Translations under genes and position numbers: made by a program
Shown: positions 1 through 23,745 of the stretch, piece by piece
Numbering within the stretch: position 1 is the first letter of the stretch
Layout: every line of letters begins with the position of its first letter
Virus record (IMG/VR): IMGVR_UViG_3300000213_000007
Location: 1 to 23,745 of that record
DNA length: 23,745 nucleotides
Strand: one strand, 5' to 3'
From: a virus
Notes under the pieces: model-generated
Told to the model about the DNA's origin: nothing
The model's input: the letters and a program-made list of their open reading frames with translations, nothing else
The model's database searches: none

Positions 1-921
1 TTAATTAGTGTGCTTACGAGAGACTTAGCAAAACGGTTAAATGTTATTAACATTAGCCAGCTAATACAAAAACATACTAAAGAACTATTTAACGAGTACG
101 CGAAGACTATTGAATACAACGGAATTGATGATCAAGCTAAAAAAGTTGAGTTAAGTATTCTAGAAGATGCGGTGGTTATAGAGAATGAATTAATTTCTAA
201 CAAAATCAAAGCTGTTAAGTTGTTAACAACAGATGGTAGCTTAATTATTAAAAAAGACTTAGTGGTTCTAGGGGATGTCAATACAGATGCTACAGGTTGG
301 GATAAGTTAGCTAGTAGAATACAGCAAGATGTGTTTAGACAATTTACTACTCAAATAAAAAAACAGTTAACAGAAGATGTAATAAATTTAGCAAAGACAA
401 CCAGCATAGACTTTAAGAAAGTAACAGTTAATGGCAAATCTATTGTAGTGGGTAATGCACTATCTAATACAATAACAGAATCAATGTTACACAAAGTTGG
501 GGCGTTAAAAGAGTTAACTGTAACCGGCCAAGCTAACATAAACGATTGTTTGCATGTTGTAAATAAACGAATAGGCATCAATACTGAAACTCCAAGTATG
601 GCATTGACAATATGGGATGAAGAAGCTGAAATAGTAGCAGGAAAAATAAAGAAACAAACAGCATTTATTGGAACAGGGAGAAAACAAGAGTTGCAGATAG
701 GAATTAACCGTTCCGGTAATATTACTATCAAGGATGATGGATTAGTACAAATTGAACGTTTACAAGTTGGACTTAATAGAATTAGTCACGCTAGTGAGCT
801 ACCTGGGTACTTAGGTTCTAAGGGTGACATTGTGTTTAACAATAATGTAAGTAAGAGTAATCTTACGTTCGCATGGATGTGTCTTGGAAATTATAATTGG
901 TTGAGTCTTAAATCATCATGA
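1..921 (+). CDS. Tail-fibre-like virion structural protein, C-terminal part (5' partial)
   Basis: The reading frame is open to the window edge, so the gene very probably starts upstream; the GTG at position 10 is only the first possible start inside the window. The C-terminal third has the run RIGINTETPSMALTIWDEE, a pattern I know from tail-fibre or structural proteins of marine T4-like phages, followed by beta-rich Gly/Asn segments and a closing YNWLSLKSS. The middle part is rich in short beta-strand-like valine and isoleucine stretches. Its stop overlaps the next start (ATGA), so the two genes are probably co-translated. Role inferred: host-recognition or baseplate-distal fibre. No catalytic motif is visible. 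Confidence 0.6.
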   Translation, partial: LISVLTRDLAKRLNVINISQLIQKHTKELFNEYAKTIEYNGIDDQAKKVELSILEDAVVIENELISNKIKAVKLLTTDGSLIIKKDLVVLGDVNTDATGWDKLASRIQQDVFRQFTTQIKKQLTEDVINLAKTTSIDFKKVTVNGKSIVVGNALSNTITESMLHKVGALKELTVTGQANINDCLHVVNKRIGINTETPSMALTIWDEEAEIVAGKIKKQTAFIGTGRKQELQIGINRSGNITIKDDGLVQIERLQVGLNRISHASELPGYLGSKGDIVFNNNVSKSNLTFAWMCLGNYNWLSLKSS

Positions 922-1472
922 AAATATGTTGGGTTCTGAGTGAGCAAACCAAACCTGATGTAGTTGATATCGAGACTTTAAAAGATGTTGCACCTACATG
1001 GGGTAGTTGTAATACTCACAGGCATTACAACGTTGATAACATTGTATGTTGTGGTTATAACAAGGCTAGTGAGCTTATCACACGCAATGCCCATCACACC
1101 GGCAACCTATATGTACCTGCCCAGCATTTTATAACACTAGGCCAGCCAGCGGATGTTAACATATATGAAGGTGAATTTAAGAGCAATGATATTAATCACA
1201 AAGATGATATCATTGCTCTTAACTTAGTAATTCAGAATTATGATATCGTTCTGTTGCTTGGATTTAGTTTAGCGAAGCCTAAGTCTAAAAATGAGCTGGA
1301 TATACATAAACAAAATGCGTATCTTCATAACATTAAAACAATAATTAATGATAATAAAGATACACAGTTTGTTATTATAAACTACAGAGGCAAATTAAGT
1401 AAGGAATTTAGTGATTTAGAAAATCTAAGTAGAGATTCGTTAATAAACACAGTAGGACTTCTTACTTCTTAA
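918..1472 (+). CDS. Conserved phage protein of unknown function beside the tail-fibre gene
   Basis: 184 residues, beginning MKICWVLSEQTKPDVVDIE. The ATG lies in the ATGA overlap with the tail-fibre-like gene. Alternating strands and helices, with hydrophobic strands such as YDIVLLLGF and TQFVIINYRG, suggest a small alpha/beta fold. There is a Cys/His-bearing stretch near residues 31-52 (SCNTHRHYNVDNIVCCGYN). I recall similar proteins next to fibre genes of marine T4-like phages but know no function. Its 3' end overlaps the convergent minus-strand gene by 11 bases. Confidence 0.7.
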   Translation: MKICWVLSEQTKPDVVDIETLKDVAPTWGSCNTHRHYNVDNIVCCGYNKASELITRNAHHTGNLYVPAQHFITLGQPADVNIYEGEFKSNDINHKDDIIALNLVIQNYDIVLLLGFSLAKPKSKNELDIHKQNAYLHNIKTIINDNKDTQFVIINYRGKLSKEFSDLENLSRDSLINTVGLLTS

Positions 1473-1725
1473 GGTGTTTTTTAATCTCGTCTATTAATGA
1501 TTGTTTTTTCTTCCTACCATCTAGCTGGAGACCCAATGTTGCACCGTATTGATCTAATTCTCTCTTTGTCATCTTTTCTAGCTCTTTTTTCATATCTGAT
1601 GCTTTTTTGGCAACTTTTTTCTTTACTGCTGTTTTTTTGGCAGGTTTAGTCGTTGGAAGCTTAATTGGTGTCTTAACTTCTGTTTTTCCTGTAAAAAACG
1701 ATTTAATATACGTTATAAATTTCAT
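1462..1725 (-). CDS. Small Lys-rich protein with a C-terminal SAP/HeH-like helix pair
   Basis: 87 residues on the minus strand, the only convincing minus-strand gene in the window. The N-terminus is MKFITYIKSFFTGK, the middle (about residues 20-45) is a Lys/Ala/Thr/Pro-rich linker of histone-tail type, and the C-terminus (about 50-86) reads LEKMTKRELDQYGATLGLQL then DGRKKKQSLIDEI, typical of SAP or HeH/LEM-like helix-extension-helix motifs that bind nucleic acid. A ribosome site (AGGAT on the minus strand) sits about 6 bases before the ATG. The gene converges on the 918-1472 gene and diverges from the genes starting at 2042. A DNA- or RNA-binding role is inferred. Confidence 0.75.
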   Translation of the reverse strand: MKFITYIKSFFTGKTEVKTPIKLPTTKPAKKTAVKKKVAKKASDMKKELEKMTKRELDQYGATLGLQLDGRKKKQSLIDEIKKHLKK

Positions 1726-2041
1726 ATTTTTATCCTATTGTAAGTAGTATATTTAGTATAATGGATTACCAAACATCTTTTTCACTTGCCTATATGCTTT
1801 AATTGTATTCATTGCCGATACACAAATACATCCAAATCACTAATTATGGCTCTAATAAGAACTTTTACATATCATAAAAATGTTTAATTAGGTTTGTTGT
1901 AGTATATATGCTATTATACTTACATTAAAAGAACAAGGTATGTGTCCTTGATGTACTAGGGCAAAGAAGCGAAAGAGTTAGTAATTGTAATTCAATGTTG
2001 TTGAGTTATATTTTAATGTTGGTTAGATAAGGAGTAGTATA
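1726..2041. other. Divergent intergenic region with no clear gene
   Basis: About 316 bases between the minus-strand gene and the rightward gene cluster. It must hold promoters in both directions. The best rightward candidate is TTGTTG at 1894-1899 with TATACT at 1915-1920 (15-base spacer, weak). A small hairpin, CAAGG-tatgtgt-CCTTG, lies at about 1934-1950. I see no coding frame with a ribosome site. Confidence 0.4.
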
Positions 2042-2128
2042 ATGGAAATTTGGCGTAAGATTGGATTAATAATTTGGGTTATTTGCACATTTGTATTAGT
2101 AGCATGGACAGTACTTGGCATAAATTGA
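2042..2128 (+). CDS. 28-residue single-span membrane microprotein
   Basis: ATG preceded by AAGGAG about 8 bases upstream. The product starts MEIWRKIGLIIWVICTFVL and is almost wholly one hydrophobic helix with a short charged N-terminus. It is first in the rightward cluster. Several similar one-helix peptides follow (2407, 2718, 4321, 6620, 7367, 20833). Function unknown. Confidence 0.55.
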   Translation: MEIWRKIGLIIWVICTFVLVAWTVLGIN

Positions 2129-2216
2129 GCCACATAGTGGAATGAGTGGATACCATGTAACTGACCAAAATTATACGTTGGTGCCATAACCATAAGTAAT
2201 AGAGCAGAAGTTGTCA

Positions 2217-2237
2217 AGAAGAAGGAGGAGGAGGAGG
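2217..2237 (+). promoter_or_regulatory. Extended tandem GGAGG Shine-Dalgarno tract
   Basis: A pure purine tract with repeated AGG units runs directly up to the ATG at 2238, so several overlapping GGAGG registers are available. Read in frame from a TTG at 2211, the same tract would encode a poly-Arg head, which is an artefact of the ribosome site. Confidence 0.7.
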
Positions 2238-2414
2238 ATGATTAAGGTAAATGATCTAATTATGCTGTTAAAAGAAGTCCCTGATAATGCTGAAGTTTAT
2301 GCGTATGAAGGTGAGGATACTGGGCTAGTTATTAGAGATAAAAGTAATTATTGGTTTATTCGAGCCACCAATATAGGAATAGACTTCCATACAGACGGAT
2401 TTTCAGATGAGTGA
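2238..2414 (+). CDS. Small acidic phage protein, unknown function
   Basis: 58 residues starting MIKVNDLIMLLKEVPDNAEV. The pattern of an N-terminal helix, then 'DNAEVYAYEGEDTGLVI' and a second beta hairpin, resembles small phage proteins of unknown role. The ATG at 2238 is chosen because the GGAGG tract lies immediately upstream. Its last codons overlap the start of the next gene. Confidence 0.7.
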   Translation: MIKVNDLIMLLKEVPDNAEVYAYEGEDTGLVIRDKSNYWFIRATNIGIDFHTDGFSDE

Positions 2415-2529
2415 GTTATGGATTTGGCCTTTATTTGCGTTTTGTGTTGCAATGTATGCTTGCGTAGTATATATTGTTATTAAAAATAAAGTCTACAAAG
2501 AGGCAAACGACGCGAAGTATTATATATAG
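2407..2529 (+). CDS. 40-residue membrane microprotein
   Basis: Starts MSELWIWPLFAFCVAMYACV, one transmembrane helix followed by a charged tail (NKVYKEANDAKYYI). The ATG lies inside the upstream gene and overlaps its stop by 8 bases, indicating translational coupling. No function recognised. Confidence 0.6.
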   Translation: MSELWIWPLFAFCVAMYACVVYIVIKNKVYKEANDAKYYI

Positions 2530-2717
2530 TTAAAAACAAATAATGATCATTTACTCGACTAATTCAGAAATTTTGATTATTATAATGTGTATATGACTTA
2601 CTTGGAATCAGCATTTTTTTATAGTAGTATCATCGGTAGTCGTGATGTTAGTTAATGGAATAGCATGGCTGTTTAATTAAATTATGTTCACAAAGGAAAA
2701 GGAAAAGGAAAACAAAA

Positions 2718-2879
2718 ATGAGTATTGTAGCAAAATTTAAAGTAGCATTGGAACATCCATTGTACCAAAAGTATTTCAAATGGCTTGATCTAGCCATTAT
2801 CGTGGGGTTGGTTGCTCTGTGCATATTATACATTCAGAGAGGAGAAGATTATGTTACATACATCAAACCAAGTACTTAA
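2718..2879 (+). CDS. 53-residue single-span membrane protein
   Basis: Starts MSIVAKFKVALEHPLYQKYF, then a transmembrane segment (LDLAIIVGLVALCILYI, about residues 24-40) and a polar tail. A purine-rich ribosome region (AAAGGAAAAGGAAAAC) precedes the ATG. The next gene starts inside it in another frame. The stretch 2530-2717 upstream is intergenic, with a TATAAT at 2581-2586 and a short hydrophobic open frame without a credible start. Confidence 0.6.
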   Translation: MSIVAKFKVALEHPLYQKYFKWLDLAIIVGLVALCILYIQRGEDYVTYIKPST

Positions 2880-3021
2880 AAAGACACGGTGTTTAGTTAA
2901 AAAGTTATTAAAACTTAAAAAAGATCCGAGTTGTTATGAGCTTGATGATATCATGCAAGAAGCTAGGTATCTAGAATACGAAACAAGGGAGTTAGAAGAA
3001 GATGAAAAAGACAAGGAATGA
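2851..3021 (+). CDS. Small charged helical protein, unknown function
   Basis: 56 residues, MLHTSNQVLKKTRCLVKKLL then a strongly acidic C-terminus (RELEEDEKDKE). Predicted to be helical or coiled-coil. GAGAGGAG lies just upstream of the ATG at 2851, which is preferred over the further in-frame ATG at 2812. It overlaps the preceding gene by 29 bases. Confidence 0.65.
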   Translation: MLHTSNQVLKKTRCLVKKLLKLKKDPSCYELDDIMQEARYLEYETRELEEDEKDKE

Positions 3022-3089
3022 AGGGACTGTTGGTTTTTGGTTGTGGATGGCCGCATTATATAACGATTGATTCATTCTTCGCTAAATAA
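3018..3089 (+). CDS. Possible 23-residue peptide
   Basis: ATGA overlap with the previous gene. Product MKGLLVFGCGWPHYITIDSF followed by FAK. It has no separate ribosome site, so it would depend on coupled translation. It may be a real microprotein or chance. Confidence 0.3.
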   Translation: MKGLLVFGCGWPHYITIDSFFAK

Positions 3090-3123
3090 AAAGACATTAT
3101 TTATATAAGGAAAAAAAAATACA

Positions 3124-3303
3124 ATGAGTAAAACTAGCGAAAATTTTATAACACAATTAGAAGTATTCAACGAGAACTATGATAAGTTTGTAAACAACGG
3201 CAATAAAGCCGCGGCCACTCGAGCTCGCAAAGCATTATCTGAAATAAGCAAGTCATGTAAGACATTACGATTAGAAATTCAAGAAACTAAAAATAACATG
3301 TAG
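3124..3303 (+). CDS. Histone H1-like Hc1 family protein
   Basis: 59 residues. The core 'NNGNKAAATRARKALSEISK' followed by SCKTLRLEIQETK matches the short helical repeat of Hc1-like proteins (chlamydial Hc1 and its small bacterial and phage relatives), which are basic nucleoid-associated proteins. The whole product is essentially that motif with a short N-terminal helix. The ribosome site is weak and A-rich (AAGGA with a long spacer). An 11-bp tandem duplication (ATAACATGTAG) lies across the stop codon. It sits before another DNA-binding gene (3481). Confidence 0.7.
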   Translation: MSKTSENFITQLEVFNENYDKFVNNGNKAAATRARKALSEISKSCKTLRLEIQETKNNM

Positions 3304-3393
3304 ATAACATGTAGATACCACTTGCAAGTACAGCAAAGCAGACCGTAGAATATGGATTAGTTGACAAATTATTATCAATCGTAAAGAAAGTGG

Positions 3394-3421
3394 TTGACAT
3401 TAAAATTATACTGTGTATAAT
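3394..3421 (+). promoter_or_regulatory. Strong sigma70-type promoter for the 3481 gene
   Basis: TTGACA at 3394-3399 and TATAAT at 3416-3421, 16-base spacer. Both hexamers are consensus. Transcription would start near 3428 and read into the winged-helix-like gene. Confidence 0.85.
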
Positions 3422-3480
3422 ACAGTATATGCTTAAAGCAAAGCATAAAAACTAATTTTAATTTTTACAAAGGAAACAAA

Positions 3481-3720
3481 ATGAATCAAAATCAATTTTT
3501 AGTAGATCTAATGCGCGGCACCTGTGTTACAATGACAGCAGGCTCTGCCCGCGATATGTTTAAAATCAAGAATCTAGGTGCTCGTATGAGTGATCTCCGT
3601 TCTGCAGGCTTGCGAGTTAGAACTACACCGGTTCTAAGTGGTAAGCAAGGACGTCCACTAGTTGAATATGCTGTTTCCGCACGTGATGTAAATGGTTCTC
3701 GTGCTAGATTAAAAATGTAA
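3481..3720 (+). CDS. Small winged-helix-like DNA-binding protein
   Basis: 79 residues. The segment MTAGSARDMFKIKNLGARMS then DLRSAGLRVRT looks like a helix-turn-helix with recognition helix LGARMSDLRSAG, and VLSGKQGRPLVEYAVS like a wing hairpin. Very similar short proteins occur in many tailed phages and are presumed transcription factors. It has its own consensus promoter and a good ribosome site (AAAGGAAAC), and is followed by a long perfect hairpin and then a terminator, so it is probably expressed early and independently. GC content is slightly higher than in its neighbours. Confidence 0.75.
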   Translation: MNQNQFLVDLMRGTCVTMTAGSARDMFKIKNLGARMSDLRSAGLRVRTTPVLSGKQGRPLVEYAVSARDVNGSRARLKM

Positions 3721-3723
3721 GCC

Positions 3724-3763
3724 ATTTGTCGCCTTTGTAAATGTAAATACAAAGGCGACAAAT
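3724..3763 (+). other. Perfect 16-bp hairpin just after the stop codon
   Basis: ATTTGTCGCCTTTGTA pairs exactly with TACAAAGGCGACAAAT around an 8-base loop. There is no T-run on either side, so it is not a classical intrinsic terminator. An RNA-processing or stability element protecting the upstream mRNA is plausible. Confidence 0.8.
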
Positions 3764-3827
3764 TAAAAGAGATGGAAATGATAGCAGAGATATATTGTTG
3801 AATGCAATATAAGTTATGTGTTAATGT

Positions 3828-3853
3828 AAAAGGAGCTAAAGCTCCTTTTTTTA
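3828..3853 (+). terminator. Rho-independent terminator
   Basis: AGGAGC-taaa-GCTCCT flanked by A-rich and T-rich tracts (seven T). It ends the 3394-promoter transcript. A TATAAT at 3881-3886 follows and may restart transcription for the next genes. Confidence 0.85.
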
Positions 3854-3905
3854 TAGATCGTCTAAAGTGATTTTATAGCTTATAATTATACCAAGAGGAA
3901 AAACA

Positions 3906-4109
3906 ATGACATTAACAGGATTATCCAAAGAACAACTAGAGTATATAATGCAATCTATTAATAGGAATCCAAACGAATGGAATAGTGAGATACGCCCACT
4001 AAAAAACTATAGAGAAGAACTTAGAAGTTGGATTAGGTTGCAATATACAGAACAATTAAAGGGCGGAGCATGGCGAAGAAGATTACGAGAACAGGGTTAT
4101 ACAGCATGA
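3906..4109 (+). CDS. Small phage protein, unknown function
   Basis: 67 residues, MTLTGLSKEQLEYIMQSINR onward, helical and charged, ending in an Arg-rich AWRRRLREQGYTA. Good ribosome site (AGAGGA) 6 bases before the ATG. The stop overlaps the next gene as ATGA. Confidence 0.65.
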   Translation: MTLTGLSKEQLEYIMQSINRNPNEWNSEIRPLKNYREELRSWIRLQYTEQLKGGAWRRRLREQGYTA

Positions 4110-4321
4110 TAGATTCCAATGATAAAGTAAATCATCCGTTGCATTATACACAAGGAAATATAGAGACTGTCGATTATATCATTGACCAGGACATGGGTTA
4201 CATTGAAGGTAATATCGTTAAATATATTACTCGATACAAGATTAAGAATGGGTTAGAGGATCTTAAAAAGGCACAATGGTACTTGGATAAGCTAATTAAC
4301 ACATATAAGGAGGAAGAATAA
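4106..4321 (+). CDS. DUF3310 family protein
   Basis: 71 residues from the ATG in the ATGA overlap at 4106. The sequence DKVNHPLHYTQGNIETVDYI, then GNIVKYITRYKIKNGLEDLK and KAQWYLDKLI, is the full signature of DUF3310, a short phage family sometimes loosely annotated as nucleotide kinase-like; its biochemical role is not established. An upstream in-frame ATG at 4070 would add 12 residues; I prefer 4106 because family members usually begin just before the NHPxHY motif. The gene ends in a TAATG overlap with the next. Confidence 0.85.
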   Translation: MIDSNDKVNHPLHYTQGNIETVDYIIDQDMGYIEGNIVKYITRYKIKNGLEDLKKAQWYLDKLINTYKEEE

Positions 4322-4407
4322 TGGATATTGGATTTTTAGCAATTGTGGTTATTATGGTATTGCTTACTGTTGTGAGTATCAATAATAACAATGATAAATG
4401 GAGATAA
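4321..4407 (+). CDS. 28-residue membrane microprotein
   Basis: ATG overlaps the previous stop (TAATG) with AAGGAGG upstream. Product MDIGFLAIVVIMVLLTVVSI plus a polar NNNNDKWR tail: one transmembrane helix with the C-terminus charged. Function unknown. Confidence 0.6.
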   Translation: MDIGFLAIVVIMVLLTVVSINNNNDKWR

Positions 4408-4409
4408 CT

Positions 4410-5306
4410 ATGGAAATGGATTGGAGTTATATTAGCGTTAAGTGGAAGAGATGGTTCTACCAAGATATGCCAACTGCCGCAGATGGAATGGGTTGGCATA
4501 ATTGGACTGTAAAATCTAAGAAGAATAAAGTTCGCTGGTTCTTAGCTGAAACAGCACCAGATTGGCTTCTAAGCACATTCGTCTGGCCTGTACAACGGAA
4601 GCGTGATTCATTAAGAATGCGTTTTAAGTCTAAGATGTGGAGAATTGATATCGCTACATTGGACAAGTACGAGTATCATGAGAATGATACTCAGATGCTA
4701 CACGGTATGTTCCATATTTTAACACGGTTTGTTAAAATTGAGAAAGCATGGATGCAACATTTATCTAATTCTTGGAAGGATGAGGACAACATAGAAGAAG
4801 ATGGTTTTATAAAGCATGTAAACCGAGCCAGACGAGATAAAAAAACTTGGCGTAATGCTGATAAGCGTGCGTATGCTTTTAAACATCTCGATTGGGAGAT
4901 TAGCTTAGGTGACCCAAAAAGTAAGAATTATGATAAAAGTTATTATGAATCAAAATACCATATTAATCCAGATCGCAAACATATGACACAAGCAGAATCA
5001 GCAAAAGAGATTAAACAGTTATACATCTGGTGGAATGATACAAGACCACAGCGCCCAGATCCCATGGATATAAGAGGTGATAAAGGAGTTAGTTGGTCAG
5101 AATATTGTGTATTAGATAAGCCAGCGTACGATGACAAAGGGAATGAATTAAACTTCATGGCTATATTAGGGAATAGTAGCGATGCTGATACAGAAATTTC
5201 AGATTCAGCGAGTAAAGTTATGCATGAGGCAGAAGAGGCTTACGATAAAGAAGATGAAGAGATGTTAATTAGGTTAATAAAAGTAAGGAAGAATCTTTGG
5301 ACTTAA
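4410..5306 (+). CDS. Conserved phage protein of about 300 residues, unknown function
   Basis: 298 residues starting MEMDWSYISVKWKRWFYQD. Rich in Trp and aromatic residues, with a central helical part 'NDTQMLHGMFHILTRFVKIE' and KAWMQH, then charged linkers and an acidic C-terminus. I recall similar proteins in large marine phages but know no function. The ATG at 4410 is preferred to 4398 because GGAG lies at a good distance before it. It follows a membrane microprotein and is followed by an AT-rich hairpin with a T-run. Confidence 0.75.
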   Translation: MEMDWSYISVKWKRWFYQDMPTAADGMGWHNWTVKSKKNKVRWFLAETAPDWLLSTFVWPVQRKRDSLRMRFKSKMWRIDIATLDKYEYHENDTQMLHGMFHILTRFVKIEKAWMQHLSNSWKDEDNIEEDGFIKHVNRARRDKKTWRNADKRAYAFKHLDWEISLGDPKSKNYDKSYYESKYHINPDRKHMTQAESAKEIKQLYIWWNDTRPQRPDPMDIRGDKGVSWSEYCVLDKPAYDDKGNELNFMAILGNSSDADTEISDSASKVMHEAEEAYDKEDEEMLIRLIKVRKNLWT

Positions 5307-5349
5307 AAAAAAGGGTTACAATGTAAAAGATAGCAATAGGGTTAGAAGG

Positions 5350-5374
5350 CTAACATAATTTATATGTTAGTTTT
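5350..5374 (+). terminator. AT-rich terminator-like hairpin
   Basis: CTAACATA-attta-TATGTTAG, a perfect 8-bp stem followed by TTTT. Probably a weak intrinsic terminator after the 4410 gene. Confidence 0.55.
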
Positions 5375-5397
5375 GATGAAGAATACAGAGAAATATT

Positions 5398-5511
5398 ATG
5401 AACAAAAATTCAATTTACGCAGATGAAGAAGCACAATTACTATTCCAGTTAGGTACAATTCGTGCATTAGATATCAAGTCTAAAAGAGTGTCAAAAATGT
5501 TCAATAAATGA
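5398..5511 (+). CDS. 37-residue protein, unknown function
   Basis: Product MNKNSIYADEEAQLLFQLGT then IRALDIKSKRVSKMFNK, helical. Its stop overlaps the start of the nuclease-like gene (ATGA), so coupling is likely. The ribosome site is weak. Confidence 0.5.
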   Translation: MNKNSIYADEEAQLLFQLGTIRALDIKSKRVSKMFNK

Positions 5512-5972
5512 GTAGGAACGGTAAATGGTTTGAAGAGCATGTAGCATCGTTGGTTGTAGATTGGCACGGCGAGAGATATAACTCAATCTCTAAAAAAGAA
5601 TACGATGAGTTCGTAGATAAAACTAATAGGCTAGTATCACAATATCCATATGTTACACTGTATGGATATTATGAGACTAGTAGTTTTGGTAGATTGGATT
5701 TTTATTTAAACTTAGCTAACGTCCATCATTACATTGAAGTTAAGTGGCAAGAACACCCTGGCACAACAGATGAAAAGCTGGTATATGCATTGCATAATAT
5801 GAAGAATATGTTATTAGATGATAATCACGATGTAGTAAAGAAGATTATTGTAGTTGGTGGGGATGGTTATAGACAAGGTGCGTTAGCTTATTTAAAAGAA
5901 CATGCAGGAGAAGTAAGTATAATGGATGACAACGAGTTCAGTTTGTATATCGAGTCATTAAAAAAGGAATAA
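5508..5972 (+). CDS. PD-(D/E)XK nuclease-like protein
   Basis: 154 residues. The order of GRLDFYL (Asp64), HYIEVKW (Glu77, Lys79) and PGTTDEKLVYALHNM fits the restriction-endonuclease-like fold, with Asp64/Glu77-x-Lys79 as the predicted metal-binding set. The T-T-D-E-K-L stretch after the ExK motif recurs in several restriction-type nucleases. It may cut or process DNA during replication, recombination or host takeover; the substrate is unknown. ATGA-coupled to the 37-residue gene upstream. Confidence 0.65.
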   Translation: MSRNGKWFEEHVASLVVDWHGERYNSISKKEYDEFVDKTNRLVSQYPYVTLYGYYETSSFGRLDFYLNLANVHHYIEVKWQEHPGTTDEKLVYALHNMKNMLLDDNHDVVKKIIVVGGDGYRQGALAYLKEHAGEVSIMDDNEFSLYIESLKKE

Positions 5973-5991
5973 CAGCCATAAGAAATTCTTA

Positions 5992-6021
5992 TTGGACTTT
6001 CTGTAAATAGTCTGATATAAT
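5992..6021 (+). promoter_or_regulatory. Sigma70-type promoter
   Basis: TTGGAC at 5992-5997 and TATAAT at 6016-6021 (18-base spacer), directly upstream of the 6054 gene with AAGGAAAAC as ribosome site. Confidence 0.65.
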
Positions 6022-6053
6022 AGCTACTCATTAATTATTTAAGGAAAACGAGC

Positions 6054-6623
6054 ATGAGCACTAATGCGTTGGTAGCAGTTAAAGAAGGGGATAGTAACAC
6101 TGGAATCTATGTTCACTGGGATGGTTATCCAGAAGCACTAGGTAAAACGTTAATTGAACATTATAATACTGAAGTAAAAGTACGTGGACTAATTAGCAAA
6201 GGTGATGCTTTGACAATAGCAAGTACTATACCGGAAAGTGAATTTTATATTGATCGTGGTGGGGACTGGAAGGATATTAAACCTAGAACATTTGCTAATG
6301 TAATGGATAAAATTAAAAACGCAACTTATGAGTACGTATATATTTTTTATCCTAGTGTTATGAAATGGGATTGCTATCATGTCTATGGCGATGATTGGTT
6401 ATATAATGTAGTAGAACATAATATAGGAAGGGATACTAAGACTGTCAAGGGGAATAAAATGATCAAACAATACAAAACGGAAGAAGCAGGACAACCATTA
6501 ACGGATGTTAAAATGAGCGAACTAATAGAAGAATATATAGGGCAGGATAAACCTGATCTAGTTGATATCGAAATGTTTGCTAGAGCAATCGAGAAGGCGC
6601 ATGGCATTGGAGAAGAAATATGA
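6054..6623 (+). CDS. Conserved phage protein with 'YVHWDGYP' motif
   Basis: 189 residues. The N-terminal half carries IYVHWDGYPEALGKTLIEHY and later FYIDRGGDW, the hallmark of a widespread phage and bacterial protein family of unknown function. The C-terminal third (SELIEEYIG onward) is helical. First gene after its own promoter, followed by ATGA-coupled small genes, so it heads an operon running to about 8.8 kb. No catalytic residues can be assigned. Confidence 0.75.
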   Translation: MSTNALVAVKEGDSNTGIYVHWDGYPEALGKTLIEHYNTEVKVRGLISKGDALTIASTIPESEFYIDRGGDWKDIKPRTFANVMDKIKNATYEYVYIFYPSVMKWDCYHVYGDDWLYNVVEHNIGRDTKTVKGNKMIKQYKTEEAGQPLTDVKMSELIEEYIGQDKPDLVDIEMFARAIEKAHGIGEEI

Positions 6624-6712
6624 TGGTTGAGATATTAATAGGTTATGGCATAGCAATAGCTATAATCGTTCTAGCGGCAAGGTATACTAGGCAACGTAGA
6701 TATGAGTTTTAA
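6620..6712 (+). CDS. 30-residue membrane microprotein
   Basis: MMVEILIGYGIAIAIIVLAA then RYTRQRRYEF: one transmembrane helix and a basic tail. ATGA overlap upstream and an 11-base overlap with the next gene. Confidence 0.55.
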   Translation: MMVEILIGYGIAIAIIVLAARYTRQRRYEF

Positions 6713-6917
6713 TATAGATGATTTTTTAAAACAGGTAGAAGAGAATCAGCATCCCGAGTTAAGATACGGTCAAATATTGTTTATCACGCTGTATAAGATG
6801 AGTCCTAAGTTAGCTAATAAGATCAATGGAACGCATATTGACCCGTTCCATGCTAACGAAGGGGAATCGATTACTAGATTTTTTGAATTTTTACATAATA
6901 TAGGAGAGGAAGAATGA
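6702..6917 (+). CDS. Small phage protein, unknown function
   Basis: 71 residues. The stretch LRYGQILFITLYKMSPKLAN then KINGTHIDPFHANEGE matches a small protein seen in many tailed phages (RxGQ-LF ... NP-LA--I-GT--DPF); function unknown. Overlaps both neighbours by a few bases. Confidence 0.7.
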   Translation: MSFNIDDFLKQVEENQHPELRYGQILFITLYKMSPKLANKINGTHIDPFHANEGESITRFFEFLHNIGEEE

Positions 6918-7204
6918 AAGAGTATTTTAAAGTTGGAGCAGGTATTATTGGAATTATAGTTATTATCAGTGCGCTAGGGTTAGGAATTAGGTATGTTACA
7001 TTACCAATTGAGAAACAGATCGAACGGAAAGTTTTAGTTAACAGCCATCAATACATCGAAGGAATGGAGCAACGAGCCGCTATTCTAAGAGCTAACATTG
7101 TAGAAGTAGATTCAATGATGTTAAATGGACAAGGTGATTATGATGAGTTAATGGGTCAAAAGAGAACATTAGCCGCACAATTAAGAGCTATCACTATTCA
7201 ATAA
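6914..7204 (+). CDS. Membrane-anchored coiled-coil protein
   Basis: 96 residues. A transmembrane segment at about residues 8-28 (AGIIGIIVIISALGLGIRYV), then a long amphipathic helix (EKQIERKVLVNSHQYIEGM onward). Inner-membrane protein with a coiled coil on one side. ATGA overlap upstream and TAATG overlap downstream with the zinc-ribbon gene. Confidence 0.65.
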   Translation: MKEYFKVGAGIIGIIVIISALGLGIRYVTLPIEKQIERKVLVNSHQYIEGMEQRAAILRANIVEVDSMMLNGQGDYDELMGQKRTLAAQLRAITIQ

Positions 7205-7377
7205 TGCCAACATATGTTTACCAGTGTCTTAAATGCAAGCAAGTAATAGAAACTGTGCATAGGATGATAGAATCACCTAGGATTATTTGCGAAAAATGTA
7301 AAGAAGATATGAAAAAAGTAATTCAATCGTCTAGTTTTGTTTTAAAAGGATCAGGGTGGGAAAAAGATGGATACTGA
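7204..7377 (+). CDS. FmdB-like zinc ribbon protein
   Basis: 57 residues. MPTYVYQCLKC places Cys8 and Cys11, and ICEKC places Cys29 and Cys32, giving two CxxC knuckles. The tail QSSSFVLKGSGWEKDGY is the standard ending of the FmdB/CxxC_CxxC_SSSS family. Likely a small zinc-binding regulator or scaffold; its role in phage is unknown. The ATG overlaps the previous stop (TAATG), and the next gene starts inside its 3' end. Confidence 0.88.
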   Translation: MPTYVYQCLKCKQVIETVHRMIESPRIICEKCKEDMKKVIQSSSFVLKGSGWEKDGY

Positions 7378-7498
7378 TAAGATATTCGATAAGTTAGACG
7401 AATGGACCAAAGAGTATGGAGCATTAATAGTTGTTATGATTATGATGTTCGTACTTAGTAGTTTAATAGTAATAGGTTGGATGATAAGTTTATTATAA
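7367..7498 (+). CDS. 43-residue membrane microprotein
   Basis: MDTDKIFDKLDEWTKEYGAL then a hydrophobic helix IVVMIMMFVLSSLIVIGWMI. It starts within the zinc-ribbon gene in another frame, with GGG(T)GGGAAAAAG upstream. A membrane topology like the phage spanin or holin partners is possible but not shown. Confidence 0.6.
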   Translation: MDTDKIFDKLDEWTKEYGALIVVMIMMFVLSSLIVIGWMISLL

Positions 7499-7507
7499 GG
7501 AGATAAA

Positions 7508-8059
7508 ATGAAGAGAGTTTTATTAGTAACAGGGGTGGCATTAGTCACAGCAGTAGTTTTAACAGGATGTCAAGATAAATCACAAACTGAGAAGGATAAA
7601 GAACAAGTAGCAAACCAGCAAGCTCAATATTCAGCATCACAGCCAGTTCCAGCGTATGATTGGTCATTAGAACGTCATCTAATGATCGAGTTATATAATA
7701 CAAGGAATATGAAGGCAGTAACGCATTCAGTTTGGCGTAGTAATTCTGGTGTAGTGGAAGGTGATTGCCCGAGTATGGGATTTGGTATGCCGTATGATAC
7801 TAGCTTAACTAATCCATTAAAAGGTCAATATTATAGAAACGGCGGAACAGTAGTTGTCGAACAAGCAGAACCAAATGGTATCTTCGCTTCAAAAAATACA
7901 CAAGCTACATGGGTTATGTGTACGAATAAATTTGGATCTATCGAACCGGTCTATGTAGAATCTAAAGTTACTGCATACCCATATCCAGTATCAACAGATT
8001 ATAAAACAAATCGTGTAACTAAAGCTGGCAAGTCAACTGTGACAATCAGTGCTAACTAA
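7508..8059 (+). CDS. Phage lipoprotein
   Basis: 183 residues. The N-terminus MKRVLLVTGVALVTAVVLTG ends at Cys21 in the lipobox LTGC, so it is a lipoprotein processed by signal peptidase II. A Gln/Ser-rich spacer follows, then a conserved domain with YDWSLERHLMIELYNTRN and CPSMGFGMPYDTSLTNPL, which I know from lipoproteins of many myophages. Cys78 and Cys139 may form a disulphide. It probably acts at the host envelope, possibly in superinfection exclusion, but this is not established. Strong ribosome site AAGGAG. Confidence 0.8.
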   Translation: MKRVLLVTGVALVTAVVLTGCQDKSQTEKDKEQVANQQAQYSASQPVPAYDWSLERHLMIELYNTRNMKAVTHSVWRSNSGVVEGDCPSMGFGMPYDTSLTNPLKGQYYRNGGTVVVEQAEPNGIFASKNTQATWVMCTNKFGSIEPVYVESKVTAYPYPVSTDYKTNRVTKAGKSTVTISAN

Positions 8060-8070
8060 GGAGCAGTAAA

Positions 8071-8217
8071 ATGGGAAAACAAGCAATATCGGGTGTTATT
8101 ATTAGGAAAAATGCCAATGGTAATAAAACGAATAAGAAGGCAAGTAGTCACGGGACATTCCGTTGCGTAAGGAAGCCTAATAGTCCACAATGTAAAAAGC
8201 AAGGAGTAGGAAAATGA
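8071..8217 (+). CDS. Small basic protein, unknown function
   Basis: 48 residues, MGKQAISGVIIRKNANGNKT and a Lys/Asn/Ser-rich remainder with two cysteines (Cys37 and Cys45). AAGGAGCAG ribosome site. ATGA overlap with the next gene. Possibly nucleic-acid binding by charge; otherwise unrecognised. Confidence 0.6.
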   Translation: MGKQAISGVIIRKNANGNKTNKKASSHGTFRCVRKPNSPQCKKQGVGK

Positions 8218-8543
8218 TTACATTTAACACATTAGAAAATTATGTAAACGCATACAAGCAGGCCAACGAAGGTGTAGAATTAATCCAAAAAGGACTTCAG
8301 ATGGTTGGGAATGAATCCAATTATATGATGGAATCTCATGTTGATTATTGGCAAGAGCAAATGCTTACCGAAGCTGTGGGAGATAAAGCAATGGAAGCAT
8401 TGTGTCTTTGGTTGTGGGATTATGAGATGGGATTAAACTGTCCGGAAGACGATGATAGTATACCATCTGATCTAAGAGAATTGTACGATACAATTCTTGT
8501 GCCAGCGATAAAGGAATATTACAAAAAATTATCCAATGGATAA
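8214..8543 (+). CDS. Acidic helical phage protein, unknown function
   Basis: 109 residues, strongly acidic, helical, with WLWDYEMGLNCPEDDDSIP in the centre. Ribosome site AAGGAG before the ATG in the ATGA overlap. Shares 8 bases with the next gene. No known domain seen. Confidence 0.65.
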   Translation: MITFNTLENYVNAYKQANEGVELIQKGLQMVGNESNYMMESHVDYWQEQMLTEAVGDKAMEALCLWLWDYEMGLNCPEDDDSIPSDLRELYDTILVPAIKEYYKKLSNG

Positions 8544-8781
8544 ACAGCCTAAGACATTATCTAAATTAAGAGATATCCTTGAAGAAGATGGGTACAAGCC
8601 TATTAACTTCATGGGATATCGCTTAGAATATAAAGGGTGTGAAATAACATTAGCTAATGATGTATGGTTCATAAAAACAAAGACAGAACATATAGGATGT
8701 TCGTCTATGACAGTAGTAAATAGAGTTAGGAAATTATTAGGAGTAAATAAAATTACAAAAATGCTCGACAATGCTAAATAA
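8536..8781 (+). CDS. Small phage protein, unknown function
   Basis: 81 residues: MDKQPKTLSKLRDILEEDGY, then a beta-rich middle (YRLEYKGCEITLANDVWFIK) and a basic helix (TVVNRVRKLLGVNK). Mixed alpha/beta; possibly nucleic-acid binding through the last helix. Overlaps the upstream gene by 8 bases. Confidence 0.6.
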   Translation: MDKQPKTLSKLRDILEEDGYKPINFMGYRLEYKGCEITLANDVWFIKTKTEHIGCSSMTVVNRVRKLLGVNKITKMLDNAK

Positions 8782-8810
8782 ACATAATATAATAAACAAA
8801 TAATATAAAA

Positions 8811-8939
8811 ATGAAACAAGAATATAAATGTAAACACAGTCTCAGACAAGATAGCTGGGAAGACTATTGCGGCTCGATATCGTTTGATGCCACGCATATT
8901 AGTCGTAATCCGTTACAAAAATGGCGCGAGGATTTTTAG
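8811..8939 (+). CDS. Possible 42-residue leader-type ORF
   Basis: Product MKQEYKCKHSLRQDSWEDYC then GSISFDATHISRNPLQKW and REDF. No convincing ribosome site. Its stop codon (8937-8939) lies inside the 5' arm of the antiterminator helix described for 8926-8998, where ribosome occupancy would decide the fold, so it could act as a leader peptide. Confidence 0.35.
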   Translation: MKQEYKCKHSLRQDSWEDYCGSISFDATHISRNPLQKWREDF

Positions 8940-8998
8940 TTAATACTAATCAACAAAATAACTAAAAACCCTCGCTAAGAAATTAGGAGGGTTTTTTT
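8926..8998 (+). promoter_or_regulatory. Attenuator-like mutually exclusive hairpins
   Basis: Segment 1 (8926-8942) pairs with segment 2 (8959-8975) at 16 of 17 positions. Part of segment 2 (8964-8973, AAAAACCCTC) also pairs with segment 3 (8987-8996), followed by a T-run, making an intrinsic terminator. Segment 3 contains GGAGGG, the ribosome site of the gene at 8999. The 1:2 fold would therefore free both readthrough and translation, while 2:3 would block both. Confidence 0.65.
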
Positions 8999-9136
8999 AT
9001 GAGACAAATAATAAAACAGAGTCAAGGATCAAGAAATTACGTAGCCAAAAATGCTCATAAAGCTAATAAAGCTGTTGTGTATAGAGATAGAACAAAGTAT
9101 TGTAGAAAAGATAAACATAAAAATAATTTATGGTAG
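8999..9136 (+). CDS. Small basic protein of the RNxVAKNxxxxNKAxVxRDR type
   Basis: 45 residues, MRQIIKQSQGSRNYVAKNAH, then KANKAVVYRDRTKYCRKDKH and KNNLW. The arrangement RN-VAKN, NKA-V-RDR and RK-KHK is that of short very basic proteins found in proteobacteria and their phages, presumed RNA- or ribosome-associated but without proven function. The ribosome site GGAGGG is the 3' arm of the upstream terminator hairpin. It lies just before the promoter of the tRNA array. Confidence 0.7.
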   Translation: MRQIIKQSQGSRNYVAKNAHKANKAVVYRDRTKYCRKDKHKNNLW

Positions 9137-9152
9137 TATAAAAACTTTTTAG

Positions 9153-9180
9153 TTGACATTACTAATAATTATTGTATAAT
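9153..9180 (+). promoter_or_regulatory. Consensus sigma70 promoter of the tRNA array
   Basis: TTGACA 9153-9158 and TATAAT 9175-9180 with a 16-base spacer. Start of transcription expected near 9187, about 260 bases before the first tRNA. Confidence 0.88.
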
Positions 9181-9186
9181 AGTAGA

Positions 9187-9446
9187 TATAGTTACCCAGA
9201 ACTAAGAGCTGGGGAATACTGGAGGGAACAAGCCTTATGTGGCGGAAACCAATGGTACTATATAGTAAAGCATATAGTAAAGCATATTGTTAAACAGTGT
9301 GCTTTACTATAATAATATAAAGTATAGGTTGTAGATAAGGAACGATTAATCATCTGAACGGATATGCTACCTTACCAAAAGCGATACCCTAGTTGGTTGG
9401 AGTGATTACTAATTTAACGGGATTGTTAGTAGGTTAAAAATTCAAA
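9187..9446 (+). other. Structured leader of the tRNA array, non-coding
   Basis: No coding frame. Visible structure: CCCAG-aactaagag-CTGGG near the start; a perfect tandem 12-bp repeat TATAGTAAAGCA at 9261-9272 and 9273-9284, with its exact inverted copy at 9300-9311, so either repeat can pair with the inverted copy; and TACTAA/TTAGTA around 9406-9431. Function unknown; it may guide processing of the long tRNA precursor. Confidence 0.5.
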
Positions 9447-9537
9447 GGGGAGAATGAGCAATGGCGAGCTCAAGTGGCTGTAACCCACCCGCATTGTCAA
9501 TAAGTCTGTAATGGTTCGACTCCATTTCTCCTCACCA
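9447..9537 (+). tRNA. tRNA-Tyr(GTA)
   Basis: Acceptor GGGGAGA/TCTCCTC, D stem GAGC/GCTC, anticodon loop CTGTAAC (GTA), long variable arm as expected for bacterial tRNA-Tyr, canonical T-loop TTCGACT, A73 and encoded CCA. Confidence 0.92.
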
Positions 9538-9543
9538 AATATA

Positions 9544-9635
9544 GGGCAATTAAAGGGAATTAGGTATACCTATTTGGTATACCTATTTGTTTTAGAAATA
9601 AGTGTTTCTCGGAACGAGACCGAAGTTGCCCACCA
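9544..9635 (+). tRNA. tRNA-Lys(TTT)-like, rearranged D-arm region, perhaps pseudogene
   Basis: Acceptor GGGCAAT/GTTGCCC with A73 and CCA, anticodon stem TATTT/AAATA and loop GTTTTAG (TTT). The segment between acceptor and anticodon arm is about twice the normal length because GGTATACCTATTT is perfectly duplicated in tandem (9563-9575, 9576-9588). The T-loop is AACGAGA, with A54 and A55 instead of TT. Either a decayed gene or a deliberately altered tRNA; a normal tRNA-Lys(TTT) exists at 10577. Confidence 0.6.
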
Positions 9636-9643
9636 ATTATAAA

Positions 9644-9721
9644 GCTCTGGTATCCCAATCTGGTAGAGGAAGTGGAATTAAAATCCATACAGTGTGGATT
9701 CGAATCCCACCCGGAGCACCA
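9644..9721 (+). tRNA. tRNA-Leu(TAA) with a short variable loop
   Basis: Acceptor GCTCTGG/CCGGAGC, D-loop with CTGGTAGA, anticodon stem GTGGA/TCCAT and loop ATTAAAA (TAA), T-loop TTCGAAT, A73 and CCA. Only about 5 bases lie between the anticodon and T stems, whereas leucine tRNAs normally have a long variable arm. Confidence 0.85.
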
Positions 9722-9775
9722 AATACTCTGTTTGCTAGTGCAGAAAGTAATTCTAAAAACTAGCACTAATTTAAT

Positions 9776-9867
9776 GGAAGATGATATGATTTGATGGAAA
9801 TTGTCCTAGTCTTGAAAACTAGTGGATCCTGTGAAGGGTTGGGGATCGTGCCCTCCGTCTTCCGCCA
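9776..9867 (+). tRNA. tRNA-Ser(TGA), A54/T58 T-loop
   Basis: Acceptor GGAAGAT/GTCTTCC, anticodon stem CTAGT/ACTAG with loop CTTGAAA (TGA), long variable arm, G73 and CCA as expected for serine. The T-loop reads ATCGTGC, with A54 and T58. The 54 bases upstream contain a 7-bp hairpin TGCTAGT/ACTAGCA. Confidence 0.9.
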
Positions 9868-9872
9868 TTTAC

Positions 9873-9948
9873 GCAACCTTGGCATATGTGGTCTGTGCGA
9901 AAGTTTGAAGAACTTTAGATTCTTGTTCGATTCAAGAAGGTTGCACCA
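9873..9948 (+). tRNA. tRNA-Phe(GAA)
   Basis: Acceptor GCAACCT/AGGTTGC, D stem GCAT/GTGC, anticodon stem AAAGT/ACTTT with loop TTGAAGA (GAA), T-loop TTCGATT, A73, CCA. Confidence 0.94.
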
Positions 9949-9955
9949 AGTTAAG

Positions 9956-10024
9956 GGGGATGCCGTATGGGACGGACTTTTGATTTGCAATCAAGATGGC
10001 TGGGATCGTTACCCAGTATCTCCA
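9956..10024 (+). tRNA. tRNA-Ala(TGC), A54/T58 T-loop
   Basis: Acceptor GGGGATG/TATCTCC with a G3-T70 wobble, the main alanine identity element. Anticodon stem TTTGA/TCAAG with loop TTTGCAA (TGC). T stem CTGGG/CCCAG is perfect, T-loop ATCGTTA. A73; CCA not encoded. The D arm is short. Confidence 0.85.
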
Positions 10025-10034
10025 CAAAAAAGGT

Positions 10035-10123
10035 TTGCTATGTACTGTATTGCCTATTAAGGTAATACAAACTGGATAAGGATCGTATTCCGAAATGTAC
10101 TCGCCACAGGTACTACATAGCAA
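10035..10123 (+). ncRNA. Structured RNA element, copy 1 of a pair (paralogue at 13001)
   Basis: Closed by a perfect 10-bp helix TTGCTATGTA/TACATAGCAA. Inside are a hairpin TATTGCC-tattaa-GGTAATA, then AAACTGG, GGATCGTATTC and CGCCACAG. The core TTAAGGTAAT, AAACTGG, GGATCRTATTC, CGCCACAG is shared with 13001-13099, while the helices differ and covary. ATCGTAT resembles the altered T-loops of nearby tRNAs, so a tRNA origin is possible, but no normal cloverleaf fits. Confidence 0.65.
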
Positions 10124-10131
10124 TTTATTCT

Positions 10132-10205
10132 GGTTCCTTAGTTCAATAGGAGAACACCTTCCTTACAAGTAGAAGACGGTGGAGCGTTACCATCAGGAAT
10201 CACCA
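10132..10205 (+). tRNA. tRNA-Val(TAC), A54/T58 T-loop
   Basis: Acceptor GGTTCCT/AGGAATC, D stem GTTC/GAAC, loop CTTACAA (TAC) with mismatches in the anticodon stem, T stem GGTGG/CCATC, T-loop AGCGTTA (A54, G55, T58), A73, CCA. A second TAC tRNA with a canonical T-loop is at 11455. Confidence 0.85.
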
Positions 10206-10332
10206 AGATTGCTTCTACACTATAGAGGCACTGAATGCCAGTGAAATGGCCCAAAGGAGGAGACCGCTTAGATAGTAGCGTGGACATCTATTCTAGACAA
10301 TAGACCGAGTCGTAAAACTATCATTTAATTAT
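10206..10332 (+). other. Spacer with hairpins and a mini cloverleaf-like fold
   Basis: Contains CACTG-aatgc-CAGTG near 10229-10243, and at 10271-10322 a 6-bp closing helix GATAGT/ACTATC around TCTATT-ctagac-AATAGA. At 52 bases it is too short for a tRNA. No coding frame. Perhaps a decayed tRNA. Confidence 0.4.
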
Positions 10333-10405
10333 GCAATCGTAGCTTAATCGGGAAAGCGCCGGCTTGTCACGCCAGAGAGAGTGGGATCGTAGCCCATCGA
10401 TTGCG
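10333..10405 (+). tRNA. tRNA-Asp(GTC), A54/T58 T-loop
   Basis: Acceptor GCAATCG/CGATTGC, D stem GCTT/AAGC, loop TTGTCAC (GTC), T stem GTGGG/CCCAT, T-loop ATCGTAG, G73 as expected for Asp. CCA not encoded. Confidence 0.9.
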
Positions 10406-10418
10406 AACTATATTTAAT

Positions 10419-10495
10419 GGCGGGCATAGTGTAAAGGTTTGCACCTAACTCTGTGAAAGTTAAAGTATGAGAGCGACAACTCATTGCTCGCCCCA
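10419..10495 (+). tRNA. tRNA-His(GTG), 8-base T-loop
   Basis: Includes the extra G-1 opposite C73, the histidine identity pair. Acceptor GCGGGCA/TGCTCGC, D stem GTGT/GCAC, anticodon stem TAACT/AGTTA with loop CTGTGAA (GTG). T stem ATGAG/CTCAT closes an 8-base loop AGCGACAA. CCA encoded. Confidence 0.9.
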
Positions 10496-10500
10496 AATAT

Positions 10501-10570
10501 TTCCCGCGGTCTGGGACCAGCAGAGTCTCCAAAATTCAGTAGCGCGGTTCAATTCCGTGGCGGGAAGCCA
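10501..10570 (+). tRNA. tRNA-Trp(CCA), short D arm
   Basis: Acceptor TTCCCGC/GCGGGAA, loop CTCCAAA (CCA), T stem CGCGG/CCGTG, canonical T-loop TTCAATT, G73 as expected for Trp, CCA. At 70 bases it is short, because D and anticodon stems compete for the same bases. Confidence 0.85.
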
Positions 10571-10576
10571 AATATT

Positions 10577-10661
10577 GGGTCTGTCATCTAATGGTATGAT
10601 ACCGGACTTTTAATCCGGCGCAATAATTGCAATGAGAGTTCGATTCTCTCCGGACCCACCA
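10577..10661 (+). tRNA. tRNA-Lys(TTT) with an unusually long variable arm
   Basis: Acceptor GGGTCTG/CGGACCC, D stem ATC/GAT, anticodon stem CCGGA/TCCGG with loop CTTTTAA (TTT), T stem GAGAG/CTCTC, canonical T-loop, A73, CCA. About 15 bases, including a GCAAT-aa-TTGC hairpin, lie between the anticodon and T stems, a class II feature not expected for lysine. Confidence 0.88.
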
Positions 10662-10668
10662 TTTTAAT

Positions 10669-10744
10669 TTCCAGTGACCGAGCAAGTGAACGGGCCTGCC
10701 TGTTAAGCAGAGACCGCGGGGAGCGTTACCCTGACTGGGAGCCA
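10669..10744 (+). tRNA. tRNA-Asn(GTT), A54/T58 T-loop
   Basis: Acceptor TTCCAGT/ACTGGGA, D stem CCG/CGG, loop CTGTTAA (GTT), T stem CGGGG/CCCTG, T-loop AGCGTTA, G73 and CCA. Confidence 0.9.
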
Positions 10745-10748
10745 ATAT

Positions 10749-10824
10749 AGGACTATAACTCAGTTGGTAGAGTACTTGCCCGATAAGCAAGAAGTCGTGG
10801 GATCGTAGCCCACTAGTCCTACCA
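10749..10824 (+). tRNA. tRNA-Ile(GAT), A54/T58 T-loop and C33
   Basis: Acceptor AGGACTA/TAGTCCT, D stem ACTC/GAGT, anticodon stem CTTGC/GCAAG with loop CCGATAA: position 33 is C instead of the near-universal T. T stem GTGGG/CCCAC, T-loop ATCGTAG, A73, CCA. Confidence 0.9.
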
Positions 10825-10828
10825 AATA

Positions 10829-10903
10829 GGGACTGTAGCTTAAAGGTAAAGCATCCGACTCATAATCGGTAGAGTCTAAGTTCAATTCCTAGCAGTCCCA
10901 CCA
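10829..10903 (+). tRNA. tRNA with CAT anticodon (elongator Met or Ile2)
   Basis: Acceptor GGGACTG/CAGTCCC, D stem GCTT/AAGC, stem TCCGA/TCGGT with loop CTCATAA, T-loop TTCAATT, A73, CCA. CAT could read AUG or, if lysidinylated, AUA; the sequence does not decide. Confidence 0.9.
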
Positions 10904-10906
10904 TAT

Positions 10907-10992
10907 GCAATCGTGGACAAACTGGTATAGTCACTAGCCTTTCAAGCTAGAGCCGTAAGGCATTGCGGGTTCAAGCCCCGTCGGTTGCCCCA
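10907..10992 (+). tRNA. tRNA with TTC anticodon (Glu) on a class II body
   Basis: Acceptor GCAATCG/CGGTTGC, D stem GAC/GTC, anticodon stem CTAGC/GCTAG with loop CTTTCAA (TTC), an extra arm GCC-gtaa-GGC, T stem GCGGG/CCCGT, T-loop TTCAAGC, C73, CCA. The long arm and D-loop recall leucine or serine tRNAs, and C73 is atypical for Glu, so the charging identity is uncertain. Confidence 0.85.
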
Positions 10993-10998
10993 AATATA

Positions 10999-11073
10999 GC
11001 CCGGTAAGCATTAATAGTGATGCAACAGATTTGTAACCTGTAGAAGGGGGAGCATTACCTCCACTGGGCACCA
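10999..11073 (+). tRNA. tRNA-Thr(TGT), A54/T58 T-loop
   Basis: Acceptor GCCCGGT/ACTGGGC, D stem GCAT/ATGC, stem ACAG/CTGT with loop TTTGTAA (TGT), T stem GGGGG/CCTCC, T-loop AGCATTA, A73, CCA. Confidence 0.9.
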
Positions 11074-11203
11074 AACGAACTGATTGTCGTAATCAGATAG
11101 TAGTGGACAACTATGAAGAGAAGTGGAATAACTACCCACATTGTCACCCTACAGAGGATCTGTCGGCATGGCTGGTGTCGTAGCATATGCTCCAGCCACT
11201 CAT
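11074..11203 (+). other. Spacer with a series of hairpins
   Basis: CTGATT-gtcgt-AATCAG (11080-11096), ATAGT/ACTAT, GTGG/CCAC and TGGCTGG/CCAGCCA (11169-11175 with 11192-11198). No cloverleaf and no coding frame that I can support. Confidence 0.45.
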
Positions 11204-11280
11204 TGACCCTTAGACAAATTGGTAAAGTCAACGGTTTTTGATGCCGTTATTTCGAGGTTCGAGCCCTCGAGGGTCATCCA
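11204..11280 (+). tRNA. tRNA-Gln(TTG)
   Basis: Acceptor TGACCCT/AGGGTCA, D stem GAC/GTC, stem ACGGT/GCCGT with loop TTTTGAT (TTG), T stem CGAGG/CCTCG, canonical T-loop TTCGAGC, T73 (unusual), CCA. Confidence 0.9.
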
Positions 11281-11288
11281 AGTTAAAT

Positions 11289-11358
11289 GCGGGTAAGCTG
11301 ATGGACAGTCGCTGGCCTTCCAAGCCATGCAGTTAGGTTTCGAACACCTATATCCGCT
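11289..11358 (+). tRNA. tRNA-Gly(TCC)
   Basis: Acceptor GCGGGTA/TATCCGC, short D arm, stem CTGGC/GCCAT with loop CTTCCAA (TCC), T stem TAGGT/ACCTA with canonical T-loop. CCA not encoded. The following 96 bases hold small hairpins (GCATG-taatatt-CATGC; CTAATG/CATTAG). Confidence 0.88.
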
Positions 11359-11454
11359 CATTCTCATCAAAGCATGTAATATTCATGCAGGTCCACTAGA
11401 ACCTATTCTAATGCCTAGTAGAACATTAGTTCCGTCATTTTATAATGATGTCAT

Positions 11455-11527
11455 AGTCCATTAACTCAGATAGTAGAGTGTCTGATTTACATTCATAATG
11501 TCGGCAGTTCAATCCTGTCATGGACTA
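11455..11527 (+). tRNA. tRNA-Val(TAC), second copy, canonical T-loop
   Basis: Acceptor AGTCCAT/ATGGACT, D stem ACTC/GAGT, stem TCTGA/TCATA with loop TTTACAT (TAC), T stem GGCAG/CTGTC, T-loop TTCAATC, A73. CCA not encoded. Confidence 0.85.
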
Positions 11528-11547
11528 CACAATTTTTAAAGTTTTAT

Positions 11548-11621
11548 CTGCACGTAGCTCAGTCTGGTAGAGTATTCGGTTTGGAACTGAAAAGTCGCTG
11601 GTTCGAACCCAGCCGTGCAGA
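11548..11621 (+). tRNA. tRNA-Pro(TGG)
   Basis: Acceptor CTGCACG/CGTGCAG with C1-G72 as in bacterial tRNA-Pro, D stem GCTC/GAGT, stem TTCGG/CTGAA with loop TTTGGAA (TGG), T stem GCTGG/CCAGC with canonical T-loop, A73. CCA not encoded. Confidence 0.92.
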
Positions 11622-11692
11622 TACCAACAGTGTCAGGAATAGCAAGTGGAATATTTGCTATTTGTGCAATGATGTTTTATAGTTAGAAAAAC

Positions 11693-11763
11693 AGCGAGTT
11701 AGTCAAGGACTAAGTTGGGCTCATAATCCTTCCAGCCCGGAGCGTTACCGGGGCTCGCTACCA
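11693..11763 (+). tRNA. tRNA-Met(CAT), initiator-like anticodon stem, A54/T58 T-loop
   Basis: Acceptor AGCGAGT/GCTCGCT, loop CTCATAA preceded by GGG as in initiator tRNAs, weak A1-T72 end pair, T stem CCCGG/CCGGG, T-loop AGCGTTA, A73, CCA. It may serve as initiator or be a second elongator. A hairpin AATAGCAA/TTGCTATT lies just upstream. Confidence 0.85.
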
Positions 11764-11768
11764 TTTTT

Positions 11769-11842
11769 GTTCTACTCGGCTAATGGTTAGGCCACCGGGT
11801 TGCTAATCCCGGAAATCTTGGTTCGAATCCAAGTATAGAACA
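11769..11842 (+). tRNA. tRNA with GCT anticodon in an 8-base loop, no long arm
   Basis: D stem GGCT/GGCC, anticodon stem CCGGG/CCCGG closing the 8-base loop TTGCTAAT, short variable region, T stem CTTGG/CCAAG with canonical loop TTCGAAT. Acceptor GTTCTA/TAGAAC has one unpaired base. Serine tRNAs should have a long variable arm, and a proper Ser(GCT) exists at 14435, so identity and decoding are uncertain. Confidence 0.75.
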
Positions 11843-12256
11843 CTAAACAACTTTCATGGGTCTTATTGATCATTTGACTATTGAAAGGAATAGAGATAAT
11901 GGGACACCGTGGTGGATCTATTTATCTTGAATTGTTAAGGGAATGAGGTACCATCATCCTAGATTATGATTGTATACTTTTTGGTGTATGTTGCACGCTC
12001 GGTCAATTAGGCGGAGAGGATAGGTTCGATTCCTATTCCTATATGTATATAATGTTATGAAAACTTAACAAAAACCTGAGTCACAGGTTAAAGGAATGAT
12101 TGTGTCATTCCACTTATTTAAGTAGCAAGTAAGCATATTACTTGGTACTAAGATGTATCGTATTAAATTTTTTTAGTACCTATAGAATATTTCTACTAGT
12201 AATTTATTTTTTTTTGTGTATAATAGCTTTACTTAAACAACTTTAGGAGAAATAAT
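11843..12256 (+). other. Non-coding stretch with one tRNA-like fold and a hairpin array
   Basis: About 410 bases without a gene. 11969-12053 has a 9-bp closing helix ATTGTATAC/GTATATAAT and an intact canonical T-arm ATAGG-TTCGATT-CCTAT, but no ordinary anticodon arm. 12073-12144 holds three consecutive perfect hairpins, all with 5-base loops. TATAAT at 12219-12224 probably drives the gene at 12257. Confidence 0.5.
12073..12144 (+). other. Three back-to-back hairpins with 5-base loops
   Basis: AACCTG-agtca-CAGGTT (12073-12089), GGAATGA-ttgtg-TCATTCC (12093-12111), CAAGTAA-gcata-TTACTTG (12126-12144). No T-runs follow the individual hairpins. Role unknown; possible transcript-end or processing signals for the first tRNA block. 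Confidence 0.65.
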
Positions 12257-12430
12257 ATGTCAGAAGACACTGGCGAAGATATAAAATTAAAAAATTCATA
12301 TGCTGGATATGATCTGTATGCTTATGAAATTGATGGCGGGGTGTCGATTAGTGTTTTTGAATTTGAGTGTGTTTTAACTAAAGCAGACACTGTGAAATTG
12401 AGAGACTTTTTGCATAGATGTGTTGATTAA
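12257..12430 (+). CDS. 57-residue protein inside the tRNA array, unknown function
   Basis: Good ribosome site AGGAGA 6 bases before the ATG and a TATAAT about 33 bases upstream. Product MSEDTGEDIKLKNSYAGYDL, then YAYEIDGGVSISVFEFECVL and a short helix ending DFLHRCVD: an acidic start, beta-rich middle and C-terminal helix. No family recognised. Confidence 0.65.
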   Translation: MSEDTGEDIKLKNSYAGYDLYAYEIDGGVSISVFEFECVLTKADTVKLRDFLHRCVD

Positions 12431-12593
12431 TGATATTCCCTTCTTAGTTACAGAAGTAAAATTGTACCAATCCTATGGAATAGGTGCTTAGTGAGGATAA
12501 TGACACTACGTTTCAGGTGCGTTAAACCCTGTGAGCAGAGTATACTGCTATATTATTAAATAAACCCTCACGCTACCTCATTTAGTTGGAATC

Positions 12594-12690
12594 GAGTGGT
12601 GGGAATTCATATAATGTGAATTGAAAGTAGCACTGCTATACGACAGATAGTTCGAATCTATCCGGGGGAATAGGCACGCAAATAAGTCCA
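12594..12690 (+). repeat. tRNA-like element A (related copy at 21763-21850)
   Basis: GAGTGGT, then AATTCA-tataatg-TGAATT, TAGC-act-GCTA and GATAG-TTCGAAT-CTATC, ending GGCACGC. It reads like a class II tRNA in order (D-loop, anticodon arm, extra arm, T-arm), but the presumed anticodon loop lacks T33 and I find no acceptor helix. Confidence 0.55.
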
Positions 12691-12743
12691 TATGCCTCGA
12701 GGTCATAACGGGTCAATGCGACAATGACACGTATAGCGTTTGA

Positions 12744-12800
12744 CTCCCTGAGTGTGTGGTCACAAATGCATATTGGCAGTTCAATTCTGTACCAGGGAGG
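12744..12800 (+). other. 57-base mini tRNA-like fold without anticodon arm
   Basis: Acceptor-like CTCCCTG/CAGGGAG, arm TGTG-tggt-CACA, then GGCAG-TTCAATT-CTGTA as a T-arm. There is no room for an anticodon arm. Most likely a tRNA gene that lost it. Confidence 0.45.
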
Positions 12801-12823
12801 CGCATTTGTAAGTTGTTATTTAT

Positions 12824-12969
12824 AAGTAGTGTTTGAGTTGTTCAGTTTCTTTCATTTAGTTGAGTCGAACAACATTAAAACGACTCTCGACTTCCTTGGT
12901 TATTCTTGGAATAGATACGTCTGCTCTTCACTCTATATCCTAGGCAATATTAGGGGACAGACACTACTT
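12824..12969 (+). ncRNA. Candidate structured RNA with an H-type pseudoknot
   Basis: A perfect 9-bp helix AAGTAGTGT/ACACTACTT closes 146 bases. Inside, stem 1 GTTGTT (12837-12842)/AACAAC (12868-12873) and stem 2 GAGTCG (12862-12867)/CGACTC (12881-12886) interleave in the order 1-2-1'-2', the definition of an H-type pseudoknot, with loops of 19 and 7 bases. A hairpin TATTC-ttg-GAATA and helix GTCTG/CAGAC follow. I do not recognise the family. Confidence 0.6.
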
Positions 12970-13000
12970 TTAAATAATAATTTAAGCAACACAAGATAAT

Positions 13001-13099
13001 GTTATATACTACATACGCCTAGATATATGAATCTTAAGGTAATGTAAACTGGCACTGGGATCATATTCTCAGATGAAGCCGCCACAGCTCTTATATAAC
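13001..13099 (+). ncRNA. Structured RNA element, copy 2 of a pair (paralogue at 10035)
   Basis: Closed by GTTATATA/TATATAAC. Shares TTAAGGTAAT, AAACTGG, GGATCATATTC and CGCCACAG with copy 1. The second helix is TACAT/ATGTA here against GTATT/AATAC there, a compensatory change. CTGGGA/TCTCAG forms an internal hairpin with a T-loop-like ATCATAT. Confidence 0.65.
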
Positions 13100-13199
13100 G
13101 CCTACAAGTAATACAGTTTTCGCAGGATACTTCTGTAAAAAGTATCTTCCAAACAACTATTAGTAATTTTTATGTATATTAATTCAGAGGAGGAGAAGA

Positions 13200-13688
13200 A
13201 CGAGTAAGGTCTACCTAGCCGCAGATTTACATTTCGGACATAAAAATGTTCATAAATTCAGAACTCAATTCTCCTCCGAACAAGAGCACCGTAAGTATGT
13301 TATTGAACGATGGAACAATATTGTTACTAAGCGTGACAAAGTATTTGTTCTCGGCGATGCTTGTTTTACAATAGAAGCATTAGCAGACATTGATAAGTTA
13401 AATGGAATTAAACATTTAATCCGTGGAAATCATGATAACCTTAATACAAGTGCTTATCTAACAGTGTTTAAGGAAGTAGAAGGTATGTTGAGATATAAAC
13501 ATGCTTGGCTTACGCATTCTCCAATACATACGGATGAACTAAGAGGAAAGATTAACATTCATGGTCATACACATTTTCATTGCATCGATGATACTAGATA
13601 CGAGAATGTATGCATGGAGAATATTGATTATACGCCAGTTGAATGGTTCCAATTAATAGAAAAGAGAAAGAAGAGATTAGGATTGTAA
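13200..13688 (+). CDS. Calcineurin-like metallophosphoesterase with an ACG start
   Basis: 162 residues when begun at ACG 13200: (M)SKVYLAADLHFGH, then VFVLGDACF, LIRGNHDN, THSPIH and INIHGHTHFH. These are the full ordered motifs of the calcineurin-like phosphoesterase fold (D-x-H, GDxx, GNHD, H, GHTH), of the short phage type. The strong ribosome site GAGGAGGAG ends 4 bases before the ACG. No ATG, GTG or TTG lies in a position that keeps the first metal motif; the first in-frame ATG (13464) would remove half the active site. Substrate unknown (nucleotide or RNA-end phosphoesters are plausible). It lies between structured RNAs and the second tRNA block, so a role in RNA-end healing is an attractive inference. 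Confidence 0.8.
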   Translation, partial: TSKVYLAADLHFGHKNVHKFRTQFSSEQEHRKYVIERWNNIVTKRDKVFVLGDACFTIEALADIDKLNGIKHLIRGNHDNLNTSAYLTVFKEVEGMLRYKHAWLTHSPIHTDELRGKINIHGHTHFHCIDDTRYENVCMENIDYTPVEWFQLIEKRKKRLGL

Positions 13689-13835
13689 AAATAGTATGTT
13701 TAATACATATTAATAGGGCAGGAATTGTCCGAATAGAAGCCTGCGAAGATACACTATTAGGGATTCAATTAAATCTGAATTTAGATATGTATCTATGGAG
13801 CAGGAAGCTGATGCGTTAGCATACCAGTAATTCAT

Positions 13836-13911
13836 CCCTGTGTAGCTCAGTGTCTAGAGCAGACTGTATTACGGTACAGTTATGTCAGTGGTTCGATTCC
13901 ACTCGCAGGGG
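13836..13911 (+). tRNA. tRNA with an 8-base anticodon loop, identity uncertain
   Basis: Acceptor CCCTGTG/CGCAGGG, D stem GCTC/GAGC, T stem AGTGG/CCACT with canonical loop TTCGATT, G73, no encoded CCA. The anticodon stem ACTGT/ACAGT closes the 8-base loop ATTACGGT, so the anticodon could be TAC or ACG depending on register, or the tRNA could read four bases. Confidence 0.75.
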
Positions 13912-13920
13912 CCTTATTAT

Positions 13921-13996
13921 GCCCTTATGGTGCAACAGAATAGCATACGAGATTACGAATCTCATGATCTGGGTTTGAGTCCTGGTGAGGGTTCCA
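13921..13996 (+). tRNA. tRNA-Arg(ACG)
   Basis: Acceptor GCCCTTA/TGAGGGT, D stem GTGC/GCAT, stem CGAGA/TCTCA with loop TTACGAA (ACG, A34 expected to become inosine), T stem CTGGG/CCTGG, T-loop TTTGAGT with T instead of C56, T73, CCA. Confidence 0.85.
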
Positions 13997-14002
13997 GTTT
14001 TT

Positions 14003-14079
14003 CTCCCTATAGCTCAGTGGAATAGAGCATCGGGTTTCTACCCCGTGTGCCGTAGGTTCGAATCCTTCTAGGGAGGCCA
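14003..14079 (+). tRNA. tRNA-Arg(TCT)
   Basis: Acceptor CTCCCTA/TAGGGAG, D stem GCTC/GAGC, stem TCGGG/CCCGT with loop TTTCTAC (TCT), T stem GTAGG/CCTTC, canonical T-loop TTCGAAT, G73, CCA. Confidence 0.93.
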
Positions 14080-14085
14080 AAATAT

Positions 14086-14160
14086 GCTCAGGTGTCAGAA
14101 TCAGAAATGTCGCGGATTGCAAACCCGCTTATGTGGAGGCAGTATCCACCCTGAGCTCCA
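14086..14160 (+). tRNA. tRNA-Cys(GCA) with unusual T-loop
   Basis: Acceptor GCTCAGG/CCTGAGC, stem GCGGA/CCCGC with loop TTGCAAA (GCA), T73 as expected for Cys, CCA. T stem GTGGA/TCCAC is perfect but the loop is GGCAGTA (G54, G55, G58), again not TTCRA. Confidence 0.88.
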
Positions 14161-14175
14161 ATTTAGGAATATAGT

Positions 14176-14433
14176 ATGAAAGATTTAATAGGACAAGAAG
14201 TCGATATAGGTGATGTAGTAGTATTCAGTAAACGTAACGAATTGTATTATGGTACTGTTCTGCGTTTTACACCAAAACGAATACAAGTAACGAATGTTAA
14301 GTTTCATACATGTAAGTATTGTGAGAAGGGAAGACCTCGCAAGAATTGTTTTAGAAAAGGTGATATAGCAATGGCGAAAGATGTAGTTAAAGTGGATGCT
14401 AGGTATGTTACCATGAAGTTGTTATTAGAATAA
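14176..14433 (+). CDS. Small phage protein with Cys cluster, between tRNA genes
   Basis: 85 residues: MKDLIGQEVDIGDVVVFSKR, then YYGTVLRFTPKRIQVTNVKF and a cysteine stretch TCKYCEKGRPRKNCF. The first half looks like a small beta-barrel (SH3-like) of a family I recall from T4-like phages; the cysteines may bind zinc. The ribosome site is weak (AGGAAT). Its TAA ends one base before tRNA-Ser(GCT), so mRNA and tRNA must be cut apart after transcription. Confidence 0.7.
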   Translation: MKDLIGQEVDIGDVVVFSKRNELYYGTVLRFTPKRIQVTNVKFHTCKYCEKGRPRKNCFRKGDIAMAKDVVKVDARYVTMKLLLE

Positions 14434-14434
14434 T

Positions 14435-14520
14435 GGAAGATTGCCAGAGAGGTAATGAAGCGGTTTGCTAAATCGTAGGACCGCAAGGTTCCGTAGGTTC
14501 GATTCCTACATCTTCCGCCA
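14435..14520 (+). tRNA. tRNA-Ser(GCT)
   Basis: Acceptor GGAAGAT/ATCTTCC, stem GCGGT/ATCGT with loop TTGCTAA (GCT), long variable arm, T stem GTAGG/CCTAC with canonical T-loop TTCGATT, G73, CCA. A normal class II serine tRNA. Confidence 0.93.
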
Positions 14521-14769
14521 TTTTACAGTGCCTGCCTCTAGCGGTAGGATACGTTAAAGACAAAGGTATTGGAAACTTTAGTGACACATATATTTGGCAA
14601 TGTTCCAATACATCATCATTGTAAGCGTAGTAAAGCCTACTACACTGTGATTCGATTATATCAGCAAGCATAGTGCTGTTAATCCACGGGGACGCATTAG
14701 TGGTTGATATAACGGTAGCCATGCCCGTCTATGTGATTGGCACCAATTATTTAATATGTAAATTTAATA
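14521..14769 (+). other. Non-coding structured spacer after the tRNA array
   Basis: Holds a D-arm-like CCT-ctagcggt-AGG, a perfect 9-bp helix GTATTGGAA/TTCCAATAC (14566-14574 with 14603-14611), GTAGTA-aagcc-TACTAC, and at 14656-14712 a helix TTATAT/ATATAA enclosing CAGCA-agcatag-TGCTG and CCAC/GTGG. Possibly decayed tRNAs. No gene seen. Confidence 0.45.
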
Positions 14770-14777
14770 TATAAATA
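14770..14777 (+). promoter_or_regulatory. T4-type late promoter box TATAAATA
   Basis: Exact TATAAATA. The ATG of the aminotransferase-like gene begins only 7 bases after the box and has no ribosome site, so the transcript could be leaderless. Confidence 0.6.
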
Positions 14778-14783
14778 TTATAG

Positions 14784-15653
14784 ATGAATATAAGTTCGGA
14801 ACCATTGCAGAATAATGTAATTAGAAAGTCAATCAATGGTATATTAAATACAACTACAATGGATATCATAGAAAAAGTGACGTTCGAGGAGTACGAATCT
14901 CACTGGAGAAAATGGTTAACATACGATACTAAGAATATTGTAAATTTAGACAAGTTTCCATATGCTAGTTATACAGGTGGGTCTACACCTTCATTTGGTG
15001 AATTTATTGTTAGACATAACAATAGACGTGTAAGAGGCAGTAGAAACGATTTTATCTTAACTAGTATTCTATGTAGAACGTATGCCAAGGAATTAGTTTA
15101 CTTAGAAGATGCCCCAATTAAAAAGAACGACTGTGTTATTATAAGTTTGCCATTTAGTGGGAATGGAATTAAATACAAAAACATGAATTACTTATTAGAG
15201 CAATGTAATCTACTAGGTGTTCCTGTAATGTTGGATGCTTCGTATTTTGGGATTAGTTATGGTATTACATATCCATTGCATTATAAATGCATAACCGACA
15301 TTGTGTTTAGTCATTCTAAGAATTTTAGTTTAACAGATGCTCGTGTTGGTATACGATTTACTAAAGAATTAATAGATGATACGTTAAGTGCTCCGCAAAT
15401 TATGGGAGATATTTTCAATAAAATAGGAGCGCATATCGCTATAGAACTAATGACCCAATTTTCACATAACTGGTTTATTAATAGGTACTTAGAAGAGTAT
15501 CTATCATTGTGTAAACAGTTTGGTCTACAGCATACAAACACAATAACTTTGGCGTTAGGAGAAAAAGATAATCCTAAACATGCTCGATTTAAAAGAAATG
15601 ATTATATTAGAATATGCATCAGCGAAGAATTAAGCGGCAGTATTATGTCATAA
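14784..15653 (+). CDS. PLP-dependent aminotransferase-like protein (fold type I, compact)
   Basis: 289 residues. VPVMLDASYFG supplies the Asp151 and Tyr154 expected to contact the pyridoxal ring, and FSHSKNFSLTDARVGIRF supplies Ser176, the Schiff-base Lys179 and the phosphate-binding Arg187, the classic S-x-S-K-x(7)-R-x-G pattern of fold type I enzymes. YTGGSTPSFGEF may be the N-terminal substrate loop, and the C-terminal YIRICIS resembles the last strand of the small domain. At under 300 residues it is much shorter than typical aminotransferases (about 390-430). A late promoter lies directly upstream and the ATG has no ribosome site. It heads an accessory enzyme group with two iron oxygenases; amino donor and product are unknown. 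Confidence 0.65.
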   Translation: MNISSEPLQNNVIRKSINGILNTTTMDIIEKVTFEEYESHWRKWLTYDTKNIVNLDKFPYASYTGGSTPSFGEFIVRHNNRRVRGSRNDFILTSILCRTYAKELVYLEDAPIKKNDCVIISLPFSGNGIKYKNMNYLLEQCNLLGVPVMLDASYFGISYGITYPLHYKCITDIVFSHSKNFSLTDARVGIRFTKELIDDTLSAPQIMGDIFNKIGAHIAIELMTQFSHNWFINRYLEEYLSLCKQFGLQHTNTITLALGEKDNPKHARFKRNDYIRICISEELSGSIMS

Positions 15654-15669
15654 TATCGAAGTTTGCTAG

Positions 15670-15685
15670 GCCGACAAAAGTTGGC
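15670..15685 (+). other. Short hairpin after the aminotransferase-like gene
   Basis: GCCGAC-aaaa-GTTGGC, 6 bp with one wobble. No T-run, so a terminator role is doubtful. A weak late-promoter-like AAATAAATA follows at about 15700. Confidence 0.4.
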
Positions 15686-15735
15686 GTGTGTTATATTACA
15701 AATAAATATCTTTAACAATTACAAGGAGAATTAAA

Positions 15736-16893
15736 ATGAAAGTTAGCCCTATACCGGGATTTGGTAGTTTTGGTGTTTATATAGATGATATAGACATGGA
15801 TTATATGACAGATGAACAGTGGATGGAGATAGGAAAAATTTTCATAGATGAGATGGTTGTTGTATTTCGTAATATAAAAATGACAAAAGATCAATACGTA
15901 GAGTGGGTTTATAAATGGGGGCCTTCTAAATCTGATACTCATACAAAATTTGTTAATAAGTATGGAAAAAATCTTGACGCTAAAGATCCTAATTCTTGGA
16001 AAAACTTAGAAGAAGAAGATCGAATTTGGTTAGAAGGAAGAAAATATTTTTTAGAAGAAACAGAATCTAAAGAAAAATATGTCACTAGAATCTATGGGGG
16101 CAAAGATGAAGAAGGTCATGCTTTAGGTTATTTTAGCGGCGGTTATCTTGGTTGGCATAGCAACGAAGGTTCATCTCTTACACATACTCCTGCTGTGGCA
16201 TTTTATGGCTGGGATCATATGGAAGGTAGTGCTACGGGTTTTGTTCAAACTGTTGATTTGTATGAAAGTTTTAGTGAGAGTTTCCGTAGTGAATTAGATG
16301 AAATGGTTCTTACACACAAGTACGTAAAAGGCGTAGCTAATGAAAATGAGTTTACAGATGATACATTGGCATTGCATATAAAAAATGTATTTTGTCCTAC
16401 TGATGGAGCAGAAACACCACTAGTATGTACAGCACCTAATGGCAGACGTGGTTTACATTATCCTGCGAATACACGACACGGTATTAAAGGTATGCCACAA
16501 GAACAAGCAGGGAAAGTATTTGCTGAAATAGAAAGACAAATGTTTAACGGCAAGTATGTATATGATCATTATTATAGTAGTGCCGGCAGGGATCTTTGTG
16601 TATTTGATAATTCCGTTACGTTGCATCATAGGATTGGCAACCATCCAGAAAGAAAAGGATTTAGAGCACAATTTGATGTATCACCTATCATGGATAAGCC
16701 ATGGCTACCATGGGAACATTTTCCTGAGTATCACAGAAAATATATCGATGAAATACACAACATGGTGAACACTGTCGGCGGCCCATTAAAAGAACATTTT
16801 AAATTGCCTTCCAAACTATACAACATGAATATAGATGTTAAAGCGTTAAAAAATGATATAAACGAAGTATTTAAAAAATACGGTGACGTTTAG
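15736..16893 (+). CDS. TauD/clavaminate-synthase-like 2OG-Fe(II) dioxygenase
   Basis: 385 residues with strong ribosome site ACAAGGAG. The proximal motif LGWHSNEGSS (His141) and distal FDNSVTLHHR (His297 or His298), followed by the 2OG-binding GFRAQF (Arg310), are in the right order and spacing for TauD-type oxygenases, as are VVVFRN near the N-terminus and PAVAFYGWD after the first motif. The usual carboxylate ligand (H-x-D/E) is replaced by Asn143, with Glu144 next to it. It would oxidise a small molecule or amino-acid-like substrate using 2-oxoglutarate and O2; substrate unknown. Its TAG overlaps the GTG start of the next gene. Confidence 0.78.
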   Translation: MKVSPIPGFGSFGVYIDDIDMDYMTDEQWMEIGKIFIDEMVVVFRNIKMTKDQYVEWVYKWGPSKSDTHTKFVNKYGKNLDAKDPNSWKNLEEEDRIWLEGRKYFLEETESKEKYVTRIYGGKDEEGHALGYFSGGYLGWHSNEGSSLTHTPAVAFYGWDHMEGSATGFVQTVDLYESFSESFRSELDEMVLTHKYVKGVANENEFTDDTLALHIKNVFCPTDGAETPLVCTAPNGRRGLHYPANTRHGIKGMPQEQAGKVFAEIERQMFNGKYVYDHYYSSAGRDLCVFDNSVTLHHRIGNHPERKGFRAQFDVSPIMDKPWLPWEHFPEYHRKYIDEIHNMVNTVGGPLKEHFKLPSKLYNMNIDVKALKNDINEVFKKYGDV

Positions 16894-17588
16894 TGGCTCG
16901 TGAGGTTTACTTCGCGTCGATTCCTCCTAGCGGATCAGCAGAATTTTTTATTGAGCTGTTTGTGGGAAGAAACACTAGGAAAAATTTTCTCGGGCCATGT
17001 AAGGTAGAAATATTAGAGATCGGCAATAGTAGAACTCATGGCTCATTGTGCCATGCTTCTTATGTACAAGAAATAATGGATTACTTCGGTTGCGGTTTTA
17101 GGAATGTAGATTGGAAAAACAATCTCGAGTATTTTTCGTCTGTTTTAAAAAAGTACCCACATAAAGATATCTGGTTTGCTACTTTTCTTCCAGAAACTGT
17201 TGACATTATCAAGAAAAACTTTAGTCCCGAAGTTATAACACTAGCAATTAATTATAGCCCAGAGGATTTTAACATGGTGTGTCAACAGTGGGCCAAATGG
17301 CAAGGGGCTCGGATTTTCTACAATAACAAGTTTATTAAGCTAAGAAAAAAATTCAATGCAGTTAGTGATGCTATAGAATATTGTTATAAAACAGGTCCAG
17401 AACAATTTGGGTTCAGCATCCCAAGGTCGTTACAGGTTGATGCTGATATCATGATTAATCTCGTGGATATTTTTGACGAGCATAAGCTTAAAAAGATATT
17501 AGATACTCTCGGGTTTGAATGCACAGAACAAGACTGGAATTTTTACAGAGAGTATATTAAAATACCCGATTATCTAATGTTAGGATAA
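16893..17588 (+). CDS. Possible sulfotransferase-like protein (GTG start)
   Basis: 231 residues from a GTG that overlaps the upstream TAG, so translation is likely coupled. The N-terminus FASIPPSGSAEFFIEL resembles the PAPS 5'-phosphate loop (P-x-SG-[ST]) of sulfotransferases, THGSLCHASY lies where a substrate segment is expected, and IWFATFLPETVDII then VITLAINYSPEDFN resembles the second phosphate-binding region. The C-terminal helix block KKILDTLGFECTEQDWNFYR also fits. The conserved Arg/Lys of the first loop is Pro, so the assignment is tentative. Confidence 0.4.
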   Translation: MAREVYFASIPPSGSAEFFIELFVGRNTRKNFLGPCKVEILEIGNSRTHGSLCHASYVQEIMDYFGCGFRNVDWKNNLEYFSSVLKKYPHKDIWFATFLPETVDIIKKNFSPEVITLAINYSPEDFNMVCQQWAKWQGARIFYNNKFIKLRKKFNAVSDAIEYCYKTGPEQFGFSIPRSLQVDADIMINLVDIFDEHKLKKILDTLGFECTEQDWNFYREYIKIPDYLMLG

Positions 17589-17648
17589 CAGCCTTTAACT
17601 CTGTTTATGTTAGTCCGAGTCTAAAATAAAGTAACATTCTTTGTGTAT

Positions 17649-17656
17649 TATAAATA
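17649..17656 (+). promoter_or_regulatory. T4-type late promoter box TATAAATA
   Basis: Exact TATAAATA about 20 bases before the ATG at 17677, with the ribosome site AAGAGGAGC in between. Confidence 0.65.
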
Positions 17657-17676
17657 AAATAAGAGGAGCTAGTTTT

Positions 17677-18468
17677 ATGAATTATGAACAATCTGAATGG
17701 CATGCATTCACCCCTGGACAAGTAGATACAATAAAAAAGAATGATAGTATTGTATGTGTTAAAGAAAATTTTTTATCTCAAGATGAATTTGAAACGTTAC
17801 AAAAGATCTTATTAGAACACAAAGATTGGCCTGAACGTGGAGAATTGTCTGACATGTATGGGCTTCACTGGGACGAAGTGCCTAATGAGACATTAACTAT
17901 AAAACAACAAATCAGAGATATACTCGAAGATAAGATGCGTGGTGTAATTGGGGATTTTAAGTTAGATTTTATGATACTTCAGCATTCTAACCAGCCTTGG
18001 TATACTCATGTGGATTGGCGTTGGTCGGAAGATAAAATTCCATACATGACTGCTGTTATTCCAATTGCAGAAATTGATAAAAATGGTCAACTAATTGATC
18101 CAACTGATTGGAAAGACACACACACAATAGTTTTTAAACAATCTAATTATGGTGCAGAAGAAGATGCAAAGCAAATGGGGATAGAAGGATCAAAAGGAAA
18201 TCTTTTACGTGTTCGTAAATGTTATACAGATCCAGGGGCAGTAAATTTTACTGGATCGTACAGCATAACATACGACGATTACGAGAAATATCTTAGCCAT
18301 CTTAAATATGAAGAAATATTTGGGTTAGAGATTGATACTGTTGTAAAATGGAAACCTAGGATGATGTCTTTTCATCCTCAAGCTAGATATCATTGTGCAT
18401 CAAATTTTCATGCTGAAGGATTATCAAAAAAATATAGTATAGTTCTCTTTACTTTACATGATACTTAA
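17677..18468 (+). CDS. 2OG-Fe(II) oxygenase-like protein
   Basis: 263 residues from ATG 17677, chosen for its ribosome site AGAGGAGC. WYTHVDWRW gives the H-x-D pair (His111, Asp113). The C-terminal block FHPQARYHCASNFHAEGLSK with KYSIVLF gives a distal His (His245, or His239) and a basic residue (Lys252) where 2-oxoglutarate would bind. YMTAVIPIAEIDKNGQLI fits the strand pair after the first motif. It resembles cupin-fold oxygenases often carried by marine T4-like phages. Preceded by a late promoter box. Target unknown; a protein or small-molecule hydroxylation is inferred. Confidence 0.65.
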   Translation: MNYEQSEWHAFTPGQVDTIKKNDSIVCVKENFLSQDEFETLQKILLEHKDWPERGELSDMYGLHWDEVPNETLTIKQQIRDILEDKMRGVIGDFKLDFMILQHSNQPWYTHVDWRWSEDKIPYMTAVIPIAEIDKNGQLIDPTDWKDTHTIVFKQSNYGAEEDAKQMGIEGSKGNLLRVRKCYTDPGAVNFTGSYSITYDDYEKYLSHLKYEEIFGLEIDTVVKWKPRMMSFHPQARYHCASNFHAEGLSKKYSIVLFTLHDT

Positions 18469-18549
18469 CCATTTATTTTTTGCTTTTATCGAAAATTAGT
18501 ACTATGAGTGTAGTAATTCATAAAACGAAATAAAAAGGTATTTTTAAAT

Positions 18550-19587
18550 ATGAAAAATATATACATATTGCATCATCTTTGTATGCCCGATTTAGAAAGT
18601 CTACGCGACTTTTGTGATGTGAAAACTATTGATTTATGGGACGATTCCTTAAAAGACCATGTAATTCCAGATATACATGATAGTATTTTTGTTATATCGT
18701 ATTATGAGTATTTAAACAACCGAGAAAGTTACGATAGAGTATTTTCTGTCCTACAAAAAACAAATGCAATTGTTTTTACCCAAGACGTTGATGCTATTGT
18801 CATCGAACAAAGAGAACAGATATCATTATTACATCCATATACATATATACTGGATGGTGTCCCGTTGTTCGAACATGGAGGAAATGTGTACATTAAATTA
18901 AGTCAATTTGTGGGCAAGTGGGAGTATGTTAATTTGCATTTACAGATTGCCAATGCTGATGTTACGGTTAAACGTGCTGATTCTTATTTCTCGTTAAATG
19001 GACACAGCAGAGATCATAGGATAGAAATGATAAACCAGCTACACAATAGGGATCTGCTGAATAAAGGCCGTGTAATACTTCATCAAGGTATCGAAAAGCT
19101 TAAAAAAGGTGTAGCAGAACAATTAGGCACACAGGACAAAAATGACACCTACACCTGTACCGGAACAATAAATTGGGAGGAGGGGGTTATTAACCCAGTG
19201 TATTATTCTAAATACAATTTAGAAGTAGTAACAGAAACCATGACTGAAGCGTATTTTGTAACAGAGAAAACGATAAAACCAATAATGGCAAAAATGCCGT
19301 TTATGATGGTTGCTAGTAAAGGATATCTAGAGTATCTTAAAAGTCTAGGGTTTAAAACATTTAATAGCGTATTTGATGAATCATATGATTTAGAAGATAG
19401 CGTATCATTGCGTATCTCTAAAATAGTCGATACTCTTGAGATGTTAATAGAGTCCAACCAGATATACACACTGTACGATGACTGCAAAGAGATTACCAAT
19501 TACAATTTTGATCATATGTTATGGTTGTCAGCACGACGTAATTATGATTTACCTAAGCAGATGTACGATATCTTCGATAGTTTATAA
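18550..19587 (+). CDS. GT-B-type glycosyltransferase-like protein
   Basis: 345 residues. YFSLNGHSRDHRIEMINQL (about 146-164) matches the 'LNGRxRxHR' type motif, and YNLEVVTET ... FVTEKTIKPI then PFMMVASKGYLEYLKSLGF (about 222-268) matches the conserved C-terminal nucleotide-sugar site ('-TEKT-KP---G-PF-----) of exostosin or fucosyltransferase-like phage and giant-virus proteins. A sugar transfer to DNA, protein or a virion glycan is inferred. The ribosome site (AAAAAGG) is rather far from the ATG. The gene is closed by a strong terminator. Confidence 0.6.
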   Translation: MKNIYILHHLCMPDLESLRDFCDVKTIDLWDDSLKDHVIPDIHDSIFVISYYEYLNNRESYDRVFSVLQKTNAIVFTQDVDAIVIEQREQISLLHPYTYILDGVPLFEHGGNVYIKLSQFVGKWEYVNLHLQIANADVTVKRADSYFSLNGHSRDHRIEMINQLHNRDLLNKGRVILHQGIEKLKKGVAEQLGTQDKNDTYTCTGTINWEEGVINPVYYSKYNLEVVTETMTEAYFVTEKTIKPIMAKMPFMMVASKGYLEYLKSLGFKTFNSVFDESYDLEDSVSLRISKIVDTLEMLIESNQIYTLYDDCKEITNYNFDHMLWLSARRNYDLPKQMYDIFDSL

Positions 19588-19597
19588 ATTAAAGCAT

Positions 19598-19631
19598 CTC
19601 CTAGTTTCTACTAGGGGGTATTTTTTTTTTG
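19598..19631 (+). terminator. Rho-independent terminator
   Basis: CTCCTAGT-ttct-ACTAGGGG followed by a run of ten or more T. Ends the accessory-enzyme transcript. Confidence 0.88.
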
Positions 19632-19642
19632 ATTAAAACTAT

Positions 19643-19670
19643 TGCTAATCATGAATAAAGGGTTTATAAT
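19643..19670 (+). promoter_or_regulatory. Sigma70-type promoter, leaderless configuration
   Basis: TTGCTA 19643-19648 and TATAAT 19665-19670 (16-base spacer). The next ATG is 7 bases after the -10 box and lacks a ribosome site, so transcription may start at or beside the ATG. Confidence 0.65.
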
Positions 19671-19676
19671 ACACTT

Positions 19677-20489
19677 ATGAAAATACAAAAAGTTTCAGAT
19701 TTACATATTGAGTTCGATTCGCGAGCGAATACTCGCTATGACTTGCCAGTAACGGATGCGGATGTTATTGTATTAGCTGGTGACATTGGTGTTGGATACG
19801 AAATGGAATCGGAATTTTGCAAAGACTTAGCACAGAAACACGGCAAGCCTGTACTGTTTGTATTAGGTAATCATAGTTTTTATCATCATAATATGGATAA
19901 TGTTCGTCAGAAATGGTACGATAATGATCTATCCGGCGATGGCGTTCAATTCCTAGATGATGGACTTATGTTTGTGAAAGATGATACTACCTTTGTTGGT
20001 GGAATATTCTGGACAGATTTCCAGGATTATAAACATGATGTTATGGATTATGCTAACCATAGCATGAATGATTTTCGTTTTGGTACTATGTCTAAGCCAG
20101 ACACTTTACTAACATGTGGAGAAGCTGACAAGATGAATGAATACCATCTTACTCCGTGTAGATCAGTAGATGAACACATTAAAACTAAAAATTGGATTAA
20201 TTTAGTGCTAAAGGATTTCAAGTCTAATAAGAATGTTGTTATTACACACCATGCTCCTAGTTATAGAAGTGTAAGTCCTCTGTATGCCGGTGATATGTTG
20301 AATGCCGCGTTTGCTAGTAACTTAGATGAGTGGATTGAGTCCAAGCCTATTGATTTGTGGCTACATGGTCATATGCATAATTCAAGTAATTACATAATCG
20401 GCGACACTGTTGTTGCTTGCAACCCTAGAGGGTATTACCCACGCAACTTAAACCAAAAGTTCGATCCTGGGTTAGTAATTGAGGTATAA
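19677..20489 (+). CDS. Calcineurin-like metallophosphoesterase
   Basis: 270 residues. VSDLHIE (Asp8, His10), VLAGDIG (Asp36), LGNHSFYH (Asn65, His66), VITHHAPS and LHGHMHN give the complete ordered metal-binding motifs of the superfamily. Larger than, and not closely similar to, the one at 13200. Closest in style to phage and bacterial proteins annotated as metallophosphatase; substrate unknown. Expressed from its own promoter, apparently without a leader. Confidence 0.88.
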   Translation: MKIQKVSDLHIEFDSRANTRYDLPVTDADVIVLAGDIGVGYEMESEFCKDLAQKHGKPVLFVLGNHSFYHHNMDNVRQKWYDNDLSGDGVQFLDDGLMFVKDDTTFVGGIFWTDFQDYKHDVMDYANHSMNDFRFGTMSKPDTLLTCGEADKMNEYHLTPCRSVDEHIKTKNWINLVLKDFKSNKNVVITHHAPSYRSVSPLYAGDMLNAAFASNLDEWIESKPIDLWLHGHMHNSSNYIIGDTVVACNPRGYYPRNLNQKFDPGLVIEV

Positions 20490-20491
20490 AC

Positions 20492-20803
20492 ATGAGTATA
20501 GCCAATGTATTAGAGATGGAATTATGTACTTTTTTGTTGAATAAAGAAATTGTAGAAATTAAAGATCTTATGACTAATAGGTTAGACAAGGCTTGGGTAA
20601 TTTTTAAGAATGGACACCGAGTATCTGTGATCAGAGGTAAATATTCAATTAGTGGATCTAATGATCTATTTGAAATAATGCCACCAACCGCAGTATTGCC
20701 AGACGATCACAACGATACTGTTATTAGGAATTTAACAATAATGGAAGTAGGCGAATATTTAAGTAAGGCATCAAAATTGCAAGATAAAATTTATATTGTT
20801 TAG
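20492..20803 (+). CDS. Small phage protein, unknown function
   Basis: 103 residues. The central KAWVIFKNGHRVSVIRGKYS then ISGSNDLFEIMPP is a beta-rich motif I recall from small T4-like phage proteins of unknown role. It starts 2 bases after the phosphoesterase stop, with GAGG inside the upstream gene as ribosome site. Confidence 0.7.
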   Translation: MSIANVLEMELCTFLLNKEIVEIKDLMTNRLDKAWVIFKNGHRVSVIRGKYSISGSNDLFEIMPPTAVLPDDHNDTVIRNLTIMEVGEYLSKASKLQDKIYIV

Positions 20804-20832
20804 GATTAATAGTTTAAAAGGAGAAGAGATGA

Positions 20833-20937
20833 ATGGAAGAAATAAACATAACATTCGAAGCAATAATTTCTATTGCTACAATAGTATTTGTGATTGCTAT
20901 TATTATGAAACCATGGGTTATTAAATGGATAAATTAG
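20833..20937 (+). CDS. 34-residue membrane microprotein
   Basis: MEEINITFEAIISIATIVFV then IAIIMKPWVIKWIN: one transmembrane helix. AAAAGGAG lies upstream; the competing ATG at 20829 in another frame gives an unremarkable product. Overlaps the next gene by 13 bases. Confidence 0.55.
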   Translation: MEEINITFEAIISIATIVFVIAIIMKPWVIKWIN

Positions 20938-21146
20938 AAGAGTTAATCGAACAGGTTGCTAGGTTAGAAAAAAGAATCAACGAGTTAGAATACAAAAACA
21001 GCACCAACCCATTCAGCCCGATTGGTCCTAACCCAATATTATCTAAAACACAATGCTATAAATGCGGAATGACATTCGATGGTGCCACAGGATATGTATG
21101 CACAAACATCGAATGTCCAATGGGATGTGGGCTAACAGTCTGTTAA
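20925..21146 (+). CDS. Coiled-coil plus zinc-knuckle protein
   Basis: 73 residues. An N-terminal coiled coil (LEELIEQVARLEKRINELEY), a Pro-rich linker, then CYKCGMTFDGATGYVCTNIE and CPMGCG with five closely spaced cysteines before a final Cys, a likely zinc ribbon. Possibly an oligomeric nucleic-acid or protein adaptor; function unknown. Confidence 0.75.
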   Translation: MDKLEELIEQVARLEKRINELEYKNSTNPFSPIGPNPILSKTQCYKCGMTFDGATGYVCTNIECPMGCGLTVC

Positions 21147-21177
21147 ATATAATTGATATCACAATAGGAGATGTAAT

Positions 21178-21213
21178 ATGTTATTAGGCGAATATGGAGT
21201 AGCTAAGTTATGA
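21178..21213 (+). CDS. Possible 11-residue leader peptide
   Basis: MLLGEYGVAKL, with GGAG before the ATG and an ATGA overlap with the next gene. It may only help initiate the downstream membrane protein. Confidence 0.3.
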   Translation: MLLGEYGVAKL

Positions 21214-21410
21214 GAAATTACAGGTTTGTCAGGTCCTTGTTGATAATAACAAGTGTGGTATTTTTTACACAACTTTTGCTCGAGAGCAGTGGTATAATAG
21301 TTCGATTGCCTGAATATTGGTGGGTTATATATGCTTGTGGAACAGCATTCGCATTATCATTATTGTATGCAGTAGTTGTATTATATAAGATGGCGAAGGA
21401 AAATGATTAG
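21210..21410 (+). CDS. Small two-span membrane protein
   Basis: 66 residues, MRNYRFVRSLLIITSVVFFT then a second hydrophobic segment (YWWVIYACGTAFALSLLYAV) and a charged end. Ribosome site GGAG at 21195. Overlaps the next gene by 8 bases. Function unknown. Confidence 0.65.
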   Translation: MRNYRFVRSLLIITSVVFFTQLLLESSGIIVRLPEYWWVIYACGTAFALSLLYAVVVLYKMAKEND

Positions 21411-21756
21411 TAAAAAAACATTTAAGTTATGGATTGAATCTATACTAAAGCGTCATGAAACAGATCGTGTATTTGGTGATGCTTTACGTTCATTAAATAA
21501 AGATAACAATTTTGTTAGTGCTGTAACAGAAAATTTTCATATAGCACAAGAGAGGTTAATGGACGATCTCTTTAGTGAAGATGGTGTTGAACTTATTAAT
21601 TGGTGGATGTATGAATGTGGCCTTAAAAATACTATCAGAGAGGATAAAGAAGATTATATTAAGCCATTGATTTATGATATGGACGGGAATATAGTGGCTG
21701 ATCTTACTGAGATTGAGGATCTGTATGATTATGTAATAGGATTACAAGATGAGTAA
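21403..21756 (+). CDS. Conserved phage protein, unknown function
   Basis: 117 residues from ATG 21403 (MISKKTFKLWIESILKRHE), chosen for GAAGGA just upstream. Helical, with DLFSEDGVELINWWMYECGL and an acidic C-terminus. I recall similar short proteins in T4-like phages but no function. Confidence 0.7.
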   Translation: MISKKTFKLWIESILKRHETDRVFGDALRSLNKDNNFVSAVTENFHIAQERLMDDLFSEDGVELINWWMYECGLKNTIREDKEDYIKPLIYDMDGNIVADLTEIEDLYDYVIGLQDE

Positions 21757-21762
21757 GGAAAT

Positions 21763-21850
21763 TGAGTGGTAGGAAATTCATGTTATGTGAATTAAAAGTA
21801 GCCCATCTATGCTATAAGATAGTTAGGTTCTAATCCAACCAGGCACACAA
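21763..21850 (+). repeat. tRNA-like element B (related copy at 12594-12690)
   Basis: GAGTGGTAGG, AATTCA-tgttatg-TGAATT, TAGC-ccatctat-GCTA, GATAG, GGTT-ctaatcc-AACC, GGCACAC. Same order of stems as copy A, identical stem sequences for the first two and different loops. It lies some 9 kb away, outside the tRNA array. Confidence 0.55.
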
Positions 21851-21879
21851 AATACACAAAATAAACTAATAGGCGAACA

Positions 21880-22024
21880 GACGCCAACCCATCAAGCATG
21901 GTACCAAAAATAGGAAAGCCACCGAAACGATGGACCTGCTGATATTATAGAGGATTATCAAGGCTGGTATCTAAATGAAAAGCAATACTCCGAAGATGAA
22001 TTTGATCAACGAGTCGACATTTAG
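21880..22024 (+). pseudogene. Broken remnant of a MORN-type 'HR-DGPA' repeat protein
   Basis: One frame reads THQAWYQK, a TAG, then ESHRNDGPADIIEDYQGWYL and NEKQYSEDEFDQRVDI with a final TAG. 'WYxxGxxHRxDGPA' and 'WYLNxK.YS' are the repeats of a common phage family; the TAG falls where the glycine should be. There is no start codon in frame, so this is most likely decayed. Confidence 0.5.
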
Positions 22025-22042
22025 GTTAATGTTAAGTATAAT
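22014..22042 (+). promoter_or_regulatory. Sigma70-type promoter
   Basis: TCGACA 22014-22019 and TATAAT 22037-22042, 17-base spacer, in front of the 22071 gene. Confidence 0.65.
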
Positions 22043-22070
22043 GGTTATATAATCAACAAGGAGAATAAAA

Positions 22071-22472
22071 ATGGATGTAGAATTAAAAATGGTAATTGCA
22101 ATTGTATTGTTTTATACGATGCTTATATATGTAATGATGTTTATGTCAACCCATAAATGGTATGATAATGTAATGCAAAAAGTATTACGTAAAAAGTATA
22201 AAAATTATAGTGAGGCATGTGTTAGTTGTAAGCATGTTGTGTATGAAGCTGACCTTTTATTTTTGATAGGACCTAAGAAGAGCGAACAGAAGTTTGCCAA
22301 ATGTAGGCATCCAGATATAGTCTCTATGTCAGCGGACGCTGTAAATTTTGTTACTGTAAATCCTGTTACTGGGCATGAACAACGACAAAAGCTTGCAGAC
22401 TCGTATTTATATTGTAGTACAATGCGCGATCAGTGCAAGAAAGATGGTCAATACGAAAAGGCCTTAATATGA
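22071..22472 (+). CDS. Membrane-anchored cysteine-rich protein
   Basis: 133 residues. One N-terminal transmembrane helix (VIAIVLFYTMLIYVMMFM), then a soluble part with ACVSCKHVVYE, FAKCRHPD and YCSTMRDQC, a set of cysteines that could bind zinc or an iron-sulphur cluster. Ribosome site AAGGAG. ATGA overlap with the HAD-like gene. Function unknown. Confidence 0.7.
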   Translation: MDVELKMVIAIVLFYTMLIYVMMFMSTHKWYDNVMQKVLRKKYKNYSEACVSCKHVVYEADLLFLIGPKKSEQKFAKCRHPDIVSMSADAVNFVTVNPVTGHEQRQKLADSYLYCSTMRDQCKKDGQYEKALI

Positions 22473-23152
22473 ATAGAAGTTTTATATTAGTAGATATAGA
22501 TGGCCCCCTTCTTGCAGGAAAATCCAATTACCTACCAGCGAACAGGAACAACAGTTTAGATAATGGGCTAGAAGTTAAGTTAGATGACTTTTCTGTTTGG
22601 GCTCATAATATTTGGGTAAAATACAGTAATGCCAATATAATAATAGCGACGAATTGGATCTTTCATAAAACAAGCAATGAGTTAAAGCATATATTCAAGC
22701 AGAATGGGCTAGAATTTGATGATAGGTACTACGAGGAATATTTAACAACACATAAGAAACGGACATCGGAGCGAGGCCACGAAGTCTGGTGGACAATAGC
22801 TGATTTAGCAAAAGAAGGTGACACGTTCTTAATTGTCGACGATGATCAGACGTGTGATATGATTAAAGGTTATGTAGAAGATGCTGTTAATGGAAAGAAC
22901 CCAGCGACACGATGGGATAAAATGGATAACCCACCACAAGTAAAGTGGATTGAAGTTGATACTACCGAAGGGTTATCGTTGCTGAATTTTAAAGAAGGTG
23001 GTAATTTTCTTGGTTTTAATGAGTACAGATCAGAGACATACACACCGTGGGATTATATGAATTATGATGAGTTTGGTAAAAAAATGAGAACTAAAGAAGA
23101 GAAAGAGAAAGAGAAAGAAGAGATGGATATACTATTAGCATGTATGATATAA
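22469..23152 (+). CDS. HAD-like hydrolase
   Basis: 227 residues from the ATG in the ATGA overlap (22469). FILVDIDGPLL supplies motif I (Asp9 and Asp11), NIIIATNW fits motif II, and TFLIVDDDQ fits motif IV, as in haloacid-dehalogenase phosphatases. The acidic Lys/Glu tail (KEEKEKEKEEMDILL) is low complexity. Possibly a nucleotide or polynucleotide phosphatase; the substrate is not determined. Translation is probably coupled to the membrane cysteine protein upstream. Confidence 0.75.
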   Translation: MNRSFILVDIDGPLLAGKSNYLPANRNNSLDNGLEVKLDDFSVWAHNIWVKYSNANIIIATNWIFHKTSNELKHIFKQNGLEFDDRYYEEYLTTHKKRTSERGHEVWWTIADLAKEGDTFLIVDDDQTCDMIKGYVEDAVNGKNPATRWDKMDNPPQVKWIEVDTTEGLSLLNFKEGGNFLGFNEYRSETYTPWDYMNYDEFGKKMRTKEEKEKEKEEMDILLACMI

Positions 23153-23161
23153 AGGATTATT

Positions 23162-23359
23162 ATGATAAAGATTAAATGGGTTATTAAACGGATATTTGGG
23201 GTTATTTTTTTAACATTGCCCCTGCCATTTTATTGGATGTTAGACTGGGCCACAGACGATAAAATAACTGTAGCAGGAGCTATAAAGAAAACTTGGGAAT
23301 TTTACAAGGAAATGGCCCTTGGTATTAAACCAAAAGAAGATGGGATTAATTTAAAATAA
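23162..23359 (+). CDS. Small membrane protein
   Basis: 65 residues, MIKIKWVIKRIFGVIFLTLP then LPFYWMLDWATDDKITVAGA: one hydrophobic N-terminal segment and a charged C-terminus. AAAGGA 6 bases before the ATG. Function unknown. Confidence 0.65.
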   Translation: MIKIKWVIKRIFGVIFLTLPLPFYWMLDWATDDKITVAGAIKKTWEFYKEMALGIKPKEDGINLK

Positions 23360-23391
23360 AGTGATGTTTAACAGCCTAGCAGATACATTAA

Positions 23392-23640
23392 ATGAATAAG
23401 GTAGAAGATCGAATATCCGATGGGCGGCACTGTTATACTATATTGTCGACCGACAACGAATCTAGTAGAATGCAAAATAAGATATGTCCATATTGGTCTA
23501 TTCGTGATAGTAAGCCAGCACAAGGAAATGGTTATTGTGGATATTTAGAGTGGGGAGATTGGGATATGGAAAATAGTGTTACATTGTTATGGGATCAAGT
23601 AAAAGAATGTGGTGTTAACAGTAATACCGCACTAATTTAG
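23392..23640 (+). CDS. Conserved phage protein with 'CPYW...NGYCGYLE' motif
   Basis: 82 residues. CPYWSIRDSKPAQGNGYCGY then LEWGDWDME and LLWDQVKECG match a family I recall from large marine phages; the paired cysteines (CPYW, GYC, ECG, plus RHCYT) may bind a metal. No ribosome site is obvious. Function unknown. Confidence 0.7.
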   Translation: MNKVEDRISDGRHCYTILSTDNESSRMQNKICPYWSIRDSKPAQGNGYCGYLEWGDWDMENSVTLLWDQVKECGVNSNTALI

Positions 23641-23662
23641 TCAACTATTAAGGATTTAAATT

Positions 23663-23745
23663 ATGAAAAGAAGCGCAAAGAAGAAGAGCGGCCCCCGTAG
23701 AACAATTCAGGTTTGGGGGGTTGAGCTATATGATGGCACCAAAAT
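23663..23745 (+). CDS. Start of a basic protein, truncated by the window edge
   Basis: AAGGAT upstream of ATG 23663. Visible product MKRSAKKKSGPRRTIQVWGV then ELYDGTK, running off the end. The basic N-terminus suggests nucleic-acid contact; nothing more can be said. Confidence 0.6.
   Translation, partial: MKRSAKKKSGPRRTIQVWGVELYDGTK

What the first reader, a model, noticed from the sequence alone, without database searches (positions are those of the whole stretch)
14784..19587. Accessory enzyme module: PLP enzyme, two iron oxygenases, sulfotransferase-like and glycosyltransferase-like proteins
Five consecutive rightward genes carry motifs for amino transfer, 2OG-dependent oxidation (twice), possible sulfation and glycosyl transfer, ended by one terminator and partly under late promoters. 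Late expression fits making or decorating a virion sugar or modified amino-sugar; a small-molecule pathway is also possible. I know of no described phage pathway with exactly this set.
Basis: partly seen in the sequence, partly recalled or inferred. Interest (0 to 1): 0.62.

Follow-up and report, generated by a model that had tools for sequence, protein, structure and literature searches.

The report
Phage enzyme cassette with odd oxygenase
Five neighbouring genes of an aquatic phage fragment form a mix-and-match enzyme cassette whose best-conserved part is an oxygenase-like protein that lacks the usual iron-binding acid in all 67 phage versions examined; what the cassette makes is unknown.

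Summary
The five rightward ORFs and the terminator are real. "Late promoters" are not supported: TATAAATA occurs 5 times, 6.0 expected. Enzyme labels hold unevenly. 14784 has a fold-type-I PLP fold (Z about 20), its Lys, Asp and Arg invariant in 63 phage proteins. 15736 is TauD/TfdA, but the carboxylate iron ligand is Asn (WHSN) in 67 of 67 phage homologues, one of only 11 invariant positions; bacterial TauD paralogues checked have HXD. 17677 shares HxD...H with its nearest relative. 16893 is only weakly P-loop/sulfotransferase-like. 18550 is a conserved phage family that matches no glycosyltransferase. The exact gene set was found nowhere else, but its parts recur: 16893-type genes lie next to TauD in 16 of 17 loci, and PLP genes are often followed by an 18550-type gene. 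So this is a new arrangement of known enzyme-rich hypervariable phage islands. I favour modification of the virion or host surface, at modest confidence. The most novel part is the invariant His-Asn-His oxygenase.

The parts
14784..15653 (+). Compact fold-type-I PLP protein (289 aa), member of a phage family with 61 viral loci found here; Schiff-base Lys179 (codon 15318-15320), Asp151 and Arg191 kept
   Evidence: AlphaFold2 model pLDDT 71, pTM 0.74; Foldseek E 3e-10 to PLP enzymes; VIA-align Z 20.3, rmsd 4.0 over 272 residues; K, D, R, S176 and S178 invariant in 63 proteins
15736..16893 (+). TauD/TfdA-family protein (385 aa) with Asn in place of the Asp/Glu iron ligand (W-H-S-N-E)
   Evidence: Pfam TauD 3e-12; phrog_24590 1e-66; 203 related stretches in viral contigs
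16156..16164 (+). Codons of His141-Ser142-Asn143: the HxN that replaces HxD/E (distal His297 at 16624-16626)
   Evidence: H141, N143 and H297 invariant in 67 distinct sequences; aligned to Asp in RdpA
16893..17588 (+). X3: 231-aa partner of the TauD-like protein, probable P-loop (kinase/sulfotransferase-like) fold
   Evidence: Model pLDDT 77, pTM 0.73; weak P-loop matches; relatives adjacent to TauD in 16 of 17 loci
17677..18468 (+). OG2: second 2OG/Fe-oxygenase-like protein (263 aa); HVD codons at 18007-18015
   Evidence: HxD and distal His shared with L170, distal His with L172; no family match
18550..19587 (+). 345-aa protein of a phage family whose members often follow the PLP gene; glycosyltransferase identity unconfirmed
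   Evidence: Profile match to family c53 8e-22; E229, E239, K240, F251 invariant in 21 members; no GT family match
19596..19629 (+). Intrinsic-terminator-like stem-loop and T run
   Evidence: 10 pairs, 4 GC, loop of 4, then ATTTTTTTTT
14770..14777 (+). TATAAATA box before 14784; not above chance
17649..17656 (+). TATAAATA box before 17677; not above chance

Best explanation
A cassette of accessory enzymes from the enzyme-rich variable islands of aquatic tailed phages. It is assembled from sub-units that move separately: the TauD-like/X3 pair, and a PLP protein with an 18550-type protein, plus an extra 2OG-type protein (OG2). Shown: protein families (PLP, TauD), conserved active-site residues, X3-TauD adjacency, recurrence in islands often close to fibre-like genes. 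Inferred: the PLP protein aminates or otherwise transforms a small precursor; the TauD-like protein, with Fe held by two His and an Asn or an open site, and OG2 oxidise the precursor or a bound group; X3 assists the TauD-like step by handling a nucleotide-linked donor or as a partner protein; the 18550 protein attaches the group. The target is most likely a fibre protein or the host envelope.
For: PLP fold and invariant Lys/Asp/Arg. TauD family with invariant H, N and H. X3 next to TauD in 16 of 17 loci, in both gene orders, at 20-26% identity to the window. PLP followed by an 18550-type gene in many PLP loci, with AspH-like, radical-SAM, amidinotransferase and SDR genes around. Fibre-like cluster in the flanks of 25 of 62 distinct TauD loci, directly before TauD in 9; a long fibre-like ORF directly before X3-TauD in L098. 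Pelagimyophages carry a host recognition cluster of tail fibres, glycosyltransferases and radical-SAM cassettes (PMC7029224).
Against: The five genes together were not seen in any other locus. The window's own fibre-like ORF is about 14 kb from the cassette. Fibre identity of the cluster rests on sequence look and weak PHROG hits. TauD is not significantly closer to radical-SAM genes than random placement on long contigs (0.15-0.80 per contig). No glycosyltransferase or sulfotransferase family match. Substrates unknown.
Confidence: 0.4

Rival explanations
1. Small-molecule pathway: the cassette makes a free amino or guanidino metabolite or cofactor that alters the host during infection.
For: Radical-SAM, B12 radical-SAM, AspH-like and StrB1-like amidinotransferase genes surround the relatives; the PLP model also resembles O2- and PLP-dependent arginine oxidases MppP, RohP and Plu4.
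Against: No transporter or carrier gene beside the cassette; the amidinotransferase is absent from the window; the fold match is shared by all class-I aminotransferases.
Confidence: 0.22
2. Independent cargo: five accessory genes that landed in one variable stretch, each with its own role, not one pathway; the TauD-X3 pair is the only functional unit.
For: The five-gene set is not found elsewhere; most TauD loci lack PLP and X3 (5 and 7 of 62); gaps of 81-88 nt leave room for separate promoters; PLP and TauD families each occur without the other in most loci.
Against: PLP, TauD and 18550-type genes do occur together in L061/L109 and L110; same strand and one terminator.
Confidence: 0.22
3. Nucleic-acid modification: 2OG oxygenases, a PLP enzyme and a transferase modify phage DNA or tRNA bases.
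For: From general knowledge, phage DNA hypermodification uses 2OG, PLP and glycosyltransferase steps; a tRNA array lies just upstream.
Against: No thymidylate-synthase-like, TET/JBP or base-kinase gene in the window by the scans made; TauD/TfdA members characterised so far act on small molecules.
Confidence: 0.1

Closest known systems
Host recognition cluster (hypervariable island) of T4-like pelagimyophages and cyanophages (PMC7029224)
   Same: Mix of tail-fibre genes with glycosyltransferases, radical-SAM cassettes and other enzymes, little synteny
   Different: That paper's text names no aminotransferase or sulfotransferase; the window is a fragment without confirmed T4-like core genes
Taurine catabolism dioxygenase of Prochlorococcus phages P-HM1, P-HM2, MED4-213 (T4-GC447; phrog_24590)
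   Same: Same family, about 35% identity, same WHSN site
   Different: There it sits beside gp59 and DUF1825 genes, without X3 or PLP neighbours in the regions read
TauD/TfdA dioxygenases such as RdpA/TfdA
   Same: Fold family, two His ligands and distal Arg
   Different: Asn instead of Asp at the third ligand, always
AspH and 2OG halogenases (no carboxylate ligand)
   Same: Iron bound without the Asp/Glu (PMC10947486)
   Different: Different families; here an Asn is fixed at the position
Class-I aminotransferase-fold PLP enzymes (MalY, HisC, CobD, MppP)
   Same: Fold and Lys/Asp/Arg core
   Different: Only 289 aa, 10-16% identity, phage family with its own conserved positions

Membership tests
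TauD/TfdA Fe/2OG oxygenase | Family sequence profile | tested here: met
   Pfam PF02668 3e-12, above its cut-off
TauD/TfdA Fe/2OG oxygenase | HXD/E...H iron triad | tested here: not met
   HXN in 67 of 67; so a family relative, but not shown to be a canonical dioxygenase
TauD/TfdA Fe/2OG oxygenase | Distal Arg for 2OG | tested here: met
   R306 and R310 each 66 of 67
TauD/TfdA Fe/2OG oxygenase | Fe and 2OG-dependent activity | not testable with these tools
   needs the bench
Fold-type-I PLP enzyme | Fold | tested here: met
Fold-type-I PLP enzyme | Schiff-base Lys, pyridine-N Asp, phosphate/carboxylate residues | tested here: met
   K179, D151, R191, S176, S178 invariant in 63; roles assigned by fold analogy
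PAPS sulfotransferase (X3) | P-loop sulfotransferase fold | tested here: inconclusive
   Sulfotransferases and kinases both near Z 7-8; Foldseek E 0.003 to 0.02
PAPS sulfotransferase (X3) | 5'-PSB loop (PxxGT type) and 3'-PB Arg/Ser | tested here: inconclusive
   P-[SY]-G-[ST] can be read in the nine aligned proteins (one-residue shift in the window); Tyr where Arg is expected; by eye, no structure-based superposition
PAPS sulfotransferase (X3) | Sequence profile match | tested here: not met
   No sulfotransferase match in Pfam or PDB sequences with 9 members
Fe/2OG oxygenase (OG2) | HxD...H | tested here: met
   In the window protein and L170; the HxD of L172 does not align cleanly, its distal His does
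Fe/2OG oxygenase (OG2) | Double-stranded beta-helix fold | not tested
Glycosyltransferase (18550) | Match to a GT family | tested here: not met
   None among 21 family members in Pfam or PDB sequences
Glycosyltransferase (18550) | GT-A or GT-B fold | not tested

The most novel reading that the evidence does not exclude
A phage-dominated branch of TauD enzymes with an obligatory His-Asn-His iron site performs a reaction other than ordinary hydroxylation (for example halide or pseudohalide transfer, or chemistry on a donor held by its P-loop partner X3) as part of building a virion or envelope modification.
Probability: 0.2. Interest if true: 0.8.

Novelty: new variant of a known kind. Interest (0 to 1): 0.5.

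Why it matters
The WHSN family (203 related stretches in viral contigs; Asn in all 67 distinct proteins checked) offers a natural set of 2OG-type proteins in which the carboxylate ligand is replaced by Asn, with a neighbouring partner gene in one branch. That makes it directly testable whether an Asn site supports catalysis and which outcome it favours. It also puts names on parts of the large, mostly unannotated enzyme islands of aquatic phages.

Tried and rejected
Single-protein scans of viral contigs found nothing for 15736, 14784, 17677 and 18550; alignments worked for TauD, X3 and PLP. Alignment A3 was too diverse to scan. tblastn in phage records: only TauD has matches, in Prochlorococcus phages. 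The nucleotide search found, in the 20 rows listed, only the tRNA-Ser. Late promoters rejected as unsupported. Clustering of radical-SAM genes around TauD was tested on nine long contigs and is not significant per contig, so I do not claim a specific TauD-radical-SAM link. OG2 is not related by profile to the AspH-like, c3 or other neighbour families tested. A degenerate-DNA scan for the OG2 motif THVDWRW gave three contigs without convincing relatives. BFVD gives one good structural relative of X3, an uncharacterised phage protein (E 8e-14). In the VIA list for X3 no single family stands out. No paper was found combining these terms; the paper library is partial, so this is weak evidence of absence.

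Full report
What is there. The window is a 23,745-base virus record that is probably only a fragment. The five ORFs stand as described: 14784-15653, 15736-16893, 16893-17588, 17677-18468 and 18550-19587, all on + and without internal stops. The TauD stop overlaps the GTG of 16893; the other gaps are 81-88 nt. A 10-pair stem with a T run follows (19596-19629). A metallophosphoesterase (phrog_1649) comes next. TATAAATA boxes are not enriched (5 seen, 5.98 expected), so late expression is an open question, not evidence.

PLP protein (14784). Library hits are weak (Aminotran_1_2 0.19; valine-pyruvate transaminase 0.004). An AlphaFold2 model from 8 relatives (pLDDT 71, pTM 0.74) is a clear fold-type-I PLP enzyme: Foldseek E 3e-10, VIA-align Z 20.3 with rmsd 4.0 over 272 residues against MalY. 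A family alignment search finds 61 viral loci. In 63 distinct proteins K179, D151, R191, S176, S178, P123, F124 and G66 are invariant. The window copy departs from the family at otherwise near-invariant places (Y75 to I, G88 to N, Y90 to F, H93 to T, W104 to L), so its substrate may differ.

TauD-like protein (15736). Pfam TauD 3e-12; phrog_24590 1e-66. The search patterns used to collect relatives (RSELDEM and a GFGVFVDD-like one) do not include the metal site. In 67 distinct phage sequences (window included) W140, H141, N143 and H297 are invariant, E144 is 65 of 67, R310 66 of 67; only 11 of 385 positions are invariant at all. Aligned to RdpA, N143 stands where the Asp of HTD stands. TauD paralogues in the bacterial assemblies that also hold a relative show WHSD, WHTD or WHQD, and one HNE-like site. 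The three genome-collection relatives are on a SAR116 MAG contig, a Methylocucumis contig and a long Prochlorococcus single-cell contig; whether these are phage DNA was not tested. Loss of the carboxylate does not by itself mean loss of activity: AspH uses two His, variants with one His stay active, and halogenases lack the carboxylate (PMC10947486).

X3 (16893). No Pfam model matches any of 9 members convincingly, nor does a profile match PDB sequences. The model (pLDDT 77) resembles APS kinase and sulfotransferases weakly (E 0.003 to 0.02) and guanylate kinases and heparan sulfate sulfotransferase at Z 8.3 and below, a level that may mean only a shared arrangement. A P-[SY]-G-[ST] loop near the N terminus resembles the 5'-phosphosulfate loop, but the Arg expected at the 3'-phosphate site is Tyr (by eye). 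The strong fact is genomic: a search with X3 alone found 17 loci, and 16 carry the TauD-like gene directly adjacent; the 17th is cut off by its contig end. X3 precedes TauD in most and follows it in the window and in L033/L036. Several of the 17 are near-identical, so the number of independent cases is smaller, roughly nine.

OG2 (17677) and the 18550 protein. OG2 has no family match. Searching 50 records gave one clear relative (L170, E 1e-14) in a record that also carries the PLP family, flanked by a radical-SAM gene and an AspH-like gene, and two weak ones (L171, L172). HxD and the distal His are kept in L170; the distal His in L172. The 18550 protein matches family c53 (8e-22), whose members often follow the PLP gene elsewhere. 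The conserved [TS]EKT segment recalls GT-B fucosyltransferases from memory, but no glycosyltransferase model or structure matches 21 members.

Context. Around 62 distinct TauD loci, radical-SAM clusters occur in 43 and a fibre-like cluster in 25. Around the PLP loci: StrB1-like amidinotransferase in 31 of 61 (PDB 1bwd, E 4e-98 for L123), SDR in 23, SPASM radical-SAM in 20, AspH-like in 18 (Pfam identities). On long contigs radical-SAM genes often form compact islands, but TauD is not significantly close to them. The exact five-gene order was not seen elsewhere. This matches the known pattern of hypervariable islands with tail fibres, glycosyltransferases and radical-SAM cassettes in pelagimyophages and cyanophages (PMC7029224). 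The cyanophage paper lists T4-GC447 as a taurine catabolism dioxygenase without discussing its metal site in the passages read (PMC3037559).

Interpretation. Shown: families for PLP and TauD, active-site conservation, the TauD-X3 pairing, the recurring PLP/18550-type pairing, island setting. Inferred: that these act on one product, that the product is a modified group on a fibre or the envelope, and that X3 handles a nucleotide-linked donor. I give 0.4 to that reading, 0.22 to a free small molecule, 0.22 to independent cargo genes, 0.1 to nucleic-acid modification. Novelty is that of a variant: known islands, new arrangement, and one unusual enzyme family whose Asn site is directly testable.

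Noticed in passing
window 9447-14520: Dense tRNA array (16 by ARAGORN, 16 by Rfam, the sets differ), two with predicted four-base anticodons; the stretch between about 11843 and 13836 has no predicted tRNA and almost no long ORF.
   Followed up: partly
window 1-1472: Fibre-like C-terminal ORF (1-921, by sequence look) overlapped by a 184-aa ORF (918-1472); neither has a PHROG match.
   Followed up: no
L107, L108, L110, L113, L116, L121, L123, L138 (6 kb around the PLP gene): Recurrent phage gene run: AspH-like, PLP, 18550-type, AspH-like, StrB1-like amidinotransferase, with SDR and UDP-glucose dehydrogenase genes close by in several.
   Followed up: partly
L017 14817-17075, L147, L152-L161: Two PLP-family genes in tandem with a small gene between, in several records next to a B12-type radical-SAM gene.
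   Followed up: no
L005 7645-8655: PnrA/Bmp-type ABC substrate-binding protein directly after the TauD gene closest to the window's (Pfam 2e-47).
   Followed up: no
family c3 (125 members in TauD and PLP loci), e.g. L013 1846-2379: Very common 160-200 aa phage family without a Pfam match for the tested member; profile comparison relates it to AspH-like oxygenases (probability 93.5).
   Followed up: partly
window 14784-15653: The window's PLP protein deviates at several positions that are near-invariant in its family while keeping the catalytic core: divergent substrate or relaxed constraint.
   Followed up: no
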